From Mesorhizobium norvegicum (GTDB lineage Bacteria > Pseudomonadota > Alphaproteobacteria > Rhizobiales > Rhizobiaceae): a stretch of DNA of 64,000 nucleotides. The translations under genes and the position numbers were made by a program. A model generated the notes under the pieces. That model saw only the letters and a program-made list of their open reading frames with translations. It did no database searches and was not told where the DNA came from. This document shows positions 1-64,000 of the stretch, in pieces. The stretch lies in NCBI RefSeq assembly GCF_004919685.1, contig NZ_SMYZ01000084.1, positions 1-64,000 of the forward strand, given 5' to 3'. Positions within the stretch are counted from its first letter, which is position 1, and every line of letters begins with the position of its first letter.

Positions 1-1892
1 TCGCTGCCAAGGGCCGTGGATGACGCCAGCCGGCGCACGCTGCCGCCGGTGGCTTCCGCCGGCGCCTTCAGCCGGTTTTCGGTGGAAATGACATCGGCGA
101 ATTCCGGTGCGTTGACCGGGCCGACATGGGCGAGCGCCGTCAGGTCGCCATTGGCGACCTGGTAGAGGCCGATCTCGCTGGTCTCGACGCTGCCGAGGAA
201 GACGCCGGGTTCGGATTTATCGAGCTTGACGGTCAGTGTCTTGCCGGACGGGGTGATGATCTGGGAGGGGCCCGGATCGTCGGCCATCGTCTGGCGGCGG
301 ATTTCCAGCACCATGCCGCGGCCGTCGGCGGTCAGCCGCTCCTCCTCGAGCTCGGGCTCCTTCATCAGCCAGTGCGCAATGCGCCGGTAGAGCTGGACAT
401 GCGGGCCGCCGCCCTCGAAGCCGCGCGCCCACAGCCAGCCCTGGTCGGACAGAAGCATGCCGACGCGGCCTTCGCCCTTGCGGTCGAGCAACAGCAGGGG
501 CCGGTTGTCGGCGCCCTTCATCACCACTTCGCCTTCGGGGTTCTGCACGCCGATGGTGCGGAACCAGCGGCTCCAGTGCGGCGGCTCGGTGGCCGAACCG
601 TCGAGCCCGCGTGTCACCGGGTGGCGCTGGCCGAGTTCGGTGATGCGCGGATAGAAGGCCTTGTCGACCACCTCGCCGGTCGGCATCGCCGGCAGGGCCG
701 CCATCAGCGGCGTGCGCGCGATCGAGCTCTCGCCGGCATATTCGGGGCCGGCCGCAATCAGCAGCGCGCCGCCTTTTTCGACATATTCGGAGATGTAGTC
801 GTAATAGAGGATCGGCAGCACGTCGCGGTGCTGGTAGCGATCGAAGATGATGAGGTCGAAATCCTTGATCTTCTCGACGAACAGCTCGCGGGTCGGGAAG
901 GCGATCAGCGACAATTCGTTGATCGGCGTGCCGTCCTGTTTTTCCGGCGGCCGCAGGATGGTGAAGTGGACGAGATCGACCGAGGCGTCGGATTTCAACA
1001 GGTTGCGCCATGTGCGCTCACCGGCGTGCGGCTCGCCGGAGACGAGCAGAACACGCAGGTTTTCGCGGATACCGTCGATGAGCGCGATGGCGCGGTTGTT
1101 GGTGTCGGTCAGTTCTCCGGGCTCACGATCGATGGCGAGCTCGACGATGTTGCGGCCGGCGCCCGGTATGGTCACCTGCAGCGGCATGGCCTGGCCGACG
1201 GTGGCATGCTCGACCGCGACCTGTTCGCCATTGACCGAGACGCGCACATCGACCGGACCAGTCTCGTTTTCGGTCGAGATGACGCGGTAGGTCATGTCGA
1301 GCGGCTTGCCGACAAGGCCAAAGCGCGGCGCATTTTCGAAGCGGATACGGCGATCCTTTTCGTGGTCGTTGCCGGTGATCAAGGCATGCAGCGGGGCGTT
1401 GAAATCGGGCGCGCCCGGGGGCGCGTCATGGACCTCGCCATCGGTGATCATGATGGCGCCGCCGATGCGTGACGGCGGCACGTCGCGGAAAGCGCCCTCG
1501 AGCGCACCGAACAGCCGTGTCTCGGTGCGCTCCTCGGCAGCCTCGGATTTGCCGGCCTCGACGACGCGCACGTCGAACTGCTTGAAGCGGCCAAGACGCT
1601 GCTGCAGCCGGGCCAGCGCCTCGTCGGTCTGCTTGGTGCGGTCGCCGATATCCTGGCTTTGGCTGCGGTCGACAATCAGCGCGACGACGCTTTTCAGCGG
1701 CTCGCGCTCCTCGTTGAGAAACACCGGGTTGAACAAGGCGGCGGCGAGCGCCACCAGAGCAATGAAGCGGAAGACCGAGCCGCGCTGGCGAAACCACAGG
1801 CCGACCAGCGCCAGCAGCGCCAACGGCACCAGCGCCAAGGCCAGCAAGGGCCAGGAGATCAGCGGTTCGAAGGAGATCGACCAGTTCATCAT
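1..1892 (-). CDS. VWA/glutamine-amidotransferase-like membrane protein (3' end outside window)
   Basis: Last visible gene of the MoxR operon. It begins 3 bases after the stop of the DUF4159 gene with tandem ATG codons (1892, 1889), and a GGGGCAG ribosome site lies inside the upstream gene. Two hydrophobic segments at the N-terminus are followed by a von Willebrand A-like strand with a DRSQS (DxSxS) metal-site motif. Later there is a class I glutamine-amidotransferase-like fold region (FDLIIFDRY, then YVEKGGALLIAAG). The protein is probably membrane anchored with a periplasmic body, and is likely a partner of the MoxR ATPase. The reading frame stays open to base 1, so the C-terminus is missing. 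Confidence 0.85.
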   Translation of the reverse strand, partial: MMNWSISFEPLISWPLLALALVPLALLALVGLWFRQRGSVFRFIALVALAAALFNPVFLNEEREPLKSVVALIVDRSQSQDIGDRTKQTDEALARLQQRLGRFKQFDVRVVEAGKSEAAEERTETRLFGALEGAFRDVPPSRIGGAIMITDGEVHDAPPGAPDFNAPLHALITGNDHEKDRRIRFENAPRFGLVGKPLDMTYRVISTENETGPVDVRVSVNGEQVAVEHATVGQAMPLQVTIPGAGRNIVELAIDREPGELTDTNNRAIALIDGIRENLRVLLVSGEPHAGERTWRNLLKSDASVDLVHFTILRPPEKQDGTPINELSLIAFPTRELFVEKIKDFDLIIFDRYQHRDVLPILYYDYISEYVEKGGALLIAAGPEYAGESSIARTPLMAALPAMPTGEVVDKAFYPRITELGQRHPVTRGLDGSATEPPHWSRWFRTIGVQNPEGEVVMKGADNRPLLLLDRKGEGRVGMLLSDQGWLWARGFEGGGPHVQLYRRIAHWLMKEPELEEERLTADGRGMVLEIRRQTMADDPGPSQIITPSGKTLTVKLDKSEPGVFLGSVETSEIGLYQVANGDLTALAHVGPVNAPEFADVISTENRLKAPAEATGGSVRRLASSTALGS

Positions 1893-1895
1893 GAC

Positions 1896-4718
1896 TTACT
1901 GCCCCAGCCGTTCGAGCAGTATGGGCACGTGCACCTGGTCGGATTTGTAGTTGCCGGTCAGCATGTACATCATAATGTTGACGCCGGCGCGCAGTGCGTA
2001 GATGCGCTGCATCGGGTCCGCCGGCACGGTCGGCAGCAAAGGATCGCCATTCTCGTCAACCGCCCAGGCGCCGGCGAAATCATTGGCGGTGATCATGATC
2101 GGCGAAACGCCGTCGCCGGTGCGCACCGGCCGGTTCTCGGCGTTGCTGGCGTCGAGCGATGCCTCGACCCACAGCGGGCTGCCGGCGAAGCGGCCGGGAA
2201 ATTCGGGCAGGATGAAGAAGGATTTGGTCAGCACGTGATCGGACGGCACCGGCTCCAGCGGCGGCACGTTGAGGTTGCCGAGGATGTCGCGCAGCCGCTC
2301 CGTCGCCGGGCTGGTCGAATCGGCGCCGATGCCGTTGGCGAACTGGTCGCGCGTGTCGAACAGCACCGTGCCGCCTTGCTGCATATAGGCGTCGATGCGG
2401 GCGATCGCGGCCTGGCTCGGCATCGGCGCGGCCGGATCGATCGGCCAGTAGATCAGCGGATAGAATGACAGCTCGTCCTTCGAGATATCGACGCCGGCCG
2501 GCGCGCCCGGTTCGAGTGCCGTCTTCTCGACCAGGAAGCGGGTCAGGCCCTCGAGCCCGGCGCGGCTGATCGAATCGTCGCCCGGTACGCCAGTCAGCAC
2601 ATAGGCGATGCGGGTCTTCGAAATCGCCTCTATTGCCACCTCGTCGCCCGGCTTGGCGTCGTCGGCGCGGGCAAGATCGGCATGGCCGAACAAGGCACCG
2701 AGCGCAATCAGGACTGCTGCTGTGGTAGCCACGGCGCCGGCACGGCGCGGCCGGCGTGAAAACAGGCCGCCCATCCAGAACACCGCCAGCGTATCGAGCA
2801 GCATCAGCGCCAGGGCAGCCGCGACCAGTGCGCCCTTCAAATTGCGCGATTCGTCAAAGGCATACTGGATCGATGTGACGGGAACAGTGATTTGCGGGCG
2901 TGCCAGCGGGGCCAGCGTGCTGTCGGCTTCAAGCAGATTGTGGGCGAAGACGCCCGTCTCAGAGCCATAGAGGCCGGGCGGGTTTTCGAAGGTCACCGGC
3001 AGTGCGCCGGGCCCCGGCACCAGCGGCCGCGCGTCCGGCGTCGGCGGCACCAACGTGCCGTCGGCTGCTATCATGCGGTAGGGCGCCAGCGAGGTGGCGG
3101 CGGCTTCGGCATTGGCGATCGCCGCGCCCTGGTTGCGTGACAGCTGCACGATACGGCGCAGCATCTCGACGAAGCTGCCCGAGATCGGCAGGTTCGACCA
3201 GGTCGCTTCGGGCGTGACGTGGAACAGCACCAGCGTGCCCTTGCCTTTCTTCAGTCCGGTGACCAGCGGCGTGCCGTCGGCAAGGGCCGCCCAGGTGCGC
3301 TCGACAATGTCGGGCGTCGGCTCGGCCAGCACCTGCCTGGTGACGGTGACTTCGGTCGGCGGAGCAAGATCGGCGAACGGGCCGGCCTTGGGGAATTCGG
3401 TGACCGGCTGCGGGGACGTCCATGACAGCGCGCCGCCGAGCGAACGCTCGCCGGTGCGCAGGCGGACCGGCAGCAGGTCGTCGTCATTGCCGGCGGCGGC
3501 CAGCCGCGAACCGGCGAAACGCACCAGCGTGCCGCCATTGTCGACCCAGTCGACCAGTCTCTGCCGGACCTGTGCCGGAATGGTGCCGATGTCGGCCATG
3601 ATGATCATTGCCGGCTTCTGGTCGAGGATCTGCGGGATGGCGTCGGCGAGGTCGGCGCTGGAGGGTTCGACGAGATCGGCGAAGGGCTGCAGCGCGCGCC
3701 TGATGTAGTAGAGCGGCGACAACAGCGGTTGCGCCTGGTCAGCCTCGGCCTGCGACAGCAGCCCGACGCGGCGGCGCTTGGAGCTTTCGTCGAGGACGCG
3801 CACCGCGCCGGCCTGGCGCTCGCCGTCGAGCGCGATCGAGGCGAAGTCGTTGCGCAGCTCGAACGGCACCGCCATGGTGCCGGTGGCGGTGGTTTCGCCG
3901 GGGGAAAAGGTCAGCGTCGCATCGGCGATGCGGCGGCCCTTGTCGTCGAAGGCGCCGGCGGTGACCTGCGCCGGGGCAGGGTCGCCCGGCGCGCGAATGG
4001 CAGTTAGCGCAAAGCCGTCGACCTGGTTGTCGGCGGCGGTCAGGCCGGTCAGCGACAGCCTGTCGGCGGTTGCCCAAACGACACGGGCGGCATTTTTCGA
4101 CAGAAGCGTGTTGAAGGCGGCCTCGTCGCCTTTTGCCGCCAGGCCGTCGGCAAGCACGGCGACGCTGGCGCCGGGCAAGCTCTCCAGCACGCCGGCGACG
4201 CGGGCATAGACGGCGGGCCGGTCGGTCGGGATCGGCCGCGGCTTGGCTGCGCGCAGCCGGTCGAGGGCTGCGGCGGCATCGAACGGGCCAACCTCCGCAT
4301 TGGCTTTTTCGGCGGTGAAGGCGATGACGACCGGCACGCCGTTGGAGCCGGCATCTTTGATCAGCCGCTCGGCGGTGGCGACGCGCTTGCCCCAGTCGGC
4401 GGCACTGGCCCAGTCATTGTCGATGACGAGCGCAAGCGCCGCACCCTCGGCCGGCAACTTTTCGCGCGGGTTGAAGACTGGGTCGGCCAAGGCGGCGACG
4501 ATGAGCGCCGCCATCAGCAGCCTGAGCAGCGTCAGCCACCACGGGCTCTGCTGCGGCGTCTCTTCGCGCTTCAGCACGCGTGCCAGGATCTTCAGCGGCG
4601 GGAAGATTTCGGTCTGCGGCTTGGGCGGCGTCAGCCTGAGCAGCCACCAGATCACCGGCAGCGCCAGCAGGCCCCACAGCACCATGGGGGCGCCAAAGGA
4701 GAGCGGCAGCCAGCTCAT
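1896..4718 (-). CDS. BatA/DUF4159 domain membrane protein
   Basis: 940 residues. The N-terminus carries the BatA-type signature (two hydrophobic segments around LTPPKPQTEIFPPLKIL). A VWA-like stretch follows (ALVIDNDWAS), then a long periplasmic part, two more hydrophobic segments near residues 630-690, and a C-terminal DUF4159 domain (SFYPLIYWP, GGTVLFDTRDQ). Its start overlaps the DUF58 stop as ATGA, so translation is probably coupled. In this family the protein acts with MoxR ATPases and DUF58 proteins in envelope or stress functions; the exact role is unknown. Confidence 0.9.
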   Translation of the reverse strand: MSWLPLSFGAPMVLWGLLALPVIWWLLRLTPPKPQTEIFPPLKILARVLKREETPQQSPWWLTLLRLLMAALIVAALADPVFNPREKLPAEGAALALVIDNDWASAADWGKRVATAERLIKDAGSNGVPVVIAFTAEKANAEVGPFDAAAALDRLRAAKPRPIPTDRPAVYARVAGVLESLPGASVAVLADGLAAKGDEAAFNTLLSKNAARVVWATADRLSLTGLTAADNQVDGFALTAIRAPGDPAPAQVTAGAFDDKGRRIADATLTFSPGETTATGTMAVPFELRNDFASIALDGERQAGAVRVLDESSKRRRVGLLSQAEADQAQPLLSPLYYIRRALQPFADLVEPSSADLADAIPQILDQKPAMIIMADIGTIPAQVRQRLVDWVDNGGTLVRFAGSRLAAAGNDDDLLPVRLRTGERSLGGALSWTSPQPVTEFPKAGPFADLAPPTEVTVTRQVLAEPTPDIVERTWAALADGTPLVTGLKKGKGTLVLFHVTPEATWSNLPISGSFVEMLRRIVQLSRNQGAAIANAEAAATSLAPYRMIAADGTLVPPTPDARPLVPGPGALPVTFENPPGLYGSETGVFAHNLLEADSTLAPLARPQITVPVTSIQYAFDESRNLKGALVAAALALMLLDTLAVFWMGGLFSRRPRRAGAVATTAAVLIALGALFGHADLARADDAKPGDEVAIEAISKTRIAYVLTGVPGDDSISRAGLEGLTRFLVEKTALEPGAPAGVDISKDELSFYPLIYWPIDPAAPMPSQAAIARIDAYMQQGGTVLFDTRDQFANGIGADSTSPATERLRDILGNLNVPPLEPVPSDHVLTKSFFILPEFPGRFAGSPLWVEASLDASNAENRPVRTGDGVSPIMITANDFAGAWAVDENGDPLLPTVPADPMQRIYALRAGVNIMMYMLTGNYKSDQVHVPILLERLGQ

Positions 4719-5628
4719 GCGACGGCCTTTCCGAGGGAGGGGCCATCAGCGGTCATCGCCATGTGCAGGCGCACCAACGCATCGGAAGCCAGCCGATCGG
4801 TGTGGTTGACGGTAAAGCTCCAGCCGAGCCGCTTGCACCAGGCGGCCAGTTCGTGGCGGCGGGCGGTGTAGAGCAGGCGATACTCGTCACCCAGCATCTC
4901 GGCGCGGCCGGCTGTCAGCTTGTCGCCGGTCTCGGGATCGGTGAATTCGGTGCGGCCGGCATAGGGAAAGGTTTCCTCGGCCGGGTCGGCGACCTCGATC
5001 AGATGCGCGCGCACGCCGTGGCGGGCGAGCACGTCGAGCCACGCCATCGTCTCCTCGACGGGATCGAGGAAATCGCTGACGACAACGATGTCGCAGAAGC
5101 GCCTGATATCGGACAGGTCGGGTTTTGCCGGCAAATCGCCGGCATGCATCAGCTGAGCGGCAATGCGCTCGGCGCCGTTGCGGGCGGTGAACGGATCGGT
5201 GAGGCCGGGCCAGGCGATGCGCTCGCCGCTGCGCGACAACAGCTCGGCCATGGCCAGCGCCAGCACCAGCGCGCGCGATTGCTTGGAAACGCTGGCGCCG
5301 GTCGACTTGTAGAGCATCGACGGCGAGGGGTCGGCCCACAGCCAGACCGTATGGGCGGCTTCCCATTCGCGATCGCGCACATAGGTGTGGTCGTCGCGGG
5401 CCGAGCGCCGCCAGTCGATGCGTGAGGCATCGCCTTCGACATAGGGCCGGAACTGCCAGAAATTCTCGCCGATGCCGCGCTTGCGGCGGCCATGCCAGCC
5501 GGCGATCACCGTGTTGACGATGCGCCGTGCCTCGACCAGCAGGTCGGGAACCAGCGAGGCCCGCAACCGGCCACGGGCGAGCGCGTCGCGCGTCGCTGCC
5601 GGTGCTTGGAGCTCGCCAATACGCGCCA

Positions 5629-5629
<1 letters not shown>
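4715..5629 (-). CDS. DUF58 domain protein of MoxR operon
   Basis: 304 residues from the ATG at 5629, which overlaps the moxR stop (ATGA). A longer frame runs upstream but would lie within moxR. The DUF58 hallmark GDASRIDWRRSARDD lies near residues 65-80, and a VWA-like fold follows. DUF58 proteins are encoded next to MoxR AAA ATPases and are thought to be their partners. The protein has no signal peptide and is probably cytoplasmic. Its stop overlaps the next gene by 4 bases. Confidence 0.92.
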
Positions 5630-6633
<1,004 letters not shown>

Positions 6634-6768
6634 GCCGCATCGATCCTCGTGGTTGGAAATACCAGCCTGCAGCATACCATGACTGCCGCGATTCGGCCTC
6701 GCCCAGCGTCTGCATTTGAACTTAAATCACAGACTTAGGCTGACAAGCGGAACAACAGTGACTATTTC

Positions 6769-7404
6769 GTGACCATGACGGGACCCTTGGAACATCGTGA
6801 AGAAAGCCTGACGACCGCCACCGAAGCGCGCGGTCTCGAGGCGCTGATCTCGCGCGCCGCCCGCGCCGGCAAGGGCGCAGCACCTGTCGAGCGCTGGAAT
6901 CCCGACTTCTGCGGCGATCTCGACATGGAGATCAAGGCCGACGGCACCTGGTTCTATCTGGGCACGCCGATCGGGCGAATGCCGCTGGTGCAGCTTTTTT
7001 CCTCGGTGCTGCGCAAGGACGAGGACGGCAAGACCTATCTGGTGACGCCGGTGGAGCGAGTCGGCATCCGCGTCGCCGATGCGCCCTTCATCGCCGTCGA
7101 GATGGATGTTTCGGGCGACGGTGACGCGCGGATCATCACCTTCCGCACCAATGTCGGCGATGTCGTCGAGGCCGGGCCGGAGCGGCCGCTGCGCTTCGTC
7201 GACGAGAACGAGACCGGCGGCCTGAAGCCCTATGTGCTGGTGCGCGGCCGCCTGGAGGCGCTGGTGGCACGGCCGGTGATGTATGAGCTGGTCGGGCATG
7301 GCGAGGAGGTCGAGATCGGCGGCAAGACGATGTTTGCCGTGCGCTCGAAGGGCGCGGTGTTCCCGATCATGCCGGCGGACCAGTTGAAGCGGCTGAGCGC
7401 GTGA
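6769..7404 (+). CDS. DUF1285 family protein
   Basis: 211 residues from a GTG (an in-frame ATG at 6775 is an alternative). The sequence matches the DUF1285 family (WNPDFCGDLDMEIKADGTWFY near the start, then FRTNVGDVVEAGPE). It is cytoplasmic with no known activity. The gene leads a three-gene set in which the stop overlaps the next start (TGATG). The company of a Nudix hydrolase and CCA/poly(A) polymerase is a common arrangement in alphaproteobacteria. Confidence 0.88.
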   Translation: MTMTGPLEHREESLTTATEARGLEALISRAARAGKGAAPVERWNPDFCGDLDMEIKADGTWFYLGTPIGRMPLVQLFSSVLRKDEDGKTYLVTPVERVGIRVADAPFIAVEMDVSGDGDARIITFRTNVGDVVEAGPERPLRFVDENETGGLKPYVLVRGRLEALVARPVMYELVGHGEEVEIGGKTMFAVRSKGAVFPIMPADQLKRLSA

Positions 7405-8036
7405 TGGACCAGGTGTCGCCGGCGCCGTTTTCATCAGCGGATTTTCGCGCGCGCTTCGCCGCGCAGCCGGATGCGCATGCCAGTGACGACTATGGCGATC
7501 ATCGCTTCAACCCCGGCCATCCGCGCCTCAACCAGGGCAAGGCGCTGCGCAATGCGGCCGTGTTGATCCCGGTGGTCGATCATGAGGGCGATGCGACGGT
7601 TCTTTTGACCAAGCGGGCCGAAAAGCTGCGCAACCATTCGGGGCAGGTGGCCTTTCCCGGCGGCACCATAGACCCGACCGATGCCAGTCCGGAGGCGGCG
7701 GCGCTGCGCGAGACCTTCGAGGAGATCGGCCTTGCCCCGGATCGCATCGAGATCATCGGCCGCATGCCTGACTATGTCGCCGGCAGCGGCTACCGCATCG
7801 CACCGGTGCTGGGCATCGTGCGGCCAGGGTTCCAGCTGGCGCTCAACGCCGACGAGGTCGATGCCGCCTTCGAAGTGCCGCTGCGCTTCCTGATGGACCC
7901 GGCCAACCACAAGCGCGACAGCCGCATGTGGAACGATCTCGAATGGTTCTTCTACGACATGCCTTATGGCGACCGGCGCATCTGGGGCGTCACCGCCGGC
8001 ATCATCCGTACGCTGTATGAAAGGCTCTATGCGTGA
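7404..8036 (+). CDS. Nudix hydrolase, CoA pyrophosphatase (NudL-like)
   Basis: 210 residues from the ATG at 7404, which overlaps the previous stop by one base. The UPF0035/NudL signature LRNHSGQVAFPGG directly precedes the Nudix box (REtFEEIGL near residue 108). This subfamily cleaves coenzyme A and its derivatives to phosphopantetheine and 3',5'-ADP; the substrate is assigned by family. Its last codon overlaps the GTG start of the polymerase gene. Confidence 0.9.
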   Translation: MDQVSPAPFSSADFRARFAAQPDAHASDDYGDHRFNPGHPRLNQGKALRNAAVLIPVVDHEGDATVLLTKRAEKLRNHSGQVAFPGGTIDPTDASPEAAALRETFEEIGLAPDRIEIIGRMPDYVAGSGYRIAPVLGIVRPGFQLALNADEVDAAFEVPLRFLMDPANHKRDSRMWNDLEWFFYDMPYGDRRIWGVTAGIIRTLYERLYA

Positions 8037-9295
8037 GTGTCTCGATCGCGGGCAGGGCCGACTGGCTCACCGACAAGCATCTGCAGCGCCTGCTGGCCGC
8101 ACTGACCGGGGGCGGCGAAGAGGCGCGTGTCGCGGGCGGTGCGGTGCGCAACACGCTGATGGGCCAGCCGGTCGCCGACATCGACATCGCCACCACGTGT
8201 TTGCCGCAGGAGACCATCCGTCGCGCCGAGGCGGAAGGCTTCAAGGCGGTGCCGACCGGCATCGAGCATGGCACGATCACGGTTGTCGCCGGCGGCAAGC
8301 CCTATGAGACCACCACCTTGCGCGCCGACATCGAGACCGACGGGCGGCGCGCCAAGGTGTCGTTCGGGCGCGACTGGAAGCTCGACGCCGAGCGGCGCGA
8401 CTTCACCATCAACGCGCTCTATGCCGAGGCCGATGGCAGGGTTGTCGACTTGGTCGGCGGCATCGCCGACATCGAAGCACGCCGGCTGCGCTTCATCGGC
8501 GATGCGGAAGCGCGCATCCGCGAGGATTACCTGCGTATCCTGCGCTTCTTCCGCTTCTTCGCCTGGTATGGCGATGGCCGACCGGATGCCGAGGGGCTGA
8601 AGGCCTGCGCCCGTCTGAAGGAAGGGCTGGCCCAGCTTTCGGCCGAGCGCATCTGGTCGGAACTGAAGAAGCTTCTGTCGGCACCCGATCCCTCGCGGGC
8701 GCTGCTCTGGATGCGGCAGGCCAGCGTCCTGACCGCCGCACTGCCGGAAAGCGAGAAATGGGGCATCGACGCCATCCATGGGCTGACCAAGGCCGAGAAC
8801 GACCTCGGCTGGACGGCTGATCCACTGTTAAGGTTGGAGGCGATCGTGCCACCGGATGCGGCGCGCATGAAGACGCTCGCCGAGCGGCTCAAATTTTCGA
8901 CTGCTGAAGCGGATCGCCTGCGCCACTGGGCGCTTGCCACCGCCGTCGAGCCGAAGACGACCGAGGGCGAACTGGCGAAAAGGCTCTATCGCGGCGACCG
9001 GCAGGGGTTTGTCGACCGTCTGCGGCTGTCGCTTGCGGCAGCCAGGGTGCGCGCTGTCGAGGACAATGAGGCGCTGCTCGAAGCCGGTGGCTTTTCGCGC
9101 CTGCTTGCCTTCGCCATCAAATGGGAGAAGCCGTTGTTTCCGCTGAAAGGGGCCGATCTAACCGCGCTCGGCGCAACTCCAGGGCCGAAACTTGGTGAAA
9201 TCCTTAGGAATCTCGAGGCGGAATGGGTCGAAGCGGGATTCATGCCTGATCGCGGCGCGTTGCTTGAACGCGCCGCGGAAGCGCTTGAAACTTAA
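8033..9295 (+). CDS. CCA tRNA nucleotidyltransferase / poly(A) polymerase family
   Basis: 420 residues from a GTG overlapping the Nudix stop (GTGA). The N-terminal class II nucleotidyltransferase core has GGAVRNTLMGQPVADIDIAT with the DxD metal residues, then RRDFTINALYAE and EDYLRILRFFRF. This family adds CCA to tRNA 3' ends or A residues to RNA; the sequence alone does not separate the two, but alphaproteobacterial members are usually CCA-adding. Third gene of a tightly coupled set. Confidence 0.92.
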   Translation: MSVSIAGRADWLTDKHLQRLLAALTGGGEEARVAGGAVRNTLMGQPVADIDIATTCLPQETIRRAEAEGFKAVPTGIEHGTITVVAGGKPYETTTLRADIETDGRRAKVSFGRDWKLDAERRDFTINALYAEADGRVVDLVGGIADIEARRLRFIGDAEARIREDYLRILRFFRFFAWYGDGRPDAEGLKACARLKEGLAQLSAERIWSELKKLLSAPDPSRALLWMRQASVLTAALPESEKWGIDAIHGLTKAENDLGWTADPLLRLEAIVPPDAARMKTLAERLKFSTAEADRLRHWALATAVEPKTTEGELAKRLYRGDRQGFVDRLRLSLAAARVRAVEDNEALLEAGGFSRLLAFAIKWEKPLFPLKGADLTALGATPGPKLGEILRNLEAEWVEAGFMPDRGALLERAAEALET

Positions 9296-9373
9296 AGCGC
9301 GGCCTGGTGCCGCATCGAATCCGTCAGGCCGGGATCGATCCCCCGCACTCGAAGCCAGACTGCGCGGTGCCGT

Positions 9374-10360
9374 TCACTTGATCGATACGGGAGCCAGGGC
9401 GCGCGAAAGGCTCGCCTCGCCCTTGCCATAGACCGAGGGGCTATAGCCGATCAGCGTGTCGGTACGGGCCGTATTGAGCAACTGGTTGGTGACCTGGGTC
9501 GGCGTTGCCTTGGTGAATTTGCTGCCCACGATCGCGGCGTAACCGGAAATGATCGGCGCGGCGAAGGAGGTGCCGTAAAGGCCTGTCTTGTCCCCCGCGA
9601 CCCCTACGACCAGGAAATGGCTCTGCACAAGCGGATTGGAGCCGGCGGTGTTGGAGTACCAGGCCATCCCGGTCGGGTTTGACGTCGTACCGTTCCCGTT
9701 GAGCGCGCCGACGAAAATCGCGGACGTCTTTCCGATCAAAGCGAGGTCGAGATAGTCCTGCTGGCCGCCGGTGATACCGCCCACGGCAACCGAGTCGTTG
9801 CCCGCGGCCTTCGAAACCACCGCCGTTCCCTTGGTGGCATAGGAGATGATGGAGGCTTCCTCGGCACTCCATCCGATCTGGTTCGAGCTGTAGCCCGCTT
9901 TGGCGTACATGCCATAGCTCAGATTGAGCACGTTCAGGCCAGGCGCCAGCGTGACCGATGAACTCGTGGAGAAGTCTTTCGACCTTATGGTGGCCAGGGT
10001 TGCAATCATGCTGGCTTCCTCGCGGGTCCATTCGCCGTGTCGCTGGTTCTGCACCCCGATGCCAAAGTTGCCATTGAACCGCGATGTGCTGGAGAAGTCG
10101 TCGACGATCGTAATCGTGACGCCTTTTCCCCTGTAGCCCGCACGCCAGGCGGCGCCGACATCGGGGCTCATCCAGCTTTGCACAGTCTGCGATGGGGTTG
10201 TCGGGAGAGTAGCGCTCAGGCAGATGGAAGCGTTTGATTGACCGCCGACGCAGAGCGCCCCCAGCGGATCGGGCCCCGCAGCCTCTTGCGCCGCCGCCAT
10301 CGAGGCCGGCAGGAGGGCGAGAGCCGTGGCGATACCGAACTTCCAACGATTGTTTGACAT
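9374..10360 (-). CDS. Secreted S8 (subtilisin-like) serine peptidase
   Basis: 328 residues. The ATG at 10360 is followed by a signal peptide ending AAAQEA. The catalytic triad is visible: Asp in VTITIVDDFSS, His in QRHGEWTREEASMIA and Ser in YGTSFAAPIISG, with the oxyanion Asn in SKAAGNDS. The C-terminal VYGKGEASLSRALAPVSI resembles the end of the passenger subtilase domain of autotransporters, but no linker or barrel follows. It lies 87 bases downstream of a small outer-membrane-like protein gene on the same strand. Its substrate is unknown. Confidence 0.85.
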   Translation of the reverse strand: MSNNRWKFGIATALALLPASMAAAQEAAGPDPLGALCVGGQSNASICLSATLPTTPSQTVQSWMSPDVGAAWRAGYRGKGVTITIVDDFSSTSRFNGNFGIGVQNQRHGEWTREEASMIATLATIRSKDFSTSSSVTLAPGLNVLNLSYGMYAKAGYSSNQIGWSAEEASIISYATKGTAVVSKAAGNDSVAVGGITGGQQDYLDLALIGKTSAIFVGALNGNGTTSNPTGMAWYSNTAGSNPLVQSHFLVVGVAGDKTGLYGTSFAAPIISGYAAIVGSKFTKATPTQVTNQLLNTARTDTLIGYSPSVYGKGEASLSRALAPVSIK

Positions 10361-10447
10361 GTTCTTACCCCGGTTCAAACAAGAGATAGGCCGCGCCACC
10401 GCGACTTTCCGGCAGCTGCGTGACATTTGATGCACGCCCCCTCGCGA

Positions 10448-11026
10448 TCAGAAGGTAACACGGTAGTTCAGCCAGAGATGCTGCCTCTCCGGTTTAGCGT
10501 TAACCAGATATTTCAAGGTTTCCTCAGGCGCCATCTCGCCGGCGGCGAGCCGGCAATTGACGCTGTAGGTGCCCAAATCGCCATAATCGGCCTGGCAGGA
10601 CTTTTCGGTGAGGTTGCCGCCGATGGTCGTGGTGAGCGACAGGGAAAGAGTGCTGTTGGCACTCGGATGCATCTGAGTGAGGAAACCAAACTTGAGGCTG
10701 GGCTCGATCCGATACTTCTCGCCCTCTTCTCCGGTCCCAAATCCCCAAAGGATGCCGGTATCCTCCGTGATCTGTGTCAGCAGGTCCACGTGCATATCGA
10801 CCCAGCTTGCCCGGTACCATTGGTTGAACGATAGCCGGTTTCCGTTCTGCAGTTCATAACCGCCGTCGCCGAGCCCTCTCGCGCGGTCACTGAGCGGCGA
10901 GCCCTGATGGATGTCGACCAGCGATGTGGTCATTTCCTGGGCAATCGCCGGAGACACGCCAAGGAGCGCGCACAACAGGAGCGCGGTCGTGCGGAAACTC
11001 ACCCGATTGCCGGACTTTTCGCGCAT
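10448..11026 (-). CDS. Small secreted, possibly outer-membrane, protein
   Basis: 192 residues. The ATG at 11026 has GAGGTG 8 bases upstream, and a signal peptide ends near AIAQE. The mature part alternates polar and hydrophobic residues (STLSLSLTTTIGG, HLWLNYRVTF) and ends in Phe. This resembles a beta-barrel segment with a C-terminal outer-membrane signal. There are two cysteines (CQADYGDLGTYSVNC). I do not recognise the family. It precedes the subtilase gene on the same strand, so the two may be co-transcribed. Confidence 0.7.
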   Translation of the reverse strand: MREKSGNRVSFRTTALLLCALLGVSPAIAQEMTTSLVDIHQGSPLSDRARGLGDGGYELQNGNRLSFNQWYRASWVDMHVDLLTQITEDTGILWGFGTGEEGEKYRIEPSLKFGFLTQMHPSANSTLSLSLTTTIGGNLTEKSCQADYGDLGTYSVNCRLAAGEMAPEETLKYLVNAKPERQHLWLNYRVTF

Positions 11027-11197
11027 GCGCGAAACACCTCGCCCCACTGTTTCGGACCAGTGCCTGGTGGCGACGGGCTCCTCTTGCAGCCCACTGTAGC
11101 CCGGATTGTCGGCCTGACAGTCGCACGGGCTCAGTTACCGCGAGGTTTATTTTAGCTGAGGCAAATGTAATTTTTGGACCCCGCAGGTCCACATTGC

Positions 11198-11231
11198 CCG
11201 CTATGGCTTGAAAATCGCCATAGCGGTTTTT
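11198..11231 (+). terminator. Rho-independent terminator with no gene in front of it
   Basis: Perfect 10-bp stem CCGCTATGGC / GCCATAGCGG with a 9-base loop, followed by TTTTT on the plus strand. Both flanking genes are on the minus strand, so it does not end a visible gene. A second small hairpin (GGACC...GGTCC, 11176-11190) lies just before it. Confidence 0.7.
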
Positions 11232-11311
11232 GCGATCAAACGTTCACCGGGATCGTGGCCAACAACGAAATTGGTTTGCCGTTGCCAGCAAGTGCCGAGG
11301 CCGGGCAGACC

Positions 11312-11497
11312 CTAAGCCGCGTCGCGGGTCTTCTCTATGCGCGAGCGGATCGCTTCGATCATCGTCTCGCGGATGACCGCCTCGCCATGCGTCTCGCGCA
11401 TGTGCTCGACGGCCCGGCGCATCACCTCGGCTTCCTCGTCGGCACGCGTGTGCCAGTCACAGCCTGGCACGAGCGACCCACAATGAAATTCCTTCAT
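11312..11497 (-). CDS. DUF1059 family small protein
   Basis: 61 residues. The ATG at 11497 has GAGGAGA at good spacing. MKEFHCGSLVPGCDW carries the two cysteines typical of DUF1059, followed by HTRADEEAEVMRRAVEHM and a second acidic helical part. The function is unknown. A longer frame upstream is less likely because the ribosome site fits this ATG. It is a single-gene unit. Confidence 0.82.
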   Translation of the reverse strand: MKEFHCGSLVPGCDWHTRADEEAEVMRRAVEHMRETHGEAVIRETMIEAIRSRIEKTRDAA

Positions 11498-11663
11498 GGG
11501 ATTTCTCCTCTTCCTCCGTGAAGCCCGAGGCTCCGACACTTTTTTGGCTCATGGTTCAGTTCCAGGGTTGGATCTTTTGACCGCGAGCAGGGCTGAACAA
11601 CATAACACGAAAGCGGCGGTCTGGTTGCATCAAAGCACCGTGCGCCTTGCGCTCACCCGAAGT

Positions 11664-12578
11664 TTACGGCCAGCGAACCTCGGGCGGCAGGCTGGAGAGG
11701 ATGGACGCGACATTGCCGCCAGTCTTCAGTCCGAAGATGGTGCCGCGATCGTGAAGCAGGTTGAATTCGACATAGCGGCCGCGGCGAATGAGCTGTTCGT
11801 CGCGATCGCCGTCGGTCCAGTTCTCGTTGAAATTGGCGCGCACGAGGTGGCCGTAGACGACGAGAAAAGAGCGGCCGACATCCTGGACGAAGTGGAAATC
11901 GGCATTCCAGCCGCCTCTGTCCTCGCCCGAATGCAGCCAGTCGAAAAAGATACCGCCGGTGCCACGCGGCTCGTTGCGGTGCGACAGATAGAAGTACTCG
12001 TCGCACCAGGCCTTGTATTTCGGGTAGTCGGCAACCGCGGCGTTCTTCTCGCAGGCGAATTGCATGGCGCGGTGGAAGGCGACCGTGTCGGGGTCGTCCT
12101 GGGTGCGGCGGCGGTCGAGCACCGGCGTCAGATCGGCACCGCCGCCGAACCATTGGCTAGATGTGACGACCATGCGCGTGTTCATGTGCACGGCCGGAAC
12201 GTTGGGGTTCCAGGGATGCGCGATCAGCGAAATGCCAGATGCCCAGAAGCGCGGATCTTCCTCGGCGCCGAGCATCTGCTTCCTGAATTCGGGTGAGAAC
12301 TCGCCATGGACGGTCGAGGTGTGGACGCCGACCTTCTCGAAGACGCGGCCGTGCATCATCGACATGGTGCCGCCGCCACCCTTGCCCGCGTCACGTTCCC
12401 ATGGCGTCTTTTCGAAACGGCCCGGCGACCACGAGGCCAGCGGCCCGCCAAGGTCCTGCTCGATCTGCTCGAAGGTGGCGCAGATGCGTTCGCGCAGCGC
12501 CTCAAACCATAGGCGCGCCTTCATCTTCTTCTGTTCGATGTCGGCGGGCAGGCCTGCCGGTATTTCGGGTCGTTCCAA
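11664..12578 (-). CDS. hemF: Oxygen-dependent coproporphyrinogen III oxidase
   Basis: 304 residues, the usual HemF length. The enzyme carries out the aerobic oxidative decarboxylation of coproporphyrinogen III to protoporphyrinogen IX in heme synthesis, in the cytoplasm. Family motifs are visible: [49 protein letters not shown] and [10 protein letters not shown]. It is transcribed alone on the minus strand and is divergent from a small conserved gene. Confidence 0.96.
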
Positions 12579-12693
12579 GTGCCGTCTCCGGTTGGGGCGG
12601 CGAGTCCTACAAATGACTCGTCTTTTGCCGGCGCGATCCCTAATCTCTTAGGGGCAAGGGTCAAGTGTCATTAAGGTGCAAGGGAGTTGTTTC

Positions 12694-12951
12694 GTGCGCA
12701 CCCCGGCAAGACCGCCGCTGGATGGCCTCAAGAAAAGGCTCGACCAAAGCCGGGCCGAACGCGCGCGCATGCCGCGCGACGGTTTCCTGCGCGAGACTTT
12801 CGTGCTGCCGCGCTCCGATGCGCGGCTCAAGGCCAAGGAATGGTTCGAGCGCTTTCCCAAGCAGGCCTACTGGACCGAGATCGAAAGCTGGTTCGAGCGA
12901 CCGGGTGACCTGATCGAGTTCACCATCAGGCGGTTGCCGGTGGCGGATTAG
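12694..12951 (+). CDS. Conserved small hypothetical protein
   Basis: 85 residues from the GTG at 12694, which has AGGGAG about 7 bases upstream (a GTG at 12676 lacks one). The protein is basic at the N-terminus, then reads FERFPKQAYWTEIESWFERP and GDLIEFTIRRLP. I do not recognise a domain. Its codon use matches its neighbours. It is divergent from hemF and ends 5 bases before a palindromic repeat. Confidence 0.72.
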   Translation: MRTPARPPLDGLKKRLDQSRAERARMPRDGFLRETFVLPRSDARLKAKEWFERFPKQAYWTEIESWFERPGDLIEFTIRRLPVAD

Positions 12952-12956
12952 GATTT

Positions 12957-13086
12957 CCTCGCCCCGTTTACGGGGAGAGGATGCCGGCAGGCAGGTGAGG
13001 GGCGGCGCGGACCTCTCAATGTTGGCGCCGCCCCTCATCCGCCTTCACTGCGTTCAGGCACCTTCTCCCCGTGAACGGGGAGAAGG
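12957..13086. repeat. Rhizobial intergenic palindromic repeat (RIME-like), copy A
   Basis: The left arm (12957-13007) and right arm (13031-13086) are near-perfect inverted repeats of each other. Each arm carries its own terminal hairpin (CCCCGTTTACGGGG; CCTTCTCCCCGTGAACGGGG), and the arms meet around GGTGAGGGGCGGCG / CGCCGCCCCTCATCC. A related element lies at 26579-26726. The right end forms the last codons of soxR. Confidence 0.8.
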
Positions 13087-13527
13087 AAGAGCAACCAGCC
13101 GCCTCGCCCCTGTGCCTTCCCTCGCTAGCCGGTCGCCCTTGTTCCTCAATGGGCATTTGTCGATGGACATGCAGCCGCAGCCGATGCAGTCGGTCAGCCC
13201 GTCGCGCAGTTTCTTCAGCTGGGCGATCTTGTGGTCGAGCCCGTCGCGCCAGGCGGTCGACAGCAGGTTCCAGTCATCGCGCGTCGGCGTGCGGCCTTCG
13301 GGCAGCGATGCCAGCGCCGTGCCGATTTCGGCCAGCGAGATACCGACCTCTTGCGCCACCTTGATGATCGCCACGCGCCGCAGCACGTCGCGGCCGTAGC
13401 GGCGCTGGTTGCCCGACGTGCGGTGGCTGCGGATCAGGCCGCGGGCCTCATAGAAATGCAGCGCCGACACCGCCACCCCACTGCGCATGGCCACCTGGCC
13501 GACCGTCAACTCCGTAACCGGTGCCAC
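13054..13527 (-). CDS. soxR: Redox-sensitive transcriptional activator SoxR
   Basis: 157 residues from the GTG at 13527. A MerR-type winged helix ([26 protein letters not shown]) is followed by a dimer helix and the [2Fe-2S] cluster motif [12 protein letters not shown] (CX2CXCX5C), diagnostic for SoxR. It senses redox-active compounds and superoxide. A SoxR-type operator lies 34 bases upstream. The last 11 residues ([11 protein letters not shown]) are encoded by the palindromic repeat that overlaps the 3' end. Confidence 0.95.
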
Positions 13528-13560
13528 TCCTGATTTTCCGCCTTCGATTTTTCTGCTTGA

Positions 13561-13578
13561 CCTCAAGTTAAGTTGAGC
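13561..13578. promoter_or_regulatory. SoxR box
   Basis: CCTCAAGTTAAGTTGAGC differs from the E. coli soxS operator (CCTCAAGTTAACTTGAGG) at only 2 of 18 positions. On the plus strand it sits between TTGACC (13557-13562) and TAGCGA (13582-13587), a 19-base spacing typical of SoxR-controlled promoters. It may also autoregulate soxR on the minus strand. Confidence 0.8.
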
Positions 13579-13702
13579 TTGTAGCGAAGAAATGTTGATT
13601 GGGCAAATGCAGGAGAAGGCGATGTGCGCCTGGGTGAGAATGAGTGGAGAAAGCACTGTCGTCGGCGACGGCAAGCACGGTGTTATGGATGGGACGCGGA
13701 TC

Positions 13703-14161
13703 CTATCCGAGCTGCCGGATGGCTTCGCCCGCCACCATGGCGACGGAAAGCGCGACGTTGATGCTGCGCGCCGCGCCCTGCATGGGGATGGTCAGCCGCG
13801 CATCCGCCGCCTGATGGACAGGATCCGGAACGCCTGCGGATTCGCGGCCGAACAGAAGGATGTCGCCCTCGGCGAAGGTGAAGCCGGTGTAAGCGGTGGT
13901 GGCTTTGGTCGACAGCAGCACCAACCGGCGCGCGCCAGTTTTGCGCCAGTCCTCGAAGGCGTGCCAGTCGACATGCAGGGTCAGGGCAGCCATTTCGAGG
14001 TAGTCCATGCCGGCTCGCTTGAGCGCTTTGTCGGAGAGCGGAAAGCCGGCCGGTTCGATGATGTCGACGCCGAGCCCGAGGCAAGCGGCGAAGCGCAGGA
14101 TTGTCCCTGTGTTGCCGGCGATATCCGGCTGGTAGAGCGCGATGCGGAGACGACAGTTCAT
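13703..14161 (-). CDS. trmL: tRNA (cytidine(34)-2'-O)-methyltransferase TrmL
   Basis: 152 residues. A SPOUT-class methyltransferase that 2'-O-methylates the wobble base of tRNA-Leu isoacceptors. The family signatures are [21 protein letters not shown] at the N-terminus, [12 protein letters not shown] in the middle and the knot segment [19 protein letters not shown]. The ribosome site AGAAGGA precedes the ATG. It is upstream of soxR on the same strand with a 175-base gap containing the SoxR box. Confidence 0.95.
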
Positions 14162-14301
14162 TTCCGCGTCCTTCTAATAAGTGGCAGATCGGCCACAGCG
14201 GGCTCGCGGTTTTGGAAATTGCTGGACCTGCGGGTAGCCATTTTCTGCGAAGTCGGGTATACGGCCAGCATTGTCAACCCGAACCGATGGAGGGGAAATT
14301 C

Positions 14302-14379
14302 ATGATGACCATGCACATCCAGCGCCCCTCTCGTGGGCTTACCTGCCTGCTGGCGGTTTCGGTACGACGATTCTCCTGA
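14302..14379 (+). CDS. Candidate leader peptide (25 aa)
   Basis: ATGATGACC is preceded by a strong GGAGGGGAAA ribosome site. The frame encodes 25 residues beginning MMTMHIQRPSRG and ending SVRRFS. A GCCGAA/TTCGGC hairpin (14410-14428) lies between its stop and the next gene. The layout resembles a translated leader, but the frame is short and coding is unproven. Confidence 0.35.
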   Translation: MMTMHIQRPSRGLTCLLAVSVRRFS

Positions 14380-14445
14380 CTCTCTAAGACTTGATCGCAC
14401 TGATTCCCGCCGAAACGATTTTTCGGCTCTCGAAGGAATCCTGCG

Positions 14446-15000
14446 ATGTTTTTCAAAAAGTCAAAAGGGCTGAACGCCCCACCTGAACCTGCCCGGACCG
14501 ATGCTTATCGTGTCCGGACCGACGCAATGCGTGTCTCTGGCCGAACGCCGGCGGACGAGATTGCTTCGCCTTTTTATCTCGATTTTCACACGGAGGACGG
14601 ATCGATGTTCGATCCCTACAGAATACCCGGCTCAAGGAGCCTGCATATCCACCGACTGCCGACCTGGGCGCTGCTGATCGGCGACACCTATTCGTCGGCG
14701 GTTCACGCCGAAGTCCGCCGCCGGCCGCATCGCGGCATGCTGCCGGATGTCGATTTCTCGTGCGCGGTTCCCGACCCGAGCCGGCCGTCGCTGGTGCGCC
14801 GGATCATCCGTTTGATCCGACCCGGCCCGAAAATCCGGATCGTGAACAGTGCGCCGTCAGGATCGTCAAGCACAGCTGTCGGCGAAAAGCCCGCGAGCCC
14901 CTATATTGCGCGAAGCAGGGCCGACGGTCCGGGTGATTCCGGACCGTCGGCCCCCGACGCCAAGGGGTCCGAAGACTTCGTACGCTCCCGTGCCGCATAA
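14446..15000 (+). CDS. Hypothetical protein upstream of ABC exporters
   Basis: 184 residues. The ATG has AAGGA 10 bases upstream. A later in-frame ATG at 14605 (MFDPYRIPGSRS) has GGAGGACGGAT in front and could be the true start. The middle part (LHIHRLPTWALLIGDTYSS) looks folded, while the C-terminal 50 residues are rich in Ser, Gly and Pro and probably disordered. No domain is recognised. It lies 30 bases before the first exporter gene and may be co-transcribed. Confidence 0.5.
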   Translation: MFFKKSKGLNAPPEPARTDAYRVRTDAMRVSGRTPADEIASPFYLDFHTEDGSMFDPYRIPGSRSLHIHRLPTWALLIGDTYSSAVHAEVRRRPHRGMLPDVDFSCAVPDPSRPSLVRRIIRLIRPGPKIRIVNSAPSGSSSTAVGEKPASPYIARSRADGPGDSGPSAPDAKGSEDFVRSRAA

Positions 15001-15029
15001 GCGGAAAACAGATTTCATGAGCATGACCT

Positions 15030-16916
15030 ATGTTGTTGTTTAGCTGGTTTGAAAGACGGCTCGATCCGTTCCCCGCGGCGGAACCGGTCGAGCCGCCCAA
15101 GACGCTGGTTGCCTTCTGCGTGCATTATACGCGCGGCGCGTGGCCCTATATCCTTCTCGACGCGGTGCTGGTGACGGCCATCGCGATCGCGGAAGTGTGG
15201 ATGTTCGGCTTCCTCGGCCGCATCGTCGACTGGCTGTCGGGGCAGAATCGCGAAACCTTCCTGCAGACGGAAGCCTGGAAGCTCGCCGGCATGGCCTTCA
15301 TCGTGCTGTTCGCGCTGCCGGGCACGGTGTGGCTGCATTCGCTGCTCAACCAGCAGACGCTGATGGGCAACTATCCCATGCGCATCCGCTGGCAGGTGCA
15401 CCGCTATTTGCTCAAGCAGTCGATGAGCTTCTACCAGGACGAGTTCGCCGGCCGCATCGCCACCAAGCTGATGCAGACGGCGCTCGCCGTGCGCGAATGC
15501 GTCATCAAGCTGATCGATGTCCTGAACTACGTCATCGTCTATTTCCTTGGCATGCTGGTCATCGTCGGTTCGGCCGACTGGCGGCTGGCGGCGCCGCTCG
15601 GCGTCTGGCTGGTCGGCTACATCCTGCTGCTGCGCTATTTCATCCCGAAGCTGGGCAAGGTCGGCGAGGAGCAGGCCAATGCGCGCTCGACCATGACCGG
15701 CCGCGTCGTCGACAGCTACTCCAACATCCAGACGGTCAAGCTGTTCAGCCACGCACGCCGCGAAGCGTCGTTTGCGCGCGAAGGCATGGCCGGCTTCCTG
15801 CAGACGGTCTACCGGTCGATGCGGCTGGTGACGGTGCTTTTCGGCCTGCTCTACATCATGAATTCGCTGCTGCTGTTCTCGGTCACGGCGATGGCGCTGT
15901 GGCTGTGGCTCGGCCAGTCGGTGACGATCGGTGCGGTCGCCGTGGTCATCGGGCTGGTGCTCAGGCTGTGGGGCATGTCGCAATGGATCATGTGGGAAAT
16001 GTCTGGGCTGTTCGAGAATATCGGCACGGTGCAGGACGGCATCGCCTCGATCTCGCTGCCACGCCTGGTCGAGGACCGGCCGGGGGCGAAGGACATCGCC
16101 GTTTCCAGGGGTGAGATACGCTTCGAGGACATCCGCTTCCACTATGGCAAGCAGAAAGGGGTGATCGAGAACCTGTCGCTGGCGGTGAGGCCAGGCGAAA
16201 AGGTCGGGATCGTCGGCCGCTCCGGCGCCGGCAAGTCGACGCTGGTCAATCTCCTGCTGCGTTTCTACGACCTGGAGAGCGGAAAGATCCTGATCGACGG
16301 CCAGGAAATCGCCGACGTCACGCAGGATTCGCTGCGCGCCCAGATCGGCATGGTCACGCAGGACACCTCGCTGCTGCATCGTTCGGTGCGCGAGAACATC
16401 CTCTATGGCCGGCCCGACGCCTCGGAAGAGCTGCTTGTCGAGGCAGCGGGGCGCGCCGAGGCGCTGGACTTCATATCGGGGCTTTCGGACGCCAAAGACC
16501 GCAAGGGCTTCGATGCCCATGTCGGCGACCGCGGCGTCAAATTGTCCGGCGGCCAGCGGCAACGCATCGCCATTGCTCGCGTTATGTTGAAGGACGCACC
16601 GATACTTATCCTTGACGAAGCGACCTCGGCGCTTGATTCCGAAGCCGAGGCGGCGATCCAGGAGAATCTCTACAAGCTCATGCAAGGCAAGACCGTCATC
16701 GCCATCGCGCACCGGCTGTCGACCATCGCGGCGATGGACAGGCTGGTGGTGATGGACAAGGGCCGTGTCATCGAAGAAGGTTCGCACGAGGAACTCGTCG
16801 CCAAGGGCGGGCTCTACGCGCAGCTCTGGCAGCGCCAGTCGGGCGGGTTCCTGCTTGAGGACGGTCCCGCCGACGCCGCCAATGACGCACTTGCAAAGGG
16901 GCAAGCCGCAGAATGA
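15030..16916 (+). CDS. ABC exporter half-transporter, fused permease and ATPase (1)
   Basis: 628 residues. An N-terminal six-helix ABC membrane domain (about residues 30-310) precedes a nucleotide-binding domain with Walker A GRSGAGKST near residue 395, signature LSGGQRQR near 504 and Walker B ILILDEATSALD near 525. This is a type IV exporter; the substrate cannot be told. Only 10 bases separate it from a closely similar second exporter, so they probably form a heterodimer. The ribosome site is weak. Confidence 0.92.
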   Translation: MLLFSWFERRLDPFPAAEPVEPPKTLVAFCVHYTRGAWPYILLDAVLVTAIAIAEVWMFGFLGRIVDWLSGQNRETFLQTEAWKLAGMAFIVLFALPGTVWLHSLLNQQTLMGNYPMRIRWQVHRYLLKQSMSFYQDEFAGRIATKLMQTALAVRECVIKLIDVLNYVIVYFLGMLVIVGSADWRLAAPLGVWLVGYILLLRYFIPKLGKVGEEQANARSTMTGRVVDSYSNIQTVKLFSHARREASFAREGMAGFLQTVYRSMRLVTVLFGLLYIMNSLLLFSVTAMALWLWLGQSVTIGAVAVVIGLVLRLWGMSQWIMWEMSGLFENIGTVQDGIASISLPRLVEDRPGAKDIAVSRGEIRFEDIRFHYGKQKGVIENLSLAVRPGEKVGIVGRSGAGKSTLVNLLLRFYDLESGKILIDGQEIADVTQDSLRAQIGMVTQDTSLLHRSVRENILYGRPDASEELLVEAAGRAEALDFISGLSDAKDRKGFDAHVGDRGVKLSGGQRQRIAIARVMLKDAPILILDEATSALDSEAEAAIQENLYKLMQGKTVIAIAHRLSTIAAMDRLVVMDKGRVIEEGSHEELVAKGGLYAQLWQRQSGGFLLEDGPADAANDALAKGQAAE

Positions 16917-16926
16917 TGGCCGCCGC

Positions 16927-18810
16927 ATGATGACAGCCGTCTATCGCTGGTTCGAGAACTGGGTCTATCCGTTCAGGGAGCCGGCGAATCTTCGGCCACC
17001 GACCAGCGTCGGCGGCTTTCTCTGGCACTATGTCGGCCAGGCGAAGTTCGCCTTCTTCGCCATGCTGGTCATCGGCGGCATCGCGCCGCTGGTCGAGGCT
17101 GGCCTGTTCTACTTTGTCGGGCGGCTGGTCGACATTCTCGACCAGCTTCCCGCCGAGCGCAGCTGGCACGCTTTGTGGAATGCCGCCGGCTCCGAACTGG
17201 TGTTCATGATCGCGGTGGTGCTCGTCATCCGCACCATCGTCGTCGGCCTGTCTGCCCTGGTCGACGAACAGACGATCACGCCGGGCTTCTACAATCTGGT
17301 GCGCTGGCAGGCGCACCGGCATGTCTCGCGCCAGTCCTACGCCTTCTTCCAGAACGATTTTGCCGGCCGCATCGCCACCAAGGTCTGGCAGGCGGGCCAG
17401 GCGACCGGCGACCTGATGGAAAGCTTCATCGAGGTCGTCTGGTTCATGGTCGTCTACACGGTGACGACGCTGGCGCTGGTCGCCGGGCTGGATCTGCGTC
17501 TGGCAGTGCTGGTGGTGATCTGGATTTCCGCCTTCGGCTGGCTGGCCAAGCTCTATCTGCCGGCAATCCGCAAGCATGCCGAGGAGACCGCCGAGGCCGG
17601 CTCGATGATCACCGGCCGCATCGTCGATTCCTATTCCAACGTGCAGACGCTGAAACTGTTCTCGGCCGACGGCGACGACCGCTACATCAAGAACGGCTTC
17701 GACATCTATCTCGACGCGCTGCGCCCGTTCACCCGGCGGCTGACCGGCGTGCGCATGGCGCTGACGACGCTGTCGGGCATCATGATCACGGCGATCGGCT
17801 GTTTTGCCGTCTATCTCTGGGTCGAGGGCTCGATCACCGTCGGCGCTGTCGCCTTCACGCTGTCGCTGGTGCTGCGGCTCAACATGCTGCTCGGCCGGCT
17901 GATGATGCAGCTCAACAGCATCTTGCGGAATCTCGGCGTGCTGGAAAATTCCAAAGCGCTGATCTCGCAGCCGCTCGGCCTGGTCGATGCACCCGACGCC
18001 AAGGAGCTCGTGGTGGCCGGCGGACGCATCGCGGTGAAAAACGTCGAGTTCCATTACGGCAAAGGGTTCGGCGTGCTCAACGGCATCGACCTTGTCGTGC
18101 GGCCGGGCGAGAAGGTCGGACTGGTCGGACCGTCGGGCGCCGGCAAGACGACGCTCGCCAATCTGATCCTGCGCCTCTACGATCTGGAAGGCGGGTCCAT
18201 CACCATCGATGGTCAGAACGTCTCCAAAGTCACGCAGAATTCGCTGCGCGCCAATATCGGCGTGGTCAGCCAGGATACGGCCTTGTTCCACCGTTCGCTG
18301 CGCGACAACATCAAGCTCGGCATGCCTGACGCGACCGACGCCGAGGTGATCGCGGCGGCGAAAAAGGCCGAGGCGCACGAGTTCATCCTTGGCTTGCGCG
18401 ACAACAGGGACCGCGCCGGCTACGAGGCCTTTGTCGGCGAGCGCGGCGTCAAGTTGTCGGGCGGCCAGCGCCAACGCGTGGCGATCGCCCGCGTCTTCCT
18501 CAAGGACGCGCCGGTTCTGATCCTCGACGAGGCGACCTCGGCGCTCGATTCCGACATCGAGGCGGCGATCCAGGAGAATCTGACGCGGCTGATGGAAAAC
18601 AAGACGGTCATCGCCATCGCCCACCGGCTGTCGACGATCGCAGCACTTGACCGGCTGGTGGTGCTCGACGGCGGTCGCATCGTCGAGCAAGGCACGCATG
18701 ACCAGCTGGTGGCGCTCGACGGGCTTTACGCGCGGCTGTGGAAGCGGCAGTCCGGCGGTTTTCTTTATCACGAGGACAGCGTGCTCGAAGAGACACGCCC
18801 GGCGGAGTAG
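16927..18810 (+). CDS. ABC exporter half-transporter, fused permease and ATPase (2)
   Basis: 627 residues from the ATGATG at 16927; the open frame extends upstream but only inside the preceding gene. It has the same architecture as its neighbour: membrane domain, then Walker A GPSGAGKTT near residue 400, LSGGQRQR near 509 and VLILDEATSALD near 530. Both proteins start with an aromatic-rich motif (MLLFSWFERRLDPF; YRWFENWVYPF), which suggests a tandem duplication and a paired transporter. Both ATP sites look intact. Confidence 0.92.
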   Translation: MMTAVYRWFENWVYPFREPANLRPPTSVGGFLWHYVGQAKFAFFAMLVIGGIAPLVEAGLFYFVGRLVDILDQLPAERSWHALWNAAGSELVFMIAVVLVIRTIVVGLSALVDEQTITPGFYNLVRWQAHRHVSRQSYAFFQNDFAGRIATKVWQAGQATGDLMESFIEVVWFMVVYTVTTLALVAGLDLRLAVLVVIWISAFGWLAKLYLPAIRKHAEETAEAGSMITGRIVDSYSNVQTLKLFSADGDDRYIKNGFDIYLDALRPFTRRLTGVRMALTTLSGIMITAIGCFAVYLWVEGSITVGAVAFTLSLVLRLNMLLGRLMMQLNSILRNLGVLENSKALISQPLGLVDAPDAKELVVAGGRIAVKNVEFHYGKGFGVLNGIDLVVRPGEKVGLVGPSGAGKTTLANLILRLYDLEGGSITIDGQNVSKVTQNSLRANIGVVSQDTALFHRSLRDNIKLGMPDATDAEVIAAAKKAEAHEFILGLRDNRDRAGYEAFVGERGVKLSGGQRQRVAIARVFLKDAPVLILDEATSALDSDIEAAIQENLTRLMENKTVIAIAHRLSTIAALDRLVVLDGGRIVEQGTHDQLVALDGLYARLWKRQSGGFLYHEDSVLEETRPAE

Positions 18811-18814
18811 CTCC

Positions 18815-19294
18815 ATGGGTAGGTCGCCAGGGGTTAACCCAGAGGTCAGCTATGTGCTCAAGCGGCTGCGGCCAACCACGCCGGCCTTCGACGCGCTGAA
18901 GGAAGAAAGCCGGCTGGAAGGCTACTGGATGCTGGTGCGCCTCGCGGATGGCTGGGCAGGCGGCCGCAACAAGTTCCTGAAGCGCGGCGAGGCGCTCTAC
19001 GGAGCCTGGCATGGAAGGGAACTCGCCGGCGTATGCGGGCTGAACATCGATCCCTATTTCGAAGGCAGGGACCACGGCCGGGTCCGGCACCTGTTCGTCA
19101 GGGTGCGCCACCGTCGCACCGGCCTTGGCCGGATGCTGGTCGAGACCGTTATCGACAGGGCACGTCACCATTTCGCTGTGCTGAACACGCGCGCGCCGCA
19201 AGAAGCCTTCGGCTTCTATGAACGGCTTGGCTTTCAGCACGTGGCAGGCGAAGACTTCGTCACACACCGTATGATTTTTGGGAAAGGAGGCTGA
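18815..19294 (+). CDS. GNAT family N-acetyltransferase
   Basis: 159 residues from the ATG at 18815 (GGCGGAG upstream). The GNAT core is visible: HGRVRHLFVRVRHRRTGLG with the acetyl-CoA loop R-R-T-G-L-G, then LNTRAPQEAFGFYERLGFQ at the C-terminus. The acceptor substrate is unknown. It follows the second exporter by 4 bases and probably belongs to the same transcript. Confidence 0.9.
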   Translation: MGRSPGVNPEVSYVLKRLRPTTPAFDALKEESRLEGYWMLVRLADGWAGGRNKFLKRGEALYGAWHGRELAGVCGLNIDPYFEGRDHGRVRHLFVRVRHRRTGLGRMLVETVIDRARHHFAVLNTRAPQEAFGFYERLGFQHVAGEDFVTHRMIFGKGG

Positions 19295-19295
19295 A

Positions 19296-19607
19296 ATGTC
19301 GCTGCGTCCGCCATCGCATCTCGCCAGCGCCTCGGCTGCCGAAGCCGCCTTCGACGCGCTCGGCCATGAAATTTTGGCGGAGAAGGCGGCCGCACTCGGC
19401 CGCGCCGGTCAGCGGGTGGAGGAAACGCTGGCCAGACTGCGCGACAATGCCGACGAGCAACTGCGTCCCCGGCTTCTCAAGGAGGCCGCCGAGGCGGTGC
19501 ACGGCTACTTCATCCAGCGCGAACTGTGCGGCTTGCGAAAGCATGACGCCGTCATCCGCGAATACAACATCCCGAAGGCGGTTCTGGCCAGGCTCGGCGC
19601 GAAATAG
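19296..19607 (+). CDS. Conserved small helical protein
   Basis: 103 residues. An ideal GGAAAGGAGG ribosome site lies just inside the GNAT 3' end and the start is 2 bases after that stop. It is almost entirely charged helix (AAALGRAGQRVEETLARLRD, LLKEAAEAVHGYFIQREL). No catalytic motif or membrane segment is seen. Last gene of the exporter operon. Function unknown. Confidence 0.82.
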   Translation: MSLRPPSHLASASAAEAAFDALGHEILAEKAAALGRAGQRVEETLARLRDNADEQLRPRLLKEAAEAVHGYFIQRELCGLRKHDAVIREYNIPKAVLARLGAK

Positions 19608-19618
19608 CTCTTTTGTTT

Positions 19619-19668
19619 GACCATGATCTCCAGCGAAAACCGGTTCCCACTTTTCGGGATCATGGTCA
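19619..19668. repeat. Palindromic GGTTCCCAC-type repeat, copy 1
   Basis: Ends GACCATGATC / GATCATGGTC flank the core GAAAACCGGTTCCCACTTTT. The same core and ends occur at 24754-24822. Such elements are scattered in Rhizobiales genomes. It lies between convergent genes. Confidence 0.75.
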
Positions 19669-20010
19669 CTCCAGCCATTCGGTGATGAAACTGCCGTTCT
19701 CGTGGATGTCAGTCGTTTCCAGCGGACCCGGGCCGAGATTGGTGAATTTGTGCGGCGTGTTGGCTGGAACGATCAGGATCTGGCCGGCGGACGCCTCGAT
19801 CTCCTGGTCGCCGACGGTGAACAGGCTGGTGCCCTGGCGGATGATGAAAATCTCCGCGTAGGGATGCGTGTGCAGCCGCGGACCGCCGCCGACGTCAGGC
19901 AGATAGTTGAAGATCAGGCAGGAGTTGGACCCGTAGGCGCCGCATTGCAGTTCGCCCTTCCGGCCGTCGGAGCGCACAGCCCATGTATCGCGGTCTATGA
20001 CGTGTGCCAT
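19666..20010 (-). CDS. Cupin domain protein
   Basis: 114 residues, a single small cupin barrel. Metal-ligand motif 1 is HTHPYAEIFIIRQG and motif 2 includes VPANTPHKFTN, so a divalent metal is probably bound. It could be an isomerase, a dioxygenase or a sensor; nothing visible decides. It lies 6 bases beyond the vapC stop on the same strand, which may be chance. Confidence 0.88.
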   Translation of the reverse strand: MAHVIDRDTWAVRSDGRKGELQCGAYGSNSCLIFNYLPDVGGGPRLHTHPYAEIFIIRQGTSLFTVGDQEIEASAGQILIVPANTPHKFTNLGPGPLETTDIHENGSFITEWLE

Positions 20011-20016
20011 GATCAG

Positions 20017-20436
20017 CTAACCCTTCGCCGGTAGCCAGGGATTGAACAGTTTCACGCCGGTGCCTTCAAAATCCTTCGTGTTGCGGGTCACAACCGTCAA
20101 ATTGTTGACCAGCGCGGTGGCGGCAATATAGGCGTCCCGATCAGGCCGAGGGTCCGGCACGTGGAGCGGTGCGCAGCGCAGCGCTACGGCAAGGTCGACG
20201 GGCAGTATACGCTCTGCGATTTCGGCGACCAATCCGTCGATCCAAGCGCGCAGGACGGCCGCTTTTTTCACGTCCTTTCGCGCGGCTCCCAGCGCGCCGA
20301 TCTGAGCTTCGAGAATACTGACGGCTGAAACATAAAGTTCGGTGGGATTTTTGCTCTGTGCCCAAGTGCGAACGTTCGGCTCGCATCGATCTCTTCGCCT
20401 GAGTTCGGAGATGACATTCGTATCGAGCAGATACAT
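20017..20436 (-). CDS. vapC: Type II toxin, PIN domain ribonuclease VapC
   Basis: 139 residues. The PIN acidic residues are present: LLDTNVISE (Asp5), SILEAQIG and DAYIAATA. The late motif VVTRNTKDFEGTGVKLFNPW is typical of the FitB/VapC subgroup. These toxins cut RNA, usually initiator tRNA or rRNA. Its ATG overlaps the antitoxin stop by one base (TGATG). Confidence 0.93.
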   Translation of the reverse strand: MYLLDTNVISELRRRDRCEPNVRTWAQSKNPTELYVSAVSILEAQIGALGAARKDVKKAAVLRAWIDGLVAEIAERILPVDLAVALRCAPLHVPDPRPDRDAYIAATALVNNLTVVTRNTKDFEGTGVKLFNPWLPAKG

Positions 20437-20726
20437 CAGTCGAACTCGGGAGGGCGCAGGGACAAGCTCTTGAGTTCGGGGATGTCGAAATCAAAATCCG
20501 CTTCGGGCCGATCGTCCGCCAGAACATCCGCAAGGCTTCTGAATTTTTCCGGCCTGCCGCCGCTCTTCAGCTTCTCGTATTCCTCCATTGACATCAGCAC
20601 ATGGGAAGGCTTGCCGCGGTCGGTGATGATAACCGGTCCGTTCCTGGCAGCCCGCTTGGCAAGCGCCGTGTCCTGGTTGAATTCACGGCTCGACATGATG
20701 GTGACCGTCTTCGTCGAGATGTTCAT
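20436..20726 (-). CDS. Type II antitoxin, Phd/YefM family (VapB role)
   Basis: 96 residues; GGAGGTG precedes the ATG. The N-terminal Phd/YefM DNA-binding fold reads SSREFNQDTALAKRAARNGP, then VIITDRGKPSHVLMSMEEY. The acidic C-terminal tail (DVLADDRPEADFDFDIPEL) probably wraps the toxin. It is the first gene of the toxin-antitoxin pair and is expected to repress its own promoter together with VapC. Confidence 0.93.
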   Translation of the reverse strand: MNISTKTVTIMSSREFNQDTALAKRAARNGPVIITDRGKPSHVLMSMEEYEKLKSGGRPEKFRSLADVLADDRPEADFDFDIPELKSLSLRPPEFD

Positions 20727-20748
20727 TTCAGCACCTCCATCCGGAAGA

Positions 20749-20766
20749 TGTAGACATATTGCTACA
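20749..20766. promoter_or_regulatory. Candidate antitoxin operator
   Basis: TGTAGACATATTGCTACA has 5-base inverted arms (TGTAG/CTACA) 23 bases upstream of the antitoxin ATG. It is AT-rich and in the right place for autoregulation by the toxin-antitoxin complex. Confidence 0.5.
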
Positions 20767-20986
20767 TTTAGCCAAGCCCGTCAAATTCATCGCTGTGCGG
20801 AACGCCCGCGACAATCTGCCCTTGTGCCTTGACCCGTCTGGACAAAAACGGGCTTCACGCATAAACCGAAGTCCAAATGCCGGAGGAATTCGCAAGCCTG
20901 TTCGCCATGCGCTGTCGGGTTGGCGTAATTGAGCGGGGAACAAGGCTCAGCCACCGGCACGGAAGAGGCGAAAGGATCAGGCACCC

Positions 20987-21547
20987 GTGAGCGCAACCGA
21001 CACCCAAGATCCCAACCGTCGTGATTTTCTCTACGTCGCCACCGGCATGGCCGCAGTGGTCGGCGCGGGTGCCTTCGCATGGCCGTTCATCGACCAGATG
21101 CGTCCCGACGCCTCGACGCTGGCGCTCGCCTCCGTCGAGGTCGACGTCGCCTCGCTGACGCCGGGCATGTCGCTGATCGTCAAGTGGCGCGGCAAGCCGG
21201 TCGTGGTGCGCAACCGCACCGAACAGGAAATGAAGGACGGCGAGGCGGTCAAGCTGGCCGATCTCAAGGATCCAATCGCGCGCAACGCCAATCTGCCGGC
21301 CGACGCACCGGCGACCGACGCCAACCGCACCACGCCCGGCAAGGAAGCCTGGATGGTGATGGTTCAGGTCTGCACGCATCTCGGCTGCATTCCGCTTGGC
21401 CAGGAAGGCGATTTCGGCGGCTGGTTCTGCCCGTGCCACGGTTCGCAATACGACACGGCCGGCCGCATCCGCAAAGGCCCGGCGCCCGAGAACATGGCGG
21501 TTCCGGTATTCAAGTTCATTTCCGATACCAAGATCCTTATCGGTTGA
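20987..21547 (+). CDS. petA: Ubiquinol-cytochrome c reductase iron-sulfur (Rieske) subunit
   Basis: 186 residues from a GTG. The N-terminus has a twin-arginine motif ([11 protein letters not shown]) leading into the membrane anchor. The Rieske cluster ligands are CTHLGC and CPCHGS near residues 130-155. It carries electrons from ubiquinol to cytochrome c1 in complex III of the inner membrane. First gene of petABC. AAAGGA lies 11 bases before the start. Confidence 0.97.
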
Positions 21548-21563
21548 GGCAGGGGATATTTCG

Positions 21564-22865
21564 ATGAGCGAGGGACACTCGACCTATACGCCCAAGACCG
21601 GTATCGAGCGCTGGTTCGACGCCCGCATGCCGCTGCCGCGGCTGATCTATGACAGCTTCGTCGCCTATCCGGTGCCGCGCAACCTCAACTATGCGTGGAC
21701 CTTCGGCGGCATCCTGTCGATCATGCTGGTGGCGCAGATCCTGACCGGCATCGTGCTGGCCATGCACTACACGGCCGACACCAATCTCGCCTTCGGCTCG
21801 GTCGAGAAGATCATGCGCGACGTGAATTCGGGCTGGCTGCTGCGCTACATGCATTCGAACGGCGCCTCGTTCTTCTTCGTTGCCGTCTACATCCACATCT
21901 TCCGTGGCCTTTATTACGGCTCCTACAAGGCGCCGCGCGAGCTGCTGTGGATCCTCGGCTGCATCATCTATCTCTTGATGATGGCGACCGGCTTCATGGG
22001 CTACGTGCTGCCATGGGGGCAGATGAGCTTCTGGGGCGCCACCGTCATCACCGGCTTCTTCAGCGCCATTCCGCTGGTCGGCGACTGGATCCAGCAGCTG
22101 CTGCTCGGCGGCTTTGCCGTCGACAATCCGACGCTGAACCGCTTCTTTGCCCTGCATTACCTGCTGCCGTTCATGATTGCCGGCGTCGTCGTTCTGCACA
22201 TCTGGGCGCTGCATGTCGTCGGTCAGTCGAACCCGACCGGCATCGAGATCAAGTCGAAGACCGACACCGTCGCCTTCACCCCCTACGCGACCATCAAGGA
22301 CGCGTTCGGCATGATCGTGTTCCTGTTCTTCTTCGCCTATTTCGTCTTCTACCTGCCGAACTATCTCGGCCACCCCGACAACTACATCGTCGCCAACCCG
22401 CTGAAGACGCCGGCTCATATCGTGCCCGAATGGTACTTCCTGCCGTTCTACGCGATCCTGCGCGCCATCACCTTCAATGTCGGGCCGATCAACTCCAAGC
22501 TCGGCGGCGTGCTGTGCATGTTCGGCGCCATCGTCATGCTGTTCCTGGTGCCGTGGCTCGACACCTCGAAGGTGCGCTCGGCGGTCTATCGGCCCTGGTA
22601 CAAGCTGTTCTTCTGGCTGTTCGTGGCCGATGCCATCCTGCTTGGCTGGCTGGGCTCGCAGCCGGCCGAAGGCAGCTATGTATTCATGGCGCAGATGGCG
22701 ACGCTGGTCTACTTCGCCTTCTTCCTGATCGCGCTGCCGGTGCTCGGCCTCATCGAGACGCCGCGTAGGCTGCCGAACTCGATCACCGAGGCGGTGCTCG
22801 AGAAGAACAAGGGCGGCGGCGGACATCCGACAGGCGCCACGGCCGCGCCAGAGACCAAGGGCTGA
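21564..22865 (+). CDS. petB: Cytochrome b of the bc1 complex
   Basis: 433 residues from the ATG at 21564, 17 bases after petA; a longer frame would overlap petA. It has eight membrane helices with the bis-heme histidines, the Qo-site motif [13 protein letters not shown] and the early helix sequence [18 protein letters not shown]. Catalytic core of complex III with the Qo and Qi quinone sites. Confidence 0.97.
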
Positions 22866-22892
22866 GCGGTAGAGAATCTAAGGGGATTTGGC

Positions 22893-23765
22893 ATGAAAAA
22901 GATTCTCACCTCGCTGGCGCTGCTCGGCCTTGTGGCCGCCGGCATTGGGGCAGCAGGCACTTGGGCGATCGCCGCCGAAGAGGCACACAATGCGGCCGCG
23001 CCGACACATTTCCCGATCGACGAGCCGAAGGAAATGAGCTGGAGCTTCACCGGCCCGTTCGGCACCTATGACAAGGCGCAGCTGCAGCGCGGCCTGAAGG
23101 TCTACAAGGAAGTCTGCTCGGCCTGCCATTCGATGAACCTGGTGGCGTTCCGCACGCTGTCGGACCTCGGCTATTCCGATGCCCAGATCAAGACGCTGTC
23201 GGCCGAGTACACCATCCATGACGGTCCCAACGACGCCGGCGACATGTTCGACCGTCCCGGCAAGCCGTCCGACCATTTCCCGGCACCCTTCGCCAATGAC
23301 GAAGCGGCTGCTGCCTCCAACGGTGGCGCCGCTCCGCCCGACATGTCGCTGCTGGCCAAGGCACGCGGCGTCGAGCGCGGCTTTCCGCAATTCGTCTTCG
23401 ACATCTTCACCCAGTATGACGCGGGTGGTCCCGACTATATCCACTCGCTGCTGACCGGTTATGACGAGACACCGCCCGCCGGCATGGTCATCCCGGAAGG
23501 CACCCACTACAACCCGTACTTCATGTCGGGCGTGTCGCTGAAAATGCCGAAGCCGCTGTCTGACGGCCAGGTGACCTATGATGACGGCGCGCCGCAGACG
23601 GTCGACCAGTATTCCCGCGACGTTGCGACCTTCCTGATGTGGGCGGCCGAGCCGCACATGGAAGACCGCAAGAAGACCGGTTTTCGCGTGCTGGTGTTCC
23701 TGCTTTTGTTCGGTGCGCTGGTCTATCTCACCAAGCGCAAGGTGTGGGAAGGCGTGGCGCATTAA
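22893..23765 (+). CDS. petC: Cytochrome c1
   Basis: 290 residues. A signal peptide (AAGTWAIAAEE) is followed by the heme-binding CSACH motif near residue 76. A C-terminal membrane anchor reads VLVFLLLFGALVYLTKRKVW. AAGGGG precedes the ATG. It completes petABC and passes electrons to soluble cytochrome c. A strong terminator follows. Confidence 0.97.
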   Translation: MKKILTSLALLGLVAAGIGAAGTWAIAAEEAHNAAAPTHFPIDEPKEMSWSFTGPFGTYDKAQLQRGLKVYKEVCSACHSMNLVAFRTLSDLGYSDAQIKTLSAEYTIHDGPNDAGDMFDRPGKPSDHFPAPFANDEAAAASNGGAAPPDMSLLAKARGVERGFPQFVFDIFTQYDAGGPDYIHSLLTGYDETPPAGMVIPEGTHYNPYFMSGVSLKMPKPLSDGQVTYDDGAPQTVDQYSRDVATFLMWAAEPHMEDRKKTGFRVLVFLLLFGALVYLTKRKVWEGVAH

Positions 23766-23790
23766 GCCACACAGCCAAGTGATCACAAAA

Positions 23791-23812
23791 GGGCGCCGAG
23801 AGGCGCCCTTTT
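23791..23812 (+). terminator. Rho-independent terminator of petABC
   Basis: GGGCGCC stem, GAGA loop, GGCGCCC, then TTTT. It lies 25 bases after the petC stop. Confidence 0.88.
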
Positions 23813-23893
23813 GCATTTCCAAAAGCCGGTCGTGTCACATGGCCGTCACCGCATCCGGCGATCCTGTGCTGCTCTCATCAAAGGATCGCACCC

Positions 23894-24589
23894 ATGAAAA
23901 GATATGCATCGCTCGCGGCAGGCCTGCTGCTGCTCATCGTCGGCTCGGCCGCGCAAGCGGAAGACGCCCAGCCCTTCGTCACCAACAAGGATATCGACCT
24001 GACGATGATCCTGCCGCCGCCGCCGGCAAATGATTCGGCGCAGACCAAGGCCGAACTCGGCGAGGTGCTGACGCTGCAGGTGACACGCACGCCGGAGATG
24101 GTAGCCAGCGCCGTCGCCGACGCCGACGAGAATGTCTGGCGCTTTGCCAACGTCATGGGGCCGAAGTTCAACAAGGAGACGCTGCCGAAATTCAGCGCCT
24201 TCTTCGATCGCGTGGTGGCCACCGAAGGCGCCGTCGTCGATCCGGCCAAGGATGTATGGAAGCGCCCGCGTCCGCACCAGCTTAGCGACCTCGTCAAGCC
24301 GGTGGTCAAGCTGTCGAGCTCCGGTTCCTGGCCGTCCGGACACGCCACCGTCGGCACCATGATGGGCATCATCCTGTCCGACATGGTCCCGGAAAAGCGC
24401 GCCGAGATCATGGCGCGTGCGGCTGAATACGCCCACAATCGAGAGGTCGGCGGTATCCACTATGCGTCCGACGTCGAGATGGGCAAGATTTCCGGCAGCG
24501 TCATTGCCGCGGTCCTGCTCAATCGGGACGACTTCAAGGCCGAATATGAAGCGGCCAGGGCTGAGCTTCGTTCCGATCTCGGTATGTAA
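23894..24589 (+). CDS. Secreted class A acid phosphatase (PAP2 fold)
   Basis: 231 residues with a signal peptide ending SAAQA. The PAP2/class A acid phosphatase motifs are in order: WKRPRP, SGSWPSGHAT and NREVGGIHYASD with the catalytic histidines. It is probably a periplasmic non-specific phosphomonoesterase like PhoC. Transcribed alone, with terminators before and after it. Confidence 0.92.
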   Translation: MKRYASLAAGLLLLIVGSAAQAEDAQPFVTNKDIDLTMILPPPPANDSAQTKAELGEVLTLQVTRTPEMVASAVADADENVWRFANVMGPKFNKETLPKFSAFFDRVVATEGAVVDPAKDVWKRPRPHQLSDLVKPVVKLSSSGSWPSGHATVGTMMGIILSDMVPEKRAEIMARAAEYAHNREVGGIHYASDVEMGKISGSVIAAVLLNRDDFKAEYEAARAELRSDLGM

Positions 24590-24616
24590 TCTTCGTCAGT
24601 CGGATTAGACGAGAGA

Positions 24617-24641
24617 GGGGCGCTTCGGGCGCCCCTTTTTT
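24617..24641 (+). terminator. Rho-independent terminator of the acid phosphatase gene
   Basis: GGGGCGC stem, TTCGG loop, GCGCCCC, then TTTTTT. Confidence 0.88.
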
Positions 24642-24753
24642 GTTTATGGCCAGCTCGGAAAATAGTCCGTTGGCACGGCGACAACAGGTTGATATTCGAC
24701 TAGATCAGAATGACGTTTAGTTGAATCGTCATCCTGATCTATCTCTTTGTTGA

Positions 24754-24822
24754 AGCATGATCTCTGGACAAACGGAAACCGTTTGTCCGAGAAAACCGGT
24801 TCCCACTTTTCGGGATCATGCT
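24754..24822. repeat. Palindromic GGTTCCCAC-type repeat, copy 2
   Basis: Ends AGCATGATC / GATCATGCT with the core GAAAACCGGTTCCCACTTTT. Compared with copy 1 it carries an extra internal perfect palindrome, GGACAAACGG / CCGTTTGTCC (24766-24788). It lies within the 277-base gap before the dehydrogenase gene. Confidence 0.78.
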
Positions 24823-24866
24823 CTAGCGGCGGCGAACGACTGCCCCGGCATGGTGTTTGGAATTCG

Positions 24867-26015
24867 ATGATGCGACTCAGCGACTGTCACAACTTTTCCG
24901 ATTTCCGCCGCATGGCGCAACGGCGGCTACCGGGGCCGATCTTCAACTACATCGATGGCGCGGCGGACGATGAGGTCACCTATCGCCGCAACACCGAGAG
25001 CTTCGAGACCTGCGACCTGGTTCCCAACGTGCTGCGCGGAGTGAGCGAGGTCGACATGTCGGTGACGGTCATGGGCCAGAAGCTGGCGATGCCGTTCTAT
25101 TGCTCGCCGACCGCCTTGCAGCGCCTGTTCCATCATCAGGGCGAGCGCGCTGTCGCCAAGGCCGCAGCCAAATATGGCACCATGTTCGGCGTCTCCTCGC
25201 TTGGCACCGTCAGCCTCGAGGAGGCGCGCAAGATCAGCAGCAGCCCACAGGTCTATCAGTTCTATTTCCACCGGGATCGCGGCCTCAACCGGGCGATGAT
25301 GCAGCGGGCAAAGGCGGTTGGCGTCGAGGTGATGATGCTGACCGTCGACAGCATCACCGGGGGAAACCGCGAGCGCGACAAACGCACCGGCTTTGCCATT
25401 CCCTTCAAGCTCAACCTGGCCGGAATGCTGCAGTTCGCGCTCAAGCCGGCCTGGGCGATCAACTATTTCACCCATGAGGGATTCAAGCTGCCGCAGCTCG
25501 ACGAGCATGTCGACATGGGCGGCGGCACGATGTCGATCAGCCGCTACTTCACCGAGATGCTCGACCCGTCGATGACATGGGACGACGTCGCCGAGATGGT
25601 CAAGCTCTGGTCGGGTCCGTTCTGCCTCAAGGGCGTCATGTCGGTGGAGGATGCCAGACGCGCCGTCGACATCGGCTGCAGCGGCATTGTGCTGTCGAAC
25701 CATGGCGGCCGGCAACTGGACGGCTCGCGGGCGGCGTTCGACCAGCTTGCCGAGATCGTCGATGCGGTCGGTGACAGAATAGACGTCATCATGGATGGCG
25801 GCGTGCAGCGCGGCACGCATGTGCTGAAGGCGCTGTCGCTCGGCGCCAAGGCCGTCGGCGTCGGCCGCTACTATTTGTTCCCGCTCGCGGCTGCCGGCCA
25901 GCCCGGCGTCGAACGGGCGCTTGAGCAGATGCGGGTCGAGATCGAACGCGGCATGAAGCTGATGGGCTGCAGTTCGATCGAACAATTGTCGCGCAACAAC
26001 CTCCGTTTCAGGTAA
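24867..26015 (+). CDS. FMN-dependent alpha-hydroxy-acid dehydrogenase (L-lactate dehydrogenase-like)
   Basis: 382 residues from the ATGATG at 24867; the open frame upstream runs through the palindromic repeat and is not used. The FMN barrel signatures are present: PGPIFNYIDGAADDE, SNHGGRQLDGSRA with catalytic His and Arg, and GAKAVGVGRYYLF. It oxidises L-lactate or a related 2-hydroxyacid, passing electrons to quinone, cytochrome or oxygen. The exact substrate is not fixed by sequence. Confidence 0.92.
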   Translation: MMRLSDCHNFSDFRRMAQRRLPGPIFNYIDGAADDEVTYRRNTESFETCDLVPNVLRGVSEVDMSVTVMGQKLAMPFYCSPTALQRLFHHQGERAVAKAAAKYGTMFGVSSLGTVSLEEARKISSSPQVYQFYFHRDRGLNRAMMQRAKAVGVEVMMLTVDSITGGNRERDKRTGFAIPFKLNLAGMLQFALKPAWAINYFTHEGFKLPQLDEHVDMGGGTMSISRYFTEMLDPSMTWDDVAEMVKLWSGPFCLKGVMSVEDARRAVDIGCSGIVLSNHGGRQLDGSRAAFDQLAEIVDAVGDRIDVIMDGGVQRGTHVLKALSLGAKAVGVGRYYLFPLAAAGQPGVERALEQMRVEIERGMKLMGCSSIEQLSRNNLRFR

Positions 26016-26024
26016 TCTCGAACC

Positions 26025-26570
26025 ATGAAATCCTCCCTGGAAGACACGCTGCTTGCCGCGATCCGCACCATTCCGGACTATCCCAAGCCCGGCATCCTGT
26101 TTCGCGACATCACCACGCTGCTCGGCAATGCGCGCGCGTTTCGCCGCGCCATCGACGAGCTTGTGCATCCCTATGCCGGCCAGAAGATCGACAAGATCGC
26201 CGGCATCGAGGCGCGCGGTTTCATCCTTGGCGGCGCCGTCGCCCATCAGCTCTCGGCCGGTTTCGTGCCGATCCGCAAGAAGGGCAAGCTGCCTTTCGAA
26301 ACGGTGCGAGTCGCCTACAGCCTGGAATACGGGCTGGACGAGATGGAGATGCACAAGGACGGCGTTGCTCCGGGCGAGAAGGTGATCCTGGTCGACGATC
26401 TGATCGCCACCGGCGGCACCGCGGAAGCGGCGGTCAAGCTGCTGCGCCAGATCGGCGCCGACATCCTCGCCGCCTGCTTCGTCATCGACCTGCCGGATCT
26501 CGGCGGCCGCGAGAAGCTTGAAGCGCTTGGGGTGCCGGTCCGGACGTTGATTGGGTTTGAGGGGCATTGA
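26025..26570 (+). CDS. apt: Adenine phosphoribosyltransferase
   Basis: 181 residues. Adenine salvage: adenine plus PRPP gives AMP. The PRPP loop is [17 protein letters not shown], and the N-terminal [12 protein letters not shown] and [13 protein letters not shown] are characteristic of Apt. It starts 9 bases after the hydroxyacid dehydrogenase stop, so co-transcription is possible. It is followed by a palindromic repeat. Confidence 0.97.
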
Positions 26571-26578
26571 GCCTACTC

Positions 26579-26726
26579 CCTTCTCCCCTTGTTGGAGAAG
26601 GTGGCCGAGCGAAGCTCCGTCGGATGAGGGGTGTTCCAGCGAACACCAACGCCTCATTTCTTCCAATACCCCTCAACCGTCTCGGCGCTGCGCGCCGATC
26701 CACCTTCTCCCACAAGGGGAGAAGGG
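26579..26726. repeat. Rhizobial intergenic palindromic repeat (RIME-like), copy B
   Basis: Outer arms CCTTCTCCCCTTGTTGGAG and its near complement at the right end, with inner arms around GATGAGGGGTG / CCCCTCAACC. Same design as copy A at 12957-13086 (each arm has its own hairpin) but a different inner sequence. It separates the convergent apt and MaoC genes. Confidence 0.8.
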
Positions 26727-26735
26727 AAAGTGGCG

Positions 26736-27206
26736 CTACTCCGTCTTCACCAGCACGGCGCTCTCGAACTCCAGCACCTTGTCGCCAGTCGAATCGGAAG
26801 CCTCACATCGCAGCGCCAGCAGCCGCCAGCCGGGACGCGAGGCGATCGGGCGGTGCGACAGTGCCGTGCGTGTGAAAGTGATGGTTTGCCCGGCATAGAC
26901 CGGCTTCAGCCATTTCAGGCTCTTGAAGCCGGGCGAGGGGCCGAATTCCGGCACCGGGCCGGGGCCGCTCCAGGCCGCGACCTCGGCGTCCATGCGGTTT
27001 TCCAGATTGAGTTTCATCCAGGTGGCGGCGGTATGCCAGCCGGATGCGCAGAGGCCGCCGAGCACGCTTTTCTTGGCGGCCTCCTCGTCGATATGGAAGA
27101 TTTGCGGGTCGTATTGGCGGGCGAAGGCCTTGATCGCCTCGGGCTCGAATGTGTGCGAGCCAAGCGTCGCCGTGGTGCCGATGCGGAAGAACTCGTCCAG
27201 TGTCAT
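26736..27206 (-). CDS. MaoC-like hot-dog hydratase (1)
   Basis: 156 residues, a single hot-dog fold of the MaoC type. The hydratase motif region is present (FARQYDPQIFHIDEEAAKKS, then GLCASGWHTAA). Likely an enoyl-CoA hydratase acting on an unknown acyl chain. The start overlaps the stop of the second MaoC gene by 4 bases (ATGA). The pair probably works as a heterodimer. Confidence 0.9.
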   Translation of the reverse strand: MTLDEFFRIGTTATLGSHTFEPEAIKAFARQYDPQIFHIDEEAAKKSVLGGLCASGWHTAATWMKLNLENRMDAEVAAWSGPGPVPEFGPSPGFKSLKWLKPVYAGQTITFTRTALSHRPIASRPGWRLLALRCEASDSTGDKVLEFESAVLVKTE

Positions 27207-27679
27207 GCTCGGCTCCCCGCGGCGTCGCGCGTGAGGAACATGACGGAATTCTCAAGCTCGAAGACGCTTTCGCCGCGCTGGTTGAACAACTCGCTGCGCA
27301 TGGTGACGAAGCCGAGTTGCGGCTTCGATTTCGACAGGCGCTTGGCAACAACCAGCAGGGTGCCGGTGAGCTGGTCGCCGGCCAGGACCGGTTTCTTCCA
27401 TTTGACCTGATCGACGCCGGGTGCCCCCTGGCAGGTGGAGTCCAGCAGGAAGGCATCGCACAGCATGCGCATGAACATGGCGCAGGTGTGCCAGCCCGAC
27501 GCTGCCAGCCCACCCAGAATGCTGGCCTTGCCGGCTTCTTCGTCGAGATGCATCGGCTGCGGGTCGAATTCTGTGGCGAATTCGACGATCTCGGCGGCGC
27601 TCACCAGCTTCGAGCCGAGGTCGATCGATGCGCCCTCGACGAAATCCTCATAGGCCCATGTTTTTATCTTTGCAGTCAT
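27203..27679 (-). CDS. MaoC-like hot-dog hydratase (2)
   Basis: 158 residues, paralogous to the neighbouring gene. The motif FATEFDPQPMHLDEEAGKAS has the catalytic Asp and His, followed by ILGGLAASGWHTCA. First gene of the pair, with translation coupled to the second. No acyl-CoA enzyme gene lies nearby to suggest the pathway. Confidence 0.9.
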   Translation of the reverse strand: MTAKIKTWAYEDFVEGASIDLGSKLVSAAEIVEFATEFDPQPMHLDEEAGKASILGGLAASGWHTCAMFMRMLCDAFLLDSTCQGAPGVDQVKWKKPVLAGDQLTGTLLVVAKRLSKSKPQLGFVTMRSELFNQRGESVFELENSVMFLTRDAAGSRA

Positions 27680-27806
27680 GGTCTGAAATCCGGCTCACGA
27701 ACCTGCGATCCCTATGGATCAGGGTTTCCGGATGCAGGCCGCGGCGCGTTTGGTCAAGAGATTTCTATAGCGCCACGTCGCGGCTGCGTGGCCTTTGGCG
27801 GGCGGA

Positions 27807-28781
27807 TCAGAGCCAGCCGCGGCGGCGGAAATACCAGAAGGGCAGGATCGCCGACAGCACCATCATGGCGATAGCGAAGGGATAGCCCAACTCCCATTTG
27901 AGCTCGGGGATGACGTCGAAATTCATGCCGTAGATCGAGGCGACCAATGTCGGCGGCAGGAAGATGACGGCGGCGACCGAGAAGATCTTGATGATGGCGT
28001 TCTGCTCGATCGAGATCATGCCGAGCGTCGCGTCGAGCAGAAAGGAGATCTTCTGCGACAGAAAGGTGGCGTGGTCGGCGAGCGACAGCACGTCGCGCGA
28101 CAGCGTCTTGATGCGCGCCTTGGTGTCCTTGCTCATCTTGGTGCGGGTCGAGGCATGGGCGAAAAAGCCGGCCAGGCGCTGCAGCGAGATCAGGCTGTCG
28201 CGGATCGAGGAGGCGATGTCCTCCTTGCGGCCGATGGCCTTCAGGAGTTCCTGGAAGTCGCGATTGCGCTTGGAAACCTTGGTCGATCTCGCCTCGAAGA
28301 TATCGCGCGAAATCGCCTCGATGTCGCGGCCGGCGCGCTCGAGGATATCGGCGAGACGGTCGACGATCGCCTCCAGCAGACCGATCAGGATGGTGTCGCC
28401 GCTGGTGCAGCCGGTCGCTACCTTCTCGGCGCGCTGCGGAAAGGTCTTGAAGGCCTTCGGCTCGTGGTAGCGCACGGTGATCAGCCTGGTGCCGGCGAGC
28501 ACGAAGGTGACCGGCGACATCAGGGGATCGTCGACCTCGGTCTGGGCGGGCAGGGTGGCGGTCATGAAATAGGCGCCGTCCTCGACATAGAGGCGGCTCG
28601 AAATCTCGATCTCCTCCATCTCCTCGCGCGTCGGAATGGCAACGCCGAGCCAGCTCTCGATCGTCGCTTCCTCTTCCTTTGTCGGGTTGAGCAGGTCGGC
28701 CCAGACGATGGTCTCGCTGTTTGCCAGGAGATCGTCGACGGCGCGCAGGCGGTCATTGTCCACGACGAAAGCTTTGATCAT
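27807..28781 (-). CDS. corA: CorA family magnesium/divalent cation transporter
   Basis: 324 residues from the ATG at 28781 (GGGAGA upstream); a longer frame is less likely. It has a long cytoplasmic alpha/beta funnel. Two C-terminal membrane helices follow, with the signature YGMNFD between them and basic WYFRRRGWL at the end. A pentameric Mg/Co/Ni channel of the inner membrane. Single-gene unit. Confidence 0.95.
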   Translation of the reverse strand: MIKAFVVDNDRLRAVDDLLANSETIVWADLLNPTKEEEATIESWLGVAIPTREEMEEIEISSRLYVEDGAYFMTATLPAQTEVDDPLMSPVTFVLAGTRLITVRYHEPKAFKTFPQRAEKVATGCTSGDTILIGLLEAIVDRLADILERAGRDIEAISRDIFEARSTKVSKRNRDFQELLKAIGRKEDIASSIRDSLISLQRLAGFFAHASTRTKMSKDTKARIKTLSRDVLSLADHATFLSQKISFLLDATLGMISIEQNAIIKIFSVAAVIFLPPTLVASIYGMNFDVIPELKWELGYPFAIAMMVLSAILPFWYFRRRGWL

Positions 28782-28972
28782 CGCCGGGTCTCCCTTGCTG
28801 GGGCCAAAGGGTGCGTTCAGATTGACGCGTCGTGTCGGATTGCATGGAGTGTACGGCCAATGCACCGCCCGTGCATCCGCCGCTTAGACCCGTGACATGA
28901 CAAAATCAAGACAAGCCCGGATCGGACGGGAGACAGCGCTAGCGGCTTGGAAGCCGCGTCAATGGATCGAAT

Positions 28973-29674
28973 CTAGAGACTGGCGAGAGTGACCTCCAAG
29001 TCCTCGTATGCGCCGACGAGGGCATCCGCGCCATGTCGCAACAGACCATCGCCATGAGTGCCGATGCAATGATTGCCAGCGATAAATCCGATCACGCGCA
29101 TACCCGCTGCCTTGCCCGCCAGGACGCCGTTCACGCTGTCCTCGACCACGATGCACTCCCCTGGATGAGCACCCATCGTAGCCGCCGCGTGCAAGAACAG
29201 GTCTGGTTCCGGCTTTCCGTTGACGACCATGTCCGATGAAAAAATATGAGGATTGAAAAGGTCGACAAGGCCTGTGTGTTCGAGTTTCCAACGCAATCGG
29301 GCGAGCGGCGTGCTTGACGCAACACATTTCGATGCCGGGAGCCGGCTAATCACATTCCGCGCGTCGGGTAAGGCCGTCAGATCCTTCCGCAAGCGTTCGT
29401 TGGTGTAGCCGGCAAGCTGTTCAAAAAAGCGCGGAGAGAGCGGCTTGGCTCGCTCCTGGCCGATTGCTTCGAGCTTCGCCTGCCACATAGCGGGAGATAA
29501 TCCCATGAAGGCTTGTGTATAGGCGCTCGGTTCGAACGTGATGCCCGCCGTCGTCAGATATTCAAGCTCGGCTGCCTGATATATCTCCTCGCTGTTCACA
29601 AGGACGCCGTCACAATCAAATATTATCAGCTTCAAAGGCGACACTTTGGGCCTGATATCTGGTGGTCGGCTCAT
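28973..29674 (-). CDS. HAD superfamily hydrolase (phosphatase/phosphoglucomutase-like)
   Basis: 233 residues from the ATG at 29674; the frame further upstream overlaps the permease. HAD motifs: LIIFDCDGVLVNSE (nucleophile Asp), ASSTPLARL, KPEPDLFLHA and VVEDSVNGVLAGKAAGM. It has a helical cap of class C1. It lies 13 bases downstream of the purine permease, so a role in nucleotide dephosphorylation is possible, but substrate calls in this family are unreliable. Confidence 0.9.
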   Translation of the reverse strand: MSRPPDIRPKVSPLKLIIFDCDGVLVNSEEIYQAAELEYLTTAGITFEPSAYTQAFMGLSPAMWQAKLEAIGQERAKPLSPRFFEQLAGYTNERLRKDLTALPDARNVISRLPASKCVASSTPLARLRWKLEHTGLVDLFNPHIFSSDMVVNGKPEPDLFLHAAATMGAHPGECIVVEDSVNGVLAGKAAGMRVIGFIAGNHCIGTHGDGLLRHGADALVGAYEDLEVTLASL

Positions 29675-29687
29675 GTCCGTGGCGCGT

Positions 29688-31024
29688 CTAGCGGGGATTT
29701 GGCAGGATCTGATGCAGCACGATAGCCCAGACGGCGCCGAAGGCGATCGATGAGCCGAGGATGTACTGCACGAGGTCAGGGAGCGTCTTGACGAAGTCCG
29801 GAGGCGCCAGCGTGGCAAACAGCGCCATCAGGATCGGCAGGCCGATGACCAGCATGTTCCGCTCGGTCAGAGGCGTGCCGCGCACGACGCGGAAACCGTT
29901 CATGGCAATGACGACGCACAGTACGCCGAAAACACCGCCGATGACCGGCCCCGGTATCGAGGCGATGACCGCCGAAAGCTTGCCGATCAGGCCAAACAGA
30001 ACCAGGAAGATGCCGGCCGCGGCAAAGGCGGCGCGGCTGGCAATGCCGGTGATGGCAATGATGCCGGCATTGGACGAGTAGCCTGTCACCGGCGTGCTGC
30101 ACAGCAGCGCGCTGACCAGGCAGCCGAGGCCTTCACCGGTGGCGCCCCGGTCGAGCTGCTCATCCGAAAGCGGCTTGTCGATGACGGCGCCGACGGCGAA
30201 CCAGGTGCCGGTGGTTTCGGCGAGAACGACGATGTAGACGATCAGCATCGTCAGTGTCGCCGACAGCGAGAACGTTACGTCGAGATTGAGGAAGGCGATG
30301 CGCGGCATGGAAAACCATGTCGCGTCGGCGACGCCCGCCATGTTCAGCTGGCCCATGAAGGCGGCGGCCACGCTGCCTGCCGCCAGGGCGATGATCACGG
30401 ACAGCAGGCGCAGCCAGGCGCCCTTCGCGCCAAGCGCCATGCCGGTCAGCATGCAGCCGACGAGGAAGGCCGCGGCGACAAAGGCAAGGACGATGTTGCC
30501 GCCGACGGTGGCGGTGCCGTGGACCGCGAACACGCTCTCCTTGAGCGCCACCGGCATCAAGGCGACGCCGACGACGATGATGATCGAGCCGCCGACGATG
30601 GGCGGTACGAAGCGGTTGACGAGGCGATGAAAGATCCTTGTCGGCGACCCGAGCAGCATGACCAGTATGGCGCCCGGAATGAGCGCTCCGACCACGGCGG
30701 AAAGACCCGCGATGCCGCCGCCCGCGCCGAACGCGATGGCCAGCACCGCGCCGATCGGGACGAAGGACGGCCCCTGGACGACCGGCAGCCGCATCAAAAG
30801 CTGCGACTGGATCAGTGTGGCGATGCCCGCCGCCACGAATGCGGACTGGATGAAGGCGCCGGCATCGCCGACGCTGAAGGCCAGCACCGACGCGATGATG
30901 AACGGCACGATATAGACGTCCATCGCCAGCACATGCTGGAGGCCGAGCAGTGCGCGGCCTTGCCCCATGGCAACGGATCATCCGGCTGGGCAATCAATGT
31001 GATCTCTGGCGCAACGCTTTCCAT
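29688..31024 (-). pseudogene. NCS2 uracil/xanthine permease with an apparent N-terminal frameshift
   Basis: The main frame (29688-30968, 426 aa) holds nearly the whole NCS2 permease: LLGLQHVLAMDVYIVP, VQGPSFVPIGAV, the middle AETTGTWFAVG and GVFGVLCVVIAMNGF. The normal start is in another frame: ATG at 31024 with a good AAGGGGAA site, reading MESVAPEITLIAQPDDPLPW and then GKA. About 2 extra bases (GC in GGCCGCGCACTG, near 30950-30962) break the two parts. The internal ATG at 30968 could rescue a nearly full-length protein but lacks a ribosome site. A sequencing error is possible. Confidence 0.75.
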
Positions 31025-31161
31025 GTACTGTTCCCCTTCTGGCCCCTCTGGAAATTCCCGCTCGATCATGGGATCAGTCGGGGCCGAAGGACAGCGGCCA
31101 CAACATTTGCCAACTGTTTTTTTGTAGGCCAAGCAGACTGTTAGCCGAACCGGAGCCGAAC

Positions 31162-32526
31162 ATGACGACAGAACCCTTCACGCTGCTCGGCACCGCCTTC
31201 CACACGCCCCAACGCGGCAGGCTGGAAGTGCTGAGGGACCATCTATTCAGCGTCGATGCGCAAGGGTGCATCGCGGAGATCCTGACGCCTGGTCATCCGG
31301 AGTACGAAGCGAGGCAGAACGCTGCACGCCAGGCCGGCACGCTGGTTGAGCTTGCCGATGGACAGTTCCTGCTGCCCGGCCTGATCGACCTGCACATCCA
31401 TGCGCCGCAATGGCCGCAGATGGGCAAGGCGCTGGATGTGCCGCTCGAAGTCTGGCTGCAGAAATACACGTTTCCGCTCGAAGCGCGCTTCGCGGATGTG
31501 AACTATGCGCGCGAGGTCTATACCGATCTGGTCGACAACCTTTTGGCCAACGGAACCACCACGGCGCTCTATTTCGCCACGGTCCATGTCGACGCGAGCC
31601 TGGTGCTTGCCGAGACCTGTCTTGAGAAGGGGCAGCGCGCGCTTGTCGGCAAGGTGGTGATGGACGATCCAGAGCAGTGTCCACCCTTCTACCGCGATGC
31701 CGATGCGGCAAGCGCGGTGTCGGACGCCAGGCGGTTCATCGAGGCGGTCAAGGCGCTGGACCCGCGCGACAGGCCGCTCGTCCAGCCGGCGATCACACCG
31801 CGCTTCATCCCAAGCTGCACGGATGCGGCGTTGCAAGGACTGGGCGAGCTGGCAACCGAATTCGGCTGCCACGTGCAGACGCATTGCTCAGAAAGCGACT
31901 GGGCAAAGCAGTTCGTCGAGACGCGCTTCGGCCGAACCGATGCGGCAAGCCTCGATGGTTTCGGTCTGCTCACCCGGCACACGATCCTGGCGCATTCGAA
32001 TTTCATCGATGAGCAGGATATGGACCTCATAGAGGAGAAGGGCGCGGGCGTTGCCCATTGCCCGCTCTCCAATTTCTATTTCGCCAATGCCGCCTTTCCG
32101 CTGCGCGCGGCACTTGACCGGCACATGCATATCGGGCTCGGAACCGACATTTCGGGAGGCTACAGCCCGTCGTTGTTCGACGGCTGCCGGCATGCGCTGT
32201 CGGCGTCAAGGATGCTGCAGAGCGGTGTCCATGCCGGCCTGCCGGCCGAGGTGCGCGGTGCGCCCGGCGAACCCATCACCCATCAGGAGGCGTTCTGGCT
32301 GGCCACTGCCGGCGGTGCGGAAGCACTCGATCTGCCGACGGGCAGTTTTCGCGTCGGCTATGAGTTCGACGCGCTGCTGATCGACACCCGGGCCAAGGCC
32401 TCGAATATCCACGTCAGCAGAGTCTACGATACATTGGAAGAAATATTCCAGAAGGTCGTGCTCAACGCGGCGCGGGCCAACATCGCCAGTGTCTGGGTGA
32501 ATGGCCGGAGGGTGGTTGGGCAATAG
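31162..32526 (+). CDS. guaD: Guanine deaminase
   Basis: 454 residues. Amidohydrolase that converts guanine to xanthine and ammonia. Zinc ligands are in LPGLIDLHIHAPQW, in the HCSESD strand, and in LGTDISGGYS (final Asp); HSNFIDEQDMDLI follows the guanine deaminase pattern. GGAG precedes the ATG. It is divergent from the purine permease, so uptake and deamination fit together. Confidence 0.95.
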   Translation: MTTEPFTLLGTAFHTPQRGRLEVLRDHLFSVDAQGCIAEILTPGHPEYEARQNAARQAGTLVELADGQFLLPGLIDLHIHAPQWPQMGKALDVPLEVWLQKYTFPLEARFADVNYAREVYTDLVDNLLANGTTTALYFATVHVDASLVLAETCLEKGQRALVGKVVMDDPEQCPPFYRDADAASAVSDARRFIEAVKALDPRDRPLVQPAITPRFIPSCTDAALQGLGELATEFGCHVQTHCSESDWAKQFVETRFGRTDAASLDGFGLLTRHTILAHSNFIDEQDMDLIEEKGAGVAHCPLSNFYFANAAFPLRAALDRHMHIGLGTDISGGYSPSLFDGCRHALSASRMLQSGVHAGLPAEVRGAPGEPITHQEAFWLATAGGAEALDLPTGSFRVGYEFDALLIDTRAKASNIHVSRVYDTLEEIFQKVVLNAARANIASVWVNGRRVVGQ

Positions 32527-32556
32527 CCGGTTTCTCGGCCACCCGGAAAGACCGCT

Positions 32557-32583
32557 GATCACGCCGCCATGGGCGGCGTGATC
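32557..32583. terminator. Bidirectional terminator-like hairpin between guaD and ychF
   Basis: Perfect 12-bp stem GATCACGCCGCC / GGCGGCGTGATC with a 3-base loop between convergent genes. It has no strong T tract, so the efficiency is uncertain. Confidence 0.6.
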
Positions 32584-32592
32584 TTCGTCACA

Positions 32593-33696
32593 TCAGGTGT
32601 TGAACTTGAACAGCAGGATGTCGCCGTCCTGGACGACATATTCCTTGCCTTCGTCGCGCGCCTTGCCGGCTTCCTTGGCCGCCACTTCGCCGCCCAGTGT
32701 GACGAAGTCGTTGTAGGCGATGGTCTGGGCGCGGATGAAGCCGCGCTCGAAATCGGTGTGGATGACGCCAGCCGCCTGCGGTGCCTTGTCGCCCTTGTGC
32801 ACGGTCCAGGCGCGCGTCTCCTTCGGCCCTACGGTGAAATAGGTGATGAGGTGCAATAGCTCGTAGCCGGCGCGGATGACCTTGTTCAGGCCGGGCTCGT
32901 CGAGGCCGAGCGAGGACAGGAATTCCATCTCTTCCTCGTCCGAGAGCTGGGCGACTTCGGCCTCGATCGCGGCCGAGATGACGACGGTGCTGGCGCCTTG
33001 CGCCGCAGCCATCTTCTCCACGGCCTTGGTGTGCTCGTTGCCGGTGGCGGCGTCGGCTTCGGCGACGTTGCAGACGTAGAGGACCGGGTGCGAGGTCAAA
33101 AGGTTGAGCCCCTGCAGGATGCGCAGGTCTTCCGCCGAGATGCCGTTGAGCAGGACGCGGGTCGGCTTGCCGGCTTGCAGCAGTTCGAGTGCGGCCTCCA
33201 TCATCGGCAGCACGGCGGTCGCTTCCTTGTCCTTGCTGCCGGCGCGCTTGCGGAATTGCACGATGCGGCGCTCGAGGCTGTCGAGGTCGGCGAGCATCAG
33301 CTCGGTTTCGACCGTCTCGGCGTCGGCAACAGGGTCGATGCGGCCCTCGACATGGGTGATGTCGTCATCCTCGAAGCAGCGCAGCACATGCACGATGGCG
33401 TCGACCTCGCGGATGTTGGCAAGGAACTGGTTGCCCAGCCCTTCGCCCTTCGAGGCGCCGCGCACCAGGCCGGCAATGTCGACGAAGGAGATGCGGGTCG
33501 GGATGATCTCCTTCGACTTGCCGATCGCCGCGATCTTCTGCAGGCGCGGATCGGGCACCGCGACCTCGCCGGTGTTCGGTTCGATGGTGCAGAACGGATA
33601 GTTGGCGGCCTGCGCCGCAGCCGTCCTGGTCAACGCGTTGAAAAGCGTCGACTTGCCGACGTTGGGCAAGCCAACGATGCCGCATTTGAAACCCAT
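32593..33696 (-). CDS. ychF: Redox-regulated ATPase/GTPase YchF
   Basis: 367 residues from the ATG at 33696; an open frame continues far upstream but does not belong to the protein. Obg-family P-loop GLPNVGKST, switch NYPFCTIEPN, DIAGLVRGAS and a C-terminal TGS domain ending DILLFKFNT. A ribosome-associated, ATP-preferring P-loop protein linked to the oxidative stress response. It closes the rplY-pth-TPR-ychF cluster. Confidence 0.96.
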   Translation of the reverse strand: MGFKCGIVGLPNVGKSTLFNALTRTAAAQAANYPFCTIEPNTGEVAVPDPRLQKIAAIGKSKEIIPTRISFVDIAGLVRGASKGEGLGNQFLANIREVDAIVHVLRCFEDDDITHVEGRIDPVADAETVETELMLADLDSLERRIVQFRKRAGSKDKEATAVLPMMEAALELLQAGKPTRVLLNGISAEDLRILQGLNLLTSHPVLYVCNVAEADAATGNEHTKAVEKMAAAQGASTVVISAAIEAEVAQLSDEEEMEFLSSLGLDEPGLNKVIRAGYELLHLITYFTVGPKETRAWTVHKGDKAPQAAGVIHTDFERGFIRAQTIAYNDFVTLGGEVAAKEAGKARDEGKEYVVQDGDILLFKFNT

Positions 33697-33815
33697 TTTG
33701 TCCGGTCCTATCGGGAAAATCGAAATTTGATCAGGGCTATGGGCGATAGGGGTGATCAACGTCAAGCCCCTACTGGGCCAGGTGGTCGCGTCGAGGCGAA
33801 GCCGGTGGCCGGCGC

Positions 33816-34568
33816 TCAGCCCGCCAGTTCCCGCAATCTGGCGAGCCGGCCAGGTTCCTGGCCGACAAAGGCGGGATCGTTCTCCAGAGCGGCGAGGGCG
33901 CGCCGGGCGCTCCCGCGCGCGCGGTCTCTGTCGCCGATCCCGGCATAGCACTCGGCCAACTCTTCGTGCATGTAAGGCGCCTGATCGCCATCGGCTTCCG
34001 CCGCACCGGCTGCCTCTTCGGCGAGGATGCGGGCTTCCTCGAAGCGGCCGAGCGCGCGCAATGTCCTGATGACGGCGTAGCGGGCGATGCGCAACTCTCG
34101 TGTCTGGTCGCGCGACCGCCGCACCTCGACCGCTTGCTCGAAGACAGGCAATGCATCCTCGAACCGGCCGGCGTCGAAATGGGACCAGCCGAGATTGTTG
34201 AGCAAAGGCCCGCGCCAGCCCTCGGCCTCCCGATGTTCGCCGATATAGGCAAGGGCGGTCGCGGTCCATTCGATGGCGTCGTCGAGCGTTCCGACGATGG
34301 CCATCATGTGGGCTGCGTCGACCGCCAGCACGTGGGCGCGCGCCTGTTGCGCCAGCCGCCATGCCTCGTCAAACAGCGGCCGTGCCATATCGTGCTGTCC
34401 GGCGGAGTTGTACAAGCGACCGCGCTCGATGGCGCATGTCGCACGACCGATGGGATCGCTGCCGGCGAGACGCATGGCCCGGTCGATCAGCGCATGAGCG
34501 GCGGCGAAATCTCCCGCCAATCCAAGTCGCCTGGCTTGCCCGGTCAGATCCGAAGACTCATCCGCCAT
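33816..34568 (-). CDS. Tetratricopeptide repeat protein
   Basis: 250 residues made of about five TPR units, for example LLNNLGWSHFDAGRFEDALP and AVIRTLRALGRFEEARILAE. No enzyme domain, signal peptide or membrane segment is seen. Probably a protein-binding scaffold. It is inserted between pth and ychF, which are usually adjacent. Partner unknown. Confidence 0.85.
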   Translation of the reverse strand: MADESSDLTGQARRLGLAGDFAAAHALIDRAMRLAGSDPIGRATCAIERGRLYNSAGQHDMARPLFDEAWRLAQQARAHVLAVDAAHMMAIVGTLDDAIEWTATALAYIGEHREAEGWRGPLLNNLGWSHFDAGRFEDALPVFEQAVEVRRSRDQTRELRIARYAVIRTLRALGRFEEARILAEEAAGAAEADGDQAPYMHEELAECYAGIGDRDRARGSARRALAALENDPAFVGQEPGRLARLRELAG

Positions 34569-34594
34569 ACCAGTCTCGCTTGCCGCGGGCCGCT

Positions 34595-35320
34595 TCAGTC
34601 CTTGTTGCCGAAGAGTTTCTTCAGCATCGCGGCCATCGGGCCGGTCTCAGGCAGCTTGACCGCCGGCTGCTGCTGACGAGCTTGGCGGACGTGACTTTGC
34701 TGTTTTGGGGCCGGCTGCTTCGGCGCCGATTTTTCCGGTTCCGCGCCAGCCTTGCCCTGTACGGCAAGGCTGGCCTTGTTCATGAAGCCGGAGTCGTCAC
34801 CCTTGACGATCATGGCGGCGTTGTCGGCGATCGCGTCGAGCAGCGGTTCGAGCCATTCGCGGTCGGCCTTGGCGAAATCGCCGAGCACATGATGCTGGAC
34901 CATTTCCTTGACGCCGGGATGGCCGACGCCGATGCGCACGCGGCGATAGGCGTTGCCGACGTGGCCGTCGATCGAGCGGATGCCGTTGTGGCCACCGGCG
35001 CCGCCGCCGGTTTTGATGCGCAGCTTGCCTTCGGCAAGGTCGATCTCGTCATAGAAGACGGTGAGTGCGGAAAGCTCGAGCTTGTAGAAGCGCAGCGCTT
35101 CGCCGACCGACTGGCCGGACAGGTTCATGAAGGTCTGCGGCTTGATCAGGACGATCTTTTCGCCGCCGAGCGTGCCTTCTGAAATCAGGCCCTGGAATTT
35201 CTTCGACCAGGGCGAAAAGGAATGGCGGCGGGCAATTGCGTCCGCCGCCATGAAACCGACATTGTGGCGATTGTCAGCGTATTTCGCGCCCGGATTGCCG
35301 AGGCCTGCAAAGACAAGCAT
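34595..35320 (-). CDS. pth: Peptidyl-tRNA hydrolase
   Basis: 241 residues. It releases peptides from prematurely dropped peptidyl-tRNA. Conserved [18 protein letters not shown] contains the catalytic His, and [16 protein letters not shown] and [13 protein letters not shown] follow. The last 45 residues are a basic, Lys/Gln/Pro-rich tail not present in the roughly 194-residue E. coli enzyme. It lies 23 bases downstream of rplY on the same transcript. Confidence 0.96.
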
Positions 35321-35343
35321 CGTCTGCTCCGGGCGGGAAAGAG

Positions 35344-35985
35344 TTACTTCTCTTCGGCGGCAGGAGCCGCTTCAGGTGCAGCCACTTCAGCCGTCTCTTC
35401 CGTCTCCGGCTTCATTGCCGACGAACCGGCAATGGTCGCGATGGTGAAGTCGCGGTCGGAGATCACAGGCTTCACACCGGCCGGCAGCGTAACCGCCGAG
35501 ATGTGGATCGAGTCGCCAATGTTGGCGCCGGTGAGATCGACGGTGATGAATTCCGGGATCGCATTGGCCGGGCAGTGGAACTCGACTTCGTGACGCACGA
35601 TGTTGAGCACGCCGCCGCGCTTGATGCCGGGCGACTTGTCCTCGTTGATGAAGTGGACAGGCACGTCGACATTGACCTGAGTGTCCTTGCCGATGCGCAG
35701 GAAGTCGACATGGACAGGGAAATCCTTGACCGGGTCGAGCTGGAAGTCCTTCGGCAGGACCTGGATCTTCTTGCCGTCGACGTCGATCGTGGCGATCGTG
35801 GTCAGGAACCCGCCGCCATGGATCTTGTAGTAGATGTCCTTGTAGGTGAGCGCGATAGCCAGGGGAGGCTGCTTGTCACCATAAATTACTGCAGGCACTT
35901 TACCGTTGCGGCGAACTGCACGGGCGGACCCCTTACCGACCTGTTCGCGTGCTTCGGCCTTGAGCTCGTAAGTGTCGTGGCTCAT
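35344..35985 (-). CDS. rplY: 50S ribosomal protein L25/Ctc
   Basis: 213 residues, the long form with an N-terminal L25 domain ([19 protein letters not shown]) and a C-terminal TL5/Ctc domain. The tail is acidic and Ala/Glu-rich ([17 protein letters not shown]). It binds 5S rRNA. AAAGGAAA precedes the ATG. First gene of the rplY-pth-TPR-ychF set. Confidence 0.95.
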
Positions 35986-36182
35986 GGCATTTCCTTTCGG
36001 TTTGTTCTGGAGCGCTCACGGTTGGCAGAGTGCCTGGACCGTAAACGTCGAAAGCCGCCGGGTGAGGCGGCCTTCCGCCGCGTTGCCTCCAAGGGTGTCT
36101 ACGCGGGTGGCGGCTCTATAGCGGAAGGCGGCCGGAGGTGCAAGCCAAAGGCAGGCCCGCCGGCGCGCAGCCCAGGCGGGTG

Positions 36183-37217
36183 CTATCCGCGCTTTTCGAT
36201 GACGGCATAGAGCACGTTGTGGTTCTCGCCAAAGAACACCTGCGCCTCGACGGCGTTGCGGTCGACGCTGGCATTGACGATGTTCCACATGTCGACCTCC
36301 GACCGCAGCAGCAACACCCAGTCCATGAACGTCTCCCGGTAGCCGGCGTCAGGATTGCCCTCGGCGTAGTTCGCGAACAGGAATGTCCCGTTCGGCTTCA
36401 ACATCTGCAGGCAGGTTTTCGTGAGTTTCACGGCGACGTTGTGCTGGAGGTAGTCGTAAAGGCCGGAGGCGTAGATGAAGTCGAACTTGCCCAGTTTGTG
36501 GCCCCTCGTGAGCACGGTTCGCACCGAGCCGTCGATGGCCTCGATCGCGGTGCCCTGGAAGTCGCGCGCGATCAATCCAACGCTCTGGGGGTCCTGATCG
36601 AGTGCAACCCAACGCTTGAGACGGCCTTCCGCTAGGGCGGCCGAGCGATTGGCCTCCCGCAAATGGCCGGCCGCGATCGCCAGGACCTCGGTTTGCGGTC
36701 CGTTCTTGGCCGCAATCTCATCGACATATCGGGTCAAGAGATCGCGTCGTTCCCGTGCAGCGACGCACGACGGGACGTTCTGGGTATGGCTATAGAGTGC
36801 CTTGCCGACCTCCGAGGCGTTTGCCACGCTCTCGGCCACATGCGGATCGCAATAGATGTAGTCGAGCAACTCCGCGTCGCCGGAATAACCCCTGGGCTTG
36901 CTGAAGGACCACCGCGTGAGCGGATCCTGCAGAAAATACTCCAGGATCGGGTGGTTCTGCGCCACCGGTATCAAGGCTTGCCAAACGTCGGGATGAACCT
37001 TGGAACGCAGCGCGTTGAGGTAGGCCAGCAGGCGACGCACGATCTCGGCGGGGTCCTTGCTTTGTTCGACCTGCTGGTGTGTCGCGTGGAGAATGAGCGC
37101 CAGCTCCGCGCGAGCGGTTTCGAACGCTTCGCCGTGATGCTCGAGCTTTCCTCGAGGGAGACTGCCGGCGAGCATCTCGGCAGTAATCAAGCTTTTGCCA
37201 TCAAGAACGGTCTGCAC
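36183..37217 (-). CDS. Class I SAM-dependent methyltransferase (PhcB-like)
   Basis: 344 residues. A helical N-terminal part leads to the motif FSKPRGYSGDAELLDYIY, which I associate with proteins annotated as 3-hydroxypalmitate methyl ester synthases. A Rossmann methyltransferase domain follows (TEVLAIAAGHLREA, VALDQDPQS, FDFIYASGLYDYL). It could make a fatty-acid methyl ester signal, but the substrate is inferred by motif only. It is divergent from a GGDEF-EAL gene with a 290-base shared upstream region. Confidence 0.75.
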   Translation of the reverse strand: MQTVLDGKSLITAEMLAGSLPRGKLEHHGEAFETARAELALILHATHQQVEQSKDPAEIVRRLLAYLNALRSKVHPDVWQALIPVAQNHPILEYFLQDPLTRWSFSKPRGYSGDAELLDYIYCDPHVAESVANASEVGKALYSHTQNVPSCVAARERRDLLTRYVDEIAAKNGPQTEVLAIAAGHLREANRSAALAEGRLKRWVALDQDPQSVGLIARDFQGTAIEAIDGSVRTVLTRGHKLGKFDFIYASGLYDYLQHNVAVKLTKTCLQMLKPNGTFLFANYAEGNPDAGYRETFMDWVLLLRSEVDMWNIVNASVDRNAVEAQVFFGENHNVLYAVIEKRG

Positions 37218-37507
37218 GCCATCACTCCATAGTTAACAGTCAGTTAACTTATTGCGTAGAATGCTCCCTTTGCCAATGTCAGCCCGGCGGCATTTTAGGT
37301 TTATGATTAATTTCCCGCAAACCATGTTCGTTGGTTAGACAGCTTCCGAGCCGATTCCGGGTTCGAGTTAACGGAAACTTGTCTTGCGCGATTGCATTTG
37401 TTTGCCCGGCGTCGCAATCGCCGTCGCGTCCCAAGGAGCCGGCCCGCGTGGGGGCAGAAGCTGGAAATGAGTTCAGAATACAAAATCCCTTTCAAACGGG
37501 GTCTGTG

Positions 37508-39514
37508 ATGAACGAACACCTGTCATCTGCATTGGCCGATACGGCTCATGCGGAACCGTACGAACCGCGCGACGAACTGGGGACCGACGAACTCCGCACC
37601 CTTTACCGGACGGAAGCCCAGGCGACGCGAAGAGGGGAAGCCAGGCCAGGGCTTTGGATCGCCGTTGCCATCTATCTGTTGTTTTCGGCAACGGATCTGC
37701 TGCTGATCCCAGATGTGGCCGCCTATACGATCACGGCGCGCTTCGCGGTCGGATTGACCGCGCTTTTGACCCTGGAAGTACAGCTTCGCCGAGGGGTTGC
37801 AACGGAATGGCTTGACGTAACTTGCGCCGGGGCCATCATCTTTGGCTATGTTGGCTGGTTGTGCCCTGCGGTTTTGGGCGCGGACAAGGAGAGTGTCTCT
37901 TACTACATGGTTTTCGGCACCATCTTCATGATGAGCGCCAATCTATTCTTCACGTTCAATTTCAAGGTTTCTATAATAACCTCTGCAATAATTTTGTGTA
38001 TACTGTATGTTGTAAACTACTTTGTGCCTTCTACGCTAACATACAAAATGGTATTTGGAACTTTCTACGTTTCTTGCTTCACATTCACCTCATATGTGAA
38101 CTGGAAACTGAATGAGGAGCGCTACAACGTCTTCCTGAACGCTCTGGAAGCCAAAATCCAGCACAATGAGGCGACCGAACGCGGCAAGGCCCTGCTGAGA
38201 CTGTCGCGGACCGATCCGCTTACGGGTCTGGAGAACCGGCGGGCGATCGACGAGAAGCTGCGGGATTACTGGAGTGACTGGCAAAGGGTTGGCACCAGTT
38301 TCGGGGCGATCCTCATCGACGTGGACTTCTTCAAAAAGTTCAACGACTGCTACGGCCATCAGGAAGGCGACCGTTGCCTGATCCATGTCGCCAATGCCCT
38401 CAGCGATATGATCAAGCAATACAATGGCTCCATCGGGCGCTACGGCGGTGAAGAGTTCATTGTCCTGGCTCGCATGGAGAAAAAAGAGCAGATCCTGGAT
38501 ATCGCGGAAGCCATTTGCGCCACGGTGGAGAACCTGGCGCTTACCCACGAGCTGCGGCGCGACGGTGTCTCGATCGTGACAGTGAGCGTTGGCGCTGCAT
38601 TCACCAGGACGCAGACCGGCGCCAAGTTGGAGAAGATCATCCACGAGGCTGATCGCGCGCTCTACCTTGCAAAGGCCGGTGGTCGAAACTGTGCCCGGCT
38701 GTTCGATCCAACCGATCCGCAAAGCAGCGACGAGAGTGAGAACATTGCGGCTTTGCTGAAGATCGCTATCGGCCAGAACCTCGTTTCACTCGTCTATCAA
38801 CCTATCCAGGACGTCAAAACGGACCGGGTTGAAGCCGTAGAGGCTCTGATGCGCCTCAAAATGCTGGACGGCACATCGGTTCCGCCGAGCCTGTTCATTC
38901 CTGTCGCGGAACGAACCGGCGCTATCCTGGAACTCGGGCGGTGGGCGATAAGGACAGTGTGCGCCGAGCTCCTGGCGGACGATCACGTCCGTGTCGTCAG
39001 TGTCAACGTCTCTCCAATCCAGCTCAAGACACCCGGTTTCGCAACGTCTGTCGCGACCATTCTGGGCGAGACCGGCGTCGCCGGCAGCAGGCTGGCCTTC
39101 GAAATCACCGAAGGGCTGGAGATGGAGATGCATTCGGACATCCTTCGCTGCATCAGCGACCTGAAGCTGCTGGGGATCAAGATATGGCTTGATGACTTCG
39201 GGACGGGTTTCGCGGGCCTTTCGTGGCTTCGTCTGATCGATTTCGATACGGTGAAGATCGACCGCTCGTTCCTGCACGACTGCAGCGCCCCGAACGGCAA
39301 GGCAATGCTCCAGGACATTATTACGCTGGTTCGAAATCGCGGCCACAAAATCCTGGTCGAAGGGGTGGAAACCGACGAACAGATGGCCCTCATGCGCGAA
39401 TTCGGCATAGACAAGGTCCAGGGCTTTCATGTCGGCCGTCCCGCTCCCGCCGCTAGTTTCCAGGCAAAGCGGACCATGCGCAAACGGTCATTTGCTGTGC
39501 TTAAGTCCGCATGA
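37508..39514 (+). CDS. Membrane GGDEF-EAL cyclic di-GMP enzyme
   Basis: 668 residues from the ATG at 37508 (an upstream in-frame ATG at 37331 has no support). About six membrane helices cover residues 50-210, then a diguanylate cyclase domain with GGEEF at residues 313-317. A phosphodiesterase domain follows with EAL at 445-447, NVSPIQL, EITE, DDFGTG and KIDRSF. Both active sites look complete, so it may make or degrade c-di-GMP. Bases 37961-38100, coding the last helices, are strikingly AT-rich. Confidence 0.92.
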   Translation: MNEHLSSALADTAHAEPYEPRDELGTDELRTLYRTEAQATRRGEARPGLWIAVAIYLLFSATDLLLIPDVAAYTITARFAVGLTALLTLEVQLRRGVATEWLDVTCAGAIIFGYVGWLCPAVLGADKESVSYYMVFGTIFMMSANLFFTFNFKVSIITSAIILCILYVVNYFVPSTLTYKMVFGTFYVSCFTFTSYVNWKLNEERYNVFLNALEAKIQHNEATERGKALLRLSRTDPLTGLENRRAIDEKLRDYWSDWQRVGTSFGAILIDVDFFKKFNDCYGHQEGDRCLIHVANALSDMIKQYNGSIGRYGGEEFIVLARMEKKEQILDIAEAICATVENLALTHELRRDGVSIVTVSVGAAFTRTQTGAKLEKIIHEADRALYLAKAGGRNCARLFDPTDPQSSDESENIAALLKIAIGQNLVSLVYQPIQDVKTDRVEAVEALMRLKMLDGTSVPPSLFIPVAERTGAILELGRWAIRTVCAELLADDHVRVVSVNVSPIQLKTPGFATSVATILGETGVAGSRLAFEITEGLEMEMHSDILRCISDLKLLGIKIWLDDFGTGFAGLSWLRLIDFDTVKIDRSFLHDCSAPNGKAMLQDIITLVRNRGHKILVEGVETDEQMALMREFGIDKVQGFHVGRPAPAASFQAKRTMRKRSFAVLKSA

Positions 39515-39613
39515 TGACGGCCTCTTTCCGACGTTTGGCTTAGCCGCCGTCAAGGCAGTGCCGATTGCCATCAACCCATGACAGGGCCGAGCGGCTACGC
39601 AGGGGCTGTGTGG

Positions 39614-40042
39614 CTACCGGTCGCCGGTCAACGCATTGCGTAGCGCCTGGATCTGTCTGTTCAGCGCATCGAGCTCAGCCAGCGTCATGCCCGAGCGCTC
39701 GATCAAGGTCTCGTTAAGGCAGTTGCACTGGACAAGCAGCGCGCGCCCGGCGGGGGTCAGGTCGACCTGCACCTGGCGCTCGTCGGTCTGGCTGCGCTGG
39801 CGGGTCACCAGCCCGGCCTGCTCCATTCGCTTCACCAGCGGCGTGACGGTGCTCGATTCCAGAGCGAGCCTGTGGGCGATGGTGCCGATCGACATGCCGT
39901 CGGCCTCTCCAAGTGCGTTCAGCACCAGGTATTGCGGATAGGTGATCCCCATCTCGTCCAGCATCGGCTTGTAGGTGCGGTTGATCGCCATGCTGGTGGC
40001 GTAGAGCGTGAAACAGAGCTGATTGTCCAACGGGAGAGGCAC
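39614..40042 (-). CDS. OhrR-like MarR family peroxide-sensing repressor
   Basis: 142 residues. The N-terminal LDNQLCFTLYATSMAINRTYKP with the reactive Cys, and QYLVLNALGEADGMSIGTIA, match the OhrR group. Two further cysteines lie in LVQCNCLNE, suggesting a two-Cys sensing mode. Winged helix: LALESSTVTPLVKRMEQAGLV. Divergent from a haloperoxidase-like hydrolase gene with two matching palindromes between them. No ohr gene is in view. Confidence 0.88.
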   Translation of the reverse strand: MPLPLDNQLCFTLYATSMAINRTYKPMLDEMGITYPQYLVLNALGEADGMSIGTIAHRLALESSTVTPLVKRMEQAGLVTRQRSQTDERQVQVDLTPAGRALLVQCNCLNETLIERSGMTLAELDALNRQIQALRNALTGDR

Positions 40043-40090
40043 GACGCATTCCTTTGCCGATTAATCACGGATTATGTACCACGAAAAACG

Positions 40091-40102
40091 ATATCGCGAT
40101 AT
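40091..40102. promoter_or_regulatory. Operator palindrome 1 (ATATCGCGATAT)
   Basis: A perfect 12-base palindrome 49 bases upstream of the regulator gene. It is repeated almost exactly at 40147-40158. Probable binding site of the neighbouring MarR/OhrR protein for autoregulation. Confidence 0.65.
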
Positions 40103-40146
40103 ATATTTTTTGTAGACAGAGGTTTTGAACTGCGCTAGTCATATTG

Positions 40147-40158
40147 TTATCGCGATAT
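40147..40158. promoter_or_regulatory. Operator palindrome 2 (TTATCGCGATAT)
   Basis: Second copy, differing from the first at one base, 34 bases upstream of the hydrolase ATG. It overlaps a plausible -10 position (TTGAAC at 40125-40130, 17-base spacer), fitting repression. Its centre lies 56 bases from that of copy 1. Confidence 0.65.
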
Positions 40159-40191
40159 TGATTGTCGCAAAAACAATAAATGGAGATTGAG

Positions 40192-41034
40192 ATGACCAAG
40201 CCCGGCAGCAGCACGATCACCACCAAGGACGGCACCGAGATTTTCTACAAGGATTGGGGAACCGGCCAGCCCATCGTCTTCCATCATGGCTGGCCGTTGA
40301 GCAGCGACGACTGGGATGCCCAGATGCTGTTCTTCCTGGCACAAGGCTACCGCGTCATTGCCCATGACCGGCGCGGCCATGGCCGCTCGACCCAGACGGA
40401 TACCGGGAACGAGATGGACACTTACGCCGCCGATCTGGCGGAACTTGTGGCGCATCTCGACCTCAAGGGCGCCATCCATGTCGGCCATTCGACGGGCGGC
40501 GGCGAAGTGGCGCGCTATGTCGCGAAGTATGGCTCCGGCGGCCGTGTCGCCAAGGCGGTGCTGATTGGCGCGGTGCCGCCGATCATGCTCAAGACCGCGG
40601 CCAATCCCGGCGGCCTGCCGATCGAGGTGTTCGACGGTTTCCGTTCCGGTGTGGCGGCCAACCGCGCCCAGCTTTACAGGGATGTCCCAGCCGGTCCGTT
40701 CTATGGCTTCAATCGTCCGGGCGCGGCAGTGTCGGAAGGCGTCATCGACAATTGGTGGCGCCAGGGCATGATGGGCGGCACCAAGGCGCACTACGATTGC
40801 ATCAAAGCCTTCTCGGAAACCGACTTCACCGACGATTTGAAGGCAATCGACGTGCCGGTGCTGGTCATGCATGGCGACGACGACCAGATCGTTCCGATCG
40901 CCGACTCGGCGCTGCTGTCGGTCAAGCTGCTCAAGAAGGGCGAGCTCAAGGTCTACAAGGGTTTTCCGCATGGCATGGCGACGACCCATGCCGATGTCAT
41001 CAATGCCGACCTCTTGGCCTTCTTCAAGGCCTAA
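40192..41034 (+). CDS. Alpha/beta hydrolase, cofactor-free haloperoxidase/perhydrolase type
   Basis: 280 residues from the ATG at 40192, with GGAG 6 bases upstream (the ATG at 40180 has no site). Catalytic triad: Ser in GHSTGGGE, Asp in [10 protein letters not shown] and His in GFPHGM; oxyanion region [13 protein letters not shown]. Members convert peroxide and an organic acid to peracid, or act as esterases. Probable target of the adjacent OhrR-like repressor. Confidence 0.9.
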
Positions 41035-41054
41035 AATTGTCCAGTTGGATAGAC

Positions 41055-41085
41055 AAAGCACCCGCCGTCAGGCGGGTGCTTTGTG
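41055..41085. terminator. Bidirectional rho-independent terminator
   Basis: Perfect 12-bp stem AAAGCACCCGCC / GGCGGGTGCTTT with loop GTCA, between two convergent hydrolase genes. The stem A/T ends give T tracts on both strands. Part of it recurs at 42086-42113. Confidence 0.88.
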
Positions 41086-41113
41086 CTTCATCGAAATGTC
41101 CACGGGACAGTGC

Positions 41114-42028
41114 CTATTTGGCGAGAAAACCAGTGATCAGCTTGACGGTGGCGTCGGGGTTTTCCTCCATGATCCAGTGACCGGAGTCGGGCACGATGCC
41201 GCCCGTGACGTCGGTGGCAACAAGCCGCAGGATATCGCCCTGCGTGGTGCCGGCGGATTTTTCACCGCCAACTGCCAGCACCGGCATCGTCAGCTTACCG
41301 CCGGCGGCGAGCATCGCCTGGTTGTCGATCGCGTCCTGGTCAAAGGCCTTGAACTGCTCGAAAGCGTCATGCATCGCATGCGGACGGGCATAGAGTTTGG
41401 CGTAGTGCCTGCGCGTTGCCTCGTCGATCTTCTTGGGGTTGGCCGACAGCTCGTTGTAGAAGCGGTCGAGATAGATGCGCTCGCGACCCGCGACCAGCCG
41501 CTCCATGTCCGGGCCGCGGAAGTTGAAGTGCCAAAGCAGCGGGCTTTGCTTGATCTTTTCCCAGTCGCCGATTCCGGGCAGCGGCGCATCGATGATGACC
41601 CATTTGGTGATGCGCTTGGGATATTGCGCGGCAAGCGCATAGCCGACCATGTTGCCAATGTCGTGCGTGACCAGGTCAGCCTTGTCGATCTTAAGCGCGT
41701 CCATCACCCCGGCGATGTCGACGGCCTGGTTCTTCTTGGTGTAGCCCGCTTCCGGGTGAGCGGACAGACCCATGCCGCGCAGATCCGGTACGACGACGGT
41801 ATGATCCTTCGCAAGTGCGGCCGCCGCCGCGCCCCACATGTCTCCGGTATCGGCAAAGCCGTGCAGCAGCACGACGGCGGGACCCGTTCCGCCTACGCGC
41901 ACATAGAGTTTGGTGCCGTTGGTTTCGACGGACTGCGTCTTGAAACCCGGTGGAAAAGCAACGATGCGTGCCGTCGCCGGCAAGGTAACAAGAAGCACAC
42001 CCAACACGGCCAACACGATCTTGCGCAT
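41114..42028 (-). CDS. Exported alpha/beta hydrolase, epoxide hydrolase-like
   Basis: 304 residues from the ATG at 42028 (CTGGAG upstream). Signal peptide LAVLGVLLVTLPATARI. The nucleophile position is Asp (LVTHDIGNMVG), as in epoxide hydrolases and haloalkane dehalogenases. The base is His in VPDSGHWIMEENP, and the oxyanion motif is LLHGFADTGD. Probably periplasmic. Substrate unknown. It lies just downstream of the SDR gene on the same strand. Confidence 0.85.
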   Translation of the reverse strand: MRKIVLAVLGVLLVTLPATARIVAFPPGFKTQSVETNGTKLYVRVGGTGPAVVLLHGFADTGDMWGAAAAALAKDHTVVVPDLRGMGLSAHPEAGYTKKNQAVDIAGVMDALKIDKADLVTHDIGNMVGYALAAQYPKRITKWVIIDAPLPGIGDWEKIKQSPLLWHFNFRGPDMERLVAGRERIYLDRFYNELSANPKKIDEATRRHYAKLYARPHAMHDAFEQFKAFDQDAIDNQAMLAAGGKLTMPVLAVGGEKSAGTTQGDILRLVATDVTGGIVPDSGHWIMEENPDATVKLITGFLAK

Positions 42029-42115
42029 ATCATTCTCCAGAGACATTGAGTAACCAAACCTACGGTCTAAAGCGCGCGGCTGACAAGCCGCCGTCAGGCG
42101 GGTGCCTTTGTGCTG

Positions 42116-42865
42116 TCAGGCGATGCTCAAGCCGCCATCGATCAGCATTTCCGCACCGACCATGAACGGGCATTCGTCGGAGGCGAGAAACACCACCGCA
42201 TTGGCAATTTCCTCGGCGGTTCCGAAACGGCCGGCAGGTACCAGGCCGACGACGGCTTTCGCGCACGCCTTCGCCGCTTCGGGGTCCAGCCCAAGCTTGT
42301 CGTTGAGTGGCGTGTCGATCGGGCCAGGGCTGATCACATTGGCGCGGATGCCGCGCCCGATCAGTTCGCCCGACAGCGTTCGCGCGAGCGAAATCATGCC
42401 GGCCTTGGCCAGCGCATAGACGTGTGTTCCAGCCATTCCCATATGCGCGTTGACCGAACCGCTGAGGATGATCGACGACGGGTTCGAAAACAGCGGGACG
42501 AGCGCCTTGACCAGGAAATACGGCCCCTTGAGGTCGATATCGATGCTCCTGTCGAACGCCGCTTCGGTCCAATCGCCAAGCGGGCGCAGATCGGCGATGC
42601 CGGCGTTGAGGAAGAGAGCGTCGAGCTTGCCGAAGGTTTCCTCGATCCGCCGCGCTATGTCGCTCTGGGCAGCGGCATCTCCAGCGTCGGCGGCAATGAC
42701 GAGCACATCGCTGCCGAGGACGGCGCGCGCCTCCTCGAGACGGCCCGCATTGGTGCCGGTGATGGCGACGCGCGCGCCTTCCTCGATGAAACGGCGCGCC
42801 GTCACCAGGCCGATGCCGCTGGTGCCGCCGGTAATCAATGCGGCCTTGCCTTTCAGTCTGGACAT
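42116..42865 (-). CDS. SDR family oxidoreductase
   Basis: 249 residues, classical short-chain dehydrogenase. Cofactor motif ITGGTSGIGL, NAG motif FLNAGIAD, catalytic Ser in ILSGSVNAH and YALAK; TGxxxGxG type, probably NADP(H)-preferring given no acidic residue at the end of beta 2 (TGTNAGRLEE). Substrate unknown. It could form one transcript with the downstream epoxide hydrolase-like gene. Confidence 0.92.
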   Translation of the reverse strand: MSRLKGKAALITGGTSGIGLVTARRFIEEGARVAITGTNAGRLEEARAVLGSDVLVIAADAGDAAAQSDIARRIEETFGKLDALFLNAGIADLRPLGDWTEAAFDRSIDIDLKGPYFLVKALVPLFSNPSSIILSGSVNAHMGMAGTHVYALAKAGMISLARTLSGELIGRGIRANVISPGPIDTPLNDKLGLDPEAAKACAKAVVGLVPAGRFGTAEEIANAVVFLASDECPFMVGAEMLIDGGLSIA

Positions 42866-42942
42866 GGCGATTGCCTTCCTGGCGCGGAGCCTTCATTGAT
42901 CTCCTAACAGGCTTTTCCCAGGCGTATGGTAAAAGAATCAAA

Positions 42943-42975
42943 GAGGGCGCAGCAAATGCCGCGCCCTCGTATCAA
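42943..42975 (-). terminator. Rho-independent terminator of the MFS gene
   Basis: Stem GAGGGCGC / GCGCCCTC with a 10-base loop. On the minus strand it is followed by TTTGATTCTTTTA. It lies just downstream of the MFS stop. Confidence 0.72.
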
Positions 42976-42996
42976 TTCCGGAAGATGAGCTGATTT

Positions 42997-44241
42997 TTAG
43001 CTGGTCGCCGCCTGTGCCTTCCTGGCTTCCTTCATGTTCGGCAGGAACACGGTCAGCAGTCCAAGCAGCGGCAGATACGAGCAGATCTGGAAGACATAAT
43101 CGATGCCCTTCATGTCGGCGACGACGCCGAGCACGGCAGCAGCGATGCCGCCCATGCCGAAGGCGAAGCCGAAGAAGATGCCGGCGATCATGCCGACACG
43201 TCCCGGCACCAATTCCTGCGCAAAGACGACGATGTTGGAGAAGGCAGACGACAGGATCAGGCCGATCAGCACCGTCAGCACCATCGTCCATTCGAGGTTG
43301 GCGTAGGGCAGGGCCAGGGTGAAGGGCAGCACGCCGACGATGGAGAACCAGATCATCGCCTTCTGTCCGTAGCGGTCGCCGAACGGGCCGCCGAGCAGGA
43401 TGCCCAGCGCCGAGGCGCCGAGGAACAGGAACAGCATGACTTGGCTCATCTGCACCGAAACCCCGAACTTATGCATGGAATAGAAGGTGTAGTAGCTGGC
43501 GAGGCTGGCGATGTAGGCGTTCTTGGTCAGCACCAGCAGCGTCAGCACCCCCAATGCCCACATCACCTTGCGGCGCGGGAAGGGCGAGACGAAGCTTGCC
43601 GTCTTGCGGTTGCCCTGCGCGGCACGCAGCCGGCTGTACCAGCCGCCGACCTGCCACAAAACGATGATGCCGATCAGCGAGCCGACGGTGAACCAGGAGA
43701 TGCTGGTCTGGCCGAACGGCACGACAATGAAGGCCGCCAGCAGCGGTCCCATGGACTGGCCGAAATTGCCGCCGACCTGGAACAGCGACTGCGCCAGGCC
43801 GAAGCGGCCGCCGGAGGCGAAGCGGGCGATGCGCGAGGATTCCGGATGGAAGATCGCCGAGCCGATGCCGATCAGCGAGGCGCCGATCAGGAGCAGCGAA
43901 TAGTGCCCGGCATAGGCGAGCACGACCAGGCCGATCAGCGACGATGCCATGCCGTAGGGCAGCGAATAGGGCATCGGCCGCTTGTCGGTGATCATGCCGA
44001 TCACCGGCTGCAGCAGCGATGCGGTCACCTGGAAGGTGAAGGTCAGGAGGCCGATCTGCCAGAAATCGAGGCCGTAATTCTCTTTCAACAAGGGATAGAT
44101 GGCCGATAGCAGCGACTGCATGATGTCGTTGATGCAGTGGCAGAAGCTCACCGCCAGGATGACGGTGAAGGCCGTCGCCTGGGCGGAAGCGTGACTGGCG
44201 CTCGCCGGTGGGGCGACGCTGGCGGCTGTCGTATCGGTCAA
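42997..44241 (-). CDS. MFS transporter, fosmidomycin-resistance (Fsr) type
   Basis: 414 residues with twelve predicted helices. The pattern FCHCINDIMQSLLSAIYPLLKE near the N-terminus, LTFTFQVTASLLQPVIG, and IFHPESSRIAR after helix 4 are characteristic of the Fsr efflux group. It probably exports drugs or a metabolite by proton antiport. Divergent from an AraC regulator that may control it. Confidence 0.9.
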   Translation of the reverse strand: MTDTTAASVAPPASASHASAQATAFTVILAVSFCHCINDIMQSLLSAIYPLLKENYGLDFWQIGLLTFTFQVTASLLQPVIGMITDKRPMPYSLPYGMASSLIGLVVLAYAGHYSLLLIGASLIGIGSAIFHPESSRIARFASGGRFGLAQSLFQVGGNFGQSMGPLLAAFIVVPFGQTSISWFTVGSLIGIIVLWQVGGWYSRLRAAQGNRKTASFVSPFPRRKVMWALGVLTLLVLTKNAYIASLASYYTFYSMHKFGVSVQMSQVMLFLFLGASALGILLGGPFGDRYGQKAMIWFSIVGVLPFTLALPYANLEWTMVLTVLIGLILSSAFSNIVVFAQELVPGRVGMIAGIFFGFAFGMGGIAAAVLGVVADMKGIDYVFQICSYLPLLGLLTVFLPNMKEARKAQAATS

Positions 44242-44395
44242 GGTAAGGCTCCGTGGTCTTTTTGGCGGGCAGGCCCGCAGGGCAAACTGGCGGACGCTGC
44301 TGAAGGCCGCCTAAGGGACGGTTGCCTTATAAGCCGCTTGCGGCACGACTTCTTTCGTGGTTTGGTCCAATAGTTTCGCAAGTGGGCCATACAGG

Positions 44396-45280
44396 ATGCC
44401 GCACGGCAAAGAAGTCTTTCACGCCGGCAATGCCAATCTCGGTCAGTTGCACGAGAGCCGCTGGCAGTGGCTGGAGCAAGTGGCCGGGCCGGCGGTGGCG
44501 CTGCCGACGGAATATCCGGATGGCTACCGTGTGCCGCAACACCGCCACAGCCGCAGCCAGCTGCTGCATGCGCTTGTCGGTGTGGTGCTGGTGACGACGC
44601 GCTACGGGCGCTGGATGGTGCCGCCCGATCACGCGATGTGGATTCCAGCCGGCACCGAGCATTCCGTCGAAATGCTGGGCGATGTCTCGATGCGTTCGGT
44701 CTATGTCATGCCGCAGGCGATCCCCGGGCTGCCCGAAGGTTTGCGCGTCGTCGGCGTCACCGACCTGATGCACAGCCTGATCGTGGAATCGGAAAAGCTG
44801 CCGCAAGGCGGCGAGCTGGAAGGGCGCGGCGGGCTGATCATGAACCTGCTGCTGCACGAAATCCCGACCCTGCCGGAACGGCCGCTCGGGCTGCCATTCC
44901 CGTCCGATCCCAGGCTGTCGGCGCTATGCCGGCGTTTCGTCGCGGCACCGTCGCCGCACGCGACGATCGACGAGTGGGCCGATGCCGCCGGCATGAGCCG
45001 CCGCTCCTTCACCCGCGCCTTCCAGCGCCAGACCGGCCTGTCGCTGTCGACATGGCGCCAGCAGGCCTGCCTGTTCGCGGCGCTGCCCAGGCTCGCCGAC
45101 GGCGAGCCGATCACCAGGGTGGCGCTCGATCTCGGCTATGACAGCGTGCCGGCCTTCATCACCATGTTCAAGCGCATGCTGGGCGCCTCGCCGCGCGGCT
45201 ATATGCGCGGCGCACGCGAAAGCGTGGAAGTCGCCCGTCGCCTGATCGGCCCGGTTCGGTTGGAAAGCCCGGCGCCGTAA
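44396..45280 (+). CDS. AraC family transcriptional regulator
   Basis: 294 residues from the ATG at 44396 (a GTG at 44357 is an alternative). N-terminal cupin-type sensor (QHRHSRSQLLHALVGVVLV), then a C-terminal double helix-turn-helix (IDEWADAAGMSRRSFTRAFQ, and TRVALDLGYDSVPAFITMFK). Divergent from the Fsr-type pump, its likely target. Effector unknown. Convergent with prs, with only 12 bases between stops. Confidence 0.9.
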   Translation: MPHGKEVFHAGNANLGQLHESRWQWLEQVAGPAVALPTEYPDGYRVPQHRHSRSQLLHALVGVVLVTTRYGRWMVPPDHAMWIPAGTEHSVEMLGDVSMRSVYVMPQAIPGLPEGLRVVGVTDLMHSLIVESEKLPQGGELEGRGGLIMNLLLHEIPTLPERPLGLPFPSDPRLSALCRRFVAAPSPHATIDEWADAAGMSRRSFTRAFQRQTGLSLSTWRQQACLFAALPRLADGEPITRVALDLGYDSVPAFITMFKRMLGASPRGYMRGARESVEVARRLIGPVRLESPAP

Positions 45281-45292
45281 CGGCAGGCCGGT

Positions 45293-46228
45293 CTAGTCGA
45301 AGAGACTGGACACCGATTCCTCGGTCGCCGTGCGCGAGATGGCTTCGCCCATCAGGTCGGCGATCGAGATGACGCGGATGTTGGGGGCGTCGAGCACGCC
45401 CTGGGTCGGCTGGATGGAATCGGTGATCACCAGTTCCTGCAGCTTCGAGCCGCTGATGCGGGCAACCGCGCCGCCCGACAGCACGCCGTGGGTGATATAG
45501 GCGGTGACGCTGGTGGCGCCGTTGGCCAGCAGCGCATCGGCGGCATTGCACAGCGTGCCGCCCGAATCGACGATGTCGTCGATCAGCAGGCAATCCTTGC
45601 CCGCAACCGCGCCGATGATGTTCATGACTTCCGATTCGCCGGGCCGCTCACGGCGCTTGTCGACGATGGCCAGTTGCGCGTCGAAGCGCTTGGCCAGCGC
45701 ACGGGCGCGGACCACGCCGCCGATGTCGGGCGACACCACCACGACATTGCCGAGCTGCTTGTATTTGGCCTTCACATCGCGGGCCATGACCGGCACGGAG
45801 AACAGATTGTCGGTCGGGATGTCGAAAAAACCTTGGATCTGGCCGGCATGCAGGTCGAGCGTCAGAACGCGGTCGACGCCGGCGCGGGTGATCATGTTGG
45901 CGACCAGCTTGGCCGAGATCGGCGTGCGGCCGGAGGCGCGGCGGTCCTGCCTGGCGTAGCCGAAATAGGGGATCACCGCCGTGATGCGCTTGGCCGAGGA
46001 GCGCATGAACGCATCGATCATGATGAGCAGTTCCATCAGGTGATCGTTGGTCGGGAACGAGGTCGACTGCAGGATGAAGACATCCTCGCCGCGCACGTTT
46101 TCCTGGATTTCGACGAAGATTTCCTGATCGGCGAAGCGCCTGACACTGGCCTTGCCCAGCGGGACGTTGAGGTACCGGGCGACCGCTTCGGCCAGCACCC
46201 TGTTGGAATTGCCCGCGAAGAGTTTCAT
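45293..46228 (-). CDS. prs: Ribose-phosphate pyrophosphokinase
   Basis: 311 residues. It makes PRPP from ribose 5-phosphate and ATP, feeding purine, pyrimidine, histidine and tryptophan synthesis. Motifs: [45 protein letters not shown] and the PRPP loop [13 protein letters not shown]. Last gene of a minus-strand run that starts at lgt. AGGAACC near the start gives only a modest ribosome site. Confidence 0.97.
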
Positions 46229-46383
46229 GCACGGTTCCTGGTGGAGGATGGAAAGACCTGACGGACTCGCCTGCGCCCTTTAACCGGGCTTTTAGCGGCC
46301 CGCGCCGGTATTGCAAGCGCCGAGATCGGGAATCCGCCGGCTAAACTCAAGAAAGCTCCGCGCCATCACCGGCAGGCAACATT

Positions 46384-47010
46384 TCAGCCCGCCTTGCCGC
46401 CAAGCCAGGCCGCGAATTGGTCGATGGTCTGGTCGGCAATCGCCTGCATGGTGGCCGGCGAGACCGTCTTCCAGCTGTCGCCGCCCCCGCCGGCGCCGGA
46501 TTTGACCGACGGCGCTTTCTGCTGGCCGTTGATGCGGTGCAGGCGGTTGCCTGAGGGGTCATAGACGTCCCAGACATAGATGACGGTGGTGTCCGTGCCT
46601 TCCGACATGGTCGAGAAATAGCCCTTCAGCACATGGGTCGCGGTCTGGTCGGCGCTGCCGGCGAGCGTGATGCCGCGCTGCCTGGCGCGCGTCTGCAGCT
46701 CCGCCGTCAGCGGCGTCGCGGCCTCGACCGAAGCGCCGACGATCGGCGCGATCTGCAAGCGGGTCTTCGACAGTATCGCAGCGCTTTGGGCCGATGTGAC
46801 CGGGGTGGTGGTGGTTGCAGGCGCGCCCGCGATGGTGCCGGCCGGCGCCGGAACCGTGGCCGCCGTGTTGCCTGGCGTGGCGGGCAGCGTCTGGCTCGAC
46901 GTTGCCGGCGGCGTGATGGCCGACGGTTCGAGAACGTCCTTTGCGTTGGTGCAGGCGGCAAGAGCCAATGCCACAAGCAATGACACGGTCGTCACATGCG
47001 ATCGTCTCAT
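46384..47010 (-). CDS. Hypothetical lipoprotein
   Basis: 208 residues from the ATG at 47010 (AGAAGGCAA upstream). The signal peptide ends in the lipobox LALAACTNA, so Cys is probably lipidated. A Thr/Pro/Ala-rich linker follows, then a folded domain (THVLKGYFSTMSEGTDTTVI, VYVWDVYDPSGNRLHRINGQ). I do not know its function. It lies between the M24 gene and prs, so an envelope role next to lgt is natural. Confidence 0.82.
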   Translation of the reverse strand: MRRSHVTTVSLLVALALAACTNAKDVLEPSAITPPATSSQTLPATPGNTAATVPAPAGTIAGAPATTTTPVTSAQSAAILSKTRLQIAPIVGASVEAATPLTAELQTRARQRGITLAGSADQTATHVLKGYFSTMSEGTDTTVIYVWDVYDPSGNRLHRINGQQKAPSVKSGAGGGGDSWKTVSPATMQAIADQTIDQFAAWLGGKAG

Positions 47011-47053
47011 TTGCCTTCTAACTCCTTGGCGAAGAACGCCTCCCATTATGGAT

Positions 47054-48205
47054 TCACTGTACGATCAAGTCGAGATCATGGCGGGACAGCGGCTTGGGCT
47101 GGGATTCGGTGGTCAGGTAGGTGCGGCCAAGCGTCATCGCCGTCTCGGTGTCGGAATCCATGATGATCATGTGGGCGAACAGCGTCATGTTCGGCGCGAT
47201 CGGTTCCGGGTTGCCCTGGTAGAACATCGGCATGTCCATCCAAGACGGTGTGAAGCGGGCGCCGACCGAGTAGCCGCAGGCGTTCAGCCGGTGCTTGGTC
47301 AGGCCGTGCGCCTCCATGGTGCGGGCGTGCGCATCGAACACGTCGCCGAAGCTGTTGCCCGGCATCATCGCCTTCTCGACGGCCAGAAGGGCGGCGCGGG
47401 CGGCGTCGAACAGCTCTTGATGGCGCTTCGACACCTTGCCGGTCAGCACCGTGCGCATCATCGGCGCATGGTAGTGGTTGAAGACGCCGGCCCATTCAAG
47501 CGTCAGCTGGTCGTTCTTGGTGAGCTTGCGGCGGCCGGCCTTGTAGCGGCACAGCAGCGCATCGATACCGGAGCCGATGATGAACTCGTTGGCCGGATAG
47601 TCGCCGCCGCCGGCAAAGACCGCACCTTGCATGGCGGCGAGGATCAGGGCTTCGTCGCCGCCCTGCTTGATCAGCGGCAAGGCCGCGTCGAGCGCATCGT
47701 CGGAGAGATTGGCGGCCTTCTCGGCCTTGGCGATTTCGGCCGGGCTCTTGAACAGCCGCAGCCGGCCGACAATGCCGGACGCATCGGCGATCTGGCCGAA
47801 GGTCTGCAACTGTTCGTCGAGCCGGCGGCCATTGAAGGCGGTCAGGCCGTGGGTGTCGTATTCGACGCCGATGCGGGCGCCGAGCAGGTCGAGCTCGTTG
47901 AGCAGATTGCGCAGGTCGACCGCCGGATTGGCGCCGTTGCGGTCGGTCCACAGAACGATGTTGTCGATGATCGAGGTCTGGCGCGCCTGGCGCAGATCGG
48001 CCGAGCGGGTGAGCAACACCATCGAACCGTCGGCCTTCACCACCAGGCACTGGAAGAAGCAGAAGCCGAACGTGTCGTAGCCGGTCAGCCAGTACATGCT
48101 TTCCTGCGCGAACAGCAGGATGGCATCGAGCTTCTTCTCGGCCATCTCGATCATCAGCCGGTCGCGCCGCGCGTCAAATTCCGATCGTTCAAAATGCAGC
48201 GCCAT
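47054..48205 (-). CDS. M24 (creatinase/aminopeptidase P) family protein with altered metal sites
   Basis: 383 residues: creatinase-like N-terminal domain, then a pita-bread domain. The strand that normally bears two metal Asp residues reads LTLEWAGVFNHYHAPMMRT (near residue 237), with Glu and Pro in place of Asp, and the late Glu site reads LFAHMIIMDSD. It is therefore probably not a metallopeptidase; creatinase or ectoine hydrolase-type activity is possible. It overlaps the pgeF stop by one base (TAATG). Confidence 0.85.
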   Translation of the reverse strand: MALHFERSEFDARRDRLMIEMAEKKLDAILLFAQESMYWLTGYDTFGFCFFQCLVVKADGSMVLLTRSADLRQARQTSIIDNIVLWTDRNGANPAVDLRNLLNELDLLGARIGVEYDTHGLTAFNGRRLDEQLQTFGQIADASGIVGRLRLFKSPAEIAKAEKAANLSDDALDAALPLIKQGGDEALILAAMQGAVFAGGGDYPANEFIIGSGIDALLCRYKAGRRKLTKNDQLTLEWAGVFNHYHAPMMRTVLTGKVSKRHQELFDAARAALLAVEKAMMPGNSFGDVFDAHARTMEAHGLTKHRLNACGYSVGARFTPSWMDMPMFYQGNPEPIAPNMTLFAHMIIMDSDTETAMTLGRTYLTTESQPKPLSRHDLDLIVQ

Positions 48206-48999
48206 TATTCCCTCTCCAAAACGATTGCCGAAACCTGCCGGCCGTAATCGGGTTCCTTGCGGTGCGTGGTGCGCCGGTAGGAGTAAAACAGATCTTCCTC
48301 GGCATAGGTGCAGCGGCCGAGGCCCTCGGCCGTCACGCCGGCCTTGGCCAGCCGGTCGACCGTGTAGCGGTTGAGGTCGAACGTGGCATGGCCGGCTTTG
48401 GCGGAGGGCGCGAAATAGCCGATGTTTTCGGCGTCGGCCTCGACGAAGCGGGCGACGAATTCCGGCCCGACCTCATAGTTATCAGGGCCGATCGAGGGGC
48501 CGAGCACGGCGACGATGTTTTCGCGCCGGGCGCCGAGGCTTTCCATGGCGAGGATGGTGTTCTCGAGCACACCGGTGAAAGCGCCTTTCCAGCCGGCATG
48601 CGCGGCGCCGATGATGCGCGCCTCAGCATCCGCGAACAGCACCGGACCGCAATCGGCAGTCGAGGCGCCGATGGCGATGCCTGGCCGATCGGTGACGATG
48701 GCGTCTGCCTTGGGCCGTTCGCCGGCAAAGGGTTCGCTAGCGATGATGACGTCGGGCGAATGGATCTGCCAGGCAGTCAACAGATGGCTTGCGGGCACGC
48801 CCATCCAGGCGGCGACGCGGGCGCGGTTCTCGGCCACCAGCGCCTGGTCGTCGTCCGATCCGGTGCCGATGTTGAGGCCCTGATAGATGCCGCTGGAGAC
48901 ACCGCCGATGCGGGTGAAATAGCCGTGGCGGATGCCTTGTGCCTGCGCTTTGTCCAGCAGCGGCGACCGAACGGGATCCGGTTTGGTCTGATTCAACAT
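48205..48999 (-). CDS. pgeF: Purine nucleoside phosphorylase, laccase-domain (PgeF/YfiH)
   Basis: 264 residues from the ATG at 48999; the frame continues upstream but beyond the family start. Metal and active-site motifs: ADCGPVLFAD with Cys, GAAHAGWKGAFTGVLEN with His, and LGPSIGPDNYEVG. The family acts on purine nucleosides and also edits peptidoglycan precursors (PgeF). It is placed between midA and the M24 gene, as in other Rhizobiales. Confidence 0.94.
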   Translation of the reverse strand: MLNQTKPDPVRSPLLDKAQAQGIRHGYFTRIGGVSSGIYQGLNIGTGSDDDQALVAENRARVAAWMGVPASHLLTAWQIHSPDVIIASEPFAGERPKADAIVTDRPGIAIGASTADCGPVLFADAEARIIGAAHAGWKGAFTGVLENTILAMESLGARRENIVAVLGPSIGPDNYEVGPEFVARFVEADAENIGYFAPSAKAGHATFDLNRYTVDRLAKAGVTAEGLGRCTYAEEDLFYSYRRTTHRKEPDYGRQVSAIVLERE

Positions 49000-49117
49000 G
49001 CGGGCGTTGTTGTCCGTGTGGGCGGTTTCGTCAAGAAAAAGTCCGGGTGCAAAATGCAGCGGCGGGTGGCACCGTGCTCTTGCCGGACGGGAGATTGGGA
49101 GGGCCGGCAGTGAAAAG

Positions 49118-50206
49118 TCAATCCGCTGTGGCAAACGGCCGAACGGCCACGCCGCGCGGCAGCATGGCAAGCACCTTGAAAAGATCGCCCATGGCTTGCG
49201 GCCCGGCAAGGCGTTCGACGGCCTCAGTGATCTTGTCGCGAGCCGCCTGGTCGGCACCAGCGCCGAGCCGGCCGGCGCGTTCGAGAATGCCCATGCCGAG
49301 CAGAAAGTCGCCCTGCGTCGACAGATGGGCGTCGAGGCCATGCGCACGCACGATTGCGGCAAGGGCGGCGAAATCGACATGGGTGGTCAGGTCGGCCTCG
49401 CCGGGATTGGCCAGCACATCTTCGTGATTGTGGCTGCGCAAAGCCTGCAGCGTGTCGCCGATACCCGGCTGGAGATGCCCATAATCGAGGAACAGGCCGG
49501 CGCCGCCATGCCTGGATATGCGCTCGGCGATGGCGGCCATGAGTGCGGTGCGGGCAGGTGCCACTTCGACGATAGCGCCTTGCGGGGCGTCCGCGGCTTC
49601 GGCGGGTAACAGTGTCGGGTCAACCGAGCCGGCGCCGGCGAAGAAGCGCAGCTCGTTGGTGTCATCGAGGCCAACCATACGCTCGCGCCAGCCTGCGCCG
49701 GCGCGGATGAACTGGCGGACGGGCACGGCGTCGAACAATTCGTTGCCGATGATGAACAGCGGTTGTTGCGCCAAGGTCTCGATGGTTTCGTGCCAACGAA
49801 CCGCGAAAGGTGTGACGCCAAGCGTCTGTTGCTGCACCTCTGTCAGGCGCGGGCTGGTCTCGATCATGGCGAAGGTGGCGCCGTTGGTCAGATCAGGATC
49901 AAGCCGCGACAGCGTGCGCAGCATGTCCTTCATCAGCGTGCCGCGACCGGGGCCGATCTCGGCGATGGTAACCGGCAGCGGCCGGCCGCTCGCTGCCCAA
50001 GCCTGGTAGAGCCACACGGCGACCAGTTCGCCGAACATCTGGCTGATCTCGGGCGCGGTGATGAAGTCGCCGGCCGCACCAAAGGGCTCGCGCGTCGTGT
50101 AGTAGCCGTCCTGCGGGTCGAACAGGCACAGCGCCATGTATTCGTTGACGGGAAGCGCCCCCAGTGCCTCGATCAGGTCGACGATGCGGGTTTTCAGCCG
50201 TGTCAT
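49118..50206 (-). CDS. SAM-dependent methyltransferase, MidA/NDUFAF7 family
   Basis: 362 residues from the ATG overlapping the lgt stop (ATGA). Family motifs: [55 protein letters not shown] and [13 protein letters not shown]. The mitochondrial homologue methylates an arginine of complex I; the bacterial target is unknown. Second gene of the lgt-midA-pgeF-M24 set. Confidence 0.94.
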
Positions 50207-51057
50207 GCCGGCTGTGGCTGTGCCACCGGCTTGGCGGTCAGCATCGCCCAGATACCGGCCAGCACCATCGGCGACGACAGGATCATGCCCATGGTCAGCC
50301 AGTTGGTGCCGAGAAGATAGCCGAGCTGCTGGTCGGGCTCGCGGAAGAACTCGACGAAGATGCGCGACAGGCCATAGCCGCAGATGAAGGCGCCGCCGAC
50401 GAAGCGCGGCGTCTTCAGCTTGAGGCGCGAATGGGTGAGGAAGCGCAGCACGAGGAACAGCACGACGCCCTCGAGCAGCGCCTCGTAGAGCTGGCTCGGA
50501 TGACGGGCAAACGGCCCGCCATTGGGGAATTCGAACGCCCAGGGCACGTCGGTTGGCCGGCCCCACAGCTCGGAATTGATGAAATTGGCGACGCGCACCA
50601 GGCCAAGGCCGACCGGCACGCCGGCCGCCACGACGTCAAACAGCGACCAGGTGCGGATGCCGCGCTTGATGGAGAACAGCGTCATGGCCAGGATGACGCC
50701 GAGCAGGCCGCCATGGAACGACATGCCGCCTTGCCAGACCGCGAAGATGTCGCGCGGGTGCGCGATGTAGCGCGGCAGGTCGTAAAACAGCACATAGCCG
50801 GTGCGGCCGCCCAGCACGACGCCGATGGCCGCCCAGACGATGAAATCGTCGAGGTCCTCCGGCTTCATCGGCAGGACGCCGTTCGGCCACAGCCTGGCAT
50901 TGGCGGCAAGCCGCTTGGCATACCACCAGGCGAACAGGATGCCGACGATGTAGCCGACACCATACCAGTGCACGGCCAGCGGCCCGATCTGGATGAGGAT
51001 CGGGTTGATGTTGGGGAAGGGCAATGAGGCCAGCGGCAGCAGGAAATATTCGTTCAA
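50203..51057 (-). CDS. lgt: Prolipoprotein diacylglyceryl transferase
   Basis: 284 residues, inner-membrane enzyme with about seven helices. It moves diacylglycerol from phosphatidylglycerol to the lipobox Cys of prolipoproteins. Motifs: [30 protein letters not shown] with the essential His, and the Lgt signature [16 protein letters not shown]. First gene of a four-gene overlapping set. Confidence 0.97.
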
Positions 51058-51225
51058 CGGGGAACTCTCGGTTGCGATCGCGTTTGGGCGCGGACCATGC
51101 GGCAGGGTTTTGGCAGGGTCAAGGCAAGGTGGAACGCTCCCGACTTGATGCCGCAGCAGGCTTCAACGTTCTTGCATTCCGCGCGCAGCGCCACTACGTC
51201 ATCTGAGCAAGCGCGAGGATTTGCC

Positions 51226-51528
51226 ATGTCGACCGGACCGAACCGCATTCTCGATGAATTCGCCAAGCTGATGACCGATGCCGCCGGCGCCGCCCAGGGC
51301 GTGCGCCGTGAGGTGGAGACCGCCTTCAAGGGGCAGGCCGAACGCATTCTCAACACCATGGACGTGGTGCAGCGCGAAGAGTTCGAAGCGGCACGCGAGA
51401 TGGCCGCCAAGGCCCGGGAAGAAAACACCCGCCTTGCCGAGCGTATCGAGGCGCTCGAGGCGAAGCTTGCGGAATTGACCGGGCAGGCCGCACCGGCGGC
51501 GGCGGCCAAGCCCCGCGCAAAAAAATAA
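51226..51528 (+). CDS. ubiK: Ubiquinone biosynthesis accessory factor UbiK (BMFP family)
   Basis: 100 residues; GAGG precedes the ATG. An N-terminal helix (NRILDEFAKLMTDAAGAAQG) and a C-terminal trimeric coiled coil (ENTRLAERIEALEAKLAEL) are followed by an Ala/Lys tail (PRAKK). UbiK binds membranes and helps the cytoplasmic ubiquinone-synthesis complex. Divergent from lgt. Confidence 0.88.
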   Translation: MSTGPNRILDEFAKLMTDAAGAAQGVRREVETAFKGQAERILNTMDVVQREEFEAAREMAAKAREENTRLAERIEALEAKLAELTGQAAPAAAAKPRAKK

Positions 51529-51852
51529 TCGTTAAACTTTTCCACATAGCCCGATCCTGAAAAGCGCTTTGCCGTGAATCGCTTAACGGCATTGCATGAA
51601 TCTTTGTGACAGCGGCTTTCCACATGCGAATGACGCAGTGCGAAAAATTGGGCTGTTCACGCGACTCCCGATCAATAGACTGAATTTGTTGCATGATTCG
51701 GAGCAGGGTCATGCGGCCGGGCGGTGGGGTCCGGTCTGGGGTCTTTGTGTCGAGAAGTCCTGGCCGTCCGAGTTCTAGACAAGATTGTTCGTTGTGTGTG
51801 CCCTCCCGCGGAGCGTGTGGCGGCGCTCGTACAGAACGACAGGAAGCATTCC
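51529..51852. other. 324-base gap between ubiK and the ybjN gene
   Basis: No convincing reading frame, tRNA or terminator. It is more AT-rich in the left 150 bases (many TTT and AAA runs). It probably holds the promoter of the YbjN gene, but no clear -35/-10 pair stands out. Confidence 0.5.
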
Positions 51853-52353
51853 ATGGAACTTCTCGAACTCGAATTCTCCCGCGAAATCCATCCGGTGGAT
51901 GTTATCGAGCAGGTGGCCCACAACAACGACTGGTCCTTTGAGCGGGCCGGCGACGACGAGATTTCGATCTCGGTTGCCGGAAGCTGGACCGACTATCACG
52001 TCTCCTTCTCGTGGATGGAGGATTTCGAGGCCCTGCACTTGGCCTGTGCCTTCGACATCAAGGTGCCGGAGACCCGCGCGCTGGAAGTGATGCGGCTCTT
52101 GTCGCTGATTAACGAGCAGATGCTGTTCGGTCATTTCGACCTCTGGGAGCAGGAGGGCGCGATCATGTTCCGCCAGTCGCTGCTTCTGGCCGGCGGGGTC
52201 GAGCCGTCGAGCCAGCAGGTTGAAGTCTTGCTGTCGTCGGCGCTGGAAGCCTGTGAATGCTATTTCCAGGCCTTCCAATTCGTCGTCTGGTCGGGAACCT
52301 CGGCCAAGGACGCACTGGCCGGCGTGCTGTTCGAGACCTACGGCAACGCCTGA
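51853..52353 (+). CDS. YbjN domain protein
   Basis: 166 residues from the ATG at 51853 (ACAGGAA upstream; an upstream frame is less likely). YbjN fold: NNDWSFERAGDDEISISVAG, WMEDFEALHLACAFDIKVP and LLSLINEQMLFGHFDLWEQEG. The family is related to type III secretion chaperone folds and to stress tolerance in E. coli; the mechanism is unknown. Followed 13 bases later by csaA. Confidence 0.9.
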   Translation: MELLELEFSREIHPVDVIEQVAHNNDWSFERAGDDEISISVAGSWTDYHVSFSWMEDFEALHLACAFDIKVPETRALEVMRLLSLINEQMLFGHFDLWEQEGAIMFRQSLLLAGGVEPSSQQVEVLLSSALEACECYFQAFQFVVWSGTSAKDALAGVLFETYGNA

Positions 52354-52366
52354 GCCAAAGACCAAG

Positions 52367-52726
52367 ATGAGTTCGAGCAGCGAGCGCAAGCCCGAGATCA
52401 GTTTTGCCGATTTCGATCGTGTCGACATCCGCGCCGGCACGATCGTCGAAGCTGAACCGTTTCCGCAGGCGCGCAAGCCCGCATTCAAGCTGAAGATCGA
52501 TTTTGGCGCCGACATTGGCATCAAGAAATCGTCGGCGCAGATCACCAAATACTATGCGCCTGAAACGCTGATCGGCCGGCAAGTGTTCGCGGTGGTCAAT
52601 TTCCCACCGCGCCAGATCGGCCCGTTCATGTCGGAAGTGCTGACGCTCGGCTTTCCCGACGAGGAGGGCGCCGTGGTGCTCGGCGCCATCGAGCGCAAGG
52701 TGCCGGACGGCGGCAGATTGTTTTAG
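52367..52726 (+). CDS. csaA: tRNA-binding/export-related chaperone CsaA
   Basis: 119 residues from the ATG at 52367. A single OB-fold tRNA-binding domain: FDRVDIRAGTIVEAEPFPQA, KKSSAQITKYYAPETLIG and VNFPPRQIGPFMSEVLTLGF. It binds RNA and unfolded preproteins and is thought to assist secretion. Its stop overlaps the convergent glycosyltransferase stop by 4 bases. Confidence 0.93.
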   Translation: MSSSSERKPEISFADFDRVDIRAGTIVEAEPFPQARKPAFKLKIDFGADIGIKKSSAQITKYYAPETLIGRQVFAVVNFPPRQIGPFMSEVLTLGFPDEEGAVVLGAIERKVPDGGRLF

Positions 52727-53745
52727 GCCGCCAGCTTCCGCGTCGTTCCCAACGCCTCCTCGACCGTGTCGAGGAACATCTCCGCACAAGCCTTCCAGCT
52801 GTAGCGCATGGCGCGCTCTCGTGCCTGCGCGCGGTCGACATTGAGCGCGGCGAGTGAGGCCTCGCGCAGGTCGTTGGAGACCGCGCCGCCAAAGCCGTCG
52901 CCGACGATATCGATCGGTCCGGTCACCGGATAGGCGGCGACCGGCGTGCCGCTGGCCAGCGCCTCGATGATGACGTTGCCGAACGTGTCGGTGCGGCTCG
53001 GGAAGACGAAGACGTCGGCCGAGGCATAGATCTCGGCCAGTTCGTCATTGGGGCGATGGCCGAGGAAATGCGCCTGCGGGTACTTGGCCTTCAGCCTCGC
53101 AAGCTCGGGGCCTTCGCCGACGACCACCTTGCTGCCCGGCAGGTCGAGGTCGAGGAAGGCGGAGAGGTTCTTTTCGATGGCGACGCGGCCGACGCAGAGG
53201 AAGACCGGGCCGGGGAAGCCGAGGTCCTTCTTCTTGTCCGGGCGGAAATGGTCGGTGTCGACACCGCGCGTCCATGGCCGCAGCTTGGTGAAGCCGCGCG
53301 CCGAAAGGTCGTCGGCAAGCGACTGGGTGGCGACCAGCGTGCCCTGGCCGGAATTGTGGAAATCGCGCAGCCAGCGATAGGCCCAGCTTTCCGGCACGGG
53401 CAGGCGGGCGCTGAGATATTCGGGAAAGCGCGTGTGATAGCTGGTGGTGAACGGCCGGCCGGCATTGCGGCAATAGCGCCGCGCCATGATGCCGAGCGGA
53501 CCCTCGGTGACGATGTGGATGTGGTCCGCCTTGCCGGCTTCGATCAGGCGCGCGACATGGCCGGGCGTGGTCAGCGCCAGCCTTATGTCGGGATAGGTCG
53601 GCAAGGGCAGGGTGCGAAAAATGTTGGGCGTCAGGAAATCCACCGCGACATCGAAGGATTTCAGCGTTTCGGTGAGCCGCTCCAGCGTGTGGACGACGCC
53701 GTTGACCTGCGGGCGCCAGGCGTCGGTGACCATCAGTATGCGCAT
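52723..53745 (-). CDS. Glycosyltransferase family 4
   Basis: 340 residues, GT-B fold. N-terminal MVTDAWRPQVNGVVHTLERL matches the mannosyl/glucuronosyl-diacylglycerol-type GT4 group. The C-terminal nucleotide-sugar site contains FLCVGRVAIEKN, VGEGPELARL and the EX7E-like IIEALASGTPVAAYP. It may glycosylate a membrane lipid; acceptor and donor are inferred from the family only. A 206-base gap separates it from the histidine kinase gene. Confidence 0.88.
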   Translation of the reverse strand: MRILMVTDAWRPQVNGVVHTLERLTETLKSFDVAVDFLTPNIFRTLPLPTYPDIRLALTTPGHVARLIEAGKADHIHIVTEGPLGIMARRYCRNAGRPFTTSYHTRFPEYLSARLPVPESWAYRWLRDFHNSGQGTLVATQSLADDLSARGFTKLRPWTRGVDTDHFRPDKKKDLGFPGPVFLCVGRVAIEKNLSAFLDLDLPGSKVVVGEGPELARLKAKYPQAHFLGHRPNDELAEIYASADVFVFPSRTDTFGNVIIEALASGTPVAAYPVTGPIDIVGDGFGGAVSNDLREASLAALNVDRAQARERAMRYSWKACAEMFLDTVEEALGTTRKLAA

Positions 53746-53951
53746 GGCGGCCCTTTGCAGGAAAGGTCGACGGTTGCCTTGAGACGATGCCGGAACGGCG
53801 ACCAGCCTGCTGCTCTCGCTTCGCTCCAGCGCACCCGGGCGGGCACGGGGTCGAAGTGAGGCGGCAAGGCCGAATCAATTGAGGTCGCGCGCTTCATGCG
53901 CGCTCTTGATCATGGTTTCATGACGGGCGGATGAAGCCCGTCCTCCGTCGA

Positions 53952-55367
53952 CTAGGCTGGGACTTTGATGATAGCGCGAAGTCCGCCGAGCGGGCTGTCT
54001 TCAAGGGTGATGTCGCCGCCATGGCTGCGGGCGATGTCGCGGGCGATCGACAGGCCAAGGCCGGTGCCGCTGGCGTCGAGGTTGCGCGCCTCGTCGAGCC
54101 GCACGAAGGGCTTGAACACGTCTTCGCGTCTGTCGGGCGGAATGCCCGGACCATCGTCGTCGATGGTGACCAGAAGCGAGCCGCGGCCATGGGTGGCGTT
54201 GACCTCCACCGTCTTGGCATAGCGGAAGGCGTTGCCGATGACGTTGGACATCAGCCGGGCAAAGGCGTTCGGCCGCACATGCACATCGGGGTCGCCGGCA
54301 AGCGTCGTCGACAGCTTGCGCTTGCGCAGCCTGGCCTCCTCGTCGAGCTTCTGGAAATAGGCTTCGAGATCGAACCGTCCGGCGTCTTCCGAAGCCTCGC
54401 CGCGGGCAAAGGCGAGATAGCCTTCGAGCATCGACTGCATGTCGTCGATGTCCTGGTCGAGCGCCGCCTTGGTCTCGGCCTTGCCGCCGGAAAGCGCAAG
54501 CTGCAGCTTGAAGCGGGTGAGGATGGTTCGCAGGTCATGGCTGACGCCGGTCAGCATGGCGGTGCGTTGCTCGATCTGGCGCTCTATGCGCTCGCGCATC
54601 TGCATGAAGGCAAAGCCGGCGCGGCGGACCTCCTCGGCGCCGCGCGGCCGGAAATCGCGCGGCATCGGCCGGCCCTTGCCGAAGCTTTCGGCGGCTTCGG
54701 CAAGCGTCAGGATCGGCCGGATCTGGTTGCGCAGGAAGGGAATGGCGATCATCAGGAGCACCAGCGAGGTGCCGACCATCCAGATCAGGAAGATGTGGGT
54801 GTTCGAGGCATAGGCCTGGCTGCGGCGCACGAAGACGCGCAGCACCTTGTTCTCAAGCTGGACGCGCACCTCGACGATGTTGGAATTGCCGACGGTGTCG
54901 ATCCAGAACGGGCGGTTGATCTGGCGGGTGATCTCGGATGACAGAACATCATCCAAAATCGAGAAGAAGGGCTTTGGGCCGGGCGCGGGCAGCGGGTCGG
55001 GCGGCAAGAGGTCGACCTTCAGCTGCATGCGGTCCTGGGCGATGCGGATGATGTTGGTGTAGTCGGCGTCGCGCGGATAGGTTTCGATCAGGTCGATGAT
55101 GGCGGCGATGTCGCGCACGGTGGCCTGCGACAGGCGCTGCGTCACGGTTGCCCAATGTCGCTCCATGAAGACAAAGGCGACGACCGATTGCAGCAGGATC
55201 ATCGGCGCGATGACGATGATCAGCGAGCGGGCATAGAGCCGCTTGGGCATGTAGAGCGAGACGAGACGCCAGAAGCGGTTCCAGGCGCGCGGCACCGCCT
55301 TCAGCGTCCGCGTGGCGCGTGCGCTCAAGCCGCCATTGCCCGGCTGTTCCAGTTCCGTGGTTGCCAT
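53952..55367 (-). CDS. EnvZ-type sensor histidine kinase
   Basis: 471 residues. Two membrane helices (about 48-68 and 190-212) enclose a periplasmic sensor; HAMP follows (LRNQIRPILTLAEAAESFG). The phosphoacceptor His is in VSHDLRTILTRFKLQL. ATP-binding boxes: NVIGNAFRYA, DDDGPGIPPDRRED and GTGLGLSIARDIARSHGG. It pairs with the response regulator 49 bases upstream. Signal unknown. Confidence 0.93.
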   Translation of the reverse strand: MATTELEQPGNGGLSARATRTLKAVPRAWNRFWRLVSLYMPKRLYARSLIIVIAPMILLQSVVAFVFMERHWATVTQRLSQATVRDIAAIIDLIETYPRDADYTNIIRIAQDRMQLKVDLLPPDPLPAPGPKPFFSILDDVLSSEITRQINRPFWIDTVGNSNIVEVRVQLENKVLRVFVRRSQAYASNTHIFLIWMVGTSLVLLMIAIPFLRNQIRPILTLAEAAESFGKGRPMPRDFRPRGAEEVRRAGFAFMQMRERIERQIEQRTAMLTGVSHDLRTILTRFKLQLALSGGKAETKAALDQDIDDMQSMLEGYLAFARGEASEDAGRFDLEAYFQKLDEEARLRKRKLSTTLAGDPDVHVRPNAFARLMSNVIGNAFRYAKTVEVNATHGRGSLLVTIDDDGPGIPPDRREDVFKPFVRLDEARNLDASGTGLGLSIARDIARSHGGDITLEDSPLGGLRAIIKVPA

Positions 55368-55416
55368 TCGCTCTTTTCGCTTGCCCGCAGCCGTTCAGCC
55401 GGCCGCAGGCGGCATT

Positions 55417-56136
55417 CTATTCCACGCTGAGCCGATACCCAATACCGCGTACGGTCTGCAGCCAGACCGGATTGGACGGATCGCGCTCGATCTTGCGGCG
55501 CAGCCGGTTGATCTGGACGTCGATGGTGCGCTCGCCGACTTCCGAATCGTCGCCGACAAGCTCGTGGCGGGGTATCGTCTCGCCTGCCCGCGCGGCGAAG
55601 ATCGCCAGGATCTCCTGCTCGCGGTCGGTCAGCTTCAGCGCCTCGCCGCCACGCTTCAATTCGCGCCTGGCGATCTGGAAGGTGTAGGGGCCGAAGACCA
55701 GCTGCTCGACCTTGGGCGTGGTCGCCGGGCCACCACGGCGCAGGATGTTGTTGATGCGCAGGATCAGCTCGCGCGGATCGAACGGTTTCGGCAGGTAGTC
55801 ATCGGCGCCGGCCTCCAGCCCTGAGATGCGGCTGTCGGTCTCCGACAGCGCCGTCAGCATCAGGATCGGTACGTTCTTTTCGGCCCGCAGCGACTTGGTC
55901 AGGTCGACGCCCGTCTCGCCGGGCATCATGACGTCCAGCACCAGAAGGTCGAAGTCGAGACCGGCAAGCTTGCGCCTGGCTTCGCCGGCATTGCCGGCGA
56001 CGGTCACGCGAAAGCCGTTTTCGGTCAGATACTGCTTGAGAAGATTGCGGATGCGGGTGTCGTCGTCGACCACAAGCAGATGTGGCGCGTCGTCGTCCGG
56101 TGCGGCCGCGTGATCGACCCGTTCAGTGCTCTCCAT
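55417..56136 (-). CDS. OmpR-family response regulator (PetR-like)
   Basis: 239 residues from the ATG at 56136, which overlaps the MarR gene by 14 bases. The receiver domain has the acidic pocket LLVVDDDTRIR, phosphoacceptor Asp68 (LVLDVMMPG) and Lys in LPKPFDP. A winged helix follows (LTDREQEILAIFAARAGETI). The MarR-regulator order resembles petP-petR of Rhodobacter, reported to affect bc1 expression; orthology is inferred. Confidence 0.9.
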   Translation of the reverse strand: MESTERVDHAAAPDDDAPHLLVVDDDTRIRNLLKQYLTENGFRVTVAGNAGEARRKLAGLDFDLLVLDVMMPGETGVDLTKSLRAEKNVPILMLTALSETDSRISGLEAGADDYLPKPFDPRELILRINNILRRGGPATTPKVEQLVFGPYTFQIARRELKRGGEALKLTDREQEILAIFAARAGETIPRHELVGDDSEVGERTIDVQINRLRRKIERDPSNPVWLQTVRGIGYRLSVE

Positions 56137-56659
56137 GGCTTTTCCCTGACATCTTTGCGGACCCAACGTCGATCTGCGCCCTCAGTTCCGGATTGACCAT
56201 CGCTTCGAGGAACCGTTCCACCAAAGTCCGTTCGGTTATTCCGGAATCTCCCAATGCAGCATGGATGCGGCGCGACTGTGGCCGCGCCAGCGCCAGCGCC
56301 AGCGCACGGCCCTTGGCCGTCGGATAAAGCTCGCGCTGGCGGCGGTCGCGCGGACCTTGCAACTGCACGACATGGTCGGTGTCGATCAATTGCTTGAGCA
56401 CGCGGGCCAGGCTCTGCTTGGTGATCTTCAGCACGTCGAGCAGTTCGGCAACCGTCAGGCCGGGCCTGCGGTTGACGAAATGCAGCACCCGGTGGTGGGC
56501 ACGGCCGAAGCCGTAGTCAGCCAGGATCTGATCCGGATCGGAGGTGAAGTCACGATAGGCGAAGAACAGCAGCTCGATGATGGCGAAGTCGATGCCGTCC
56601 TCGTCTGATATCGCGGTCCTGATCGGTTTTCCGGCTGCGTGGCTTCGATCCGTCATCAT
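56123..56659 (-). CDS. MarR family transcriptional regulator (PetP-like)
   Basis: 178 residues. Central winged helix: YGFGRAHHRVLHFVNRRPGL, TVAELLDVLKITKQSLARVL, then the basic wing QGPRDRRQRELYPT. The motif FFAYRDFTSDPDQILADYGF is characteristic of the alphaproteobacterial PetP-like group. First gene of the MarR-regulator-kinase unit and divergent from the aminotransferase gene. Confidence 0.9.
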   Translation of the reverse strand: MMTDRSHAAGKPIRTAISDEDGIDFAIIELLFFAYRDFTSDPDQILADYGFGRAHHRVLHFVNRRPGLTVAELLDVLKITKQSLARVLKQLIDTDHVVQLQGPRDRRQRELYPTAKGRALALALARPQSRRIHAALGDSGITERTLVERFLEAMVNPELRAQIDVGSAKMSGKSHGEH

Positions 56660-56904
56660 TTCTCCGTGGGAAAGAGAAGATTATGTCAGTACTATTGACG
56701 TAATTTCCCTGCAATGGTAATTTTTGACAAGCTTTTGGGCGGATTGCGAACGAAAAGGCAAGGGAAGGCGGTTTTTCCGGAACTTCCTGAGTTTGCCAGA
56801 GCGCAATTATCCGCCTACGCTCCAGCATAAAAGCCGCTTTGGGCGGCCGACACGAAACACCAACGATACAACACTATGCGGGCTGCCGCCCGCGGGAGGT
56901 TACC

Positions 56905-57798
56905 ATGGCATCCGTTCCCTTCGATCAACTGGATGGCTTCATCTGGATGAACGGCGAATTCGTCCAATGGGGCGACGCCAAGATCCATGTGCTGACCCAT
57001 GGCCTGCATTACGCCAGCGCCGTCTTCGAGGGCGAGCGCGCCTATGGCGGCGAGATCTTCAAGCTCAACGAACACACCGAGCGCCTGCATGAATCGGCGC
57101 GCCTGCTCGGCTTCAAGATTCCCTATTCGGTGGCCGAGCTCAACGACGCCTCCACCACGCTTCTGAAGAAGCAGGGTTTCCAAGACGCCTATGTCCGGCC
57201 GATCGCCTGGCGCGGCAGCGAACAGATGGGCGTTTCGGCGCAGAACAACCGCATCAACTGCGCCATCGCCATCTGGCAATGGCCGAGCTATTTCGATCCT
57301 GCGCAGAAGCTGAAAGGCATCCGTCTCGATGTGGCGGAATGGCGCCGGCCCGACCCGCGCACCGCGCCTTCCAAGTCGAAGGCCGCAGGCCTCTACATGA
57401 TCTGCACCATGTCCAAGCATGCCGCCGAGGCCAAGGGCTATGCCGACGCCATGATGCTCGACTGGCGTGGCCAGGTCGCCGAAGCGACCGGCGCCAACAT
57501 CTTCTTCGTCAAGGACGGCAAGATCCACACGCCCAAGCCCGATTGCTTCCTCGACGGCATCACCCGCCGCACGGTCATTGGGCTTGCCAAGGATCGCGGC
57601 CTGGAGGTGATCGAACGCGCCATCCTGCCGGAAGAACTCGAAGGCTTCGAGCAATGCTTCCTGACCGGGACAGCAGCGGAAGTAACGCCGGTTTCGGAGA
57701 TCGGACCTTACCGATTCGAGGTCGGCGAAATCGCCAAGAACCTTATGAATGACTATTCTGCCGCCGTTCAACCCAAGCACGCGATCGCCGCAGAATAA
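56905..57798 (+). CDS. ilvE: Branched-chain amino acid aminotransferase
   Basis: 297 residues from the ATG at 56905 (GGGAGGT upstream). PLP fold type IV: HGLHYASAVFEGERAYGG, catalytic Lys in SKSKAAGLYM, and the signature EATGANIFFVKDGKIHTP, GITRRTVIGLAKD. It carries out the last step of valine, leucine and isoleucine synthesis, in the cytoplasm. Divergent from the MarR gene. A terminator follows. Confidence 0.94.
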   Translation: MASVPFDQLDGFIWMNGEFVQWGDAKIHVLTHGLHYASAVFEGERAYGGEIFKLNEHTERLHESARLLGFKIPYSVAELNDASTTLLKKQGFQDAYVRPIAWRGSEQMGVSAQNNRINCAIAIWQWPSYFDPAQKLKGIRLDVAEWRRPDPRTAPSKSKAAGLYMICTMSKHAAEAKGYADAMMLDWRGQVAEATGANIFFVKDGKIHTPKPDCFLDGITRRTVIGLAKDRGLEVIERAILPEELEGFEQCFLTGTAAEVTPVSEIGPYRFEVGEIAKNLMNDYSAAVQPKHAIAAE

Positions 57799-57825
57799 CG
57801 AAAGTCACAGCTTTTCGAGCAAGCA

Positions 57826-57852
57826 GGGGCGGTTTTCGGGCCGCCCCTTTTA
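57826..57852 (+). terminator. Rho-independent terminator of ilvE
   Basis: Stem GGGGCGG / CCGCCCC with an 8-base loop, followed by TTTTATTT, 28 bases after the stop codon. Confidence 0.85.
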
Positions 57853-57943
57853 TTTCAGCGTTTCTGCATTTGACTTTCGTCCAATTCGGCGTCTCATGAT
57901 GGTGTCGGCCCGGGAGGCTGGCAGCTATGGAGGGACTAATCAT

Positions 57944-58261
57944 ATGGACATGAACACGCTTCTTCCGATCATCATACAGGTGATTACTGGCGTCATCGGT
58001 GGTCAGGCGATCGGTGCGGCGCTCAAGACGGCGGCGATGGGTCAGCTTCCCAAAATCCTGGGCGGAGCCATTGGCGGCGTCGGCGGTGCGGCGATCCTCG
58101 GCAGCCTGCTGGGCGGCGGCGCGGTCGATCCGGCGGCTGCGGCAGCAGCAACGAGCGGTCTCGGCAGCGCGCTGAACCTCAACAACATCGTCGGCGGCGC
58201 CGGCGGCGGCGCGATCCTGACCGGCATTCTCGGCGCGGTCATGGGCGCCATGAAGAAGTAA
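57944..58261 (+). CDS. Small Gly/Ala-rich membrane protein
   Basis: 105 residues; GGAGGG precedes the ATG. Almost entirely hydrophobic, with glycine-zipper-like stretches (GVIGGQAIGAALK, GGAIGGVGGAAILGSLLGGG, GGAGGGAILTGILGAVMG). It likely sits in the inner membrane or forms an oligomer. No family recognised. It has its own terminator, so it is probably a monocistronic, well expressed gene. Confidence 0.8.
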   Translation: MDMNTLLPIIIQVITGVIGGQAIGAALKTAAMGQLPKILGGAIGGVGGAAILGSLLGGGAVDPAAAAAATSGLGSALNLNNIVGGAGGGAILTGILGAVMGAMKK

Positions 58262-58280
58262 GCGGCCATTCGGTCTTTTC

Positions 58281-58306
58281 AAATGGGCGGCTTTGGCCGC
58301 CCATTT
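58281..58306 (+). terminator. Terminator of the Gly/Ala-rich gene
   Basis: Perfect 11-bp stem AAATGGGCGGC / GCCGCCCATTT with loop TTTG, 20 bases after the stop. Confidence 0.82.
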
Positions 58307-58398
58307 CCGTTTCAGGGCTACTGACTGTTCGTCTTTCGAGGGGTGGACGCCCTTCACCCGCGTCTCTACATCACGGCTGAGATAGCGAAAGGACGATC

Positions 58399-59037
58399 AT
58401 GGGTCAGCTCAATGCCGGCATCGTGCCGGTCACACCGTTTCAGCAGAATTGCACCATCCTGTTCGACATGGACGACAAGCACGGTGTCGTCGTCGATCCG
58501 GGCGGCGACATCGACAAGGTGCTGGCGGCGCTGAAGGACAATGCGATATCAGCCGGGGCGATCTGGATAACGCATGGCCATATCGACCATGCCGGCGGCG
58601 CCATGGAGCTGAAGGAGGCGCTCGGCGTCGAGATCATCGGCCCGCATGAGGCGGACAAATCGCTGCTCGACAATCTGGAAAACCAGGGCAGGCGTTACGG
58701 CATCGCCGGCGCGCGCAACTGCGTGCCCGACCGGTTCCTGACCGAAGGCGAGACCGTGTCGTTCGGCGGCCATGTGTTCGAGGTGTTGCATTGCCCCGGC
58801 CATGCGCCCGGCCACGTCGTCTACTACAACCGCGCGGCCAAGTTCGCCCATGTCGGCGACGTGCTGTTTCGCGGCTCGGTCGGCCGCACCGACCTGCCGG
58901 GCGGCGACCATGCGGCGCTGATCGCCTCGATCAAGGACAAGCTGCTGCCGCTCGGCGACGACATCGGCTTCATCTGCGGCCACGGTCCCGGCGGACGTTT
59001 TGGCGAGGAGCGGCGGACCAATCCGTTCCTGGTGTAG
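58399..59037 (+). CDS. MBL-fold metallohydrolase (glyoxalase II-like)
   Basis: 212 residues. Metal motif THGHIDHAGGA (HxHxDH), then CPGHAPGHVVYY, VGDVLFRGSVGRTDLPGGDH and the final His in ICGHGPGG. It is shorter than GloB and close to the YcbL type, which hydrolyses S-lactoylglutathione in some bacteria. Two metal ions are probably bound. Substrate not certain. Confidence 0.92.
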   Translation: MGQLNAGIVPVTPFQQNCTILFDMDDKHGVVVDPGGDIDKVLAALKDNAISAGAIWITHGHIDHAGGAMELKEALGVEIIGPHEADKSLLDNLENQGRRYGIAGARNCVPDRFLTEGETVSFGGHVFEVLHCPGHAPGHVVYYNRAAKFAHVGDVLFRGSVGRTDLPGGDHAALIASIKDKLLPLGDDIGFICGHGPGGRFGEERRTNPFLV

Positions 59038-59106
59038 GCTGTGCTGATGTTCAGCCGGCCTGCGAATATCGGGCGGCTTCAAAGGCGATCCTGAAAACAA
59101 AAAAAA

Positions 59107-59130
59107 CGCTGGCCTTGCGGTCAGCGCTTT
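59107..59130. terminator. Bidirectional terminator between the MBL and BA14K genes
   Basis: An 8-bp stem CGCTGGCC / GGTCAGCG (one G-T pair) with loop TTGC. Eight As precede and TTTTGTTT nearly follows, so it can stop both strands. Confidence 0.78.
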
Positions 59131-59156
59131 TGTTTGGGGCAGGGAAGCCCTTGGTC

Positions 59157-59585
59157 TTAGTTGGCAGTGCAGAAATGCTGTTCGCCGTCATTGCCGGTGA
59201 ACGTGCCGGTGCGGGAATTGAAGCTGCGGTAGCGGTCCGAGCAGTATTCGTACCAGTCACGCGTCCACGGCTCGGCATAACGATCGGCGTAGACAACCCT
59301 CGGCTCCGCATAGTAGCGGCGGACCGGGGCCGGGCGCACCACGACGTCACGATCGTAGTAACCGTCATCGTAGTAGCGGTCAGCGTAGGGCGGCGGCCGG
59401 TCATTGGCCAACGCACCACCGATCAGCGCGCCGGCCGCGAGGCCGAGGACGCCGGCGGCGATCGCATCGCCATTGCCGTGATGGCCGTGACGGCGCCAGT
59501 CGCGCGCATTGGCCGCGGGCAAGGTCGCGAGCGTGGTGGCGGCCACGGCAGCGGCCAGGACGGCGGTCTTGAAAATTCGGTTCAT
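59157..59585 (-). CDS. BA14K family secreted protein
   Basis: 142 residues; AAGGAGA precedes the ATG. The signal peptide ends LPAANARD. A glycine-rich hydrophobic stretch (AGVLGLAAGALIGGALA) and a Tyr/Arg/Pro-rich region follow, then the BA14K hallmark YCSDRYRSFNSRTGTFTG and DGEQHFC. The founding member is a Brucella immunoreactive lectin-like protein; the role here is unknown. Confidence 0.9.
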   Translation of the reverse strand: MNRIFKTAVLAAAVAATTLATLPAANARDWRRHGHHGNGDAIAAGVLGLAAGALIGGALANDRPPPYADRYYDDGYYDRDVVVRPAPVRRYYAEPRVVYADRYAEPWTRDWYEYCSDRYRSFNSRTGTFTGNDGEQHFCTAN

Positions 59586-59768
59586 GTCGGTCTCCTTCGT
59601 GCCGGCCCGTGCAGTTTCGGGGATGCGGTCCGGCTTTACCAAAGACTAATATGCGACCGTGGCTGAACGGGGGCTGAACGGATTTCGACGTGTTTATTCA
59701 AAACAGACGTCAAAAATCACACGCTCTCAAGGGGCGAAACGGCCCGCCGCAGCCGGTCTGAAGCCGGC

Positions 59769-59981
59769 TCAGCCGACCGACAGGTTGACGGCTTTCGGAC
59801 CCTTGCCACGCTTGTCCGGCTCGGTGTCGAATGACACTTTCTGGCCATCCTCGAGACCGGGAAGACCTGACGCCTGCACGGCCGAAATATGGACGAAAAC
59901 ATCCTTCGCGCCATCATCGGGCGTGATGAAGCCGAAGCCCTTGGCATGGTTGAAGAATTTGACGGTGCCGGTCTGCGGCAT
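59769..59981 (-). CDS. cspA: Cold shock protein CspA family (1)
   Basis: 70 residues, a single OB-fold cold-shock domain with RNP1 GFGFITPD and RNP2 DVFVHIS. An RNA chaperone that melts secondary structure. AAAGGAG precedes the ATG. Its 5' leader of about 50 bases starts with a hairpin shared with the second csp gene, and its promoter has the same layout. Confidence 0.96.
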
Positions 59982-60011
59982 GGGAAGCTCCTTTGTCCCA
60001 TAAACTCCAGT

Positions 60012-60068
60012 CTCGGGCCGGCAAATGCCCGAGTGGAAATTTGTCCTTTATTTTAGCGTCATCGGCAA
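60012..60068 (-). promoter_or_regulatory. csp1 promoter and leader hairpin
   Basis: On the minus strand: -35 TTGCCG (60063-60068), 17-base spacer, -10 GACAAA (60040-60045). Close to the expected +1 comes a perfect hairpin, CTCGGGC / GCCCGAG, with loop ATTTGCCG (60012-60033). It matches the csp2 promoter/leader. Confidence 0.6.
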
Positions 60069-60123
60069 GAGAAAGTTTTGCGGGCACCTGAAGCGCGTTG
60101 CGACTCGCTTTAAGTCCTTGTTT

Positions 60124-60175
60124 TCATGCATATCGTTCGCCCAAAACGGGGACCACTTTCGGGCGACATGCATTG
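60124..60175. repeat. Palindromic repeat of the GCCCAAAA-type
   Basis: Ends ATGCAT...ATGCAT with inner GCCC/GGGC arms around CCAAAACGGGGACCACTTT. It resembles another short dispersed palindrome family of Rhizobiales. It lies between the two csp genes. Confidence 0.55.
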
Positions 60176-60308
60176 GTCTGCTTTTTCGGTACGAAAAAGG
60201 CGCGACGAAGATCGCCGCGCCTTTCAAAAATTCAGATCCCTCTCCAAGCCAGGTTCAGGCATTGGAGCCTCCGTCGCGCGTCCGAGAGACGTGCGGCGTG
60301 CCGATGGC

Positions 60309-60521
60309 TCAGGCAGCGCGGAGGTTGACGGCCTTGGGGCCCTTGCCCATGCGGTCCGGCTCGACGTCGAAGGTGACCTTCTGGCCGTCGACGAGCGTGC
60401 GCAGGCCCGAAGCCTCGATCGCGGAAATATGGACGAACACGTCCTTGGCGCCACCATCGGGCGTGATGAAACCGAAGCCTTTGGTCGCGTTGAAGAATTT
60501 AACGGTGCCGGTCTGGGCCAT
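60309..60521 (-). CDS. cspA: Cold shock protein CspA family (2)
   Basis: 70 residues, highly similar to the downstream csp; RNP1 [11 protein letters not shown]2 [13 protein letters not shown] precedes the ATG. The transcript probably begins near 60721, giving a leader of about 200 bases like classic cold-inducible cspA mRNAs. Tandem paralogue; the two may differ in temperature or growth-phase control. Confidence 0.96.
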
Positions 60522-61025
60522 TGGGGAAACTCCTTCACCCGTTCAGTCTTTGGTGGTCCTGCCCGCCGCCTGGCGCAAAGGGCAGTTCCCGGTGGTTGCT
60601 TCGGCAGTCATGCATTGGCGCATGGTCAAACCCCCCGCCGAAAACGGGGCCGTCAGAGATTCACAGTATCGGGGAAAGGTCGTCCAAAACGTTCCGCTCT
60701 CCGGGTCGCAAATGCCCGAACACGGAATTTATCGCACGGAAACGTGATGGTTGCAAGATAGCGCCGCGGGCCGCCGCATTGGCGCATCCCGACGCATGGA
60801 TCGACTGACCTGAGCATCGATCGGCCCGGCATAGGCTTGCTTACCGGCCGGGTCATCGGCCAGAGCCGGGCCACGAATAGGCCAGATGTCGAGGTGGCCG
60901 AGGAGGCTGACGCCGACCATGGCCCCAGGCGCCGTTTCCGGCTGAAAAGGGCTGCAAACGGGGGTTGCAATTGGCAAGGGAATGGCGAGGATCGGCAATC
61001 GGGGACGCGATCGTGGGAGATCATC
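60522..61025. other. 504-base gap: csp2 leader and promoter, and upstream region of the Kazal lipoprotein gene
   Basis: No gene seen. The left 200 bases are the probable csp2 leader. Minus-strand promoter: -35 TTGCAA (60751-60756), 17-base spacer, -10 GATAAA (60728-60733), then hairpin TTCGGG / CCCGGA around CATTTGCGA (60700-60720). The right part (60760-61025) has only shadow frames and holds the upstream region of the lipoprotein gene. Confidence 0.6.
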
Positions 61026-61436
61026 ATGAAATTTCTGGCGGCAATCTTTTCGCGACAGGGTTTTGCCATCCTGTTGCTGTCGGCAATTCTTGCCGCCTGC
61101 ACCGTCGTGGTCGATGAGGGACCAGGGCCGCGCCCGCGTCCGCCACGGCCCGAACCGCAATATTGCAGCAAGCAGTACGAGCCGGTCTGTGCCCGGCGCG
61201 GCGGCGACCGCCAGACCTTCGCCAATGCCTGCCTTGCCGACCGGGCCGGCTATCGCATCGTGCGCGACGGTCCGTGCCGCGACGGCGGCGGTGGCGGTGG
61301 CGGCGAAGAGCAGACGTTCTGCACACGCGAATATGCGCCGGTGTGCGCTCGTCGGCACGGCGAGATGCGTACCTTCCCCAATTCCTGCGAAGCCCGCGCC
61401 GCGGACTATCGCGTCGTTGACGACGGGCCGTGCTGA
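61026..61436 (+). CDS. Lipoprotein with two Kazal-type domains
   Basis: 136 residues from the ATG at 61026 (GGGAGA upstream). The signal peptide ends in lipobox LSAILAACT. A Pro-rich linker and two four-cysteine Kazal-type modules follow: CSKQYEPVCARRGGD ... GYRIVRDGPC, and CTREYAPVCARRHGE ... YRVVDDGPC, joined by a Gly-rich hinge. Kazal modules inhibit serine proteases, so it may guard the envelope against proteases; inhibition is not shown. Confidence 0.85.
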   Translation: MKFLAAIFSRQGFAILLLSAILAACTVVVDEGPGPRPRPPRPEPQYCSKQYEPVCARRGGDRQTFANACLADRAGYRIVRDGPCRDGGGGGGGEEQTFCTREYAPVCARRHGEMRTFPNSCEARAADYRVVDDGPC

Positions 61437-61522
61437 GAAGGCTGGGTTGCTTGCCTTCTCCCACACGAAGGTAGAAGGCAAGTGCCACCTGCAGACTTCA
61501 TCAGACAGTGTTCTGTTTGCCT

Positions 61523-63076
61523 TTAAGCCGGCAGTTTCACCTGGCGACAGTAGGCGATGAACTCGGACGCAGGCATGGGTCTGGCGAACAGCCAGCCCTG
61601 GCCGTAGTCGACGTCGCGCTCCACGAGGTAATCCGCCTGTGCCTGGGTCTCAACGCCTTCGGCAACGATCTTCAGCTTCAGCGTCTTGGCCATGTCGATG
61701 ATGTGCGGGGTGACGGAACTGGTGGCGGAATTCGTGCTGATGGTGTCGATGAACGATTTGTCGATCTTGAGCGCATCGAGCGGCAGCCCTTCGAGATAGG
61801 ACAGGCTGGAATAGCCGGTGCCGAAGTCGTCGATTGCCACTGCGTGGCCAAGTTCGCGGGCGCGAACGAGCGTCGAACGCGCCGAGTTGATATCGACAAA
61901 CCCGCGCTCCGTCGCCTCGAGCCAGATCTGCCGGGGCTGGATCCCGGTGTGCTGCAACGCCTTTTCGAGAATGGGCAGGACCCGCGCCGTGGTGACATCG
62001 GTTGCGCTGAGATTGATGGCGATGTGAAGCGAGCGATCGGCGACCAGAAGCCTGTTCAGGTCGAACACAACCATCGCGATGACCTGATCGGTGATCGCCG
62101 TGATCAGGCCGCTCTCTTCCGCCAGCGGAATGAAAAGATCGGGCCGGACCAGGGAACCGTTCGGTCGCTTCCAGCGCACCAGCGCTTCCGCCCCGATGCA
62201 ATTGCCGGTCCTGAGTTCGACGATCGGCTGGTAGTGAACGATGAATTCGTGCTTGCGCACGGCGATCTGCAATTCTCCGAGCGGTGAAAGCCGCCTTCGC
62301 GACAACCAGACCACCATGCCGATGATGAAGGCGGCCATGAAGGCGCCGAGCGGGAGCAGCAGCCGCTGCTGCCGGCGAACGCTGTCCAGGATCTGGCTTG
62401 TCGGTTCGGTGGCGACAGCGATCCAGCCCGTGCCGCGCGCGGTGGCAAACAGGAGATCGTCATCGATGCCTTCGCCGGGGCCGGCGATGATCTTCTCGAT
62501 GCGGGCGGGATCCGGGCCGTTCAGCGCGCCAAGCAGGATGCCCGTTTGCGTCGTCAAAGCGAGCTGGACACCGGGATCGACGATGACGTCGACAAAGCGT
62601 ACCGGATCGACAAGGACGTTGTGGTCCCTGTATTGCAGCGCCATCAGCGAATGGCCCTCGCTCATCACCGGCTGTATGCGGGTGGTGACGGCAATGCCGT
62701 CCCTAGTGGTGAAGTCCGGGGTGGATTGCGCAACGCGCCCTTCGGTCAGTCCCCAGGAAGAGCATTTGAGCAGACCGTTTTCGAAATAGCCCATCTCTTC
62801 GATCGGGCGTGTGTTGATGGTGAGTTGCCGCATGCGGGCTATGTGGTCCGCCGAACAGCGGATGCCGGTGAACTGGTCGATCTGCCGCAAGGCGGCGGTC
62901 GCATCGTTGAGCGAGATGTCGGCCCTGGCGATGGCGCGGCTGGCGAACAGTTGCAGCCGTTCGTGTTCCTTTTGGACGGCCTGGGTCCATGAAAGATGAA
63001 ACATCGCCGCGATGGGCACGATGGCGCCCAGCATGGCCAACACCACCGCCGTCACGATGATGCGCGACCTGTCCAT
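61523..63076 (-). CDS. CSS-domain EAL cyclic di-GMP phosphodiesterase
   Basis: 517 residues from the ATG at 63076. A periplasmic CSS domain between two membrane helices (near 8-28 and 235-255) has Cys74 (GIRCSADH) and the CSS motif at 105-107 (LKCSSWG). The cytoplasmic EAL domain has AEALVRW, NLSATDV, EATE, DDFGTGYSS and KIDKSF. In the PdeC group a disulfide in this domain controls proteolysis and activity. It breaks down c-di-GMP. Confidence 0.92.
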   Translation of the reverse strand: MDRSRIIVTAVVLAMLGAIVPIAAMFHLSWTQAVQKEHERLQLFASRAIARADISLNDATAALRQIDQFTGIRCSADHIARMRQLTINTRPIEEMGYFENGLLKCSSWGLTEGRVAQSTPDFTTRDGIAVTTRIQPVMSEGHSLMALQYRDHNVLVDPVRFVDVIVDPGVQLALTTQTGILLGALNGPDPARIEKIIAGPGEGIDDDLLFATARGTGWIAVATEPTSQILDSVRRQQRLLLPLGAFMAAFIIGMVVWLSRRRLSPLGELQIAVRKHEFIVHYQPIVELRTGNCIGAEALVRWKRPNGSLVRPDLFIPLAEESGLITAITDQVIAMVVFDLNRLLVADRSLHIAINLSATDVTTARVLPILEKALQHTGIQPRQIWLEATERGFVDINSARSTLVRARELGHAVAIDDFGTGYSSLSYLEGLPLDALKIDKSFIDTISTNSATSSVTPHIIDMAKTLKLKIVAEGVETQAQADYLVERDVDYGQGWLFARPMPASEFIAYCRQVKLPA

Positions 63077-63228
63077 GCGCCTCCTGCCTTCGGATACGAG
63101 CGGCGATCGTTGGGCGGTCGCCCGCAATGTCTCGGGCCACCAATCGCGGCAGCGGCCCGGTTCAGGCGGATCTTAGGGCGTCGATCTTACACGAACTTTA
63201 ATGGAGCCGTGCGGCAAGCACCGCTGCT

Positions 63229-63447
63229 CTAAACCGGATAGGCGCCGTCGGCCGGGCCGGCATAAAGCTCGCTGCCATTGTCGTCGCAAATGCGCAGGCG
63301 ATCGGGGATTTGCGGCATGGCCAGCGTGTGGAACAGCGCGGTGGCGCCCTGCAGCGCGGCGCGCAGGTTCGGCGCTTCCAGCGACACCTTGTCGAGCGTG
63401 GCTTCGTCGGCGTCGCGCGACCGGTAGAACTCGATGACGAAGTTCAA
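63229..63447 (-). CDS. Small conserved hypothetical protein
   Basis: 72 residues. Reads MNFVIEFYRSRDADEATLDK, then a helix (LRAALQGATALFHTLAM) and a strand pair (RLRICDDNGSELYAG). It looks like a compact alpha/beta domain. No catalytic motif. Possibly the DUF6894-like group of rhizobial small proteins; I am not sure. Confidence 0.72.
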   Translation of the reverse strand: MNFVIEFYRSRDADEATLDKVSLEAPNLRAALQGATALFHTLAMPQIPDRLRICDDNGSELYAGPADGAYPV

Positions 63448-63517
63448 GCGCGCCTCCGTGGCAGGGCATTGCGCGGGCCTTTTCAGTCAATTCGCCGCCT
63501 CACACATGGACGACGGA

Positions 63518-63540
63518 GAGGGCGCGCGAGGCGCGCCCTC
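63518..63540. terminator. Strong GC hairpin downstream of the small basic protein gene
   Basis: Perfect 10-bp stem GAGGGCGCGC / GCGCGCCCTC with loop GAG, 7 bases after the stop at 63548 on the minus strand. The T tract is weak on that strand; on the plus strand it is followed by CAATTTG. Confidence 0.6.
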
Positions 63541-63547
63541 CAATTTG

Positions 63548-63685
63548 TCAGCCCTTCGACTTCGGCTTCAGGCTGCTCTCGGCCTGCTTGACCGACGAGC
63601 CGAACGGGGAGGCGGGCTTGGCCACGACCTTGTCCTTCTTTGGCTTACGTGTCTCGCGGTTGCTTCGCTGTTGGCCCTTGGACAT
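63548..63685 (-). CDS. Very small basic protein
   Basis: 45 residues from the ATG at 63685 with AGGAG in front. Lys/Ser-rich: MSKGQQRSNRETRKPKKDK, then a tail ending KSKG. Probably disordered and nucleic-acid or ribosome associated. It is typical of short conserved proteins seen in Rhizobiales. Function unknown. Confidence 0.7.
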   Translation of the reverse strand: MSKGQQRSNRETRKPKKDKVVAKPASPFGSSVKQAESSLKPKSKG

Positions 63686-63722
63686 GGTGTGCTCCTGCTG
63701 CGTGTTGGCTTGGCGTGGGGTC

Positions 63723-64000
63723 TCAGACGGCCGGGTTGCTGGCAGCAACCGGGCTGTCGGTAACAACCGGGTCGTTGGCCGGTTCGAGATTGTCTTCGGT
63801 GGTGACCCGCTCATGGGTCTCCTGCTCGCTGCGGATGCGGTATTGCGGCGAGCCATCCTTGACCGGCAGCCTGCTCTTGATCTGGAACAGTTCGGCGGTC
63901 TTCTGGACGAGGCCGGTGCGGCTCTTCATGCGCACGGTCTGACCAATCGCAAACTGGTGCGCGGGCGTGTCGGTGCGCGGGCGCGCATTCTGCTGGAAAC
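63723..64000 (-). CDS. Conserved hypothetical protein (5' end outside window)
   Basis: The frame stays open to base 64000, so the N-terminus is missing; an in-frame GTG at 63935 is probably internal. Visible: QFAIGQTVRMKSRTGLVQKT, then LFQIKSRLPVKDGSPQYRI, and an acidic C-terminus (TTEDNLEPANDPVVT). Small SH3-like, basic-then-acidic protein. It is followed on the same strand by the small basic gene. Confidence 0.7.
   Translation of the reverse strand, partial: FQQNARPRTDTPAHQFAIGQTVRMKSRTGLVQKTAELFQIKSRLPVKDGSPQYRIRSEQETHERVTTEDNLEPANDPVVTDSPVAASNPAV

Follow-up and report, generated by a model that had tools for sequence, protein, structure and literature searches.

In the 64,000-nucleotide stretch of Mesorhizobium norvegicum DNA analysed here (the window), a PF00860 permease gene that is paired divergently with a guanine deaminase gene appears, on balance, to have lost its function through a recent two-base insertion private to this copy. 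The permease gene is accessory in the genus, with a match at E ≤ 1e-60 in 19 of 146 genomes (the genome of the window included). The original prediction held that a frameshift separates the start codons from the rest of the permease, and it offered three options: a newly broken gene, an internal restart, or a wrong base call. The comparison with 23 relatives confirms the frame break, and the three options are the right ones to weigh.

The permease is read on the minus strand. Its ancestral start is the ATG at 31024-31022, with a Shine–Dalgarno-like AAGGGGAA on its 5′ side (31031-31038; calculated anti-SD pairing of −7.2 kcal/mol). Translation from this ATG opens with MESVAPEITLIAQPDDPLPWGKAAHCSAS..., an N-terminus that matches those of the relatives, so that the good ribosome site and the expected N-terminus are both present as predicted. 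By direct reading, this frame (30812-31024) is 70 codons long, parts from that of the permease some 23 codons in, and closes at a stop at 30812. The body of the permease sits in a different frame, open from an ATG at 30968-30966 to a stop at 29688 (426 amino acids). In the permease frame, a TGA occurs at 30980-30978 and, because of it, in-frame starts farther upstream cannot reach the body; the first usable ATG is that at 30968.

The two frames are set apart by two extra bases within about 30951-30956, in GGCCGCGCACTG (11 bases in the window vs. 9 in the relatives), just before the first membrane helix of the permease. The alignments, including a realignment of the three nearest relatives, differ in where they place the gap, and the exact extra pair is therefore ambiguous. 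The proposal that deleting GC would rejoin the frames is right in that two bases are in surplus relative to the relatives, but several placements are equivalent and GC is just one of them.

A DNA search of the genus (146 genomes, own included) found the locus in 18 other genomes at E ≤ 1e-30. To these were added 15 further named loci, 10 of which show no difference from one of the 18 across the stretch compared, leaving 23 distinct relatives (L049-L066, L042, L043, L045, L046, and L047). Nineteen could be aligned base by base with the window; L053, L056, L059, and L061 were judged by translation only. In neither comparison are the two extra bases found (0/23), and the translations of all 23 run in a single frame through the junction to a stop. 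Alignment to relatives, the check proposed with the original prediction, thus leaves the frame break private to the window. An ATG equivalent to 31024 is present in 21 relatives. The exceptions are the distant L045 and L046 (53–55% identical), whose N-termini differ and which likewise lack a start at the equivalent of 30968. Natural starts at that equivalent, which had been named as one of two observations that would speak against a break, occur in none of the 23. In near relatives sharing the CCATGG (L044, L034, L033, and L005), an ATG matching 30968 is present, out of the permease frame; in the window, the same ATG is in the permease frame because the two extra bases shift it there. Over the body, the window permease is 90–98% identical in amino acids to the permeases of 18 other genomes of the genus, and these PF00860 permeases likewise adjoin guanine deaminase; only in the window copy is the start split from the body by two extra bases.

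The body has evolved under strong purifying selection. Comparison with the three nearest relatives gives dN/dS values of 0.038, 0.053, and 0.048, and the range over the 20 ungapped relatives is 0.038 to 0.098 (21 were supplied, with L045 and L046 left out, and L043 was dropped as gapped). Against the three nearest relatives, the codons unique to the window are 32 synonymous and five nonsynonymous; the corresponding counts for those relatives are 7/2, 14/3, and 15/1 (both sets being computed with no outgroup, so that directions of change are not fixed). A body that is intact and constrained implies that the break is recent, that the protein is still made, or that the base call is wrong. The lesion, if real, is young, since the body is otherwise unbroken and its dN/dS is low.

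The reading that we favor is a recent, private insertion followed by loss of gene function. A two-base insertion, possibly a small duplication within the CG-rich run, would have arisen just 5′ of the first membrane helix. Ribosomes initiating at 31024 would then leave the permease frame after the first two dozen or so codons and terminate at 30812. Little or no permease would be made, which would amount to an early stage of loss of function. Small indels near the start are an ordinary route to young pseudogenes. The features expected of a young pseudogene are found here, with a lesion absent from the relatives and a remaining gene that is intact and constrained. As in ordinary young pseudogenes, there is one private, non-triplet indel, and nothing unusual was seen. 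The constraint on the branch of the window (five nonsynonymous vs. 32 synonymous codons) also fits a permease that is still being made.

The main rival, which we hold to be possible rather than likely, is an error of sequencing or assembly, with the living strain keeping the frame of its relatives and an intact gene. The absence of the extra bases from every relative fits an error as well as a recent break, as does the lack of a second lesion in the constrained remainder of the permease. The site lies in a GC-rich stretch, and the genome (8.27 Mb) is a draft assembly in 249 contigs. On the other side, two-base insertions outside homopolymers are not the commonest type of error in short-read assemblies, which would count against an error here. 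The other indels of the window bear on the same question. The window was compared with three near relatives (G030, G094, and G109), at least two of which cover 39,868 of its bases, all of them at or before position 46,828. Non-triplet indels specific to the window with respect to all covering relatives number 20, and seven of them, the permease indel included, fall within ORFs called coding by a third-position substitution rule. Four come as pairs at the very beginning of their ORFs: 6657 and 6664, which sum to 12 bases, are within 18 bases of the start of an AAA-ATPase ORF, and 37334 and 37354, which cancel out, are within 23 bases of the start of a GGDEF/EAL ORF. The indel at 33695 is in a T-run just 5′ of the ATG of a ychF-like gene, which the ORF list had extended. 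The ORF at 1294-1950 (plus strand), which has no Pfam match, carries a one-base deletion at 1894 with respect to G030 and G094, 56 bases from its end. Apart from 1894, the other indels in coding ORFs are compensated or at ORF edges, and the permease indel is thus the sole clear, uncompensated break of a known gene in the compared part. The survey speaks mildly against a generally poor assembly, and not against one single error.

A coarser test, for ORFs of the relatives that match the window in two frames, returned 18 ORFs (six, three, and nine). Several of these are antisense or upstream extensions of coding ORFs, and the one at 52011-52723 reflects a difference of 13 bases immediately after a stop codon, seen against G094 alone. 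The test missed the permease itself, whose lost N-terminus is shorter than it can pick up.

A restart at the internal ATG is a minor rival and, in our view, an unlikely one. According to it, the insertion brings the ATG at 30968 into frame, and a shorter permease made from there is still functional. The product would have five residues (MGQGR) ahead of ALLGLQ, instead of the 23 found in most relatives. It is thus 18 residues shorter, close to the loss of about 20 first proposed; the accompanying claim that 30968 has no ribosome site is better put as a weak site, with a calculated anti-SD pairing of −3.3 kcal/mol vs. −7.2 kcal/mol at 31024. Such a product would retain the Gln-His motif of TMS1 and everything downstream, and the substitution pattern of the body is constrained. 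A low-confidence structure prediction for an intact relative puts the beginning of the first helix near residue 20, but its quality (mean pLDDT of 49.1) does not allow the tail to be judged. The ribosome site argues against a restart, and so does the fact that no relative begins there. Several in-frame CTG codons score better than 30968 by chance (−4.7 at 30950 and −5.5 at 30815), and pairing values of this order therefore mean little. Coupling of a stop with a restart does not apply, because 30968 is inside the frame that opens at 31024, whose stop at 30812 lies far downstream. A variant, at least as doubtful, is that an ATG lying out of frame in the relatives has been captured, the permease with the shorter N-terminus being translated, probably at a lower level, so that one indel would alter both the start and the level of expression. 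A programmed −1 ribosomal frameshift joining the two frames, which overlap as open frames between 30977 and the stop at 30812, is very unlikely, since there is no X_XXY_YYZ slippery heptamer in 31024-30700 and the gene is in two frames in none of the 23 relatives.

The identity of the broken gene as a member of the PF00860 family is clear from the body alone (29688-30968), which matches Xan_ur_permease with 211.2 bits over profile positions 5–386 of 389 (gathering score of 27 bits). The more specific models stay below their curated cut-offs: TIGR00801 (ncs2) gives 228.5 bits vs. 291.8, and TIGR03173 (pbuX, xanthine permease) gives 331.7 bits over positions 1–407 of 407 vs. 414.15. With the latter cut-off not reached, xanthine is not an assigned substrate. 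The solved structures that match represent nine distinct sequences (uracil permease, solute carrier family 23 member 1, and uric acid-xanthine permease); their best stretches start no earlier than query residue 46, which leaves the N-terminus uncovered.

Three motifs are used for canonical NATs in PMC5972032, and the first of them is the Gln-His pair in TMS1. It is present in the window (LGLQHVL) and in 23/23 relatives. By the same text, the other two are altered in the window and in all 23 relatives. The motif of TMS8 reads E-T-T-G-T, with Thr at the last place throughout. That of TMS10 reads S-N-A-G-I-I-A-I-T-G in the window, with Ser where the canonical residue is Gln, Glu, or Pro; at this first place, 21 relatives have Ser and two have Ala, and the remainder fits the motif. 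The permease beside guanine deaminase is perhaps a divergent NAT branch of its own, judging from these motifs. With the xanthine and ncs2 cut-offs not reached and two NAT motifs altered, the substrate is inferred from the neighboring gene. "Purine permease" is thus a working name, resting on family and neighbor only. Literature searches on the permease, guanine deaminase, and rhizobia, and on frameshift and reinitiation, gave no title on this gene pair in Mesorhizobium, and the former showed no paper on a non-canonical NAT signature of a guanine-deaminase-linked permease.

The divergent neighbor, guanine deaminase (31162-32526, plus strand), is intact as the original prediction stated (TIGR02967, 435.8 bits vs. 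a cut-off of 375.4). The two genes adjoin on opposite strands in 23/23 relatives; the arrangement is divergent in 21 of them and convergent in the other two (L045 and L046). Between them, at 31040-31110, the stretch around CTGTCCTT...CGACTGATCCCATGATCG is strongly conserved among the Mesorhizobium relatives and may be a candidate operator or promoter of the divergent pair. No inverted repeats of 8 or more were detected in 31020-31170. Elsewhere in the same genome, one further sequence matches PF00860, with a score at about the cut-off. Plasmid copies of the permease were considered and rejected, the search giving a single record with 3% of the query matched.

On the other side, the permease is followed by a gene for a HAD-type hydrolase (28973-29674, minus strand), inside an unbroken alignment to G109. 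The alignments to G030 and G094 skip 28917-29685 of the window (about 90 bases are present there), and the pattern of alignment is that of a hydrolase gene gained or lost between close relatives. Two further observations concern more remote parts of the window. The stretch at 41083-43006 (about 1.9 kb), which contains an alpha/beta hydrolase ORF (41114-42046, minus strand), is missing from the aligned stretches of the three near relatives. At 15030-16916 and 16765-18810 (plus strand), two adjacent ABC transporter genes have about 71–75% DNA cross-similarity over parts and are probably tandem paralogues.

No new mechanism is involved in the permease gene, in which the change is either a recent break of an ordinary kind or an error in the sequence. 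For annotation, the gene is to be flagged as frameshifted, and the beginning of the 426-amino-acid ORF at 30968 is not to be read as a natural start. If the restart works, the locus would be a modest case of an indel that captures a start codon.
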